A stretch of 46,664 nt of DNA, taken from Pseudomonadota bacterium (GTDB taxonomy: Bacteria; Pseudomonadota; Gammaproteobacteria; Xanthomonadales; Rhodanobacteraceae). Within the stretch, counting starts at the first letter, position 1; each line of letters starts with the position of its first letter. The DNA lies in contig JAKQJM010000019.1 of assembly GCA_029561145.1 (NCBI GenBank), positions 1-46,664 of the forward strand, in the 5' to 3' direction. The notes beneath the pieces were generated by a model. It was not told where the DNA came from. It searched no databases and saw nothing but the letters and a program-made list of their open reading frames with translations. Of this stretch, positions 1 to 46,664 are shown piece after piece. Made by a program: the position numbers and the translations under genes.

Positions 1-2377
1 TCCATCGTCCGATCAGCGCATCGACGATGGCCGCGGCCTCGTCCTGGCCATCGTCCAGATGGGCCAGGGCTTGCGCCATGGCCAGGTTCCAGGAGAAATG
101 CAGGAAGTGCCCGGGACCGTAGAATTTCTCTTCGATCTTGACGGAATCGCGATAATAGGAAATCGCCTTGCGCCAGTCCTTCTGCAGGTCGTAGGTAATG
201 GCGCGACGCACCGAGATCAACGCGTTTTGATACGCATCGGGACCGAGCAAGGCGCGCAGTTCGCGTGCAGCCTCGCTCTGCAATGCGTGCGCTTCGTCGA
301 AGCGACCCTGCAGGGCCAGCGCCCAGCCAAGTTCCGCCTGGGAGAACCAGGCGATGCCCGTGCGCAAGCCACCGGTTTCACGACGCAATTTCAGGGCCGC
401 GCGCAAATCGGGTTCGGCGCGGACGCCGTCCCTGGATTCGATCCAGATCTTGCCGCGGCTGGCGAGCAGTTGCGCCAGCGTACTGGGTTCGTTTTCCGGC
501 AAAGCACGTTCAGCTGCATCGAGCGCGGCAATGGCGGATGCCGAATCGCCCGCCTCGCTTTCGAGACGCGACCGGGAAATCAATATATCGGCAAGCTGGG
601 AATTGCGCTCACCCAATTGCAGGCGCGAAATATCGACGCCGCGCTGCAGGACCGCACGCCCTTCATCGAAATCGCGATCGCGACGGAGCACCTCGCCCAG
701 CAGGGTCAGTGGCCGCACCAGTCGCGCGTTCTGGGCACCGAATCGACGTTCGATCAAGGCGACCGCGGAGCGCAAGTGCAACTTGGCAGCGACGTCCTGG
801 CGCAGTTGTTCCTGGACGGCGCCGAGGGAGACCAGGGCGTTGATGGTTTCCGGGTGATCCTCGCCGAGTTGCTTCGAAAGCAAGGCGTAGGCGCTCTCGG
901 CGACGACCTGCGCATCCTTGAACCGGGACAAGGTCAGCAGCGTCGAAGCCGACAGTGCCTTGATGCGGCCCACGGCGACGCTCTCGGGACCTTCTGCTGC
1001 GCTGGCCTGGCGCAGGGCCTGTGCGAAATAGCGTTCGGCGTCTTCATTGCGCAGTTCCTGAAGCGCCAATACCCCGCGCAAGGCATCGATCTCCGCACTC
1101 AGCAAGACGTTGCGGCCATCGGCAACCCTGCTCGCGGCGAGCTCGAGCGTGGCACCCGCTGCGGCGAGTTCGGAGAGATTCAACTGCGTTTCGCCGAGTA
1201 CTCGCAGCAAGCGTGCCTGGCTGGGTGGGTCGTCGGCGAGCTCGCTCTTGACCCGACTGACCGCTTCGGCAACCACCACCGCGGGCTTGCGCGCCGCCTC
1301 GGCGTCGCGCGTCAACGGATCCTGCTCGCGATACAACGCGGCTAGGAAGTCCGAAACGCGCTCGGCGCGCTTGAGCTGGGTCTGCTCCCGGCGCAGTCCG
1401 ATCGTCGTGGCCAGCGCAATGCCGGCGAAGCCAACCACCACCGACGCCAGCAGCCAGCGCCGCACGCGCAATCGCGGTGCGTCGCTCAATCGCTGCAGGC
1501 TGCGACGCACCTCGTCGATACGCGGACGTGCTTCGGGATGGGCATCGAGCAGGCGCGCGACCAGGGTGCGCAAGCCGCGCGGTCCCGGCATGCTGCCGAT
1601 GCGTCCTCGCTCCGGATAGCGCTGCGTGGCCAGCAGGTGTGCGAGTACGCCGTACGCATACAGGTCGACGGCCAGCGTGCCTGCACCCCCGGCTTCGATC
1701 TCGGGCGCCAGATAGCGCGGTGTCCCCGCACTGATCGCGCTGCCCTCGCTGCTCGATTCGAACCCCGCACCGAAGTCCATCAGGATCACGCGGCCTTGCA
1801 GGTCGAGCATGACATTGCTCGCCTTGACGTCGCCATGCACCAGTCCGGCCTGATGCACGGCATCAAGCGCTTCGGCGAGCTCGCGCAACACGCGCAGCAA
1901 CTCGTCTCCGTGCAGGGGGCCGGTGCGATCAAGCCGTGCGCTGAGCGTTTCGCCTTCGATCCAGTCGGTCCACAGACCGGCGCGCCCATCGTGATAGCTG
2001 GCGCCGTGCACGGCGAGCACATTGGGATGGCGGACCCGGGCCAGACGCCGCGCTTCAGCGACGAAGTCGACTCCGCTGGGCAACAGCGCCGCACCCTCGA
2101 CATGGCGGAGCTTGAGCGCGACGGTGCGATCCAGGGTCGGGTCGTAGGCGCGATAGACTGCGCCGAAGCCGCCCTGGCCGGCGAGCTGCAATTGTTGCAA
2201 ATGTCCCCAGCGGGAACCGCCGTCGCTGCGACCGTGCATCGCCTGGGCCAACGACTTGAGCTTGGCCAGACGCCGGGCGAGGTCCGGGTTGCTCAACTCC
2301 AGTTCGACCAGATCGACAGCCTCGCCATCGGCGATGCGCCGCGCGATTTCCAGCTCGGCTTCGTTTTCGGCTGTCAT
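1..2377 (-). CDS. Transmembrane Ser/Thr protein kinase with C-terminal repeat region (partial, runs off left edge)
   Basis: I translated this from the sequence; 792 codons are visible and no stop is reached. The kinase domain spans about residues 60-295: glycine loop GQGGFG (67-72), ATP lysine in VALK (K89), catalytic loop HGDVKASN (D183), DFG at 201-203 and APE at 224-226. HGD replaces HRD, so it is a non-RD kinase. One membrane helix lies at about 309-328, putting the kinase in the cytoplasm. The rest is Ala/Leu/Glu-rich helical sequence of TPR-like character, presumably periplasmic. The start ATG overlaps the stop of the sigma-factor gene (ATGA), so the two are translationally coupled. By analogy with PknS/EcfK of Xanthomonas and PknT/EcfP of Vibrio it probably phosphorylates that sigma factor. 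The family call is firm; the substrate is inferred. Confidence 0.9.
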   Translation of the reverse strand, partial: MTAENEAELEIARRIADGEAVDLVELELSNPDLARRLAKLKSLAQAMHGRSDGGSRWGHLQQLQLAGQGGFGAVYRAYDPTLDRTVALKLRHVEGAALLPSGVDFVAEARRLARVRHPNVLAVHGASYHDGRAGLWTDWIEGETLSARLDRTGPLHGDELLRVLRELAEALDAVHQAGLVHGDVKASNVMLDLQGRVILMDFGAGFESSSEGSAISAGTPRYLAPEIEAGGAGTLAVDLYAYGVLAHLLATQRYPERGRIGSMPGPRGLRTLVARLLDAHPEARPRIDEVRRSLQRLSDAPRLRVRRWLLASVVVGFAGIALATTIGLRREQTQLKRAERVSDFLAALYREQDPLTRDAEAARKPAVVVAEAVSRVKSELADDPPSQARLLRVLGETQLNLSELAAAGATLELAASRVADGRNVLLSAEIDALRGVLALQELRNEDAERYFAQALRQASAAEGPESVAVGRIKALSASTLLTLSRFKDAQVVAESAYALLSKQLGEDHPETINALVSLGAVQEQLRQDVAAKLHLRSAVALIERRFGAQNARLVRPLTLLGEVLRRDRDFDEGRAVLQRGVDISRLQLGERNSQLADILISRSRLESEAGDSASAIAALDAAERALPENEPSTLAQLLASRGKIWIESRDGVRAEPDLRAALKLRRETGGLRTGIAWFSQAELGWALALQGRFDEAHALQSEAARELRALLGPDAYQNALISVRRAITYDLQKDWRKAISYYRDSVKIEEKFYGPGHFLHFSWNLAMAQALAHLDDGQDEAAAIVDALIGRW

Positions 2378-2940
2378 TCGAGATGCGTGGCCAGTTCGAC
2401 CAGGGCCCGCGACACCATCATGCTGGCCGCCGCTTCGCTCGGTCGATCCAGCGCAGAGGCGATTTCCGCATAGCTCATGCCGAATTCGAGTCGAAGCAGG
2501 ACCGCTTCGCGCTTGAGTTCGGGCAGCTTGGCCAGCGCATTCTCGTAGTCCAGCCACTGGCTGGAATCCAGTCGCGGCACCTGCGTCTCCGCACCGGACA
2601 GTTCGACATCTTCCGGCAGGGACTCGACCACGCCGGCACGCCCGACCCGGCGGATTTCACCCCGGATCGCATTCAACAGCGTCGTGCGCAGATAGGCGAG
2701 CAAGGCACCCTCATGGCGGGATTCGAACCGGTCCAGATTCTTCAATGCCGAAAGGAGGGTGATCTGAACAAGATCACTGGTGTCGTTGAGATCGCGTGCG
2801 CGCATCGGCAGCCGGCCGTGCGCCCAGCGCCGCAACATCGGCAGGTAGCGCGCGACCAGGCGCTCGCGCGCCGAACCGTCGCCCTGACGCAGCAGCGAGA
2901 GCAGGGTCGCCGTCGATTCCGGGTTCGGTGCATCGGTCAT
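2374..2940 (-). CDS. ECF-type RNA polymerase sigma factor
   Basis: 188 residues from the ATG at 2940; a TTG six codons upstream is less likely. Region 2 covers about residues 15-95 with the core-binding stretch LNDTSDLVQITLL at 51-63. Region 4 covers about 125-185 with the helix-turn-helix around LPELKREAVLLRLEFGMSYAEIA. The usual acidic DAED or DTDD motif of region 2.2 reads D53-T54-S55-D56, leaving two phosphorylatable residues in the middle. No anti-sigma factor gene lies next to it; the partner is the kinase whose start codon overlaps the stop codon here. That arrangement fits the ECF group controlled by Ser/Thr kinases rather than by anti-sigma factors. Target genes cannot be read from the window. 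Confidence 0.92.
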   Translation of the reverse strand: MTDAPNPESTATLLSLLRQGDGSARERLVARYLPMLRRWAHGRLPMRARDLNDTSDLVQITLLSALKNLDRFESRHEGALLAYLRTTLLNAIRGEIRRVGRAGVVESLPEDVELSGAETQVPRLDSSQWLDYENALAKLPELKREAVLLRLEFGMSYAEIASALDRPSEAAASMMVSRALVELATHLE

Positions 2941-3059
2941 GTGCCGATGGTATGCCAATCCGATTTGTCGCGTCCGTGCGCCGCCGGCCCCGTCGAACCG
3001 AGGTCGTCCGTGCTGCCAGCGCGACCCGGAGCGGTCGCTCCAGGTGAGACCGGGAGGTA

Positions 3060-3072
3060 CATAATCCGGGCA
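3060..3072 (+). promoter_or_regulatory. Possible -10 element giving a leaderless or near-leaderless transcript
   Basis: CATAAT (3060-3065) lies only 6 bases before the ATG at 3072, so transcription from it would begin at about the start codon. No good -35 hexamer is seen 16-18 bases upstream. A GGGAGG at 3052-3057 could instead be a distant ribosome binding site, 14 bases from the ATG. Weak call. Confidence 0.25.
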
Positions 3073-4169
3073 TGCGTACGCACGATCCCGATGACCTGAC
3101 CCGACCCACGCGGATCAAGGGCCGCGGTGCGGCGAGCAATCGCGAAGGACGCTTCGAAGCGCTCGCGACGACCCTCGAGGACGACGGCTGGTATCACGAG
3201 GAAGCCGGCAGGCCGCGTCCGCCGACCCAGGTCGCGATCGAGCGCGCCCGCTCGATCATCAGCCGCAACGAGTCGCCGGACATCCCGTTCACGCAATCGA
3301 TCAATCCGTATCGCGGTTGCGAACACGGCTGCAACTACTGTTATGCGCGACCGACCCATTCCTATCTGAATCTCTCGCCCGGGCTCGATTTCGAAACGCG
3401 CCTGACCGCGAAGACCAATGCCGCCGAGCGCCTGCGCAGCGAACTCGGCAAACCGGGCTATGTCTGCGAACCGATCACGCTCGGTGCCAACACCGACGCC
3501 TACCAGCCGATCGAGCGCGAGTACCGCATCACGCGAGAGATCATCGAGGTGCTGCATGCCTGCAACCATCCGCTGACGATCATCACGAAGAATGCGCTGG
3601 TCGAACGCGATCTCGACCTGCTCGGGCCGATGGCAGCGAAGAATCTCGTCCAGGTTTTCGTCTCGATCAACGCGCTCGACAACCACCTCGCGAGCACGCT
3701 CGAGCCGCGCGCCAGCGCGCCGCACCGTCGCCTGCAGGCGATCGGCAACCTCGTCGCGGCCGGGGTTCCGTGCGGCGTGCTTGTTTCGCCGATCATTCCT
3801 GCGGTCACCGACATGCATATCGAACATGTCCTCGAACAGGCTGCCGCGCTCGGCGCACGCATCGCCGGCTACACGGTGCTGCGGCTTCCGCACGAACTGA
3901 AGACGCTGTTCCGCGAATGGCTGGACCTGCATGTCCCCGATCGCGCCGAGCACGTCATGAGCCTGATTCGGCAGATGCGCGGCGGTCGCGACTACGACTC
4001 CCGCTTTGGTTCGCGCATGCGCGGCGAGGGCGCCTATGCCGACCTGATTCGCCAGCGCTTCCGGCTGGCCTGCCGCAAGCACGGTATCGGCCGCTCGCGC
4101 GAACTCACGCTCGATACGTCACGCTTTGTCGCGCCGAAACCCGATACCCCCCAAGGTAGCCTGTTCTGA
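3072..4169 (+). CDS. PA0069-family radical SAM protein (spore photoproduct lyase-like)
   Basis: 365 residues. The radical SAM cluster motif CEHGCNYC (C83, C87, C90) follows the family signature SINPYRG. LGANTDAYQP and the later TKNALVERDLDLL stretch are also typical of the PA0069/SplB-like branch. It should carry a 4Fe-4S cluster and cleave S-adenosylmethionine in the cytoplasm. The substrate of PA0069 proteins is not known to me; similarity to spore photoproduct lyase hints at nucleic acid repair or modification but does not prove it. It is transcribed away from the sigma factor gene and stands alone. Confidence 0.9.
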   Translation: MRTHDPDDLTRPTRIKGRGAASNREGRFEALATTLEDDGWYHEEAGRPRPPTQVAIERARSIISRNESPDIPFTQSINPYRGCEHGCNYCYARPTHSYLNLSPGLDFETRLTAKTNAAERLRSELGKPGYVCEPITLGANTDAYQPIEREYRITREIIEVLHACNHPLTIITKNALVERDLDLLGPMAAKNLVQVFVSINALDNHLASTLEPRASAPHRRLQAIGNLVAAGVPCGVLVSPIIPAVTDMHIEHVLEQAAALGARIAGYTVLRLPHELKTLFREWLDLHVPDRAEHVMSLIRQMRGGRDYDSRFGSRMRGEGAYADLIRQRFRLACRKHGIGRSRELTLDTSRFVAPKPDTPQGSLF

Positions 4170-4417
4170 GAACCTGGATCGCGACAGTATCGCAATCGCT
4201 GCAGCGATCCTTCGCACCGCGCTTCGGGCAATCGCGAGGTCAGTGCAACGGCGATCGCGTCTCAGCTGCCTCGATCAACAGGTCACGCAGGCACACCGCC
4301 TGCATCGAAGCAGCTCTCATCCCCTTCGCGATCTTCCATCGCCAGCGCGGGCAGGGGCGAAACGGGAACTGCGGTCCTCATGTCGCATGACGGTCATGCC
4401 GCTTGCCCTGCCTTGTC
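4170..4417. other. Intergenic gap between convergent genes, with two short perfect palindromes
   Basis: No convincing gene. Two exact palindromes are present: ATCGCTGCAGCGAT at 4195-4208 and GCATGAC-G-GTCATGC at 4385-4399. Neither is followed by a T-run. They may be terminator stems or protein sites at the 3' ends of the flanking genes. Confidence 0.5.
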
Positions 4418-5593
4418 CTAGGTCGAGATCGCCAGGCGTTCGCCGCGATAGATGCGTGCGGTGATGAAGTAGACGAGGACGGCGGCGAGCGCGGTGCAGG
4501 CGAAGCACAGCGCGATCTCGCTGCCGCTGACCGCTTCGCCACGCATCAAACGCGTGATCGTGACCTGCTGGCCGACCAGGGGCACGGCGTACATCCAGGT
4601 CTCGGTCTTGAACGGGAATATCGACATCAGCATGGTCGGCACGGCCGGCACGAACATGAGCAGGGAGAGATAGGTCTGTGCCTCGCGGAAGGTCTTGGCG
4701 AAGGCCGCCGCGAGCGTCTGCAGCGAGGCGATCAGGAACACCAGGGGCAGCATCACGAGTACGGTCAGCACGGCGAAATGCGGCCCGATCGACAGGCTCA
4801 TGCCGAGCTTCTCGGTCGGCAGGAACAGGCCCGCCAGCGAGAACGCGATGATGCTGAGGACCAGTGTGGTCAGCGCAAACGCGCCGGTCGCGCCGAGTTT
4901 CCCGAGCAGGATCTTCGAGCGCGCGACCGGATTGGCGAACAGCGGTTCGAGCGACTGGCGCTCGCGCTCCCCGGCGGTCGTGTCAATGGCAAGGGCCATG
5001 CCGCCGATGAAGGCGCCGAGGATGAAGAAGTACGGCAGCATCGAGAACATCATGCCGCCGCGCGCCTGCGCCGTGGATTGGTCGCGATCAGCCACGACCA
5101 GCGGGCGCAGGATCGTCGGCGAAAGCCCGCGTGCGATGACGCGCATCGTCGAGGTGCGTTGCGCATAGCTTTCGAGGATGCCGCGCAGGCGCGCGACCGA
5201 GCCCTGCGCATCGCGTTGCGATTCGTCGTAGATCAGTTCGACCTGGGCCGGCTCGCCGCTGTTCCACGAATCGGCATAGGACTCCGGGATGCGCAACACG
5301 AGGTCGGCGTCCTGGTCGCGCACGGCACGCTCGGGATCGCTGATCGACGGCTTGATCACGATGCCGCTCTGTTTCAGCGCATCGACCAGGTTCGGCGCAC
5401 GTTCGGCACCGATCACCGGAACCGGCAATGGCTTGTCGGCCTTGTCGAGCTCGCGCGCGACGATGCCATTGATCAGCAGGACGAAGATCAGTGGCGCCAT
5501 CAGTGGACCGGTCAGCAGGGTGTTCATGACGGTGCGGCGATCGCGCAGGTTCTCGCGCACTTCCTTGAGGAAAACGGTGAGCACGGATTTCAT
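4418..5593 (-). CDS. ABC transporter permease, NatB type (ABC-2 family)
   Basis: 391 residues. One membrane helix near the N terminus (about 20-45, rich in L, F and V) is followed by about 130 non-membrane residues that should lie outside the membrane, then five or so helices from about residue 180 to the end. This is the layout of NatB/YhaP-type ABC-2 permeases. The N-terminal motif KEVRENLRDRRT is typical. Its ATG overlaps the stop of the ATPase gene (ATGA), so the two subunits are made together. NatAB of Bacillus exports sodium; here the substrate is unknown, and the hydrolase gene just upstream leaves open a peptide or lipid substrate. Confidence 0.9.
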   Translation of the reverse strand: MKSVLTVFLKEVRENLRDRRTVMNTLLTGPLMAPLIFVLLINGIVARELDKADKPLPVPVIGAERAPNLVDALKQSGIVIKPSISDPERAVRDQDADLVLRIPESYADSWNSGEPAQVELIYDESQRDAQGSVARLRGILESYAQRTSTMRVIARGLSPTILRPLVVADRDQSTAQARGGMMFSMLPYFFILGAFIGGMALAIDTTAGERERQSLEPLFANPVARSKILLGKLGATGAFALTTLVLSIIAFSLAGLFLPTEKLGMSLSIGPHFAVLTVLVMLPLVFLIASLQTLAAAFAKTFREAQTYLSLLMFVPAVPTMLMSIFPFKTETWMYAVPLVGQQVTITRLMRGEAVSGSEIALCFACTALAAVLVYFITARIYRGERLAIST

Positions 5594-6324
5594 GCGGCGA
5601 GTCCTTCTGCAGAACCGATGACCTTGACGAAGGCATCCTCGAGGTTGGCCGCGCCAGCCTGTTCGCGCAGCGCATCGGGCGAGGCATCCGCGACGACGCG
5701 ACCATGCGCGATGACGACGATGCGGTCACACAAGGCACCGACCTCCTGCATGATGTGGCTGGAGAACAGCACGCAGCGACCCTCGTCCTTGAGGCGGCGA
5801 AGGAATTCGCGCATCGCCCGCGTCGCCATCACGTCGAGGCCATTGGTCGGCTCGTCGAGGATGCAGTTCTTCGGATCGTGGATCAGTGCGCGTGCGATCG
5901 CGGTCTTGACGCGCTGGCCCTGCGAGAAACCGTCGGTGCGGCGCTCGGCGATCTCCTCCATCTCGAGCGCCTTGATCAAGGCCGCGCTGCGGCTCGCGAT
6001 CGTCGCCTCGTCCATGCCCTGCAGGCGGCCGAAGTATTCGATGTTCTCGCGCGAGCTCAGGCGCTTGTACAGGCCGCGCGCGTCGGGCAGCACGCCGAGG
6101 CGCTTGCGCACCGCGATCGGATCGACGGCGGCATCGATGCCATCGACGAGCACCTGGCCGCTATCCGGTTTCATCAGCGTGTAGAGCATGCGCAGGGTCG
6201 TGGTCTTGCCGGCTCCGTTCGGACCGAGCAGGCCGGTGATCTCGCCGTCGCGCGCGGTGAACGAAACGCCATCGACCGCCCTGACCGTGCCGAACGATTT
6301 GTGCAGATCCCTCAGTTCGATCAT
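5590..6324 (-). CDS. ABC transporter ATP-binding protein, NatA type
   Basis: 244 residues. Walker A GPNGAGKTTT at about 37-46, signature FSQGQRVKTAIARAL, Walker B CILDEPTNGLDV and the switch histidine in SSHIMQEV are all intact. The signature reads SQGQ rather than SGGQ, common in NatA-like proteins. The ATG overlaps the stop of the upstream hydrolase gene, and the stop overlaps the ATG of the permease. Hydrolase, ATPase and permease are therefore chained by two ATGA overlaps. It powers the permease encoded next to it at the inner membrane. Confidence 0.93.
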   Translation of the reverse strand: MIELRDLHKSFGTVRAVDGVSFTARDGEITGLLGPNGAGKTTTLRMLYTLMKPDSGQVLVDGIDAAVDPIAVRKRLGVLPDARGLYKRLSSRENIEYFGRLQGMDEATIASRSAALIKALEMEEIAERRTDGFSQGQRVKTAIARALIHDPKNCILDEPTNGLDVMATRAMREFLRRLKDEGRCVLFSSHIMQEVGALCDRIVVIAHGRVVADASPDALREQAGAANLEDAFVKVIGSAEGLAA

Positions 6325-7862
6325 GGCGCGGCTCCGTTGAAATCGATGAAGTGGGGGATCGGACCGAGTTCGTCGACACAGCGTGTGTCGAGCGCCTTCG
6401 GTGCGCGCGTGTCGAGGAACTCGCCCACCAGTTTGGGCAGGCAGCCGCGGCCGATGACGTTGTGCCCCTGGCCCCTGGCGACGATCAGCCTTGCGTTGGC
6501 CAGGGTCGCGACCACCTGTTCGCCGTAGCGCGGTGGGGTGACCGGATCGAGCTCGCCCGAGAGGACGAGAATCGGCGTGTCGCTCTTGCCGGGTTCGTTG
6601 AAATCGGCCGGTCGACTGCCTTGCGGCCAGATCGCGCATTGCGCCTTGACGACCTCGACCATGAGATTGCCGAGCAGGGTCTGATCGGCGGCCGGATCCG
6701 CGCTGAGGCGGTCGGCATCCTCGGCGCAGATCACCGAGAGCTGCATGCCGCTGCCGGCAAGTTCCTCGATGCCCTGGTTGAGGATGCCGAGCTGTCCCAT
6801 CAGCGGCGCGTCGTTGCCGGCCAGCGATTGCGCGACCGCCTGAGGAATCAGGGCGGCCGTTTCGGGCGCGTAGGCGAACATGCGCACGAGGCCGGCCAAT
6901 GCGTAGGCATCGAGACGCTTGTTGTGCGTCGTGAAATCGACCGGATCGGGGAAGCTCACCTGGCGTGGCGTTTCGCGCAAGGAGTCGCGCAGCCGGATCA
7001 GGTTCGCGTACGGATCGGGAAATGCCTTGGCGCAGGCTGGATTTTTCGCGCAGTAGGCGAACTGCGCCTTCAGCGCCTCATCGAGATTGCGCGCGAATTC
7101 GCCGCCGAGCGCGAGTTCGTTCGGGGCGACGCTGTCGAGCACGAGGCTGCGCACGCCTTCCGGATGGCGCTTGAGATACTGCTGGGCGACCCGCGTTCCG
7201 TACGAAACGCCGACCAGGTCGAACTTCGGTGCACCGAGCGCCTGGCGCAGCGCTTCGAGATCCTCGACGGCGTCGGTGGTCGTGTAATAGCGCGGATCGG
7301 CATGCTTGCCGACCTCGGCCAGGCACGTGCGTGTCGCCGATTCGATGCGCACGATGTCGAAGTCGAGGGTCTCGTCCTGCTCGGCCATCGCCGCGCATTG
7401 AAGGGCATTCGAGGCGCCGGTGCCGCGCTGGTCGAGCAGGAGTACATGGCGGTGCTTGCGCGCCGGAGCGAGTGCGGCGGCGATCTGCGGCCAGCTCTCG
7501 ATTGCCGACTGGCCGGGGCCGCCGGCCAGGAACACGATGAAGTCGTCGTCCGCGGCCTGGCTGCTCTTGATCAGGGCCAGCTTGAGATCGAGCGTGCGGC
7601 CTCCTGTCAGCGCGCGATTCTCGGCGACCTTGAACGGTGCGCACCATGCTTCGGTGGTCGCGGCGGAATGCTTGCGCGCGAGTTCACACGCGCTGAAATC
7701 CAGCGTGCCGAAACGGAATGCGGCTGCGTTGGCAGGAATGGAAAACCGGCCGCGCGAACTTTCGGCACTCCCGCTCGCGACAGGCTTCGCCTGCATCCTT
7801 GCATAGCCATAGGCGCCTGCGGCGAGCAGCCCGGCAAGGACGACGAGATGACTTCTTTTCAT
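6321..7862 (-). CDS. Exported or membrane-anchored alpha/beta hydrolase, S33 tripeptidyl aminopeptidase-like
   Basis: 513 residues from the ATG at 7862, chosen because AGGGA lies 10 bases upstream; in-frame alternatives a little further up lack this. An N-terminal hydrophobic segment (residues 4-22) is a signal peptide or anchor. Oxyanion motif GGPGQS is at 114-119 and the nucleophile is S220 in GVSYGT. Acid and base are in SGELDPVTPP and GQGHNV near the C terminus. This matches proline iminopeptidase/TAP-like S33 hydrolases. Several cysteines suggest disulfides and a periplasmic location. It is coupled by ATGA overlap to the NatA-like gene, so its product or substrate is probably linked to the exporter. 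Confidence 0.88.
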   Translation of the reverse strand: MKRSHLVVLAGLLAAGAYGYARMQAKPVASGSAESSRGRFSIPANAAAFRFGTLDFSACELARKHSAATTEAWCAPFKVAENRALTGGRTLDLKLALIKSSQAADDDFIVFLAGGPGQSAIESWPQIAAALAPARKHRHVLLLDQRGTGASNALQCAAMAEQDETLDFDIVRIESATRTCLAEVGKHADPRYYTTTDAVEDLEALRQALGAPKFDLVGVSYGTRVAQQYLKRHPEGVRSLVLDSVAPNELALGGEFARNLDEALKAQFAYCAKNPACAKAFPDPYANLIRLRDSLRETPRQVSFPDPVDFTTHNKRLDAYALAGLVRMFAYAPETAALIPQAVAQSLAGNDAPLMGQLGILNQGIEELAGSGMQLSVICAEDADRLSADPAADQTLLGNLMVEVVKAQCAIWPQGSRPADFNEPGKSDTPILVLSGELDPVTPPRYGEQVVATLANARLIVARGQGHNVIGRGCLPKLVGEFLDTRAPKALDTRCVDELGPIPHFIDFNGAAP

Positions 7863-7920
7863 TTTTGCAATGTCCCTGGACATGACGCGACACATGATGA
7901 AATCAGGCGGTGCCGATTGC

Positions 7921-8307
7921 TCAGCACCAGTAGCGATAGCGCATGCGGACCCAGACCTGTGCGCCCGTCCAGCATGCCGCCATGATCAATCCGGCCATCG
8001 GCAGCGAAGTCTCGAGTGCGCCGAACAGGTCGAGGAAGGTCAGCATGACGATCACGCAGAACGACACCGAGAACGCGATCGTCATCGCCTCGACTTCGAC
8101 ACGCTGGCGCAGTTCGTCGCGACGGCGCAGGCGCCGCAGTTCGGCCCAGGCCATCCACGCGATCGACGGCAGCGGGATCAGCGCGGCGAGGATGCGCAAC
8201 GGACCGGGGTCGAGGCGCTTGGTCAGCAGCGCGGCGGCAATGACGCTCACGAAATAGAGCGTGCTGGCCGGCCCCATGTCGATCAGATAGCGTTTCCAGC
8301 GGTTCAT
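7921..8307 (-). CDS. Small integral membrane protein, paralogue of the gene at 8516-8920
   Basis: 128 residues with about four hydrophobic helices and an Arg-rich loop RRLRRRDELRQRVEVEA near residues 58-74. The tail RMRYRYWC is basic. The pattern R-x2-DEL-x2-R-x3-EA-x2-IA is shared with the other small membrane protein of this cluster, so the two are probably duplicates. It follows the XRE regulator gene by 17 bases, in one operon. Short membrane proteins paired with a minimal XRE repressor are common in bacteria, but I know no biochemical role for them. Function unknown. Confidence 0.75.
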   Translation of the reverse strand: MNRWKRYLIDMGPASTLYFVSVIAAALLTKRLDPGPLRILAALIPLPSIAWMAWAELRRLRRRDELRQRVEVEAMTIAFSVSFCVIVMLTFLDLFGALETSLPMAGLIMAACWTGAQVWVRMRYRYWC

Positions 8308-8324
8308 CGGGTCTTGGCTCGGGG

Positions 8325-8519
8325 TCAGGGGTCGGGAGTGAAGATCGCCTCGATCGCCAGGTCGAACAGACGGGCGAGCGCAAAGGCGAGCGGGAGGCTC
8401 GGGTCGTACTTTCCGGTTTCGATCGCGTTGACGGTCTGCCGCGAGACGGACAGGCGATCGGCCAGTTCGGCCTGCGACCAGCCGCGCCCGGCACGCAGTT
8501 CGCGCACGCGGTTGTTCAT
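8325..8519 (-). CDS. Minimal XRE-family HTH transcriptional regulator
   Basis: 64 residues, almost only a helix-turn-helix: MNNRVRELRAGRGWSQAEL at the N terminus, recognition region LSVSRQTVNAIETGKYDPSL, and the acidic/hydrophobic end IEAIFTPDP typical of YgzD-like regulators. Its ATG overlaps the stop of the upstream membrane protein gene (ATGA). It most likely binds the two 18-bp palindromes in front of the operon and represses its own transcription, as expected for a dimeric XRE protein. The sites are seen; the binding is inferred. Confidence 0.9.
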   Translation of the reverse strand: MNNRVRELRAGRGWSQAELADRLSVSRQTVNAIETGKYDPSLPLAFALARLFDLAIEAIFTPDP

Positions 8520-8920
8520 GCGTAGCGCCGCCGCGTCCAGGCGCGGGCAAGGACATAGGCGATCCATTGCGCGGGGAAAATCCAGATCAGTGCCTGGCGC
8601 GCCGACAGTTCGATGACATCGGCAGCTTCAAGCAGGCTTGCGGTCAGGCAGGCGAGGCCGACGACAACGCCGGCGATCACCAGGGCTTCGAGGTCGATGC
8701 GCCGTTGCAGTTCGTCGCCGGCGCGCACAAGGCGGACCACGGCGCGGGTGGCGAGGACAATCGGCACGACCGGCAGCAGCGCGATCGCGGCACGCAGCAC
8801 GGTCGGCGCGTCGACCAGCGCGTGCCGGAGCAAGCCGATGCAAACCCAGGTCGTCGCGACATAGCCGAGCGCGGCCAGAAAACAATCGCGGAGGTGAGGT
8901 GCAGTGCGCAACGTGGACAC
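8516..8920 (-). CDS. Small integral membrane protein, first gene of the XRE-controlled operon
   Basis: 134 residues from a GTG start at 8920. Four hydrophobic segments lie at about 12-32, 40-62, 80-100 and 106-124, with the cytoplasmic-type loop RLVRAGDELQRRIDLEA between helices 2 and 3 and the basic tail ARAWTRRRYA. The DEL...R...EA pattern repeats in the second membrane protein downstream of the regulator. No strong ribosome binding site is visible and no in-frame ATG precedes it. Function unknown; a membrane sensor or partner for the small repressor is one possibility. Confidence 0.72.
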   Translation of the reverse strand: MSTLRTAPHLRDCFLAALGYVATTWVCIGLLRHALVDAPTVLRAAIALLPVVPIVLATRAVVRLVRAGDELQRRIDLEALVIAGVVVGLACLTASLLEAADVIELSARQALIWIFPAQWIAYVLARAWTRRRYA

Positions 8921-8935
8921 GATGGGCGATCAGGA

Positions 8936-8953
8936 TGTCAAGTTTGCTTGACA
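8936..8953. promoter_or_regulatory. Operator-like palindrome, site 1
   Basis: TGTCAAG-TTTG-CTTGACA, a perfect inverted repeat with 7-base arms and a 4-base centre. It lies just downstream of the -10 element for the membrane/HTH operon, so a bound dimer would block transcription. It shares arms and geometry with site 2, 43 bases away. Confidence 0.8.
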
Positions 8954-8955
8954 TC

Positions 8956-8984
8956 ATCATGTCGATCCGGGATCGCGATGTCAA
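8956..8984 (-). promoter_or_regulatory. Promoter of the membrane protein/XRE operon
   Basis: On the minus strand, -35 TTGACA (8979-8984, six of six matches) and -10 CATGAT (8956-8961) are separated by exactly 17 bases. The -35 lies inside palindrome site 2 and the -10 abuts site 1. Transcription would start at about 8949, inside site 1. Confidence 0.7.
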
Positions 8985-8996
8985 GGGTCCTTTACA
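8979..8996. promoter_or_regulatory. Operator-like palindrome, site 2
   Basis: TGTCAAG-GGTC-CTTTACA has the same 7-4-7 layout as site 1, with one mismatch between the arms. It covers the -35 element of the minus-strand promoter. The two sites together look like a cooperative autorepression module. Confidence 0.75.
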
Positions 8997-9024
8997 TCAC
9001 GCCATCGCGGGGCCGCCCTTGGAT

Positions 9025-9774
9025 CTAGCGCGACGAGATGTACTTCTCGCGTCGCACGTGCGGTACCGGCAGGCCGGCTTCCTTGAGCAAGCTGAAACTC
9101 TGGTCGACCATGTCGGGATTGCCGCACAGATACACGATATCGCCGGCCACGTCGGGCTTGAGCGCCTCCAGCGCGACCTGGACGCGGCCCGCGCGGTCGG
9201 CCGGTCGCGGCACGGCGCGCGGTGATCGACTGAAACAGGGATGAAACGCGAAACCCGGCGTCGCCGCGGCGAACGCCTCGAATTCATCGCCATAGAGCAG
9301 TTCGTCTTCGTTGCGCGCGCCATAGATCAGCTCGAAGCGGCAGCCGCGCGACCGGGTCAGTCGCGTGATCAACGGCAGCATCGCCCGATACGGCGTCACG
9401 CCGGTACCGGTGGCGACGAGCAGGTAGCGCGAATTGGTATCGGTATCCATGAGGCAGAAGCGACCATACGGGCCGCTGGCCTCGACGCTTTCGCCAATGC
9501 CGAGCCCGCCAAGCAGTTCGGTCGCGGCGCCGCCATCGACATACGACACCGCGATCTCGATATGCCGGATCGGCGTCGCATCGCCAGGACCGACCGTGCC
9601 GACCGAATAGCTGCGCTTGGTCGCCTTGCCATCGGCATAGTGGAAGTGGATCTGGATGAACTGGCCCGGCACAAACGCGAACGGCTGCTCGTCGGCGCGC
9701 TCGAACACCATGTGGCGCACGGCCGGAGCAATCATGCGGGCGGAAACGAGACGGAGCGGGAAATGATCGGCCAC
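9025..9774 (-). CDS. fpr: Ferredoxin--NADP reductase
   Basis: 249 residues, the usual length of bacterial Fpr. The FAD-binding motif is RSYSV near residue 54, and SGPYGRFCLM follows as the second flavin motif. The NADP-binding loop is GTGVTPYR at about 126 and the C-terminal nucleotide half carries CGNPDMVDQ. It passes electrons between NADPH and ferredoxin or flavodoxin in the cytoplasm, supporting iron-sulfur and radical enzymes and oxidative defence. The start is a GTG; no strong ribosome binding site is seen. The gene is divergent from the YadG-like gene. Confidence 0.9.
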   Translation of the reverse strand: MADHFPLRLVSARMIAPAVRHMVFERADEQPFAFVPGQFIQIHFHYADGKATKRSYSVGTVGPGDATPIRHIEIAVSYVDGGAATELLGGLGIGESVEASGPYGRFCLMDTDTNSRYLLVATGTGVTPYRAMLPLITRLTRSRGCRFELIYGARNEDELLYGDEFEAFAAATPGFAFHPCFSRSPRAVPRPADRAGRVQVALEALKPDVAGDIVYLCGNPDMVDQSFSLLKEAGLPVPHVRREKYISSR

Positions 9775-9803
9775 GGCGCAAACAGGCAGGATAGGTAGCT
9801 CGC

Positions 9804-9809
9804 TATACT
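9804..9809 (+). promoter_or_regulatory. Possible -10 element for the yadGH-like operon
   Basis: TATACT lies in a short AT-richer patch 36 bases before the ATG at 9846. No clear -35 is seen 16-18 bases upstream. The same patch would have to serve the divergent fpr gene. Confidence 0.4.
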
Positions 9810-9845
9810 ATCAGCCTCCCTCGCATCCGCCCCATCCCTACGCCC

Positions 9846-10781
9846 ATGAGCTCCATTCCTGCGCTCGAGATCCATGAGCTGCGCAAGGTTTACGCGACCG
9901 GTGTCGAAGCCCTCAAGGGCGTTTCGCTCATCGTGCAGCCCGGTGACTTCTTCGCCCTGCTCGGCCCGAACGGGGCAGGCAAGTCGACCCTGATCGGCAT
10001 CGTCAGCTCACTGGTCAATTCCAGTTCCGGATCGGTCAAGGTATTCGGCGTCGATATCGAACAGGATCGCGAGGCCGCGATGCGCCTGCTCGGTCTCGTG
10101 CCGCAGGAAGTCAATTTCAACTTCTTCGAGAAACCCTTCGACATCCTGTGCAACTACGCCGGCTTCTACGGGATCGCGCGCGCCGAGGCCAGGCTTCGTG
10201 CCGAACAGGAATTGCGTCGCGCGCAGCTCTGGGACAAGGCGCACACGATGGCGCGCACGCTGTCGGGCGGCATGAAACGGCGCCTGATGATCGCCCGCGC
10301 GATGATGACGCGACCGCGCCTGCTGATCCTCGACGAGCCGACGGCCGGCGTCGATATCGAGATCCGCCGCGGCATGTGGCGGATCCTCAAGGAAGTCAAT
10401 GCGGCCGGCACCACGGTGATCCTGACCACGCACTATCTCGAGGAAGCCGAGAGTCTTTGCCGCAACCTCGCGATCATCAATGGCGGTCAGATCATCGAGA
10501 ACGGGCCGATGAAGACCTTGCTGGCGAAACTCGATGTCGAAGGCTTCCTGCTCGACATCGACGGCGAGCTGCCGGCGACCCTGCCGCAGATCAACGGCGT
10601 GCAGGTACGCGCCGAGGACAGCCATACGCTGGATCTCGAAATGCCGCGCGCGATGGATCTCAACAGTGTTTTCGCCAGCCTCGACGCGGCCGGTATCCGC
10701 GTGCGTTCAATGCGCACGAAGACCAATCGGCTCGAGGAACTTTTCATGCGCCTGACCGGCGGCAAGGAGGCAGCGGCATGA
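9846..10781 (+). CDS. yadG: ABC transporter ATP-binding protein, YadG-like
   Basis: 311 residues. Walker A GPNGAGKST at about 39-47, Q-loop in VPQEVNFNFFEKP, signature LSGGMKRRLMIARAM, Walker B LLILDEPTAGVD and switch histidine in TTHYLEEAE are complete. The stretch EVNFNFFEKP is typical of the YadG group. A C-terminal domain of about 80 residues follows the ATPase core. The stop overlaps the ATG of the permease gene (ATGA), with AAGGAGG for the permease inside this gene. Substrate unknown, as for E. coli YadGH. Confidence 0.92.
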   Translation: MSSIPALEIHELRKVYATGVEALKGVSLIVQPGDFFALLGPNGAGKSTLIGIVSSLVNSSSGSVKVFGVDIEQDREAAMRLLGLVPQEVNFNFFEKPFDILCNYAGFYGIARAEARLRAEQELRRAQLWDKAHTMARTLSGGMKRRLMIARAMMTRPRLLILDEPTAGVDIEIRRGMWRILKEVNAAGTTVILTTHYLEEAESLCRNLAIINGGQIIENGPMKTLLAKLDVEGFLLDIDGELPATLPQINGVQVRAEDSHTLDLEMPRAMDLNSVFASLDAAGIRVRSMRTKTNRLEELFMRLTGGKEAAA

Positions 10782-11560
10782 GCGCGATATCGAGTCATCC
10801 GAATCTCACTGCGCTGCTCACGATCACGCGTCGCGAGATGACCCGCATCCTGCGCATCTGGGCGCAGACCCTGGTGCCGCCGGCGATCACGATGACCCTT
10901 TACTTCCTGATCTTCGGCAGCCTGATCGGCCGGCGCATCGGAGACATGGGCGGCTACGACTACATGGACTTCATCGTGCCGGGCCTGGTCATGATGGCGA
11001 TCATCCAGAACAGCTACGGCAATATCTCGTCGAGCTTCTTCGGCGCGAAATTCGGTCGCCACATCGAGGAGATGCTGGTCAGCCCGATGCCGAACTGGGT
11101 CATCCTCGGCGGCTATGTCGCCGGTGCGGTGCTGCGTGGACTGCTGGTCGGAGTGATCGTGCTGTGCATCGCGATGCTGTTCACCCATGTGCGCATTCCG
11201 CATCCGCTGATCACGATCACGACCGTGCTGCTCGGCGCGACGATCTTCTCGCTGGCCGGTTTCATCAATGCGGTGTATGCAAAGAAATTCGACGACGTCG
11301 CGATCGTGCCGACCTTCATCCTGACGCCGCTGACCTATCTCGGCGGCGTGTTCTATTCGGTCAAGCTGTTGCCCGACTGGGCCCAGGTGATGACCCATGC
11401 CAATCCGATCTTCTACATGGTCAATGCATTCCGCTACGGCCTGCTCGACAGCAGTGATGTGCCGATCGGCGTGGCCTACGCGCTGATGATCGGTTTCGTC
11501 CTCGTGCTCGGCGCGCTCGGCTTGTGGCTGCTCAAGCGCGGCATCGGCTTGCGCAGCTGA
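10778..11560 (+). CDS. yadH: ABC transporter permease, YadH-like (ABC-2 family)
   Basis: 260 residues with six hydrophobic helices. The motifs YDYMDFIVPGLVMM, LVSPMPNWVILGGY and the conserved FILTPLTYLGGVFYSV are typical of ABC-2 permeases such as YadH. The ribosome binding site AAGGAGG lies 7 bases upstream of the ATG. It forms an inner-membrane exporter with the ATPase encoded just before it. The substrate is not known. Confidence 0.93.
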   Translation: MSAISSHPNLTALLTITRREMTRILRIWAQTLVPPAITMTLYFLIFGSLIGRRIGDMGGYDYMDFIVPGLVMMAIIQNSYGNISSSFFGAKFGRHIEEMLVSPMPNWVILGGYVAGAVLRGLLVGVIVLCIAMLFTHVRIPHPLITITTVLLGATIFSLAGFINAVYAKKFDDVAIVPTFILTPLTYLGGVFYSVKLLPDWAQVMTHANPIFYMVNAFRYGLLDSSDVPIGVAYALMIGFVLVLGALGLWLLKRGIGLRS

Positions 11561-11579
11561 CAGTCGCGGTCTTGTTCGT

Positions 11580-11603
11580 CCTTCTCCCGCTGGCGGGAGA
11601 AGG
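11580..11603. repeat. REP-like palindrome at the 3' end of yadH
   Basis: CCTTCTCCCGC-TG-GCGGGAGAAGG is a perfect 11-base inverted repeat with a 2-base loop, 20 bases after the yadH stop. No T-run follows. Sequences of this form recur as dispersed extragenic palindromes in Xanthomonadales, and it may also act as a terminator or 3' end stabiliser. Confidence 0.7.
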
Positions 11604-11692
11604 TGTCCACAGGACGGATCAGGGCGATCGGCGAAGCCAGTCGCCTGCATTCCGCGTGACGTGCGCCCCGGCGTGCTGTTTTTTGCATGAGA

Positions 11693-12478
11693 TCAGATCG
11701 CGAAGAACGCGCGACTCGTCGCCGTCGCCTGCGCCGCCGTCAGCTCGACCGCTTCGCCCCGATCGCGCGCCAGCTCCATGACGATGTGTTCGAGGTACAT
11801 CGGCTCGTTGCGCCGGTGTGAAGGCTTGGGCTGGACGTTGCGCGGCAGCAGGTAGGGCGAGTCGGTTTCGATCATGAGACATTCGGCCGGAATGTCGCGC
11901 ACGAGTTCGCGCAGATGCGTGCCGCGCCGTTCGTCGCAGAGCCAGCCGGTGATGCCGATATGCCAACCGGCATCGAGGTAGTCGACCATTTCCTCACGTG
12001 TGCCGGTGAAGCAGTGCACGACGACCTTGCCGATCCGACCGGCGAAATTCCTCATGACGGCCATGAAATCGGCATGCGCATCGCGCTGGTGCAGGAACAG
12101 CGGCTTGGCGCAGTCCACCGCGATCTGCAATTGCCGCTCGAATGCCTCGATCTGCGCGGCCACCGGTGAATAGTTGCGGTGATAGTCAAGGCCGGTTTCG
12201 CCAACCGCCTTCACCTCGTCGGCGGCGACGAGTTCGCGCAGCAGCGCATCGGTGGCGTCGTCATAGTCGATCGCGTGATGGGGGTGCACACCGGCGGTCG
12301 CGGAGAGCACGCCGGGATGCGCACGGGCCAGCGCGAGCGCCATGCGACTGCCGGCCGCGCTCGCCCCGGTGACGATCATCTGCGCGACGCCATGCGCGCG
12401 TGCACGGGCAAGTACCTGATCGAAATCGGGACGGAATGATTCGTGGGTCAGGTTGGCGCCGATATCGATCAGGTGCAT
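11693..12478 (-). CDS. tatD: TatD family metal-dependent hydrolase (DNase)
   Basis: 261 residues, normal for TatD. Family motifs in order: IDIGANLTH at the N terminus, GVHPHHA, GETGLDYHRNYSP, LFLHQRDA, VVHCFTG and ETDSPYLLPRN. These hold the histidines, glutamate and aspartate of the divalent-metal site of the TIM barrel. TatD proteins are 3'-5' exonucleases linked to DNA repair and DNA breakdown. The gene is single, convergent with yadH and divergent from the secreted-protein gene. Confidence 0.95.
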   Translation of the reverse strand: MHLIDIGANLTHESFRPDFDQVLARARAHGVAQMIVTGASAAGSRMALALARAHPGVLSATAGVHPHHAIDYDDATDALLRELVAADEVKAVGETGLDYHRNYSPVAAQIEAFERQLQIAVDCAKPLFLHQRDAHADFMAVMRNFAGRIGKVVVHCFTGTREEMVDYLDAGWHIGITGWLCDERRGTHLRELVRDIPAECLMIETDSPYLLPRNVQPKPSHRRNEPMYLEHIVMELARDRGEAVELTAAQATATSRAFFAI

Positions 12479-12504
12479 GCGAAAGGGGAAGCGGACAAAA
12501 CACG

Positions 12505-12533
12505 ATTATGCGTGTGGACACCTATTCTGCACA
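12505..12533 (-). promoter_or_regulatory. Likely tatD promoter
   Basis: The minus strand carries CATAAT (12505-12510, five of six matches to TATAAT), preceded after 17 bases by a weak -35 TGTGCA (12528-12533). The transcript would start about 20 bases before the tatD ATG. Confidence 0.45.
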
Positions 12534-12539
12534 GTTGGC

Positions 12540-12556
12540 GAATTGATGATCAATTC
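12540..12556. promoter_or_regulatory. Palindrome in the tatD / secreted-protein divergent region
   Basis: GAATTGA-TGA-TCAATTC is a perfect inverted repeat with 7-base arms, AT-rich against its surroundings, 67 bases before the ATG of the secreted-protein gene. It looks like a regulator site; no regulator gene is adjacent. Confidence 0.5.
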
Positions 12557-12623
12557 ACAACCGATTCACCGCGGCATTGCGAGTATCCTTGCCCCTGGTT
12601 CGCCCCTTGCCCGGAGATACCCC

Positions 12624-13808
12624 ATGCGCATCCGTTCCCGATTGCTGTTTGCAGCAGCGCTGCTGACAACGGCCTTCTCCATCAACCCCGCGAGCGCGGC
12701 GGACACTGCACCGACCCGGGCGGCACGCATCGGTGCCGAGCAGGCAGGCCACCGCCAGGTGATGCTCGAGCGTCGCGCAGGCCCGAAGTCGACCGCGGCG
12801 GTAACTTCGACGCTGCCGGGATTGCCGCGTGCGAATCCTTCGCGCGCATACCCGCCGAGCTGCATGGCCGATCCGCTGCCGGACCAGACCAGCGGGCCGA
12901 CCTATACCGCGACGGTCAACCTGGCCCAGTACAACGTCAACACCGGAGGCGTTAGTACCACCGAAGCCGTGACGATCCGCATCTGGCGCGTGGTCTGCAG
13001 CAGTTCGGTATTCGTCACATCGGCAACCCTGATGCGCATCCAGCGCAATGTCCAGCTCGATGGCCGCACCGACTTTTATCCGCTGTTTCCGGGGATCCGG
13101 GTCAGCCAGGGTGGGGTCGGCTTCGGTGACACGGATTTCCCGCGCAACATCCTGCGCGCGACGATCGAACCGAACACCGTCCTTGCGGATACCCTGGTCG
13201 ACACTCCGATCGTCGACAGCATGACCTTCGTGCTCGAGAACTACGACAGCAGCCAGACCAGCCTGTTCGATTTCAACCTCTCGTTCGGCCTGCGCTTCGA
13301 CAACTTCTTCACGAGCAACAACCAGTTCTTCCTCAACGTGCCCTCCTACACGCCGACTTCCGGCACCTATCCGGATGCCTTCCGCGATCTGCCGATCTCG
13401 GGCTACCTCGGCACCAACTGGTACGACCCGAGCGCGAGCGGCGAAGGCATCGTGTTGCAGGTCTACGAGCGCGCCAACGATACGGAGAACCTCGTGGTTT
13501 CCTACTCGTGGTCGGCATACGATCCGAGTGGCGTGCCGTTCTGGCTGTTCGGCCAGGTCGACATTCCACGCGGCGCGCGCATTGCGAGCTCGCCGATGGC
13601 CTATCGGACCGGCGGTGGACTCGGCGGCAATTCGGGGCAGGCCAGCGCACCGATCATCTGGGGTTCGGCGACGGTCAGCTTCCCGGATTGCAACACGATG
13701 GTCCTGTCCTATGCCTCGAATCCCGGTCTGCCGGCCGGCATCCCGACCGGCAGCGGTACGCGCACCTGGACACGTGTTGCCGGAGTCAACGGACTGGCCT
13801 GCGAATAA
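12624..13808 (+). CDS. Secreted protein of unknown function with a C-terminal 'WYDP' domain
   Basis: 394 residues from the ATG at 12624, chosen because GGAGA lies 6 bases upstream and the next residues form a clear signal peptide ending in NPASA. Two parts follow. Residues 80-250 are beta-rich and polar. The C-terminal 130 residues contain GTNWYDPSASGEGIVLQVYE and SYSWSAYDPSGVPFWLFGQ. This 'W-Y-D-P, S-G-x-G, then Y-D-x-x-G-x-P-x-W' pattern recurs in secreted proteins of Xanthomonadales and related groups, often as repeats; here it occurs once. I know no assigned function. Predicted periplasmic or extracellular. Confidence 0.8.
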   Translation: MRIRSRLLFAAALLTTAFSINPASAADTAPTRAARIGAEQAGHRQVMLERRAGPKSTAAVTSTLPGLPRANPSRAYPPSCMADPLPDQTSGPTYTATVNLAQYNVNTGGVSTTEAVTIRIWRVVCSSSVFVTSATLMRIQRNVQLDGRTDFYPLFPGIRVSQGGVGFGDTDFPRNILRATIEPNTVLADTLVDTPIVDSMTFVLENYDSSQTSLFDFNLSFGLRFDNFFTSNNQFFLNVPSYTPTSGTYPDAFRDLPISGYLGTNWYDPSASGEGIVLQVYERANDTENLVVSYSWSAYDPSGVPFWLFGQVDIPRGARIASSPMAYRTGGGLGGNSGQASAPIIWGSATVSFPDCNTMVLSYASNPGLPAGIPTGSGTRTWTRVAGVNGLACE

Positions 13809-13829
13809 TCCGCGCGTCCGCGGTGACCC

Positions 13830-13860
13830 GAAAACGGCGCGACATGTTCGCGCCGTTTTC
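13830..13860 (+). terminator. Intrinsic terminator after the secreted-protein gene
   Basis: GAAAACGGCGCG / CGCGCCGTTTTC: perfect 12-base arms around a 7-base loop (ACATGTT), ending in a short T-run. It lies 21 bases after the stop codon. The A-rich 5' arm could let it work on both strands. Confidence 0.85.
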
Positions 13861-13885
13861 ACGTGTGCGGGTTTGATCGGCGACA

Positions 13886-16420
13886 ATGCGGCCATCGTCC
13901 TCGTCGATTCGACCCTTGAGCAAGACCGCCTTTCCCATCGATGAAGTGCTGGCGGACGTTCGTGGCTCGCTCGCAGTGCATCCGCGACTCGTGCTCGAGG
14001 CGCCGCCCGGTGCCGGCAAGACGACCCGGGTTCCGCCCGCCCTGCTGGATGAAGCCTGGATGCAGGGCCGGCGCATCCTCATGCTCGAACCGCGTCGCAT
14101 CGCCGCGCGCGCGGCAGCCGGGTTCATGGCGGCGGCGCGTGGTGAGCGCGTCGGCGAATGCGTGGGTTACCGCATCCGACACGAAGCGAAGGTCTCGGCG
14201 GCGACGCGCATCGAGGTCATCACCGAAGGCATCCTGACCCGCCTGCTGCAGGACGATCCCGAACTGCCGGGCGTGGCCGCGATCCTTTTCGACGAGTTCC
14301 ACGAACGCCACCTGCACGGCGATCTCGGTGCCGCGCTGGCGCGTGATGTGCAAGCCACGCTGCGGCCGGACCTGCGTCTCGTCATCATGTCGGCCACCCT
14401 CGATGGCGAGCGCATCGCGCGCTGGTTCGATGCCCCGCGCGTGACCAGCGCCGGGCGCAGCTTCGCGGTGCGCATCGAGCATCCGCCGGCACGCAACGGC
14501 GAGAACTGGCCCGAGCGCGGGTGGACCACGCATCTGCGCCGCGTGGTCGCGCAGGCGCTGGCGGAATCGGAGGGCGACGTCCTCGTGTTCCTGCCCGGTC
14601 GCCGCGAGATCGATGCGGCACGGACGTCGATCCACGGGCTCGATGCGGAACTCGTCGTCCTGCATGGCGAGCTGTCGCTGGATGACCAGCACGCCGCGCT
14701 GGTCGAGTCTGCAACGGGCGCTCGTCGGGTCGTGCTGGCGACCAATGTTGCCGAGTCGAGCCTGACCTTGCCGGGCATACGCGCCGTCGTCGACAGCGGC
14801 CTCGCCCGCGAACCGCGCCTCGATGTGAACTCGGGTTTCTCGCGCCTGCAGACCGTGAACATCTCGCAGGCATCGGCCGATCAACGCGCCGGCCGTGCGG
14901 GCCGACTCGGGCCCGGTGTCGCCTATCGCTTGTGGCCGCAGAGCCGGCGACTCGATCCCTCGCGCACGCCGGAAATCGCGCAGGTCGAACTGGCCCAACT
15001 CGTGCTGGAGTTGAAGGCCTGGGGTTCGACGACGCTGAGCTGGCTCGATCCGCCGCCCGCCGGCGCGTTCGCGCAGGCCAGCGATCTGCTTGTTGCCCTC
15101 GGAGCGCTCGAGCCGGGCGCTGCGCTCAATGCCCTCGGTCGCGAGCTACTGGCATTCGGCGCCCATCCGCGACTCGCCGCCGCCGTGCTGCGCGCGAGCC
15201 CGCAAGACCGCGCGCTGGCCTGCGACCTGGTTGCCCTGATCGAGGCGCGCAACCCGTTGCGCGGACTTGCGGCGCGCGATGACGATTTTCGCCGCCGCAC
15301 AAACGCGCTGGCCGCCTGGCGTGGCCGTGACACGCGTGCGATTGCAGAACACGCTGCCGACCGTGGCGCACTCGCCGCGATCCAGCAATCGGCGGATGCC
15401 TGGCGACGTCGCGCGCGTGCTTTGCGCGAGCGCTCCGAAACGCCGGGGCCGACCACGATCGGCGACATCCTGATCCATGCATTTCCGGATCGCATCGCGC
15501 GCCAGGACAGCAATCATCCACGCCGCTACCAACTGGCGAATGGGCGTGGCGCGCGCCTGATCGAGGAGAGTTCGCTGTTCGGCGAACCCTGGCTCGTCGT
15601 CATCGATCTGCGCTACGACGAACGCGACAGCCTGATCCTTGCCGCGGCGCCGTTCTCCGAGGCGGTGCTCGAACGCGATTTCGCGTCGATGTTCAGCAAC
15701 GCGCGCGCGCTGCGCTGGAACCGCGAGACGCGCGCGATCGAGGCGTTCGAGGAGCACCGTTTCGCCTCGATCGTGCTCGAACGTCGCAGCGTGCCGGCAC
15801 GTCCCGAAGACGCCGTGCCGGCCCTGATCGCGGCCGTGCGCGAACTCGGCCTCGAGGTCTTGCCGTGGAGCGAAAGCGCGATCGAACTGCGCCGCCGTGT
15901 CGCCTTCCTGCGCCGCATCGAAACGGAATCCGCGCTGCCGGATTTCTCCGACGCGCGACTGCTCGACACGCTGGAAACCTGGCTGGCGCCCGCTCTGTCC
16001 GGCAAGCGTCGCCTCGATGCGCTGCGCACCGAAGAGCTGTCCGATGCGCTGGCTGCGCAACTCGATTACGCGATGCGTCGCCAGCTCGATGAACAGGCGC
16101 CGGTCGCGATCAAGGTACCGAGCGGACTCGAGCGGCGCGTTAGCTATCCGGTCGACGCATCGCCCGTGCTCGCGGTCAAGCTGCAGGAATTGTTCGGACT
16201 GGCCGAATCGCCGCGCGTCGCCAACGGACGCATCGCGCTGACCTTGCATCTGCTTTCACCGGCCGGTCGGCCGATCCAGGTCACCCAGGACCTGCGCGGA
16301 TTCTGGGAGCGCACCTATCCGGAAGTGAAGAAGGAACTCAAGGGCCGCTACCCGAAACATCCGTGGCCGGACGATCCGTGGACCGCCGTCGCGACCCATC
16401 GCGCGAAGCCCCGCCGATAG
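13886..16420 (+). CDS. hrpB: ATP-dependent RNA helicase HrpB
   Basis: 844 residues from the ATG at 13886, in the normal HrpB range. A TTG at 13916 (LSKTAFPIDEV) is an equally possible start and removes a Ser/Arg-rich tip. Motif I is GAGKTT, motif II reads DEFHER (the HrpB form of DEAH), motif III is SATLDGER and motif VI lies in QRAGRAGRLGPG. A long helicase-associated region and the HrpB C-terminal domain follow, the last with KGRYPKHPWPDDPW. The enzyme is a cytoplasmic DExH-box NTPase; its RNA substrate in most bacteria is uncertain. Single gene after a terminator. Confidence 0.95.
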   Translation: MRPSSSSIRPLSKTAFPIDEVLADVRGSLAVHPRLVLEAPPGAGKTTRVPPALLDEAWMQGRRILMLEPRRIAARAAAGFMAAARGERVGECVGYRIRHEAKVSAATRIEVITEGILTRLLQDDPELPGVAAILFDEFHERHLHGDLGAALARDVQATLRPDLRLVIMSATLDGERIARWFDAPRVTSAGRSFAVRIEHPPARNGENWPERGWTTHLRRVVAQALAESEGDVLVFLPGRREIDAARTSIHGLDAELVVLHGELSLDDQHAALVESATGARRVVLATNVAESSLTLPGIRAVVDSGLAREPRLDVNSGFSRLQTVNISQASADQRAGRAGRLGPGVAYRLWPQSRRLDPSRTPEIAQVELAQLVLELKAWGSTTLSWLDPPPAGAFAQASDLLVALGALEPGAALNALGRELLAFGAHPRLAAAVLRASPQDRALACDLVALIEARNPLRGLAARDDDFRRRTNALAAWRGRDTRAIAEHAADRGALAAIQQSADAWRRRARALRERSETPGPTTIGDILIHAFPDRIARQDSNHPRRYQLANGRGARLIEESSLFGEPWLVVIDLRYDERDSLILAAAPFSEAVLERDFASMFSNARALRWNRETRAIEAFEEHRFASIVLERRSVPARPEDAVPALIAAVRELGLEVLPWSESAIELRRRVAFLRRIETESALPDFSDARLLDTLETWLAPALSGKRRLDALRTEELSDALAAQLDYAMRRQLDEQAPVAIKVPSGLERRVSYPVDASPVLAVKLQELFGLAESPRVANGRIALTLHLLSPAGRPIQVTQDLRGFWERTYPEVKKELKGRYPKHPWPDDPWTAVATHRAKPRR

Positions 16421-16591
16421 GATGCCCTCGCGACTCCGGAGCTGTGCGGGAAACCGCTCGTTCGATGCATCGTGTCGGCTCGACCGGTCCGAACGAATGG
16501 CGATGTGCGGAACACGCCACGTCGACCCTCGCCGCCTGGCCGGGTTGGCGCATGGCGGCCAGCGTCGCCAAGCTGCACCCGCGATCGGAGG

Positions 16592-17335
16592 TCAAACCCG
16601 TCCGCAATGCAGGTGAAAATCCCAGCGGACCTCGCGCACGCACTCAGCGTCGTCCCAGGCGGCGCGCAGGTCCGCTTCGAGCAGTGATACCGGATCGTGC
16701 TCGAGTGCGCGGATATAGCGCTGCGTGCCGGACCACGAGCGCAGGTAGGCGAGGTAGTGTTCGAGGTTCCAATGCATGCACATGTCGAATCGCGGCGTGG
16801 CGATGCGCTCGAATGGAAACGGCAGGCTCGCATAACCGCTTTCGACCAGGGCGCGTTCGGGCGGCCAGTAGGGTCCGGTCAGATCGATGTAGAGACGATC
16901 CTTCTGCGCATCGACGCCGGCATCGACGCGACAGTCGGCATAGGTCCAGAACGCGACCACGCCGCGCGGCTTGAGCACGCGACGTGCCTCCTCGTGGAAG
17001 CGCGTCAGGTCGAACCAGTGCAGGGCCTGCGCGACGCAGACCAGATCGACACCAGCAGGATCGAGCGAGGACTGTTCCGCCGGCTCGACGCGATAGCTGA
17101 TGTTGGCCCGTTCGACCGCATGGGCGATCTGCTCGGCGCTTGGATCGGTCGCGATGACTTCATCGAAGCATTCGGCGAGCGCCACGCTTGCCTGGCCGTT
17201 GCCGCAGCCGGCATCCCAGGCGCGGCCGGTCGAGGGCGACGCCTTGGCGAGGAATTCGTAGAGGGCGCGTGGATAGTCGGGTCGCGCTTCGCGGTAGATC
17301 GCCGCATGCGCGGAAAAATGGTCCTTGAATGTCAT
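16592..17335 (-). CDS. Class I SAM-dependent methyltransferase
   Basis: 247 residues. Motif I is WDAGCGNGQASVAL at about 39-52; an acidic residue in VIATDPS caps the next strand; AQALHWF and VLKPRGVVAFWTY are the later motifs of the type-11 methyltransferase fold. The opening HFSAHAAIYREARPDYP is typical of a group of small methyltransferases with unknown acceptor. Its ATG overlaps the stop of rluE (ATGA), so it is probably translated with that rRNA-modifying enzyme, but this does not show that its substrate is RNA. Confidence 0.88.
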   Translation of the reverse strand: MTFKDHFSAHAAIYREARPDYPRALYEFLAKASPSTGRAWDAGCGNGQASVALAECFDEVIATDPSAEQIAHAVERANISYRVEPAEQSSLDPAGVDLVCVAQALHWFDLTRFHEEARRVLKPRGVVAFWTYADCRVDAGVDAQKDRLYIDLTGPYWPPERALVESGYASLPFPFERIATPRFDMCMHWNLEHYLAYLRSWSGTQRYIRALEHDPVSLLEADLRAAWDDAECVREVRWDFHLHCGRV

Positions 17336-17877
17336 CGGGATTCCTCGATCAGGCGATGTTGACCGGGTTGCAGCGACCCAAGTTCGTGCGCGCCGACACG
17401 GGTGCGGATCAGGCGCAGGGTCGGCAGGCCGACGGCGGCGGTCATGCGCCGTACCTGCCGGTTGCGGCCCTCGCTGATCGAGAGTTCCAGCCAGGCGGTA
17501 GGCACGGTCTTGCGGAAGCGCACCGGTGGATCGCGCGGCCACAGCCAGCCGGGTTCGCCATCAAGCGCGCGGACCTGCGCCGGCAGGGTCGGACCGTCCT
17601 TGAGGAGTACGCCGCGGCGCAGGGATTCGAGCGCCTGCATGTCAGCATGGCCTTCGATCTGGACCAGATAGGTCTTGGCCTGGCGGTGGCGCGGATCGGT
17701 GATGCGATGGGCCAGGGCGCCGTCATCGGTGAGCAGCAGCAGGCCTTCCGAATCCTGGTCCAGACGTCCGGCCGCATAGACGTCCTTGATCCTGACATGC
17801 TCGGCCAGGGTCGGTCGACCGTCGCGATCGGTGAACTGGCAGAGGACCCCGAAGGGTTTGTTGAACAGGATCAGCAT
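17332..17877 (-). CDS. rluE: 23S rRNA pseudouridine synthase RluE-like
   Basis: 181 residues from the ATG at 17877 (MLILFNKPFGVL), the natural start for an RsuA/RluE-type protein without an S4 domain. The catalytic aspartate is in AGRLDQDSEGLLLLT. KTYLVQIEG, the stretch SEGRNRQVRRM and PTLRLIRTRVG are the other family motifs. RluE converts U2457 of 23S rRNA to pseudouridine in E. coli; closely related members modify other sites, so the exact position is inferred. The downstream methyltransferase gene overlaps it by four bases. Confidence 0.9.
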   Translation of the reverse strand: MLILFNKPFGVLCQFTDRDGRPTLAEHVRIKDVYAAGRLDQDSEGLLLLTDDGALAHRITDPRHRQAKTYLVQIEGHADMQALESLRRGVLLKDGPTLPAQVRALDGEPGWLWPRDPPVRFRKTVPTAWLELSISEGRNRQVRRMTAAVGLPTLRLIRTRVGAHELGSLQPGQHRLIEESR

Positions 17878-17935
17878 GACCGTGTCACAGGACAACCGGT
17901 CGCCAGTCGCGACCGGTTGCAGCACATTCCCCTGT

Positions 17936-18865
17936 TTACTGGGCCGGCTGGGCCGGATGGCTGTCGGTGCCTTGCTCGAAGATCTGGTCGCCTTTCGGCT
18001 TCACGAACTTGAGGGTCATGCGGTCGGACTCACCGATCGCCAGGTATTTGTCGCGATCCTTGTCACCGAGCGCGAGCACCGGTGGCAGGGTCCAGACACC
18101 TTTCTCGTGGTCCTTCGTATCCTTCGGATTGGCATTGATCTCGCTCTGCCCGACCAGCTCGAATCCGGCGTCGGTGGCGAGCTTGATGACCGAGGCCGTG
18201 GTCAGGTAGCCGGATTTTTCCAGCGATGCCGGATCGGCATTGTCCGCGGCGCGATGATCGACCACGCCGAGCGTGCCGCCGGGCTTGAGCACGGCGTTGA
18301 AGGCCTTGAACATTCCCGCCGCCGTGCCGTTGCCAACCCAGTTGTGCACATTGCGGAAGGTCAGCACGACGTCAGCCGAACCTTCGGCGCCGAAGCTCGG
18401 TGCTTGCGGATCGAAGTCGATGATCGTGGCGGCATCGAAATGGCTGGCATCCGCGCCGAGCTTCTCGCGAAACTTCGCGTTGCCGCGCGCGTTGTATTCC
18501 GAGCTTGCGGCGCTGGCGATGGCGGCCACGTAATGTCCGTTTCCGCGCAACAGGGGTGCGAGGATCTCGGTGTACCAGCCACCGCCCGGGGTGATCTCGA
18601 CGACGGTCTGGCCCGGCTGCACGCCGAAGAACTCGAGCGTCTCTTTCGGATGACGCGCGCCATCGCGGGCCTTGTTGTCGGCCGAACGCCAGTCGCCGGC
18701 GATAGCCGAATCGAGTGTCATCGCGGCCGGCGCATCGGCGGGCTTGGGCGCAACGATTTCAGCAGGCTGGTCGGAAGCGGATTCCGGGGCCGGCGCATGC
18801 TCGGTCGCAGGGCCACAGGCGGTCAGCGCCAGGGCGAGTGAAACAGCGAGGGAAAGGTTTTTCAT
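17936..18865 (-). CDS. Predicted lipoprotein with a class I methyltransferase fold (COG4798-like)
   Basis: 309 residues from the ATG at 18865, with GGAG 7 bases upstream. Residues 1-19 form a lipoprotein signal with lipobox LTAC, followed by an Ala/Pro/Glu-rich linker to about residue 45. The rest is a methyltransferase fold: VVEITPGGGWYTEILAP resembles motif I, and FRNVHNW and LKPGGTLGVVDHRA are typical of this family of 'predicted methyltransferases'. A lipid-anchored periplasmic methyltransferase is odd because S-adenosylmethionine is cytoplasmic, so the fold may have another role. No operon partner is evident. Confidence 0.85.
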   Translation of the reverse strand: MKNLSLAVSLALALTACGPATEHAPAPESASDQPAEIVAPKPADAPAAMTLDSAIAGDWRSADNKARDGARHPKETLEFFGVQPGQTVVEITPGGGWYTEILAPLLRGNGHYVAAIASAASSEYNARGNAKFREKLGADASHFDAATIIDFDPQAPSFGAEGSADVVLTFRNVHNWVGNGTAAGMFKAFNAVLKPGGTLGVVDHRAADNADPASLEKSGYLTTASVIKLATDAGFELVGQSEINANPKDTKDHEKGVWTLPPVLALGDKDRDKYLAIGESDRMTLKFVKPKGDQIFEQGTDSHPAQPAQ

Positions 18866-19008
18866 GGGCGACTCCATTGCGATACCGAGACGTCGGCAGG
18901 GGGCCGATTAGCCTAGCACAGGCGCATTGCCGCCCAGCTTACGGAAACCGCGCGCGATGCCCCGACCCAAGCCGTCGCGGCCATGGGATGCGAGAAGCAG
19001 GCGGGCAC

Positions 19009-19033
19009 GCTGAACGCACGATGTGTGTTCAGC
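19009..19033. promoter_or_regulatory. Long inverted repeat upstream of ytjA
   Basis: GCTGAACGCAC-GAT-GTGTGTTCAGC pairs at 10 of 11 positions around a 3-base centre. It begins 141 bases before the ytjA ATG in an otherwise empty stretch (18866-19149). It could be a regulator site or an RNA hairpin in the leader. Confidence 0.5.
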
Positions 19034-19149
19034 GTCGAGTCGGGAAAAGCTAAGGCGCAATTCATCGACCTGCGACTACCGTGGCGGCGTCGGCTTGGAG
19101 CGGTGCGGAACCGCATTCCAATGGCTGCCACTCGTCCAAGGAGAAAGTC

Positions 19150-19311
19150 ATGCTGCACTACGCCATCGTGTTTCTTGTCATCGCCCTGATCGCGGCCGTC
19201 CTCGGCTTCGGTGGCATCGCAGGCGCGTCAGCGGGTATCGCGAAGATCCTGTTCCTCGTGTTCCTGGTCCTGTTCATCGCCTCGCTGATCTTCGGACGTC
19301 GCAAGCTCTGA
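19150..19311 (+). CDS. ytjA: Small membrane protein of the DUF1328/YtjA family
   Basis: 53 residues. AAGGAG lies 6 bases before the ATG. Two hydrophobic helices flank the conserved [17 protein letters not shown], and the protein ends in the basic FGRRKL, as in YtjA/DUF1328 proteins. It is an inner-membrane protein of unknown biochemical function; relatives are often induced by stress. Single gene, ended by the strong hairpin just downstream. Confidence 0.9.
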
Positions 19312-19331
19312 TTGGTGCGCGGCATCCGATG

Positions 19332-19370
19332 GCAATGAACGAGGCCCGCGTTGCGGGCCTCGTTCATTGC
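19332..19370. terminator. Shared hairpin terminator between ytjA and aceK
   Basis: Perfect 18-base arms (19332-19349 and 19353-19370) with a 3-base loop GTT; the core is GAGGCCCGC/GCGGGCCTC. It lies between convergent genes and contains the aceK stop codon (19364-19366), so the last aceK codons are inside the stem. T-runs are poor on both sides, so termination could need a factor. Confidence 0.75.
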
Positions 19371-21088
19371 GGGTTCGCCGGTTGCAGCCTGGCCGATGCG
19401 GGATACGGCGGAATATCGGTGTTGTCGCCACGCGTGATCGCGCGCTGCACCGCTCGCCACCAGTCCGCATCGAAGATCTCGCCGTGCGCGTCGATCAACG
19501 CGTTGCGCAGGTGTTCCGGCACGCCGAGGAAGCGCGGGAACATCTCGGGAAAGACGTCGCCCTCGCGCACGCTCAGCCACTCGTCCAGCGGCCTTGTCTC
19601 ATCGCCTTCGCGAGCCTCGGGCAGGTGGCGGAAGCGGCAGGTCTCGAGCAGGCACAGCTCGTCGTAGTCGTAGAAGATCGCACGCCCACCCCGGGTGACG
19701 CCGAAGTTCTTGAGCAGCAGGTCGCCCGGAAAGATATTGCTGCGGGCGAGATCCTTGATCGCCTGGCCATAATCGAGCATCGCTTTCAGCGCGGCGTCGG
19801 CAGGCGCTTCACGCACGAACAGGTTCAACGGGCGCAGGCGACGTTCGACATAGCAGTGGCGCACGAGCACCTCGTCACCCTCGAGTGACACCGTCTCGGC
19901 GCATTGGCCCAGCAGTTCCTCGAGCATGCCTTGCTCGAACCGGGCCTTCGGAAAGCGCAGGTGGCGAAACTCCTGCGCGTCGACGAGACGCCCGATGCGG
20001 TCATAACGGAATACCAACCGATACTTCTCCTCGACCTGGCGCCGCGCGATGTCCTTCGGGTAGGCGAACTGGTCGCGGATGATCTTGAACACCAGTGGCC
20101 AGGCCTTGGGCGTGAACACGGCCATGACCATGCCGCGCTCGCCGTCGGCGCGCACGAGGCGTTCGTCGGGTTGCCGTGCAAGGTGCCGGAACAGGTGCCG
20201 GTAGCGCTCGGTCTTGCCTTGCTTGATCCTGCCGAGCACGGTGTAGAGCTCCTCGACCGGCTTGTGCGGCATCAGCGCACCGAGAAAGACGACGATGTCG
20301 CCTATCGTCGGCAGATCGACATGGAAGTAGCTGCGCGTGTAGCCGAACAGCAGGGAGACCTGGTCCAGCTCGGTGATGACCGCATCGGCGCGCACGCCCT
20401 CGTCCGTGCTGACCAGGGCGATGACCAGCGGCACGACACCCTGGTCGCCGCATGCGCGACCGACCAGATAGGCGCGGCGTTCGCGGAAGAAAATGCTCCG
20501 GATCAGATCGATCGTGTGCAGCCGTTTCGCACCGCTTGCCCGAACGCGCGCAGCCACCGTCCGCGCGATGGCGGTGACGCAGCTGGCAATGTCGGCATAT
20601 CCGTTGGCAAACGGATAGTCGGCGAGGATGCGTTCGCAGACCCGGTGCAGGCCGTCGGCCACATCGTAGTGATTGAGGTCGATCGCGTCCGCGATACCGG
20701 TGGTCGGTTCGCTGTCGAGGGCGACGAACTCGATGTCGGCGGCGACGCCATTGGTAAGGAAGTAGCGCCGCGAGAGTGAGTTGAAGAAGGTCTTCGGCAA
20801 CTCGCGATCGAGCATCGGCTCGACCAGCCGTTCAACTTGATCGCGGATCTGCGTCCAGATCGAACGGGAGCGCACGCGTTCCTCAAGCAGCAGTTCCAGG
20901 CGACCCAGCGTTTCGCGGACGCAGACATCGTAGAGATCGATGCGCGCCGTGGCGTCGACTTGCACGTACTTCCAGTCGCGACGCTCGAAGCGGCGCCTGG
21001 CCCGTCGCGTGATATCGGAAAAGCGCGCGTTGTAGTCGAGGAAGGCGTCGAGTACGAGGGCGGCGGCGCGGGACTGGATCGTCGTCAT
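19364..21088 (-). CDS. aceK: Isocitrate dehydrogenase kinase/phosphatase
   Basis: 574 residues, full length for AceK. Kinase-like motifs: VFTPKAWPLVFKIIRDQF holds the ATP lysine, NIFPGDLLLKNFGVTR the catalytic loop and AIFYDYDEL the metal-binding aspartate. The enzyme phosphorylates and dephosphorylates isocitrate dehydrogenase, switching carbon to the glyoxylate shunt during growth on acetate or fatty acids. Here it lies downstream of icd itself, on the same strand with an 85-base gap holding a terminator, rather than behind aceBA as in E. coli. No aceA or aceB is in the window. Confidence 0.96.
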   Translation of the reverse strand: MTTIQSRAAALVLDAFLDYNARFSDITRRARRRFERRDWKYVQVDATARIDLYDVCVRETLGRLELLLEERVRSRSIWTQIRDQVERLVEPMLDRELPKTFFNSLSRRYFLTNGVAADIEFVALDSEPTTGIADAIDLNHYDVADGLHRVCERILADYPFANGYADIASCVTAIARTVAARVRASGAKRLHTIDLIRSIFFRERRAYLVGRACGDQGVVPLVIALVSTDEGVRADAVITELDQVSLLFGYTRSYFHVDLPTIGDIVVFLGALMPHKPVEELYTVLGRIKQGKTERYRHLFRHLARQPDERLVRADGERGMVMAVFTPKAWPLVFKIIRDQFAYPKDIARRQVEEKYRLVFRYDRIGRLVDAQEFRHLRFPKARFEQGMLEELLGQCAETVSLEGDEVLVRHCYVERRLRPLNLFVREAPADAALKAMLDYGQAIKDLARSNIFPGDLLLKNFGVTRGGRAIFYDYDELCLLETCRFRHLPEAREGDETRPLDEWLSVREGDVFPEMFPRFLGVPEHLRNALIDAHGEIFDADWWRAVQRAITRGDNTDIPPYPASARLQPANPQ

Positions 21089-21125
21089 CGGGCCAGTCTA
21101 GCTGCGACCTGGCCGGCTGACACAT

Positions 21126-21153
21126 GAAAAAGGGCGCCGAAGCGCCCCTTTTC
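21126..21153 (-). terminator. Intrinsic terminator of icd
   Basis: Read on the minus strand, a GC-rich stem GGGGCGC/GCGCCC closes a TTCG tetraloop and is followed by TTTTT, a textbook rho-independent terminator. It stands between icd and aceK, so aceK gets only read-through or needs its own promoter. Confidence 0.9.
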
Positions 21154-21173
21154 AACAGAGATGATGGCCCCGA

Positions 21174-22433
21174 TCACATCGCCGCAATCAGCTGATCGGC
21201 AAACTCCGAGCACTTCACTTCGGTCGCGCCTTCCATCAGGCGGGCGAAATCATAGGTGACCTTTTTCTGGCCGATCGCCTTGTCCATCGCGGCGATGATC
21301 GCATCGGCCGCTTCGACCCAGCCCATGTAGCGCAGCATCATTTCGCCGGACAGGATCACCGAGCCCGGATTGACCTTGTCGAGGCCGGCGTATTTCGGCG
21401 CGGTGCCGTGGGTCGCCTCGAACACCGCATGACCGGTGACGTAGTTGATGTTGCCGCCCGGGGCGATGCCGATGCCGCCGACCTGCGCCGCCAGCGCATC
21501 CGAAAGGTAGTCGCCGTTGAGGTTGAGCGTGGCGACGACATCGTATTCGGCCGGACGCAGCAGGATCTGTTGCAGGAAGGCGTCGGCGATCGCGTCCTTG
21601 ACGATGATGTCCTTGCCGGTCTTCGGATTCTTGAACTTGCTCCATGGGCCGCCATCGATCTCGACGGCGCCGAACTCGCTGTGGGCGAGCGCATAGCCCC
21701 AGTCGCGGAAGCCACCTTCGGTGAACTTCATGATGTTGCCCTTGTGCACGAGGGTCACCGAATCGCGGTCGTTGTCGATCGCGTACAGGATGGCCGCGCG
21801 CACGAGACGCTCGGTACCGTCCTTCGATACCGGCTTGATGCCGAAACCCGAGGTTTCCGGGAAACGAATCTTCTTGTAGCGATCCGGGAAATGCTCCTTG
21901 ACCAGGGCGGCGAACTTCCGCGCATCGTCGGTACCCTGCTGGAATTCGATGCCGGCGTAGATGTCCTCGGTGTTCTCGCGATAGATCGTCATGTCGATCT
22001 TGGAGGGATCCTTGACCGGCGAGGGCACGCCGTTGAACCAGCGCACCGGACGCACGCAGGCGTAGAGATCGAGCATCTGGCGCAGGGCGACATTGAGCGA
22101 ACGGATGCCGCCGCCAACCGGCGTCGTCAGCGGACCCTTGATCGAGACGAGATATTCGCGGCAGGCATCGACAGTCGCGTCGGGCAGCCAGTTGCCGGTT
22201 TCGTTGAAGGCCTTTTCGCCGGCCAGCACCTCGAGCCAGTGGATCTTGCGCTTGCCGCCATAGACCTTCGCGACGATGGCGTCGAAGACGCGCACCGAGG
22301 CTTTCCAGATGTCCGGGCCGGTACCGTCGCCTTCGATGAACGGAATGATCGGCTGCGCGGGCACGTTGAGTACGCCATTGGCGATGGTGATCTTGCCGCC
22401 ACCGGCAGGAGGCGTGAGGGTGGATTCGGCCAT
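21174..22433 (-). CDS. icd: NADP-dependent isocitrate dehydrogenase
   Basis: 419 residues from the ATG at 22433, with GGAG 6 bases upstream. Substrate site: [13 protein letters not shown], where S112 matches the serine phosphorylated by AceK in E. coli (S113), and [11 protein letters not shown]. Metal-binding aspartates are in [10 protein letters not shown]. Cofactor site: HGTAPKYAG, whose K and Y mark NADP rather than NAD use. It oxidises isocitrate to 2-oxoglutarate in the TCA cycle as a homodimer. The gene for its regulator AceK follows it. Confidence 0.97.
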
Positions 22434-22552
22434 GAAGGTCTCCGCTGGGGTTTGTTGCGCAGGATGACCGCGTGCGTATCGCCGCGGCGTGGCGCAGGTC
22501 GCCGCTATTGTCTCTGGAATCGCCGGTCGGTGCCAATCTGCAACCGCCAAAC

Positions 22553-22588
22553 GCAGACGAGGCGCGGATTGCTCCGCGCCTCGTCTGC
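22553..22588 (-). terminator. Hairpin terminator after the lipoprotein gene
   Basis: Perfect 16-base arms, GCAGACGAGGCGCGGA and its complement, with a TTGC loop, 22 bases beyond the lipoprotein stop. On the minus strand only a short GTTTGG follows, so the T-run is poor. Confidence 0.75.
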
Positions 22589-22610
22589 AAGGGTCACTGC
22601 CGGGATCGGC

Positions 22611-23090
22611 TTACTTCACATCGAATCCCTGGCTGGCGACCGGATTGCCGTCGATGGTGACGTCGACCTTGTAATTGCCGAGCGGCCAGCCGTCCGGCTT
22701 GGAGATATGGAAGGTCGTGGTGGCCGGGCCGGTCGGTGCAATCGACTGGCTGCTCTCGTCGACCAGCTGGCCGTCGCCGAAGGTCCAGCGTGCAACGATC
22801 GCTGCGCTCGGCGCAGCGCCCTTGGTGGCGACTGCCGCATAGATCGTGTCGGTCGGCGCGAACGTGCTGGCCGGCACGCTGACCACTTGGTCGGCACCGA
22901 CCGCGTTGCCGAGCGTCAACGAAACAAAGCTGATTCCTTCGGGAGCCGGCGGTGGCGCCGGAGCAACGACGGCGGGCGGCGGCGCGGGCGCGACGACGGG
23001 AGCCGGCGCTTCTTCCTTCTTGCCGCAGGCGGACAGTGCGACGGCGATGCCGAGCGTGAGTGCGAACGAAGCGGGATGCATGATTTTCAT
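22611..23090 (-). CDS. Predicted lipoprotein with Pro/Ala linker and Ig-like C-terminal domain
   Basis: 159 residues; AAGGAG lies 8 bases before the ATG. Lipobox LSAC is at about residues 19-22, followed by GKKEE and a Pro/Ala/Val-rich spacer to about residue 50. The C-terminal 105 residues contain RWTFGDGQLVDESSQSI and LGNYKVDVTIDG, which read as beta strands of an immunoglobulin-like fold. The GKKEE after the cysteine does not signal inner-membrane retention, so outer-membrane sorting is likely. It follows the LysM gene by 18 bases and is probably cotranscribed with it. No assigned function. Confidence 0.82.
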   Translation of the reverse strand: MKIMHPASFALTLGIAVALSACGKKEEAPAPVVAPAPPPAVVAPAPPPAPEGISFVSLTLGNAVGADQVVSVPASTFAPTDTIYAAVATKGAAPSAAIVARWTFGDGQLVDESSQSIAPTGPATTTFHISKPDGWPLGNYKVDVTIDGNPVASQGFDVK

Positions 23091-23108
23091 GTGGAAATCT
23101 CCTTGGAG

Positions 23109-23423
23109 TCAGGCTTTGGCAGGCGGAATCTTGAGGACCTGGCCGATGCGGATCAGGTCAGGATTGCTGATGCGATCATTGTTGGCCTCGAAGATCACGC
23201 GCCATTGATTGGCGTTGCCATAGAATTTCTTGGCGATCTTCGACAAGGTGTCACCCTTTGCGACGGTATAGGTCTGCAGGGTGCTGTCGGGCACCGTCGG
23301 CGCGGTCGATTCGACGCCACTGGCGACATTGCTGAAATCCGGCTTCGGCGCAGCCGGCGCAGCGGTCGATGCGCTGCCACTCTTGACGTTGGAAAAATCC
23401 GGTTTGCCGGGATCGTTGGCCAT
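23109..23423 (-). CDS. Small LysM-domain protein
   Basis: 104 residues, no signal peptide. The N-terminal 45 residues hold two copies of KPDFSNV-x-SG (about residues 7-16 and 27-36) separated by Ala/Ser/Pro. One LysM domain fills the rest: TYTVAKGDTLSKIAKKFYGN, then NQWRVIFEANNDRI and GQVLKIP. LysM domains bind peptidoglycan or similar glycans, but the lack of a signal peptide makes the site of action unclear, as in other small Xanthomonadales proteins of this form. Start chosen for AGGAG 9 bases upstream. First gene of a pair with the lipoprotein. Confidence 0.87.
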   Translation of the reverse strand: MANDPGKPDFSNVKSGSASTAAPAAPKPDFSNVASGVESTAPTVPDSTLQTYTVAKGDTLSKIAKKFYGNANQWRVIFEANNDRISNPDLIRIGQVLKIPPAKA

Positions 23424-23542
23424 GGTCCATTACTCCTGGGAATCAGACGCGCACGGTACACCGGAGACGCGTTAAGAAACCGTTTTCCGGACGTCCATTT
23501 GTCAACACTGGTTACGCCGTGTTCACGCCATTCGGATGGGGT

Positions 23543-24376
23543 TCATTGGCGCTGCAGGCGGGAATTGGCGGGCTCGGCCGTGTCGACATTGCTGCGCCAG
23601 GGATTGATGTCGAGACCGCCACGGCGCGTGTAGCGGGCCTGGACCGTGAGCCGCTCCGGCGCGCATCGGGCAAGGATGTCGCGAAAGATGCGCTCGACGC
23701 ACTGCTCATGGAAATCATCATGGTTGCGATAGGAAACCAGATAGCGCAGCAGTCCCGCGCGCTCGATTCGTGCCCCGGCGTACACGACCTGCACGCTGGC
23801 CCAGTCGGGCTGGCCGGTGACCGGGCAGTTCGACTTGAGCAAATGCGACACCAGCGATTCCTCGACGCGCGGCGCATCGACCGTGCGCGCAAGCAGTTCG
23901 GACTGCGGCGGCCCGTAGTGCTCGATGGCGATGTCGAGATCGTCGATGCACTCACCGGCCAGCGTTGCGAGGGTCGATGCCGGTCCCGTGCCGATGCGGC
24001 AAAGCTCGACGCCGACATCGGCGCCTGCCGCGGCCGACAGATCGGCGATCAGCAGCGCGCGTACCTGCGCCGCGTCGACGCAGCGCAATTCGTTGAGGCT
24101 GTTGAGATAGAGCTTGAGCGACTTGGACTCGATCAGGTTCGGCGAGCTGGCGGGAATGCGGAACTCGCCCAATCCGACCTGCGGCTTGCCGCGCGCATCG
24201 AGCCAGGACAACTCGTAGGCGTTCCAGATGTCGACGCCGTGAAACGGCAACGAGGGTCCGAACGCGAGCGCCGAGCGACCGCTCGAACGCGGGATCGGAA
24301 ACAGCAGGGATGGATCGTAACAAGCGTTGCCGGCGGAGATCTTGCCGAGCGGGGAATCATGGATCGTGGGATGCAT
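23543..24376 (-). CDS. queF: NADPH-dependent 7-cyano-7-deazaguanine (preQ0) reductase, long form
   Basis: 277 residues, the two-lobed E. coli-type QueF. The family motif [11 protein letters not shown] lies at 83-93, the catalytic cysteine is C184 in [11 protein letters not shown] with D191 as the acid, and [16 protein letters not shown] is the other signature. It reduces preQ0 to preQ1 in the queuosine pathway for tRNA wobble position 34. No other queuosine genes are next to it, so they must lie elsewhere. Single gene, 107 bases from the RND operon. Confidence 0.96.
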
Positions 24377-24451
24377 ACGCGGAGTCTACCGCTGCGTGCC
24401 TGATCGCCCCAGCCCGCTTGGCGGGACGATCCGGACCGGTGCGCGTGAAAT

Positions 24452-24478
24452 CCGCGCCGCCAGCGAAGGGCGGCGCGG
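24452..24478 (-). terminator. Hairpin terminator of the RND operon
   Basis: CCGCGCCGCC / GGCGGCGCGG, perfect 10-base arms with a 7-base loop, 5 bases after the pump stop codon, followed on the minus strand by ATTTC. A smaller REP-like stem CCCGC-TTG-GCGGG lies just beyond at 24413-24425. Confidence 0.7.
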
Positions 24479-24483
24479 GGCTG

Positions 24484-27400
24484 CTAGGCGTGTGCCGCTG
24501 CCGGCTCATCCTCGAGGCGTTTGGTCGATTCGCCGTGGTGATCCTGGGCCAGCAGCAGGTAGAACGCAGGGACCACGAACAACGTGAACATCGTGCCGAT
24601 CGCCAGGCCGGTGGTGATGACCAGGCCCATGTTGAAACGTCCGGCTGCACCGGCGCCGGTGGCAATCACGAGCGGCATGACTCCGAGCACCATCGCCGCC
24701 GTGGTCATCAGGATCGGACGCAGGCGTGTCGCCGCAGCTTGTTCGATCGCCTCGCGCTTGGTCTTGCCGGCGCGCTGCAATTCGTTGGCGAACTCGACGA
24801 TCAGGATGCCGTGCTTCGAGATCAGGCCCATCAGGGTGACCAGGCCGACCTGGGTATAGATGTTGAGCGAGGTCGCCCATCGCGTCGAAATCGCACCCAT
24901 GCCGACAAAGCCCGGCAGCAGGTTGATGAAGATCATCGCCCCAAACATCGCCATCGGCACCGAGACGAGGATCACGATCGGGTCGCGCAGGCTGTTGAAC
25001 TGCGCGGCCAGCGCGAGATACACGATGATCACCGCGAACAGCAGGGTCAGGGCGAAACCGCCGGATTCGTTGATGAACTGGCGCGCCTGCCCCGAGTAGT
25101 CGACCTGGTATCCGGCGGGTGCGAGCTCCTTGATCGTGCTCTTGACGAAATCGAGCGCCTCTCCCTGGGTGACACTCGGCACGCCCTGGAACGTCACCGC
25201 GTTGAGCTGCTGGAAGCGCGTCAGGGACTGCGGTACGACCGAGTTCCTGATGCTCGCCACGGTCGAGGCCTGCACGAGGGATCCATCACCGGCGCGGATG
25301 TAGTAATCGAGTACCTGGTCCGGATTGAGGCGATCCTTCTGCAGGACCTGCGGAATGACGCGATACGAGCGGCCGGCGATCGAGAAGTAGTTGACGTAGC
25401 CACCACCGAGCGCGGCGCCGAGCGAAGCGCCGACGTCCTGCTGGGTCAGGCCCAGCGCGGTGATCATGTCGCGATCGACTTCGAGCGTGCTTTGCGGCTT
25501 GTCGATCTTCAGGTTCGTGTCGATGAACCAGAACTTGCCGCTCGACTGCAGTTTGTCCAGCACGTTCTTCGAGACCTCGTAGAGGTTCTCGAACGGCTCG
25601 GTGGTCGACAGCACCACCTCAACCGGCTGTCCCTGCGCACCCGGCAACGACGGGAACTGGAATGCAAAGGCGTTCGTCGCCGCCATCGCGCCCCACTTTA
25701 CCTGCAGCTCGTTCTGGATCTCGGTCGCATTGCGCGAGCGTTCACCCCACGGCACCAGCTTGGCGCCAGTCAGGATCGAGTTCGGCCCGGCGACACCGCT
25801 GATCTGGAAGGTCTGGTGGACCTCGGGAATCGACTTGGTGATCGCCTGCATCTCGGCCATGTAACTCTTCACCTGCGCCGGTGACGCGTTCGGTGCGCCG
25901 GTGGCGATACCGACCACGAACCCCTGGTCTTCCTGCGGGGCCAGCTCCGATTGCGAATTCATGAACAGGAACACGGTGCCGCCGAAGATCATCGCGCCCA
26001 TCACGACCATCACGATCCAGGTCTCGAGGACGCTGTGCAGGCGACGCTCGTAGCCCTTGTGCAGGCGATCGAACTGGCGGTCGATGAACTTGACGAAGCG
26101 GCTGCCCTCGTGATCGTTGCGCAGGAAGCGCGAACACATCATCGGGCTCAAGGTCAGCGCGAGTATCGCCGACACGGTGACCGCTCCGGCCAGGGTGAAT
26201 GCGAACTCGGTGAACAGCGCGCCAGTCAGGCCGCCCTGGAAACCGATCGGGACATACACGGCGATCAGCACGATCGTCATCGCGATGATCGGTCCGGTCA
26301 ATTCACGCGCCGCGATCAAGGCCGCCTGCAACGGCGTCTTGCCTTCCTCGGTGATATGCCGATCGACGTTCTCGACGACGATGATCGCGTCATCGACGAC
26401 CAGGCCGATCGCGAGCACGAGGGCGAGCAGGGTGATCAGGTTGATCGTGTAGCCGAGCATCAGCATCACGAAGAATGCGCCGATCAGCGACAGCGGCATC
26501 GCGATGACCGGGATCATCACGGCGCGGATGCTGCCCATGAACAGGAAGATGACCAGGGTGACGATGACCAGTGCCTCGATCAGGGTCTTGACCACTTCCT
26601 CGATCGAAGTCGTGATGAACTGGGTGGCGTCGTAGGCGATGTTCGCGGTCAGGCCGGTTGGCAGCTGCGCCTGGATATCCGGAAACACGTTGCGCACGCG
26701 CTCGGCGACATCGAGCACATTGGCATCGGGCGAACTCTTGATGCCGACGAAGACCGACTGGTTGCCGTCGAACGCGACAAAGGAGTCATAGTCCTCGGCA
26801 CCGAGCACGACGTTCGCGACGTCCTCGAGGCGAACGATCGCGCCGTCCTTCGATCTGACTGCCAGCCTGCGGAATTCCTCGACCGAGTGCAGGTCGGTCG
26901 CGGCCGTCAGCGCCACGGTGACCGCGTCACCCTTGGTTGCACCGACCGCGGCCAGGTAGTTGTTCGCCGACAGTGCCTGTGAAACATCCGCCGCGGTCAC
27001 GCCCTGGGCCGCCATGCGTACCGGATCGAGCCAGGCACGCAGGGCGAACTGGCGTCCGCCGATGACCTGCGCCTCCTGCACGCCATCGAGCGCGTCGAGT
27101 TGCGGCTTGATCACGCGGATCATGTAGTCGGTGATGTTGTTGGTCGGCAGGCTGTCGCTGTAGAAACCGAGATACATCGATGCGGTGGTCTCGCCGACCT
27201 GCACGGAAACCACCGGTTGTTGTGCCTGCGGCGGCAACTGGTTGGTGACGGCGCTGATCTGGGTCTGGATCTCGGTCAGCGCCCGGTTCGAGTCGTAGTT
27301 GAGCTTGAGCGTTGCCGTGATCGTGGAAACCCCGGTCACGCTCGACGACGACAGGTAGTCGATACCCTGGGCCTGGGCGATCGCCGCTTCGAGCGGCTGC

Positions 27401-27591
27401 GTGATGAAGCCGGCGACCGTCGCCGAATCGGCACCGTAATACGCCGTGCTGACGGTGACGACCGCATTCTCGGTCTTCGGGAACTGACGCACCGTCATGT
27501 CCAGCACCGAGCGCAGCCCGAGCACGAGGATGATCAGGCTGACGACGATCGCCCAGACCGGTTTGTTGACAAAGGAGTCGGTGAATTTCAT
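24484..27591 (-). CDS. RND multidrug efflux pump, inner-membrane subunit (HAE1 family)
   Basis: 1035 residues, full length for AcrB/MexB-like pumps. N-terminal helix VWAIVVSLIILVLGL; two large periplasmic loops; TM4 motif GLVVDDAIIVVEN with the paired aspartates of the proton relay; FQGGLTGALFTEFAFTLAGA before TM6; repeat-half motif GLISKHGILIVEFANELQ. It exports hydrophobic drugs or metabolites using the proton gradient. Last gene of a three-gene operon with outer-membrane factor and adaptor. Specificity cannot be read from sequence; it is closer in feel to MexF/OqxB-like subtypes than to AcrB. Confidence 0.95.
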   Translation of the reverse strand: MKFTDSFVNKPVWAIVVSLIILVLGLRSVLDMTVRQFPKTENAVVTVSTAYYGADSATVAGFITQPLEAAIAQAQGIDYLSSSSVTGVSTITATLKLNYDSNRALTEIQTQISAVTNQLPPQAQQPVVSVQVGETTASMYLGFYSDSLPTNNITDYMIRVIKPQLDALDGVQEAQVIGGRQFALRAWLDPVRMAAQGVTAADVSQALSANNYLAAVGATKGDAVTVALTAATDLHSVEEFRRLAVRSKDGAIVRLEDVANVVLGAEDYDSFVAFDGNQSVFVGIKSSPDANVLDVAERVRNVFPDIQAQLPTGLTANIAYDATQFITTSIEEVVKTLIEALVIVTLVIFLFMGSIRAVMIPVIAMPLSLIGAFFVMLMLGYTINLITLLALVLAIGLVVDDAIIVVENVDRHITEEGKTPLQAALIAARELTGPIIAMTIVLIAVYVPIGFQGGLTGALFTEFAFTLAGAVTVSAILALTLSPMMCSRFLRNDHEGSRFVKFIDRQFDRLHKGYERRLHSVLETWIVMVVMGAMIFGGTVFLFMNSQSELAPQEDQGFVVGIATGAPNASPAQVKSYMAEMQAITKSIPEVHQTFQISGVAGPNSILTGAKLVPWGERSRNATEIQNELQVKWGAMAATNAFAFQFPSLPGAQGQPVEVVLSTTEPFENLYEVSKNVLDKLQSSGKFWFIDTNLKIDKPQSTLEVDRDMITALGLTQQDVGASLGAALGGGYVNYFSIAGRSYRVIPQVLQKDRLNPDQVLDYYIRAGDGSLVQASTVASIRNSVVPQSLTRFQQLNAVTFQGVPSVTQGEALDFVKSTIKELAPAGYQVDYSGQARQFINESGGFALTLLFAVIIVYLALAAQFNSLRDPIVILVSVPMAMFGAMIFINLLPGFVGMGAISTRWATSLNIYTQVGLVTLMGLISKHGILIVEFANELQRAGKTKREAIEQAAATRLRPILMTTAAMVLGVMPLVIATGAGAAGRFNMGLVITTGLAIGTMFTLFVVPAFYLLLAQDHHGESTKRLEDEPAAAHA

Positions 27592-27686
27592 GGGTATGCG
27601 TTTCGCTTGCGCTGATGGGGCATCGGATCGTCTCCGCCGGCTTGCGGTGGCGATGCAGGCGGAGGTTCTGGCCGCTCAGTACACGG

Positions 27687-28853
27687 CTACTGTTCCTGTG
27701 GCGTGGGCGCCGCTTCGTTCGGTGGCGCCGTCGTGTTGTCGATGATCAGGGGCGTACCGTTCTTGATCTTGAGCTGACCGCTGGTGACGACTTCGTCGCC
27801 TTCCTTGAGCCCGCTCAACACGGCGATCTGGTCACCGCGCTTCGCACCGGTGGTCACGAAAACCGACTGTGCGGTCGGCTTCTCTTCCTTGCCCTTGTCA
27901 TCCTTCTTGCCCGAATGCCTGACGAGGAAAACGGTCTCGCCATACGGGTTGAAGGTGATCGCCGTCTGCGGCAGGGTCAGGTAGGGTTTCTGTTCGCCGA
28001 CCTGGATGGCCACATTCGCGAACATGCCGGGTTTGAGCAGTTCCTCGGTGTTCGGCACGCTGGCCTCGACCTGCGCGTTGCGCGTGGCTGGATCGATCTT
28101 CGGGCTGATCGCCGTGATCTCGCCGAGGAAAGGACGATCGGCGAAGGCATCCAGCGAGAGGACGACCGGCTGCCCGACCTTGATCGCGCCGAGGTTGTCC
28201 TGCGGCACATTGAGATCGACGAGGATCGGATCGAGTTGCTGCAGGGTCACGACCGCCGTACCGGAGTTCACGTAGGTGCCGGGGGTCAGCGTGATGATGC
28301 CGATGCGACCGCTGAACGGTGCGCGCAACTGGCGCTTTTCGACCAGTGCCTGTTGCTGGTTGACGCCGGCCTGTGCGGCCTTGTAGCTCGCCTCGGCGCC
28401 GTCGAACTCGGCCTGGCTGATGCCCTTGTAGGAAAGCTGCTGGCGCGCGCGTTCGAGATTGACCTTGAGCAAGGCCGCATTTGCCTCGAGTTGGCGGCGC
28501 TGCGCAATGAAGTCATCGGCGTTGAGCTCGACCAGCATCTGACCTTGCTTGACCTCTTCGCCGGACTTCACACGGATCGCGGTGACGATGCCGCTGATGT
28601 CGAAGGCGAGATCGGCGCCCTTGACCGCGCGCAACGATCCGACGCTGGCCTGTTCGGGCTGCCAGGGCTGGGTCGTCGCCTTGGTCGAGGTGACAGTCTG
28701 CGGCGGTGCCGTCATGTTGGCTGCCGCCTGTCCGGCGAAATACTTGCCGGCAAGGTTCCAGCCGATCAACACGACGAGGAACAGTCCGACGATGCCGACC
28801 GTGACGATCATGCGTAGGGTGGTGCTGGGTTTGCGTTCGCTGCGCGGCTTCAT
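27687..28853 (-). CDS. RND efflux periplasmic adaptor (membrane fusion protein)
   Basis: 388 residues from the ATG at 28853, because GAGGA lies 6 bases upstream of it; the ATG two codons earlier touches that site. N-terminal anchor at about 14-35; barrel-sandwich (lipoyl-like) half containing GIVTAIRVKSGEEVKQGQML and its partner APFSGRIGIITLTPGTYV; a short helical hairpin between them; beta-barrel and membrane-proximal domains after about residue 190. A charged insert HSGKKDDKGKEEK interrupts the C-terminal domain. It links pump and outer-membrane channel. Middle gene of the operon. Confidence 0.94.
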   Translation of the reverse strand: MKPRSERKPSTTLRMIVTVGIVGLFLVVLIGWNLAGKYFAGQAAANMTAPPQTVTSTKATTQPWQPEQASVGSLRAVKGADLAFDISGIVTAIRVKSGEEVKQGQMLVELNADDFIAQRRQLEANAALLKVNLERARQQLSYKGISQAEFDGAEASYKAAQAGVNQQQALVEKRQLRAPFSGRIGIITLTPGTYVNSGTAVVTLQQLDPILVDLNVPQDNLGAIKVGQPVVLSLDAFADRPFLGEITAISPKIDPATRNAQVEASVPNTEELLKPGMFANVAIQVGEQKPYLTLPQTAITFNPYGETVFLVRHSGKKDDKGKEEKPTAQSVFVTTGAKRGDQIAVLSGLKEGDEVVTSGQLKIKNGTPLIIDNTTAPPNEAAPTPQEQ

Positions 28854-28938
28854 GCGCATTCCTCATGGTTCGAAATGGGGCCCGGATCGCTGCGCAGGTT
28901 GCGCACAGCGACAGTGGGTTGAATGAGTACCGGCAGGA

Positions 28939-30471
28939 CTACGGAATCCCTGCTTCGTTGTCTGTCGCGAGAGCCGGCTGATCGTCGCCGAATCCGCCGC
29001 CCAGCGCCGCGAACAGTGCAGCCGTATCGGCCAGCCGCGTGGCGCGCGCATCGATCACGCCAAGCCGCGCTTGCTGGTACAGGCGCGTCGCATCAAGCAC
29101 CTGCAGATAGGCGACCGAGCCGTCGGCATACTGTTTGCGGGTCAGCTCGAGACTGTTCGCGGTGGCACTGGCGGCACTCGTCTGGGCGACCAGACCCTCG
29201 GCATCGAGCTCGAGCGCACGCAGGCTGTCGGCAACGTTCTGGAAGGCGCTCAGCAGGGTCGTGCGGTAGTCGGCCGCGGCCTTGTCGAGTCCAGCCTCGG
29301 CGGCGCGTTTCTGCGCGCGCAGGGTGCCGCCGCGGAAGATCGGCTGGAGCAGGTTGAGGCCGAGGCTCCAGGCCTCGCTCGAGCTGCCGAACAGGTCGCT
29401 GCTGTCCTGCGCCTGCGAGCCGAACGAACCGGACAGGCTTATCGTCGGGAAAAGATTGGCCGTGGCGATGCCGACACGCGCGCTCGCCGCGTGCAGTTGC
29501 GCCTCGGCGGCGCGGATGTCCGGGCGCTGGCGAACCAGGGTCGAGGGCAGGCTGAGCGGAATCCCGGTGGGCAGGCTCATTGCGTCGAGGTCGACGGCTT
29601 CGAGTTCCGCCTGCGAAGGGAACCGGCCCAGATAGACGGCCAATTGGGTCTGTGTCCGCGCAAGCGCCTTGCGCAAGGCGGGCAACTGCGCATTCGCGGA
29701 GGCGACCTGGCTCTGCGCGAACAATACATCGCCCTGCGATTTCGCTCCGGTCCTGAACTGCCTGTCGACCAGGCTGAACTGCTCCTGGTAGACATCGGCG
29801 ATTTCCGCGGTTGCGCGGATCTGCTCGCGCAGCGAGGCTTCGAGGATGCTGGTCGTGACGACATTCGCGGCGAGGCTCAGATAGGTCGCATCGAGCTGAA
29901 AGCGCTGGTAGTCGGCGAGCGCGGATTGCGCCTCGATGCCGCGGCGCACGCCGCCGAACAGGTCGAGTGTGTAACCGACATCGATCGAGGCGTTATGGAT
30001 CGTGTACGGCGATGCCGTAGCTGCAACCGGACTCTTTTGCCGGTTGGCTCCGAGCGATGCGTCGATCGAAGGAAACAAGCCGCCGCGCGCGGCACCGGCG
30101 TTTTCCTGCGCCTGGCGCAGCGCGGCCTGCGCCGAGGCGACGGTCGGGCTGTTTGCCAGCGCCTGTTCGACGCGGCGATTGATTTCATCGTTGGCGAAGC
30201 TCGTCCACCATTGTGCGGGGACATCCTCGCCCTGCAGGAAACGCTGTGCGTCGCCGGTGGGCGTGTCGGCCGACGCGGTTGCCGTGGGCACGGCATCGGC
30301 GCGATAGCCCGCTTCCTGCGGGAGTACCGGTGCGCGGAAATCGGGACCGACGGCGCAACCGCCGAGCAGCGCCAGCAGCGCCCCGCACAACACGGTCCGT
30401 GCCGCCCGCGTCGGCCTGACATCGTGCACAGTTTTCAATCGACGCGGCGAAGGGGCATCGGGAATGGTCAT
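28939..30471 (-). CDS. Outer-membrane efflux channel lipoprotein (NodT/OprM family)
   Basis: 510 residues. An extended N-terminal segment precedes a lipoprotein signal with lipobox LGGC at about 36-39 and then AVGPDFRAP, typical of NodT-family channels. Two OEP repeats follow, each with a beta hairpin and long helices; family motifs include VGYTLDLFGGVRRGIEAQ and RQRPDIRAAEAQLHAASA. It forms the trimeric TolC-like exit duct. First gene of the operon, so channel, adaptor and pump are made in that order. Confidence 0.94.
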   Translation of the reverse strand: MTIPDAPSPRRLKTVHDVRPTRAARTVLCGALLALLGGCAVGPDFRAPVLPQEAGYRADAVPTATASADTPTGDAQRFLQGEDVPAQWWTSFANDEINRRVEQALANSPTVASAQAALRQAQENAGAARGGLFPSIDASLGANRQKSPVAATASPYTIHNASIDVGYTLDLFGGVRRGIEAQSALADYQRFQLDATYLSLAANVVTTSILEASLREQIRATAEIADVYQEQFSLVDRQFRTGAKSQGDVLFAQSQVASANAQLPALRKALARTQTQLAVYLGRFPSQAELEAVDLDAMSLPTGIPLSLPSTLVRQRPDIRAAEAQLHAASARVGIATANLFPTISLSGSFGSQAQDSSDLFGSSSEAWSLGLNLLQPIFRGGTLRAQKRAAEAGLDKAAADYRTTLLSAFQNVADSLRALELDAEGLVAQTSAASATANSLELTRKQYADGSVAYLQVLDATRLYQQARLGVIDARATRLADTAALFAALGGGFGDDQPALATDNEAGIP

Positions 30472-30505
30472 ACCGGGATCCGAGAATACAAAACTTGTGA
30501 GTACA

Positions 30506-30540
30506 ATAATAGGGGAGCAGGACTTTCAGCACAAGTCCTG
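30506..30540 (-). promoter_or_regulatory. RND operon promoter with overlapping palindrome
   Basis: Minus strand: -10 TATTAT (30506-30511) and weak -35 TTGTGC (30529-30534) with 17 bases between. A perfect palindrome CAGGACTT-TCAGCAC-AAGTCCTG (30518-30540) covers the -35 and spacer, as expected for a repressor site. The patch is AT-rich against the window. No regulator gene is next to it. Confidence 0.55.
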
Positions 30541-30637
30541 GACATGGCGACGAAGCGGACCGCGCCAATTCGACAGGATGTGCGTGCGTCGCAATGTGAA
30601 CAAGGCCCGGAAGTCATTCGGCTCTCCCCGCATCCGT

Positions 30638-31627
30638 TCAGCGGGCGACAAACTGCATCATGCCGGGCGGATAGCGCGTTCCGCTGGCTGCGTCGGTCGG
30701 GAAGATCGCCTCGATCGCCGCGAGTTCGTCGGCATCGAGCACGACCTCGGTCGCGGCGATGTTTTCGTCAAGGTAGCGACGTCGCTTCGTGCCCGGGATC
30801 GGCACGACGTCGTCACCCTGGGCCAGTACCCAGGCCAGTGCGAGTTGGGCCGGTTTGATGCCCTTGTGCTGGGCCAGCCTGCCGACAGCGTCGACCAGGG
30901 CGAGGTTGCGGTCGAAGTTCTCTCCCTGGAAGCGCGGCTGCAGCCGTCGGTAGTCGTCTGCGGCGAAATCCTCGAAGCGGCGCAGCGCGCCGGTCAGGAA
31001 GCCACGGCCGAGCGGACTGTAGGCGACCAGCGAAATGCCGAGTTCACGACAGACATCAAGTACAGCGTTTTCGGGATCGCGTGACCACAGCGAGTACTCG
31101 CTTTGCAGGGCGCTGATCGGATGCACGCCGTGCGCCTTGCGCAAGGTCAGCCCGCCGACTTCGGAGAGTCCGAGCCAGCGCACCTTGCCGGTGCGGACCA
31201 GCTCCGCCATCGCGCCGACCGTGTCCTCGATCGGCACCTGTTCGTCGACGCGATGCAGGTAGTAGAGATCGATCGTGTCCACGCCGAGCCGGCGCAGGCT
31301 CGCATCGCAGGCGGCGCGTACGTGCGCGGGACTGCCGTCGATCCTGCGCCGGCTCGGATCCCCGGGGTCCCGCACGAAGCCGAACTTGGTCGCCAGAACG
31401 ACCTTGTCGCGCCGCCCGCGGATCGCGCGACCCACCAACTCCTCGTTGATGTGCGGCCCGTACATGTCGGCCGTGTCGAGGAAATCGACGCCTTGATCGA
31501 GCGCGTGATGGATCGTCGCGATCGATTCCGCATCATCGCGCGGCCCGTAGAACTCGCTCATGCCCATGCAACCGAGGCCGAGTGCGGACACCTGCGGGCC
31601 GTCGCGGCCGATTCTTCGCATGTGCAT
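30638..31627 (-). CDS. Aldo/keto reductase
   Basis: 329 residues from the ATG at 31627 (a second ATG two codons on is as likely). Catalytic residues of the fold are visible: D in FLDTADMYG, the following Y, K in LATKFGF and H in [20 protein letters not shown] and [16 protein letters not shown] are the NADPH-binding motifs. The closest group is the AKR13/YakC-type reductases acting on small aldehydes. Single gene between the RND operon and the permease; its physiological substrate is unknown. Confidence 0.93.
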
Positions 31628-31761
31628 CGTCTTGCCCCGGGATTGGCGGTACCCCGCCAGACCCATTCCTATGGGTTGGCATACGCGCGGTTTCAAGTCT
31701 TGCAGGAAGTGCGGGATTCTGTGGCAGGCTGACGCCCTCTTCGATCATCGACAGCGCAGGC

Positions 31762-33090
31762 ATGAAATCGACTCCCGCCCCGTCATCGTCGACAGCTCCA
31801 CTCGAAGGCGAGGCCGCTCTGGTCCGCGCCGTCGGTGGGGTCTCGCTCGCGGCGGCGATCATCAACATCATCGTCGGCTCGGGCATCTTCCTGCTGCCGG
31901 CCCTGTTGTTCACGCGCATGGGGCCCTCGGCGCCGATCGCCTTCCTTGCCGGCGCGCTGGCGATCGTGCCGATCGCCCTGTGTTTCGCCGCGATCGGCAG
32001 TCGCGCCGCAACGACCGGCGGGCCGTACACCTATGTCGGCGCGGCCTTCGGCCCGTTTGCAGGATTCCTTGCCGGCGCGCTGATGTGGATCTGCAACGTC
32101 AATTCCAGTGCGGCCGTGGCGTCGGCCCTGTTCCTTCAGGTCGCGCGCGCGTGGCCGCAGTTCGATGAACCGGGCTGGCGCACGCTCTTCCTGGTCGTGC
32201 TGTATGCGATCCTGATCGCGCTCAATGCGTTCGGCGTCAAATTCGGTGCGCGTGCGATCATGCTGCTGGCGACGCTCAAGCTGGCACCGCTGTTCCTGCT
32301 TGCCGCGATCGGCCTGTTCTTTGTCGACTGGGGCCAGATCAGCTGGCTCGCGATACCGTCCTGGCCAACCCTCGGTGCGTCGATGGTGCTGGTCATGTTC
32401 GCCTATTCCGGGATGGAAACAGGCCTGATTCCTTCGGGCGAGCTGCGCGATGCCGCGCACAGCGTGCCACGCGCGACGATGGCCGCGATCCTTGTCGTGG
32501 TGCTGCTCTACATGGGCATCCAGGTCGTCACCCAGGGCCTCCTCGGTCCGTTGCTCGGTGACAGCAAGGTCCCGCTGGCCGAAGCCGCCGGGTCCTTGTG
32601 GTCGCCAGGGCTGGTCATCCTGCTGATCACGGCCGGCGTGTCGATGGCTGGCTTCATGATGGGCAACCTGCTGGCGTCCTCGCGCCTGCTCTATGCGCTC
32701 GGTCGCGATGGCTATCTGCCCTCGGCCTACGCTCGCGTGACCGCGTCGTATCGCGTTCCGCTGCTCGCCATCGTCACCCATGGCGTACTCGGCTTCACCC
32801 TGGCTCTCGGCGGCAATTTCGAGGATCTCGCGATCGTTTCGGGTGGCGCCAATTGCCTGATCTATCTCGGCGTCAGCCTGGCCACGTGGTTCGCGCAGAA
32901 GCGCGACCTGCGCAGCGGCGGCGCGCCGTTCGTGTTGCCGGGCGGCGCCTTGATCCCGGCCATCGCCACCCTCGCGATGGTCGCGATCGTCAGCACGTTG
33001 TCGGGTGTGGAGTGGGCCGCAATCCTCATCGCGCTGCTCGTGCTCGTCATTCTCTACGCGGGATTGCGCTTCGTGCGCGGGCGCGGCTGA
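31762..33090 (+). CDS. APC-family amino acid permease
   Basis: 442 residues with about 12 hydrophobic helices. The helix-1 motif NIIVGSGIFLLPA carries the conserved G-S-G-I-F substrate-binding break; helix 6 holds MFAYSGMETGLIPSGEL; RLLYALGRDGYLPSAYARV is the loop typical of the superfamily. The ATG at 31762 follows a weak AGG-type ribosome binding site and gives a short Ser/Pro-rich tail before helix 1. Import of an amino acid or polyamine is likely; the substrate is not readable. Confidence 0.92.
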   Translation: MKSTPAPSSSTAPLEGEAALVRAVGGVSLAAAIINIIVGSGIFLLPALLFTRMGPSAPIAFLAGALAIVPIALCFAAIGSRAATTGGPYTYVGAAFGPFAGFLAGALMWICNVNSSAAVASALFLQVARAWPQFDEPGWRTLFLVVLYAILIALNAFGVKFGARAIMLLATLKLAPLFLLAAIGLFFVDWGQISWLAIPSWPTLGASMVLVMFAYSGMETGLIPSGELRDAAHSVPRATMAAILVVVLLYMGIQVVTQGLLGPLLGDSKVPLAEAAGSLWSPGLVILLITAGVSMAGFMMGNLLASSRLLYALGRDGYLPSAYARVTASYRVPLLAIVTHGVLGFTLALGGNFEDLAIVSGGANCLIYLGVSLATWFAQKRDLRSGGAPFVLPGGALIPAIATLAMVAIVSTLSGVEWAAILIALLVLVILYAGLRFVRGRG

Positions 33091-33180
33091 TTCACGGCCC
33101 GGCGTTGATGTGACTTGCGACACTTCAGGTTGCGCGCAGCCAGGCGGACGATCGTCGCCTTTCCGATCGTGGAACCGCCC

Positions 33181-34092
33181 ATGCGTTCGACTCGTCGATT
33201 CACCTGCCTTGTTCTCGCGCTGATCCTGCCGGGCATTGCCATCGCCGCGGAAAGCGCAGTCGCGGACAGTGCGCAACGCGCAGGCGAACTGCTGTCCGCC
33301 GATCGCGCCTTCGCCGCGGCGAGTGCCGCGGTCCGCGGTATCGACGGCATGGTCGCAGCGTTCACCGACGACGTGGTCGTGCCGATGCCGGGCAAGGGAT
33401 TGCTTGCCGGCAAGGCCGCCGTGATCGAGGCGCTCAGGGCCAATCCCGGCACGGCGGACGCACGCATCGAATGGACTCCGCTGCGTGTCGGCGTTTCGGC
33501 CGACGCCAGCCAGGGATTCAGCTTCGGCTACATGCTCGAGCGCAGGGCCGATGGCACGAGCGTTCCATACAAGTACCTCTCGTATTGGAGGTGCAACGAA
33601 GGCACGTGGAAAGTCCTGGCCTGGAAGCGCGGCCGACGCGGTGCTGGCGGGACGGACGCGACGACGATGCCGCCTTTGCTGCCCGGACCGGGATTCGACA
33701 AGGGCCAGGCTGCCGGCGGCGCGGCGCGTGATCTCGAGCAAGCCGAGCTGGCGTTTTCCGACGAGGCGCAGACGATCGGGCTCGGTCCGGCTTTTGCAAA
33801 ATACGGCACGCGCGAGTCGATGAACCTCGGTGGCCCCGCGCATGCCGGTCTCGTGTTCGGTGCCGATGCCATCGCGGCGCTCGTTGGCGAAGGCCAGCCG
33901 GCCGGCGGCAGTTCGGTCAACTGGAGCGCGACGCGCGTCATCGTTGCCGGCAGCGGCGATCTCGGCGTCAGCATCGGCCTGATCCGCCACAACGCGTCGA
34001 CGAACGAGGCGGCTGAACGTCCGCCTCTCCCGTTCTTCACCGTGTGGCGTCGTGCGGCCGTCGACCAGCCATGGCGCTATGTCGCCGAATAG
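33181..34092 (+). CDS. Secreted protein with two tandem NTF2-like (SnoaL/DUF4440-type) domains
   Basis: 303 residues from the ATG at 33181; residues 1-22 are a signal peptide ending in AIA. Domain 1 (about 30-152) has LLSADRAFAAASAAVRGIDG, FTDDVVVPMPG and YWRCNEGTWKVLAWKR. Domain 2 (about 182-303) has LEQAELAFSDEAQTIGLGPA, FAKYGTRESMN and FFTVWRRAAVDQPWRYV. Both fit the cone-shaped NTF2 fold, so the protein probably arose by duplication. Such domains bind small ligands or act as weak catalysts; no function is assigned. Predicted periplasmic. Confidence 0.8.
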   Translation: MRSTRRFTCLVLALILPGIAIAAESAVADSAQRAGELLSADRAFAAASAAVRGIDGMVAAFTDDVVVPMPGKGLLAGKAAVIEALRANPGTADARIEWTPLRVGVSADASQGFSFGYMLERRADGTSVPYKYLSYWRCNEGTWKVLAWKRGRRGAGGTDATTMPPLLPGPGFDKGQAAGGAARDLEQAELAFSDEAQTIGLGPAFAKYGTRESMNLGGPAHAGLVFGADAIAALVGEGQPAGGSSVNWSATRVIVAGSGDLGVSIGLIRHNASTNEAAERPPLPFFTVWRRAAVDQPWRYVAE

Positions 34093-34459
34093 TCGACAGC
34101 CGCGATCCTGAGCGGCGGGAGCGGACGATCGGATCGGGAAATCGGAGCGTTCGCCTCACCGCAGCGACCAGGCGTGCCCATCAGCGGATTTCCGGTGCGC
34201 CCACTGACCGGTACTGCGCAGCGGCATGACGCCGCAAACGCGCACCCGCGCGGCCGTACCACGGCGGAGTCTGCGACGTCCCGCGCTGCCGCTTCCGACG
34301 AGCGTGCGGCTGCGTCGCGCAGGCCTCGGTCCTGCTGCGGTCGGCGATGAGGCATGCTTCCTGCATGCGCGATCCGATGCCTCGCGGCATCCGCGTTCAC
34401 GTTCGCAGTGGACGCAGGCGGCGTCTTTCCTTCGAGCATCAACCTGCCCCGGCATCGCA
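34093..34459. other. Gene-poor stretch before the diguanylate cyclase gene
   Basis: 367 bases. The frame of the cyclase stays open here back to an ATG at 34226, but the product would be an Arg/Ala/Pro-rich tail with no ribosome binding site, in front of an intact signal peptide. I see no RNA gene, repeat or strong promoter. Confidence 0.5.
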
Positions 34460-37400
34460 TTGATTCGTCTACTCGCCATCCTTGTCCTGCTCGGCACGAG
34501 CATTCCCGCGCGCCTGCATGCCGCCGATCAGCCGCTGGTGCCACTCGACGTCGCCGACGAAGGCGCGCCGACCTTCAGCGTGTATTCCTCGCGCGAGGGA
34601 TTGTCCGACGAGATCTGGAGCACGCTGGGTTTCGACAGGAACGGTTTTGTCTGGGCCGGGTCGGCGTCGTCGCTGGCCCGATTCGACGGTTACACCTGGA
34701 CGCCCTGGCCGTTTGCCGAGGCACGCAGTCTGGTCCGCGACATGCAGATCGATTCGAGCGGCGTCCTCTGGGCGATCTTCGAGCGTGAAGGCCTGGCCCG
34801 CTACGATGGGATTGCCTGGTCGCTCTATCCCTACCGGAACACATTCCATCAGCGCTTCTCCGATACCACCCGGGTCGACGGCACGAAGGACTACTGGCTG
34901 GGCCTGGACCGCGGCTACCTGCACCTGCAGGGAGGCTCCTGGTTGCCGGATCCCGGCAACGCACCGATCGAGCAGGGCCCGGCTGGCAGCATCGAGCAGA
35001 CCGACAGCCTGTTCGGCGAGCCGCGCCAATGGATGGCGATCAATGGCGGTGGCCTCTGGTATCGCCGCGTCGTCGCGCCGGGCCAACCGGAAGCGTGGCG
35101 GCGCTTCGAGGCGCCCGAGTTCAATGCCCTGCGTACCACGGCGATGCTACGAACGCACGACGCAGGCGCAGAGGAACTCTGGGTGCTCACCTATGGGGAC
35201 GGGCTGCTGCGGATCCGCAACGACGGCATACGCATCTGGCGGGCGGCGCGAGGCGAACTGCCTGCCGAAGCGCTGTACTCGGCCCAGGTGACCTACGCGA
35301 AGGACGGCGAACGTTCGCTCTGGATCGCATCGCGTGCCGGTTTGCTGCGCATGAGTCACGACAGATTGTCGGTCTTCGATCGTCGCCACGGCTTGCCGTC
35401 CGACGCGGTGCGCGGCATCAAGGTACAGCGCGGCATGGACGGCATCGACATACTCTGGCTGGCGACCGAAGGCGGCATCGCGCGTGCCGTGCTTGCCGAC
35501 AGCCCCTGGCAAACCGTGTCCTTGATGGGCGCCCGCGAGAACGGCATTTTCACCGTGATGATCGAACCGGATGGCCACGGCAGCGAGCGCCTGTGGGTCG
35601 GCACGCCCAAGCGGGGACTCGGTCTGCTTGAACGCGGTGAATGGAAGACGTTTTCGCAGGCCAACGGCAAGTTGCCGGCCGAAGGCGTGCGTCAGCTCTG
35701 GCGGCTTGCCGGTCCGGACGGCAAGCCGCAAAGGATCCTGAGCCTTGTCGGTGGCGACCTGTTCCGGATAGACGACGATCTGAATCTCGTGCCGATCGCA
35801 ACGCCTTGGCCGAAACGCGATGAAGAGGTCGCATCGCATGCCTTGGCGCGCACGCAGGACGGACATCTTGAATGGTGGATCTCGTCGCTCTACAGCGGTA
35901 TCCATCGATGGAGGGACGGCAAGTGGACGTCATTCCTGCCGGCTGGCCAAAGCCGGCCCTGGTCGGTAGTCGGCCTGACCGAGCAGATCGATGGCAATGG
36001 CCGTTCATGGTTGTGGGCGGCCAGCGCGACGGGCCTCGCGCGGTTCGACGGGCAGAACTGGGACATGCTGCCGGATGCGCTTGGATTGTCGCCCGACGGA
36101 TTTCGTGGGGTTTCGGTCATCCGCGAGGGCGAGCGCAGCATCCTCTGGGCGAGCAGCAATCGCTCGGGGGTTGTCCGTCTCGATGTGACCGACCCGCAGC
36201 GGCCGAGTCTCGCCGTTGCCGGGCAGGTTCCTGCAGCACCCGATCCGACCGTGTATTCGGTGCTCGCGGACAGTCAGGGGCGCATCTATGTCTGTACCAA
36301 CAATGGCGTGCAGCAACTCACGCCCGGCGCCAACGGCGACTATGCGGAGCGCGTGTTCCGGCGCCGTGACGGTCTCGTCCACGACGAATGCAACACGAAC
36401 GCGCAGCTGATCGATGCGCACGACCGTTACTGGGTCGGCACGCTCGGCGGATTGAGCCTGTACGACCCGCGGCTCGAGACTCCGCCGCGCAAGACCGAGC
36501 CGAAGCCACTCTGGTTCACCGGCATGACCGCCGATGGCTATGCGTTCAACGTCGATGGCGAAGATCCTGTCGAGTTGCCCGCCGGCGCGCGCGACCTGCG
36601 CATCGACTACACGATCATCTCCGGGCTTCGCGAACAGGAGTCGACGTACCGCAGCCAGCTGCACGGCTTCGACACGCAGTTCAGCGCATGGACGAGCGAG
36701 CACGGGCGCCGCTTCAGCGGACTTGCGCCCGGAATCTACGAGCTGCGCGTCGAGGCGCGCGACTATGCGGGAACACCGAGCGCGCCGCGTTCGCTGAAAT
36801 TCTCGATTGCCGCGCACTGGTGGCAGGAGGACCTGGTCAGGGCTGTCGGCGCGTTGTTGCTTGTCACGCTCATCGCGGGCTTCGTGCTGCTCTACAACCG
36901 CGGCCTGCGCACGCGCCAGCGCAACCTCAGGGGCGAGGTTGCGCGACGCACGGCGCAGCTCCAGGCGGCCAACCGGCGCCTGACCGAGTTGTCCTACCAG
37001 GATCCGTTGACCGGCGTCGCCAATCGCCGCCGTCTCATGGAAGTGATCGACGATGCCATTGCCCGCGCGATCAACCGCTCCCTGCCGATCGGGCTGATCG
37101 TGATCGATGTCGATAACTTCAAGGAATACAACGACCAGCACGGGCACCTGGCCGGTGACGCGGCCTTGCGTGCCGTCGCCCAGGCCTTGCAGAGCGTTAC
37201 CCGCGAACAGGATCTGGTCGCGCGTTTCGGCGGCGAGGAGTTCGCCTGCCTGATGATCGACGCCACCATCGACAGCGTGGCCGGCTGCGCCGAGCGCATG
37301 CGCGTCCTGATCGAGGCGCTGCCACCGCGCATGCTCGGCAACAACACGCAGACGATCACGATCAGCGCAGGTGCGATGAGTCGGGTGCCGAAGCCCGGCG

Positions 37401-37516
37401 ACCATGCGGCCGACCTGTTGCGGGATGCCGATGGCGCGTTGTATCGGGCCAAGAACGAAGGCCGCAACCGCGTATGCCGGGTCGCGGCGCGCCCTCAGCT
37501 GTCGCCCGCCGATTGA
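34460..37516 (+). CDS. Propeller-sensor diguanylate cyclase (two-component-propeller repeats, Y_Y_Y domain, GGDEF)
   Basis: 1018 residues if translation begins at the TTG at 34460, which gives a signal peptide (IRLLAILVLLGTSIPARLHA); the only in-frame ATG, at 34226, would add 78 unlikely residues. Periplasmic propeller repeats fill about 30-680 (for example GFVWAGSASSLARFDGYTW, LWLATEGGIARA). A Y_Y_Y domain ends with PGIYELRVEARDYAG. One membrane helix lies at about 798-815, then a short coiled coil and a GGDEF domain with active site GGEEF at about 924-928. REQD five residues before it is an RxxD inhibitory site. It makes cyclic di-GMP in response to an unknown periplasmic signal. Confidence 0.92.
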   Translation: MIRLLAILVLLGTSIPARLHAADQPLVPLDVADEGAPTFSVYSSREGLSDEIWSTLGFDRNGFVWAGSASSLARFDGYTWTPWPFAEARSLVRDMQIDSSGVLWAIFEREGLARYDGIAWSLYPYRNTFHQRFSDTTRVDGTKDYWLGLDRGYLHLQGGSWLPDPGNAPIEQGPAGSIEQTDSLFGEPRQWMAINGGGLWYRRVVAPGQPEAWRRFEAPEFNALRTTAMLRTHDAGAEELWVLTYGDGLLRIRNDGIRIWRAARGELPAEALYSAQVTYAKDGERSLWIASRAGLLRMSHDRLSVFDRRHGLPSDAVRGIKVQRGMDGIDILWLATEGGIARAVLADSPWQTVSLMGARENGIFTVMIEPDGHGSERLWVGTPKRGLGLLERGEWKTFSQANGKLPAEGVRQLWRLAGPDGKPQRILSLVGGDLFRIDDDLNLVPIATPWPKRDEEVASHALARTQDGHLEWWISSLYSGIHRWRDGKWTSFLPAGQSRPWSVVGLTEQIDGNGRSWLWAASATGLARFDGQNWDMLPDALGLSPDGFRGVSVIREGERSILWASSNRSGVVRLDVTDPQRPSLAVAGQVPAAPDPTVYSVLADSQGRIYVCTNNGVQQLTPGANGDYAERVFRRRDGLVHDECNTNAQLIDAHDRYWVGTLGGLSLYDPRLETPPRKTEPKPLWFTGMTADGYAFNVDGEDPVELPAGARDLRIDYTIISGLREQESTYRSQLHGFDTQFSAWTSEHGRRFSGLAPGIYELRVEARDYAGTPSAPRSLKFSIAAHWWQEDLVRAVGALLLVTLIAGFVLLYNRGLRTRQRNLRGEVARRTAQLQAANRRLTELSYQDPLTGVANRRRLMEVIDDAIARAINRSLPIGLIVIDVDNFKEYNDQHGHLAGDAALRAVAQALQSVTREQDLVARFGGEEFACLMIDATIDSVAGCAERMRVLIEALPPRMLGNNTQTITISAGAMSRVPKPGDHAADLLRDADGALYRAKNEGRNRVCRVAARPQLSPAD

Positions 37517-37532
37517 GCGATGCGCGCCCGGT

Positions 37533-38924
37533 TCACCGGCTGCCGGCAAGGTCCCGGATCAGGGCATACCAGTAATCGAGGTTGTTGTAGAACGAAGCCA
37601 CCGGCATGCGTTCGTCGAGGCCATGGGCAAAGCTGTCGCTGTCCTTGAGGAAGGACCCGCTGACGCCATAGGTCGGGATGCCGCCGGCACGAAATATCGT
37701 GCCGTCGGTGTAGTACGGCGCCTGGTCGGGAACGATCGGCGTGCCCGGGTAGTTCAGGTGCACGGCCCGGGCGACGGCGTCGCGGATGTCCTTGCGCAAC
37801 GGCGAGGCGACTGCATCGAGTGAGCGGGCGACGATCTGCACCTGCACCTGGTCGCCGACCACGCGCTGCAGGTCGGCCGCGACCGCCTCGCTCGTCGTTC
37901 CCGGAAAGATCCGGCAATTGACCGTCGCGCTGGCGGCTTGCGGCAGGGCGTTCTCGGCATGGCCTGCGGCAAGCATCGTCGCAACGCAGGTCGTGCGCGT
38001 GCGTCCGACGTAGGACGGTTGCGCAGCCAGGATCTCGGCCGCGGCGATGTCGCCGGGATCGGCGGCGAAGCGCTTCATCGCTGCACCGAGCTCGCCCGGC
38101 GTGTGCGCCCCGGAGGCGGCCAGGCTGCCTCGCGTCCACTCGTTGGACTGCAACGGAAACCGGTATCCCTGCAGGGACTTGAGGGCGTCGGCGAGATCGT
38201 AGATCGCGTTCTTGAGTCTCGGCTCCGAGCTGTGACCGCCAGGATTGTGCGCCGTGATCGAGTAGGTCACCGAGGTCTTCTCGGCACCTTGCAGATAGAG
38301 CAGCTTGGCCTTTCCGCTGTCCTCGTCGATCACCCCGCCGCCGCCATCGCCATTGAGCGCATATTCGGCATCGATCAGGTCGCGGTGGTTCTCGACGAGG
38401 TCCCGCGTCGTTTCCTGCGCGGTTTCCTCGTCGCCGGTCAGGGCGAGGATGATGTCCCGCTTCGGCACAAAGCCTTCGCGCTTGAGACGCAGGAAATTTG
38501 CCGCGAATGCCGCCACTTCATTCTTGATGTCGGCCGTGCCGCGTCCGAAGAAATACCCGTTCTCCTCGGTCAGGATGAACGGATCGCGCACCCAGTCCGC
38601 CGGATTGGCGGTGACCACGTCCATGTGCGCGATCAACAGGATCGGCTTGCGCGTGCCGCCCTTGCCGCGATAACGCACGACCAGCGAGGCGGTCTCACCG
38701 AGCGGAAGGAGATGGATGTCCTTCGGATCGAAACCGCCGGCAACGAACTTTTCCGAAAGATAGGTGGCCAGTGCCGGAACCTGGCCAAGCCCTTTCGAAG
38801 TCTTGAACGCGATCAGCCGGGCGAACAGCTCGCGGGCTTCGGCACGCGAGGCATCAACCTGGCTTGCGGCCCGCGCCTCGAAGCCGGCACCAATCAGCAG
38901 GAGGAACAGGAACAGGGTTTTCAT
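37533..38924 (-). CDS. Secreted M20-family metallopeptidase
   Basis: 463 residues with a signal peptide (MKTLFLFLLLIGAGFEARA). Zinc ligands and catalytic residues are in order: H100 in IAHMDVV with D102, D132 in GRGTADIKNE, E166/E167 in TGDEET, and the final HGLDER near the C terminus. The dimerisation insert contains AHNPGGHSSEPR. M20/M28-like enzymes of this length are carboxypeptidases or dipeptidases; here probably periplasmic. Its 3' end is 16 bases from that of the diguanylate cyclase gene, facing it. Confidence 0.92.
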   Translation of the reverse strand: MKTLFLFLLLIGAGFEARAASQVDASRAEARELFARLIAFKTSKGLGQVPALATYLSEKFVAGGFDPKDIHLLPLGETASLVVRYRGKGGTRKPILLIAHMDVVTANPADWVRDPFILTEENGYFFGRGTADIKNEVAAFAANFLRLKREGFVPKRDIILALTGDEETAQETTRDLVENHRDLIDAEYALNGDGGGGVIDEDSGKAKLLYLQGAEKTSVTYSITAHNPGGHSSEPRLKNAIYDLADALKSLQGYRFPLQSNEWTRGSLAASGAHTPGELGAAMKRFAADPGDIAAAEILAAQPSYVGRTRTTCVATMLAAGHAENALPQAASATVNCRIFPGTTSEAVAADLQRVVGDQVQVQIVARSLDAVASPLRKDIRDAVARAVHLNYPGTPIVPDQAPYYTDGTIFRAGGIPTYGVSGSFLKDSDSFAHGLDERMPVASFYNNLDYWYALIRDLAGSR

Positions 38925-38978
38925 GCGCCGGCACTCGTGTCTTGTTGAAAATGGGCTCGCAGGATTCGCGATTGCGGC

Positions 38979-40607
38979 TCAGGCTTTCGCCTGCGCGCGC
39001 AGCAGGGCAAGCAGTTGCTCGATCGGCAGCGCCTTGTGGAACAACCACCCCTGGGCGAACTGTACGCCATGATCGCGCAGGAAGGCCGCCTGCACTTCGG
39101 TCTCGACGCCTTCGCCGATGACCTTCAAGCCGAGCGATTCGGCGATGCGGATGATGTGCAGTGCGACTTCGCTGGTCGCGGAATCGGTACCGACGGTCTC
39201 GACGAAGACCTTGTCGATCTTCAGGTAGTCGGTTTGCAGCGAGGTCAGGTAGGGCAGGCTCGAATAGCCCGTGCCGAAATCGTCGATCGCGACACGAACA
39301 CCCAGTTCGCGGATCGCGGTAACGATGCGCCTGGCCAGGACCGGATCGAGGAACGAGTGCTCGGTCGCCTCGACGACAAGGTTCGCCGGAGCGATTCCAT
39401 TCGTCTGCAGCAAGCGGCGCAGCGATTCCACGATCGTCCCGGAATGCAGGTCCGACGAGGCCAGGTTCACGCTGACATAGCAGTCGGGCCGGATCTTCAA
39501 CAGGTGCGGCGCATCGAGCGCGACCCGTGCGAGCACGTACTCGGTGAACTGCCGGACCAGGCCGTAGTCCTCGGCCGCCGGGATGAACACATCAGGACGC
39601 AGGGTTTCGCCCTCACGGCGCGGCCAGCGCAACAGGGCCTCGACACCGACGATTCGCCGCGTTGCCAGTTCGAGGATGGGCTGGTAGTGCAGCTCGAATT
39701 CCGAGCGCTTCAGCGCCAGTCGCAATTCGGTTCGCAGGGATGAACGCTGTTGCGCCAGCTTGACCACGCCGAACGAAAGACCGGCGCCGAGCACGAGTGC
39801 GATCGGCACCAGCAGAAACGCGACCCGGTACAGGCGCGACCGCAGATAGTCTGCCGGTACCGCGACATAGGCCGCGGTGTCGAATCGTGTCGAGGCGCGC
39901 AGGCTGACGAGATAGCGGCCATCGAAGAAGCGGGCTTGTTCGGCGTCGCCGAGATGTTTCATCCAGCGTGAATCGAAATAGCCGCGACTGCTCAGGAGCC
40001 TTGCGCCGCTGCGCCCGTAGGCGCCCAGGGCGATGTCTTCGCGGTCGACGAAGATGTCGATCAGGGATTCGGGATGCATCGCGGTGACGATGTCGTCCTT
40101 CTGCAGCGTCAGGAAACGATGGCCATCGCCGATGCCGAGATCGACCGAGCGGCGAATTCCCGCGCCGAGCGCGCTGACCCATTCGACCGGCCCGAGCGCA
40201 ATCGGCGGATCGTGTCGACCGAGCGATGAGCAGGTCAGGCGTCCGTCGGTGACCGAGCCAAGCAACTGCAGGTAGCTGGAGGCCATGTTTATATCGCGCA
40301 TGAGGGCGATGCGCTGATCCGAACACGGGTCGGAATACGGTGCGCCGCGCAGGCGCTCGTACGCTGCTCTTGCCTGGTCGCCGGCGGCGTCCGTGCGACG
40401 CAGCACTTCGACGACCATCGTGTCGGCAAGGCGCATCTCGGCCTCCATGCTCTGGCTGTGCGCGAGATACAGGGCAGCAAGCAGCGGAACGGCGATCCCG
40501 AGGATGCCTATCGCGACGACGAGCTTTGCCGTTAGCTTCTTGCGCATGCCCCATCGGCCGAACGGCCGCAATGCACTACCCCGTTCCGGATCATGCGCCT
40601 TCGCCAT
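38979..40607 (-). CDS. Membrane cyclic di-GMP phosphodiesterase, CSS-motif plus EAL
   Basis: 542 residues. Helices at about 28-50 and 259-281 enclose a periplasmic domain with C95 and C126-S-S, the spacing of the redox-sensing CSS domain of PdeC/PdeB-type enzymes. The EAL domain is complete: VGVEALLRWP, the stretch with NLASSDL, VEATEHSF, DDFGTGYSSLPYL, LKIDKVFV and GEGVETEVQ. It should cleave cyclic di-GMP, with activity controlled by the disulfide state of the periplasmic domain. Start ATG at 40607; a methionine 20 residues on is possible. It follows nrdB by 52 bases on the same strand, so part of its expression may come from the nrd promoter. Confidence 0.93.
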   Translation of the reverse strand: MAKAHDPERGSALRPFGRWGMRKKLTAKLVVAIGILGIAVPLLAALYLAHSQSMEAEMRLADTMVVEVLRRTDAAGDQARAAYERLRGAPYSDPCSDQRIALMRDINMASSYLQLLGSVTDGRLTCSSLGRHDPPIALGPVEWVSALGAGIRRSVDLGIGDGHRFLTLQKDDIVTAMHPESLIDIFVDREDIALGAYGRSGARLLSSRGYFDSRWMKHLGDAEQARFFDGRYLVSLRASTRFDTAAYVAVPADYLRSRLYRVAFLLVPIALVLGAGLSFGVVKLAQQRSSLRTELRLALKRSEFELHYQPILELATRRIVGVEALLRWPRREGETLRPDVFIPAAEDYGLVRQFTEYVLARVALDAPHLLKIRPDCYVSVNLASSDLHSGTIVESLRRLLQTNGIAPANLVVEATEHSFLDPVLARRIVTAIRELGVRVAIDDFGTGYSSLPYLTSLQTDYLKIDKVFVETVGTDSATSEVALHIIRIAESLGLKVIGEGVETEVQAAFLRDHGVQFAQGWLFHKALPIEQLLALLRAQAKA

Positions 40608-40659
40608 GATTTGCGCATCGACCGTCCGGATGTTCGGCGGGCGGCCCGCTACGGGTCGC

Positions 40660-41688
40660 TCAGAACGCTTCGTCGAAGCCGACCTCGCCCTGCACGCCGA
40701 CCTGGTAAGCGGACACGCGTCGCTCGAAGAAGTTGGTGACTTCCTGCACGTCCTGCAACTGCATGAAGTCGAACGGGTTGCGCGCGCCGTAGTGGCGCGG
40801 CATGCCGAGTTGGGCGAAACGCTGGTCGGCGCAGTACTCGAGGTACTGGCGCATCGCCTTCGGCGAGATGCCCGCGACGCCGCCACCGAGCACGTCGTCG
40901 GCGAACGCCGTCTCGCACTGGATCGCTTCCTCAAGCATGTCGACGACCTGAGCCTGCATCCCGGCATCGAACAGGTCGGGCTCCTCCTCGCGCACGGTAC
41001 GGATCGTCTCGAATGCGAATGCCATGTGGCAGCTCTCGTCGCGGAACACCCAGTTGGTACCCGAGGCGAGCCCGTGCAGCAGTCCGCGCGAACGCAGGAA
41101 GTACACGTAGGCGAATGCGGCAAAGAAGAACAATCCCTCGATGCAGGCGGCGAAGCAGATCAGGTTGAGCAGGAACTGGCGACGCTCGTCGCGCGTGCCG
41201 ATGCGCCTGACCTGCTGGAGCGAATCGATCCACTTGAAGCAGAACTCGGCCTTGCGCCGGATCGACGGGATGTTCTCGATCGCGGCGAACGCCTTGTTGC
41301 GCTCGTCCGGATCAGGCAGGTAGGCATCGAGCAGGGTCAGATAGAACTGCACATGCAGCGCTTCTTCATAAAGCTGGCGCGAAAGGTACATGCGTGCTTC
41401 GGGCGCGTTGATGTGCGCGTAGAGGTTCAGCACGAGATTGTTCGACACGATCGAATCGCCGGTCGCGAAGAACGCGATCAGGCGATGGATCAGGTGCCGC
41501 TCGGCCGGCGTCATCTTCGACTTCAGGTCGTTGACGTCCGGCGCGAAATCGACTTCCTCGACGGTCCAGGTATTGCGGATCGCCGCGCGGTACATCTCGT
41601 AGAACGCGGGATAGCGCATCGGCCGCAAGGTCAGTGCGAAACCGGGATCGAGCAGGAGTTGCTTCTTGAACGGAGGTTGTGCGGACAT
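40660..41688 (-). CDS. nrdB: Ribonucleotide reductase class Ia, beta (radical-bearing) subunit
   Basis: 342 residues. Iron ligands: D78 in ATGDSIV, E109 and H112 in YEEALHVQFY, and the second set in AACIEGLFFF and FRDESCHMAF. Y116, four residues after H112, is the radical tyrosine, so this is a tyrosyl-radical enzyme and not the Phe-containing class Ic. The C-terminal end GEVGFDEAF is the peptide that docks on the alpha subunit. It makes deoxynucleotides with NrdA under oxic conditions. The gap to nrdA is 89 bases on the same strand. Confidence 0.96.
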   Translation of the reverse strand: MSAQPPFKKQLLLDPGFALTLRPMRYPAFYEMYRAAIRNTWTVEEVDFAPDVNDLKSKMTPAERHLIHRLIAFFATGDSIVSNNLVLNLYAHINAPEARMYLSRQLYEEALHVQFYLTLLDAYLPDPDERNKAFAAIENIPSIRRKAEFCFKWIDSLQQVRRIGTRDERRQFLLNLICFAACIEGLFFFAAFAYVYFLRSRGLLHGLASGTNWVFRDESCHMAFAFETIRTVREEEPDLFDAGMQAQVVDMLEEAIQCETAFADDVLGGGVAGISPKAMRQYLEYCADQRFAQLGMPRHYGARNPFDFMQLQDVQEVTNFFERRVSAYQVGVQGEVGFDEAF

Positions 41689-41777
41689 GCAGGGGTCTCA
41701 TGGGGATGCGCTGCTCCCGCTCATCGAAAGCAACGCTGGGGCACAGGTTTCGGTCGCGACGGAACGGAAGGGCGTTC

Positions 41778-44306
41778 CTACTGGCAGGCCTCGCAGTACG
41801 CGGGATTTTCAAGCGAGCAGACCACGGCGCTGCTGGCGTCCGCCGCGGAGGTCACGACGGCCGCAGGCAGTTCCGTCGCGCCTGCTCCGATCGTGGTTTT
41901 TGCAATGCGTGTCGCTGGGCGCGAGCGCAGGTAGTAGGTGGTCTTGATGCCCGCTTTCCACGCATACATGTACATCGACGACAGGCGCCCGATGTTCGGG
42001 TTTTCCTGGAACAGGTTGAGCGACTGGCTCTGGTCGATGTAGGCGCCGCGCGCGGCGGCGTGGTCGATCAGTGCCTTCTGCGGCAGCTCCCATACGGTGC
42101 GATAGATCGCGCGAAGACGTTCCGGTATCGCCTCGATGCCCTGGATCGAACCTTCCGCGAGCGTGATCGCGTCACGCACGCTCTCGGTCCACAAGCCCAG
42201 GGTCTTCAGTTCCTCGACGAGATAGCGGTTGATGACGAGGAAGTCGCCCGACAAGGTCTCACGCTTGAACAAGTTCGACACCTGCGGCTCGATGCATTCG
42301 TAGCAGCCGGCGATCGAGGCGATCGTCGCGGTCGGCGCGATCGCGATCAACAGTGAATTGCGCAGGCCCGTCGCCTTGATGCGCGCGCGCAATTCGTCCC
42401 AACGCGCGGCCGGGATCGATTGCCTCGACTGCGGCCAATGGTCGAACTGCAGCTCGCCACGGGCGGCGCGCGTCTCGGCGAAACCCGGATGTGCGCCGAG
42501 CGCATCGGCGAGGTCGCAGGACTGGTTCAGCGCATGGAAATAGATGTGTTCGGCGATGCTCGCCGACAGCGCTTCGGCTTCCTTCGAGTCGAACGCCAGG
42601 CGCAACTGGAAGAACACATCCTGCAGGCCCATTACGCCGAGGCCGACGGGACGCCATTTGCGATTCGCCGTCGCTGCCGTTTCGATCGGATAGAAATTGA
42701 GATCGATGACGCGATCGAGCTGGCGCACGGCGATCGCGACCGTATGCGCGAGCTTGTCGAAATCGAACGCGCCGTCGCTGACATGCCGCGACAGGTTGAT
42801 CGAGCCGAGGTTGCACACCGCGGTTTCCGTGGCCGAGGTGACCTCGAGGATTTCGGTGCACAGATTGGAAAGGTGAATCACATTGTCCGCGCGTGCGGTC
42901 TGGTTCGAGGTCGCATTGCAGCGATCCTTGAAAGTCATCCAGCCATTGCCGGTTTGTGCCAGCGTGCGCAGCATGCGCGAATACAGCTCGCGCGCCTTGA
43001 TCGTGCCGGAAGCCATGCCGGCGGCTTCGGCGTGCAGGTATTCGCGATCGAAGTCCTCGCCCCAGAGATCGACCAGTTGCGGTACGCGTTTCGGATCGAA
43101 CAGCGACCAGTCGCGATCGGATTCGACGCGGCGCATGAATTCATCGGGAATCCAGTTGGCCAGGTTGAGATTGTGGGTGCGCCGCGCATCGTCGCCGGTG
43201 TTGTCGCGCAGTTCGAGGAACTCCTCGATATCGGCATGCCAGGTTTCGAGATACACGCAGGCCGCGCCCTTGCGCTTGCCGCCCTGGTTGACCGCCGCGA
43301 CCGATGCATCGAGCGTCTTCAGCCACGGCACGAGGCCGTTCGAATGACCGTTGGTGCCCTTGATCAGCGAGCCGCGCGAACGCACGCGCGAATACGAGAG
43401 GCCGATGCCGCCGGCGAACTTGCTGAGCTTGGCGACATCCGCGTACTTGCTGTAGATGCTTTCGAGCGAATCGAGCGGCGAATCGAGCAGGAAGCACGAG
43501 GACAACTGTTCGTGCGCGGTGCCGGAATTGAACAGGGACGGTGAACTCGGCACGTACTCGAGCGACGACAGCAGTCGATACAGCTCGAGCGTCTCGGCGA
43601 GGTTGCCCCCGCCCAGCGCGCAGGCCACGCGCATGAAGAAATACTGCGGCGTCTCGGTCACCTTGCGCAGGTCGGGATGGCGCAGCAGGTAGCGGTCGTA
43701 GACCGTGCGCAGGCCGAAGTACTCGAAGCGTCGCGAGGCGGGCGGATCGATCGTGTCGTTGAGCTTGCGTGCGTTGAGCGCGACGAAATCGCGCAGGCGG
43801 TCATTGATCAGGCCGAGTTCGGCGCCGCGTGCGACCGATTGCGAAAACGACTGGATCTCCTGTCCCGCCACCTCCTTGTCGATGTAGGAAGACAGCAGGC
43901 GTGCGGCGAGAAGGCCGTACTCGGGTTCCTCGGCGGTCAGTGCGGCCGCGGTGCGGATCGAGAGCTCGTCGAGTTCGCGCGTGGTTGCGCCGTCGTAGAT
44001 GCCGCCGATGGTCTTCAATGCGACGCGCATCGGATCGACTGCATGCAGGCCGCCGGCGCTGCGCGTGACTGCACGCACGATCTTGCCGAGGTCGACGACC
44101 TCGCTGCCGCCATTGCGCTTGGTCACGCGCATCTGGGTCGGGCTGTGCGGTGCGGTCAGGGCAAAGTCTTCGGCGCTGGTTGACGCAACGACCGATCGAG
44201 CGGTCGCCTGGATGGCGACAAGGGATGGGGAATTCATGGTGTCTTGGCGAAAGGAGGGTGGGTCGGATTCGTGCGCGCGTGGCGCGCTGGAATCGAGAGG
44301 ATGCAT
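41778..44306 (-). CDS. nrdA: Ribonucleotide reductase class Ia, alpha (catalytic) subunit
   Basis: 842 residues from the ATG at 44306, supported by GGGAG 6 bases upstream; the ATG at 44237 lacks a site. An ATP cone at about 58-145 provides allosteric control. Active site: C271 in SSCFLLD and C498 form the redox pair, C483 in NLCTE is the thiyl radical cysteine with N481 and E485. The tyrosine pair for radical transfer is in KTTYYLRSR, and the C-terminal CEAC tail reduces the active site. An unusually long leader carries a cobalamin riboswitch and NrdR-like sites. Confidence 0.96.
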   Translation of the reverse strand: MHPLDSSAPRAHESDPPSFRQDTMNSPSLVAIQATARSVVASTSAEDFALTAPHSPTQMRVTKRNGGSEVVDLGKIVRAVTRSAGGLHAVDPMRVALKTIGGIYDGATTRELDELSIRTAAALTAEEPEYGLLAARLLSSYIDKEVAGQEIQSFSQSVARGAELGLINDRLRDFVALNARKLNDTIDPPASRRFEYFGLRTVYDRYLLRHPDLRKVTETPQYFFMRVACALGGGNLAETLELYRLLSSLEYVPSSPSLFNSGTAHEQLSSCFLLDSPLDSLESIYSKYADVAKLSKFAGGIGLSYSRVRSRGSLIKGTNGHSNGLVPWLKTLDASVAAVNQGGKRKGAACVYLETWHADIEEFLELRDNTGDDARRTHNLNLANWIPDEFMRRVESDRDWSLFDPKRVPQLVDLWGEDFDREYLHAEAAGMASGTIKARELYSRMLRTLAQTGNGWMTFKDRCNATSNQTARADNVIHLSNLCTEILEVTSATETAVCNLGSINLSRHVSDGAFDFDKLAHTVAIAVRQLDRVIDLNFYPIETAATANRKWRPVGLGVMGLQDVFFQLRLAFDSKEAEALSASIAEHIYFHALNQSCDLADALGAHPGFAETRAARGELQFDHWPQSRQSIPAARWDELRARIKATGLRNSLLIAIAPTATIASIAGCYECIEPQVSNLFKRETLSGDFLVINRYLVEELKTLGLWTESVRDAITLAEGSIQGIEAIPERLRAIYRTVWELPQKALIDHAAARGAYIDQSQSLNLFQENPNIGRLSSMYMYAWKAGIKTTYYLRSRPATRIAKTTIGAGATELPAAVVTSAADASSAVVCSLENPAYCEACQ

Positions 44307-44501
44307 GGCGGTCTCCCGTGCGTTACCGATGGCCTGCTCCCGAGCGCAGGATTGATCGGTGCCGGTTCACGGAGTGCGCCGCCGGATCCACGCAGTGGCG
44401 TCGATCCTGCAACGCGCTTCCCCGCGGAAGCGGCCACCTGCACTGGATCTGCGACGTTCGGCGGTCGCCGTCTCAGCGGACGAGACCGACGGGCCGCAGG
44501 C

Positions 44502-44702
44502 CCGGTGTGTCGGCAGGTTTTCGGGCTCGCGGACACGGATCTTGCGATCCACCTTGCCCCACGGCTTCCCAGGCTTGCGCCCAGTGCACGGGATGGGGCT
44601 CGTTTCCACTTACCGCTGCGGGGCAGCTCCGGATTTGCACCGGATTCCCTTTTAACCCGGCCTCGTCCGACGCGGGACGTCATCGAAGCGGGCACCGACC
44701 GG
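44502..44702 (-). promoter_or_regulatory. Cobalamin (adenosylcobalamin) riboswitch in the nrdAB leader
   Basis: Read on the minus strand the consensus parts appear in order: GGGAATCCGGTGCAAATCC, then GAGCTGCCCCGCAGCGGTAA, then GCCTGGGAAGCCGTGGGG, then the B12 box GCGAGCCCGAAAACCTGCCG (44511-44530). The ends CCGGT (44698-44702) and ACCGG (44502-44506) can close the outer stem P1. A hairpin CGGGCC-TGC-GGCCCG (44490-44504) shares bases with the 3' side of P1 and could compete with it. It precedes nrdA by about 195 bases. Cobalamin should lower nrdAB expression. Confidence 0.95.
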
Positions 44703-44718
44703 ACACAAGCTATTGTGT
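44703..44718 (-). promoter_or_regulatory. NrdR box, proximal
   Basis: ACACAATAGCTTGTGT, a perfect inverted repeat (ACACAA/TTGTGT) that matches the 16-base NrdR box pattern. It lies just upstream of the riboswitch, over the expected -10 region of the nrdA promoter (-35 TTGACG at 44730-44735). Confidence 0.8.
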
Positions 44719-44734
44719 CGGGCGGGTCGCGTCA

Positions 44735-44750
44735 ACGGATTATTTTGTGC
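44735..44750 (-). promoter_or_regulatory. NrdR box, distal (degenerate)
   Basis: GCACAAAATAATCCGT keeps one half of the NrdR pattern. Its start is 32 bases from the start of the proximal box, three helical turns, the spacing typical of paired NrdR boxes. It abuts the candidate -35. Confidence 0.55.
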
Positions 44751-44809
44751 CTGGAGTCTTGCATTCCACGCAGAGTGAGCGGCGGCAAGCGATTGCGCGG
44801 GATGTGCGC

Positions 44810-45532
44810 TCAGGCGCGTCGTCGCGCCTGCTCGGCCGCGTCGACGTGCTCGATGGCATCGGCGTGTTTCGCCGCGCGGGCATCCTCCTCGTCCATCGCG
44901 TCAAGCACCGCATCGACCGTGGTCGGGCCGCCGCCAAACAGCCGGATCGCGGTGCGCGCGACCTGGCGCGTGTCATACCAGGCGTAGGCGCCGACGCCGA
45001 CCGCACCGATCACCGGCAACCAGCGGGAGATGCCGCCACCGACGAGGCGCTTGGTCACGCGCAGCCCTATCGCGTGCGCGACGCGCTCGATCACCCGGAC
45101 CGGCACATCCTGGGCGATCAGACGTCCGCCGATCTGCACGACCAGATCGCGCACGGCCTGCGCGGCGGCATGACGGAACAGGCAATACATCATCTGTTCG
45201 CGATTCAATCGCGCGTTGACGCCGTAGACACCCGAGAGGTCGGCGACGAGCTGGGCCTGGATGCGCCAGATCGCGACGAGTTCCGGAACGATGGTCAGCC
45301 AGCCGAGCGGTCCGGGCGGCAGGGCCAGCGTCCCGGCGGCGAGCGCTGCCTTGTTCGCCGCGGCGGTGGTCAGCGCACGCACGCGGACCTCGGTGTTGCT
45401 CGAGCGTTTTTCGTCCGTGCTCGGCACGCGTCCGAGCAGATCGAGCAGATGACGGCTGATCCGGCTGGCCAGGTCGGTATCCGACTCGGGTTCATTGCGT
45501 CGGGCCGGAATGTATTCGGGCTTCTTCTTCAT
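44810..45532 (-). CDS. EcsC-family-like protein of unknown function
   Basis: 240 residues from the ATG at 45532; an ATG at 45589 would add 19 residues without a ribosome binding site. The core LPPGPLGWLTIVPELVAIWR followed by IQAQLVADLSGVYG, and the Gly-rich hydrophobic stretch GGGISRWLPVIGAVGVGAYA, resemble the EcsC protein family. The N terminus is charged and the C terminus is a helical Ala/Asp/Glu tail. It probably associates with the membrane. The family has no defined biochemical role that I know. It sits upstream of the nrd promoter on the same strand, 59 bases from the distal NrdR box. Confidence 0.7.
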   Translation of the reverse strand: MKKKPEYIPARRNEPESDTDLASRISRHLLDLLGRVPSTDEKRSSNTEVRVRALTTAAANKAALAAGTLALPPGPLGWLTIVPELVAIWRIQAQLVADLSGVYGVNARLNREQMMYCLFRHAAAQAVRDLVVQIGGRLIAQDVPVRVIERVAHAIGLRVTKRLVGGGISRWLPVIGAVGVGAYAWYDTRQVARTAIRLFGGGPTTVDAVLDAMDEEDARAAKHADAIEHVDAAEQARRRA

Positions 45533-45646
45533 CGGGATCGCTGCAGGCACCGGGGTGTTGACGGCATGGACATGCAATCTTGACGCCATCCATGCAAATG
45601 CAATGGCCGAGGAGGGTAGCGCGCGCGGCCTGAACCGCGGGCGGCC

Positions 45647-46664
45647 TCAGCGCGTCAGCAGGCGGGTGACGAAATCGGCCAGTTTCGCGTAAGGCGGACG
45701 CAACAGGGCCATTGACGACCAGCGCGCCTGGTAGAGCACGGGCATCTGCTTGGAGAAGGTCAGGAAACCGGCGTGCCCGTGATAGTGGCCCATGCCCGAC
45801 GGCCCGACGCCGCCGAACGGCAGCTCGCTCTGCGCGATGTGCAGGACACAGTCATTGACCGTGGCACCGCCGGCCAGGATCGCCTTCAGCACACCGCGAG
45901 TGCGGCGGCGCTCAAGGTCGAAATGATAGAACGCCAGCGGTCGCGGTCGCGCATTGACGAAGGCGACCGCTTCCTCGATCCGCGCATAGCCGATCACCGG
46001 CAGGATCGGCCCGAAAATCTCTTCCTGCATGACGTGCAGGGAAGGATCCGGATCGACGATCAGGGTCGGCGCGAAAACACGGCGCCCGGCATCGTGGGCG
46101 GAATCCGCCGGTAGCGTCACGACCTCGGCGCCCGCCGCGCGCGCCTCCTCGACGAGCGCATGCAGGCGCCGGTAGTGGCCGTCGTGGACGATGCTCGTGT
46201 AGTCCGGAGTCGTGGTCAGGTCCGGATAATGGCGCAGGACATAGGCGCGCATCGCGGCAACGAAGGCTTCGCGCTGGTCATTGGCGACGAGCACGTAGTC
46301 CGGCGCGATGCAGGTCTGCCCGGCATTCAGCAACTTGCCGGCCGCGATCCGTTGCGCGGCAGTATCGATCGGATAGCCCGGAGCAATGATCGCAGGCGAC
46401 TTGCCACCGAGTTCGAGGGTCACCGGGGTGAGGTTCGGCGCTGCCGCGGCCATGACCTTGCGGCCGATCTCGGTCGAACCGGTGAAGAACAGGTGATCGA
46501 ACGGCAGGCTGGCGAAGCGCGCCGCGAGCTCCGGACCGCCGAGCACCGTGCTTACGCGCTCCGCCGGGAAAACCTCGGCGAGCAATTCACGCAGCAACGC
46601 CGAGGTGCGCGGCGTGTGCTCGGAGGGCTTCAGCATCACGTGGTTGCCGGCGGCGATCGCCGAG
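45647..46664 (-). CDS. Aldehyde dehydrogenase, coniferyl aldehyde dehydrogenase type (partial, cut by right edge)
   Basis: The window holds the C-terminal 338 codons; the frame is open to the edge and begins with AIAAGNHVMLKPSEHTP, so the N terminus is missing. FTGSTEIGRKVM is the NAD loop, ELGGKSPAII carries the catalytic glutamate and LNAGQTCIAPDYVLV the nucleophilic cysteine. QEEIFGPILPVIGY and LPFGGVGPSGMGHYHG complete the family set. GQTCIAPDYV and the hydrophobic C-terminal tail fit the CalB-like group that oxidises coniferyl or long-chain aldehydes. Confidence 0.93.
   Translation of the reverse strand, partial: SAIAAGNHVMLKPSEHTPRTSALLRELLAEVFPAERVSTVLGGPELAARFASLPFDHLFFTGSTEIGRKVMAAAAPNLTPVTLELGGKSPAIIAPGYPIDTAAQRIAAGKLLNAGQTCIAPDYVLVANDQREAFVAAMRAYVLRHYPDLTTTPDYTSIVHDGHYRRLHALVEEARAAGAEVVTLPADSAHDAGRRVFAPTLIVDPDPSLHVMQEEIFGPILPVIGYARIEEAVAFVNARPRPLAFYHFDLERRRTRGVLKAILAGGATVNDCVLHIAQSELPFGGVGPSGMGHYHGHAGFLTFSKQMPVLYQARWSSMALLRPPYAKLADFVTRLLTR

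Follow-up and report, generated by a model that had tools for sequence, protein, structure and literature searches.

B12 elements have long been the subject of comparative work. A precedent for B12 control of a ribonucleotide reductase (RNR) that does without B12 is the nrdABS operon of Streptomyces coelicolor, which carries a cobalamin riboswitch (Borovok et al. 2006, as related in PMC4991794). On that account, the locus described here shares with it a cobalamin riboswitch upstream of nrdAB; S. coelicolor has a class Ia enzyme, with the class II gene nrdJ in its genome. It is, however, an actinobacterium whose operon includes nrdS, whereas our assembly shows no nrdJ and B12 control is what we propose here. 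In Propionibacterium acnes, as far as PMC3848588 describes it, the nrdAB leader combines a cobalamin riboswitch with an NrdR box, and nrdJ lies elsewhere. The present locus has the same plan, a riboswitch in the leader plus an NrdR site on the promoter, but two NrdR-type boxes in place of one; in P. acnes, much transcription seems to stop short of the first gene. A similar relationship, that between the B12-free isozyme and a B12-using enzyme, has been described for another enzyme pair, with metE riboswitches in genomes that have metH allowing B12 to repress the B12-free isozyme (per PMC9600662). The nrdAB riboswitch looks like a new example of this known strategy, in which a backup enzyme is shut off when the B12-using enzyme works. 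The papers that our literature searches listed, with most subscription papers beyond reach, included no report of B12 control of nrdAB in the Lysobacterales that we saw.

The window, i.e., the whole 46,664-nt stretch of DNA that was analysed, is an entire contig (C93) of a 3.6-Mb genome (G000) assembled in 149 contigs. At gathering thresholds, cmscan finds a sole Rfam match in it, RF00174 (Cobalamin), at 44495..44714 on the minus strand; the match spans model positions 1-189, i.e., the full aptamer, and scores 105.4 bits (E 1.7e-25) against a gathering score of 31.5 bits, with the L5 loop core CCCCG at 44619..44623 (-). The earlier note had placed a riboswitch at 44502-44702 on the nrdAB strand and proposed a search with the Rfam cobalamin model; its interval falls inside the match, and its coordinates and strand were right. 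The only other Rfam family to surface in the leader was ncS037, at chance level (17.1 bits versus 112). A cobalamin riboswitch before nrdAB is thereby confirmed as real.

The aptamer ends 188 nt before nrdA (41778..44306, -), which encodes an 842-aa class I large subunit (731.6 bits to TIGR02506, cut-off 341.05) with an ATP-cone and both RNR large-chain domains; its ATG lies at 44306, 6 nt 3' of a Shine-Dalgarno-like GGGAG (44313..44317, -) read from the sequence. Behind it lies nrdB (40660..41688, -), encoding a 342-aa small subunit (274 bits to PF00268). In a phmmer alignment, NrdB Tyr116 pairs with residue 183 of yeast Rnr2, which we take to be the radical tyrosine, and NrdB would accordingly belong with the tyrosyl-radical subclasses. 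These domains bear out the existence of a B12-independent reductase downstream of the riboswitch at the level of class I; the subclass "Ia" is the earlier note's label. The closest named relatives of NrdA come from UWPOB_RHODAN1 (84%), a Rhodanobacter (83%) and other Rhodanobacteraceae such as Dyella. Elsewhere in the window, a frame for a CSS-motif/EAL protein (38979-41123, -) overlaps the end of nrdB; 34226-37516 (+) encodes a GGDEF protein that also matches a regulator propeller, and 24484-27591 (-) an AcrB-type transporter.

Upstream of nrdA, two NrdR-type boxes flank and overlap a promoter-like motif, an addition to the earlier note, which did not mention them. Box 1 (GCACAAAATAATCCGT, 44735..44750, -) lies upstream of box 2 (ACACAATAGCTTGTGT, 44703..44718, -), with a start-to-start distance of 32 bp and a spacer of 16 bp; scored against an assumed consensus, box 2 matches at 14/16 positions and the pair at 25/32. 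A box pattern composed after the site had been seen gave two matches, which are one site on both strands, against 0.09 expected. The promoter-like motif, identified by reading and pattern matching, comprises a -35-like TTGACG (44730..44735, -) 17 nt before a -10-like TAGCTT (44707..44712, -) that overlaps box 2; a stricter scan of the leader returned no promoter, the TTGACG included. Transcription probably starts near 44700, in which case the first bases of the aptamer overlap the promoter. In what PMC12051234 reports, paired NrdR boxes obey a 15-16 bp spacer rule with 16 bp common, the spacer seen here; with two boxes so spaced on a promoter-like motif, nrdAB has the layout predicted for an NrdR-regulated promoter. 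The arrangement recurs: of 57 nrdA leaders, 53 had a pair score above the shuffle maximum (19; 1200 mononucleotide shuffles), with the other four at 12, 13, 15 and 19, and a TTGACn, 16-18 nt, TAnnnT motif occurs in all but L059, L079, L083 and L086 (53/57), although the leaders are related and neither count represents independent cases. Three riboswitch leaders without nrdA, two before btuB-like genes and one before a methylmalonate-semialdehyde dehydrogenase gene, score low for the pair.

The riboswitch itself is widespread. A class I NrdA that matches strongly (557 bits or more) turns up in at least 91 of 117 family genomes (the remaining 26 may include NrdA fragments), and in at least 72 of these 91 a riboswitch lies upstream on the same strand. 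An nhmmer survey of 80 named nrdA loci found the riboswitch in 52, too little upstream DNA in 7 and none in 21, hence in 52 of 73 testable loci; 12 of 12 weaker positives were confirmed by Rfam, while an Rfam search of the 21 riboswitch-less loci and of three of the seven with short upstream DNA gave no riboswitch. Some of the 52 lie beyond the order (their labels read Myxococcales, Acidobacteria and others). The 21, which comprise L043-L045, L048-L053, L058 and others, take in the Stenotrophomonas maltophilia group. These counts suggest that B12 control of a B12-free reductase is common in the family, with NrdR-type boxes on the same promoter. NrdJ, in turn, is found in 115 of the 117 genomes, in some of them in pieces, as against 91 with a strong class I NrdA, which suggests that NrdJ is the near-universal and NrdAB the optional enzyme. 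The 26 genomes in which NrdJ is found but class I NrdA gives no strong match (fragments may be present in a few) may depend on B12 for their DNA precursors. By our reading of the matches, 20 of the 117 genomes show the split-match pattern of G059, near NrdJ residue 355 within a frame of more than 1100 aa; in G059, NrdJ (L121:4792-8178, -) contains an intein-like insert with LAGLIDADG_3 (83.2 bits) and Intein_splicing (31.0 bits, below the 35.8 cut-off) matches.

The aptamer, the order of the genes, the pair of boxes, the complementarity of L5 and L13 (below) and the conservation in relatives are observed. Building on them, we posit that the leader of this class I nrdAB operon is under two controls, by NrdR and by a B12 switch that turns a backup enzyme OFF, a reading that we hold with considerable confidence. 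NrdR would bind the two promoter boxes and repress transcription when deoxynucleotides are plentiful. Once a leader is being made, its riboswitch would bind a ligand, plausibly adenosylcobalamin, and the bound form would close a kissing loop between L5 and L13, turning nrdAB off. With B12 present, the B12-dependent NrdJ would make deoxynucleotides; without it, nrdAB would be on. The OFF direction and the backup role are the best reading because NrdJ is near-universal in the family while a strong class I NrdA is not; the partner is assumed, since neither nrdJ nor nrdD is in the assembly, and we presume that this organism's nrdJ lies in a part that the assembly is missing. Further support comes from the btuB-like and metH genes described below; the 21 of 73 testable nrdA loci without a riboswitch weigh against this reading, as does the failure to find a CobO/BtuR-type adenosyltransferase in the genus (below).

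The output step would be either a translation block or Rho-dependent termination. A P13/L13-type hairpin, CGCTT-CCGCGGGG-AAGCG (44415..44432, -), sits 79-97 nt 3' of the B12 box, and its loop CCGCGGGG is complementary to the L5 core CCCCG, as a predicted L5/L13 kissing loop requires. Of the 29 leaders in the nearer set, 27 have the loop CCGCGGGGA. By our script rule, an L13-type hairpin occurs in 38 of 57 nrdA leaders and in none of the three others, but also in 871 of 2800 shuffles (31%), so that single cases prove little and the evidence lies in conserved place and sequence, not in mere presence. Because both loops barely vary, no covariation supports their contact; across 22 leaders the stem shows one-sided variation at five pairs and two-sided variation once. 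Long-range masking of the start codon, by which the riboswitch would chiefly affect translation or Rho-dependent termination, is possible but on balance doubtful. A search of the nrdAB strand for an intrinsic terminator came up empty, in keeping with such a mode, and in the minimum-energy fold the 5' flank of P13 pairs with the ATG region; this masking was, however, unsupported by a swap test, in which native flank/start pairs from 26 leaders (-13.2 kcal/mol) hardly differed from swapped ones (-12.8 kcal/mol; permutation p 0.18). A second conserved hairpin lies near the start codon (44325..44360, -; inner stem and loop 44333-44350, outer helix ACCGAT/ATCGGT). Its inner stem shows two-sided changes at two pairs (3 sequences), and its outer helix is present in 21 of 25 leaders versus 35% of shuffles. 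We rejected it as a second kissing partner for L5 because the GCGGG complement is lost in the window, L038, L095 and the Luteibacter leaders. The loop of this hairpin, just 5' of the nrdA start, is GGGA; as a guess, its GGA might mark the binding site of a protein such as RsmA.

The OFF-switch reading makes the whereabouts of nrdJ critical. The earlier note held that the switch makes sense only with an nrdJ in the genome and took a genome without one as a refutation. Here the outcome is mixed: taken literally, the assembly lacks the gene, as PF02867, TIGR02504 and the NrdJ protein of a relative, G004 (594.6 bits to TIGR02504, cut-off 399.95), match only the window's NrdA in it, while 115 of the 117 family genomes yield NrdJ and a contig stops at the gene that would adjoin nrdJ. 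Within the genus, the G004 query finds NrdJ in 8 of 10 genomes (in two pieces in G099 and G059), and in all eight a HtrA/DegQ-like (degQ-like) gene is divergent to it. The exceptions in the genus, which are also the two in the family, are our genome and a relative, G110, where the query gives only a 29-30% match to NrdA. In our genome the degQ-like gene is cut by the end of a 3949-base contig (C137), and in G110 a 3851-base contig (C187) ends at or near the start of this gene; on the map of G030, the breaks fall 956 nt and about 320 nt, respectively, short of nrdJ homology. A gene cut at a contig end means that DNA is missing exactly there, unless the gene is naturally truncated. By our own arithmetic (298 contig ends, 3.6 Mb), about 8% of points would by chance have a contig end less than 1 kb away on a chosen side, so the two breaks together favour a gap, with the caveat that contig ends are not random. 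A match on C105 that we considered as the cut degQ-like gene proved to be a HtrA-like paralogue lying within a contig of 169 kb. Across nrdJ from the degQ-like gene, the adjacent 355-aa protein of G030 matches G110 at 82% and our genome at only 45%, which is uninformative; the G110 stretch around the 82% match holds no TSCPD or nrdJ match.

A true loss of nrdJ in the lineage of our genome and G110 would leave a riboswitch on the only RNR, as a relic, a partly acting element or an ON switch. Neither assembly shows nrdJ, nrdD (PF13597; absent from all 10 genus genomes, ours included) or TSCPD, the companion gene of nrdJ elsewhere in the genus, although the missing TSCPD gene fits gap and loss alike; our genome is scored 99.42% complete, and no NrdA found is closer to ours than that of G110 (84%), so that one loss could explain both cases. 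We nevertheless judge such a loss unlikely: a true deletion would not explain why both contigs break off at the degQ-like gene, on the side towards nrdJ, all 115 other family genomes have NrdJ, and the two aptamers (105.4 and 104.4 bits) score like others, with no sign of decay. Quite improbable, too, is the specific case in which NrdJ is gone from this lineage while an intact B12 riboswitch persists on its sole RNR; if true, B12 would limit, or with a reversed switch promote, all DNA precursor synthesis. An assembly gap at nrdJ is likelier than its loss, with neither proven, and we do not count the missing nrdJ against the OFF switch, given the contig that stops in the degQ-like gene, the like situation in the relative and the presence of NrdJ in 115 of 117 genomes; an assembly gap could pass for a regulatory design that looks lethal. 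That the aptamer is non-functional and nrdAB answers to NrdR alone is very improbable, given that the aptamer matches the whole model with a score well beyond the gathering threshold and that relatives share the leader plan.

Other B12-related parts are present in the genome. The earlier note had suggested looking for B12 uptake genes, and a btuB-like receptor gene behind a riboswitch of its own was found; TIGR01779 is its best match (443.6 bits, below the cut-off of 599.7). This riboswitch (C141:59715-59925, 111.3 bits) was the one match besides the nrdA aptamer in a genome search with RF00174 (E up to 0.001; 150 of 175 candidates scored). It belongs to the same Rfam family but has CCCCCG in L5 where the nrdA riboswitch has CCCCG, and neither an NrdR-type pair nor an L13-type hairpin came up in its leader with the scripts used for nrdA. 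All 10 genus genomes, ours included, have the B12-dependent methionine synthase MetH (PF02965), and in none of the 10 was a CobO/BtuR-type adenosyltransferase (PF02572) found. In G004, a cobalamin riboswitch (L099:4437-4615, +; G004:C1:1204421-1204627) lies just 5' of a gene for methylmalonate-semialdehyde dehydrogenase (TIGR01722, 727.2 bits), with an acyl-CoA dehydrogenase-like gene also downstream, and could possibly place a valine or propionate route under B12 control. A further G004 riboswitch match (L095:4049-4244, +; G004:C1:534035-534251) lies on the opposite strand, about 6.6 kb from the nrdA riboswitch.
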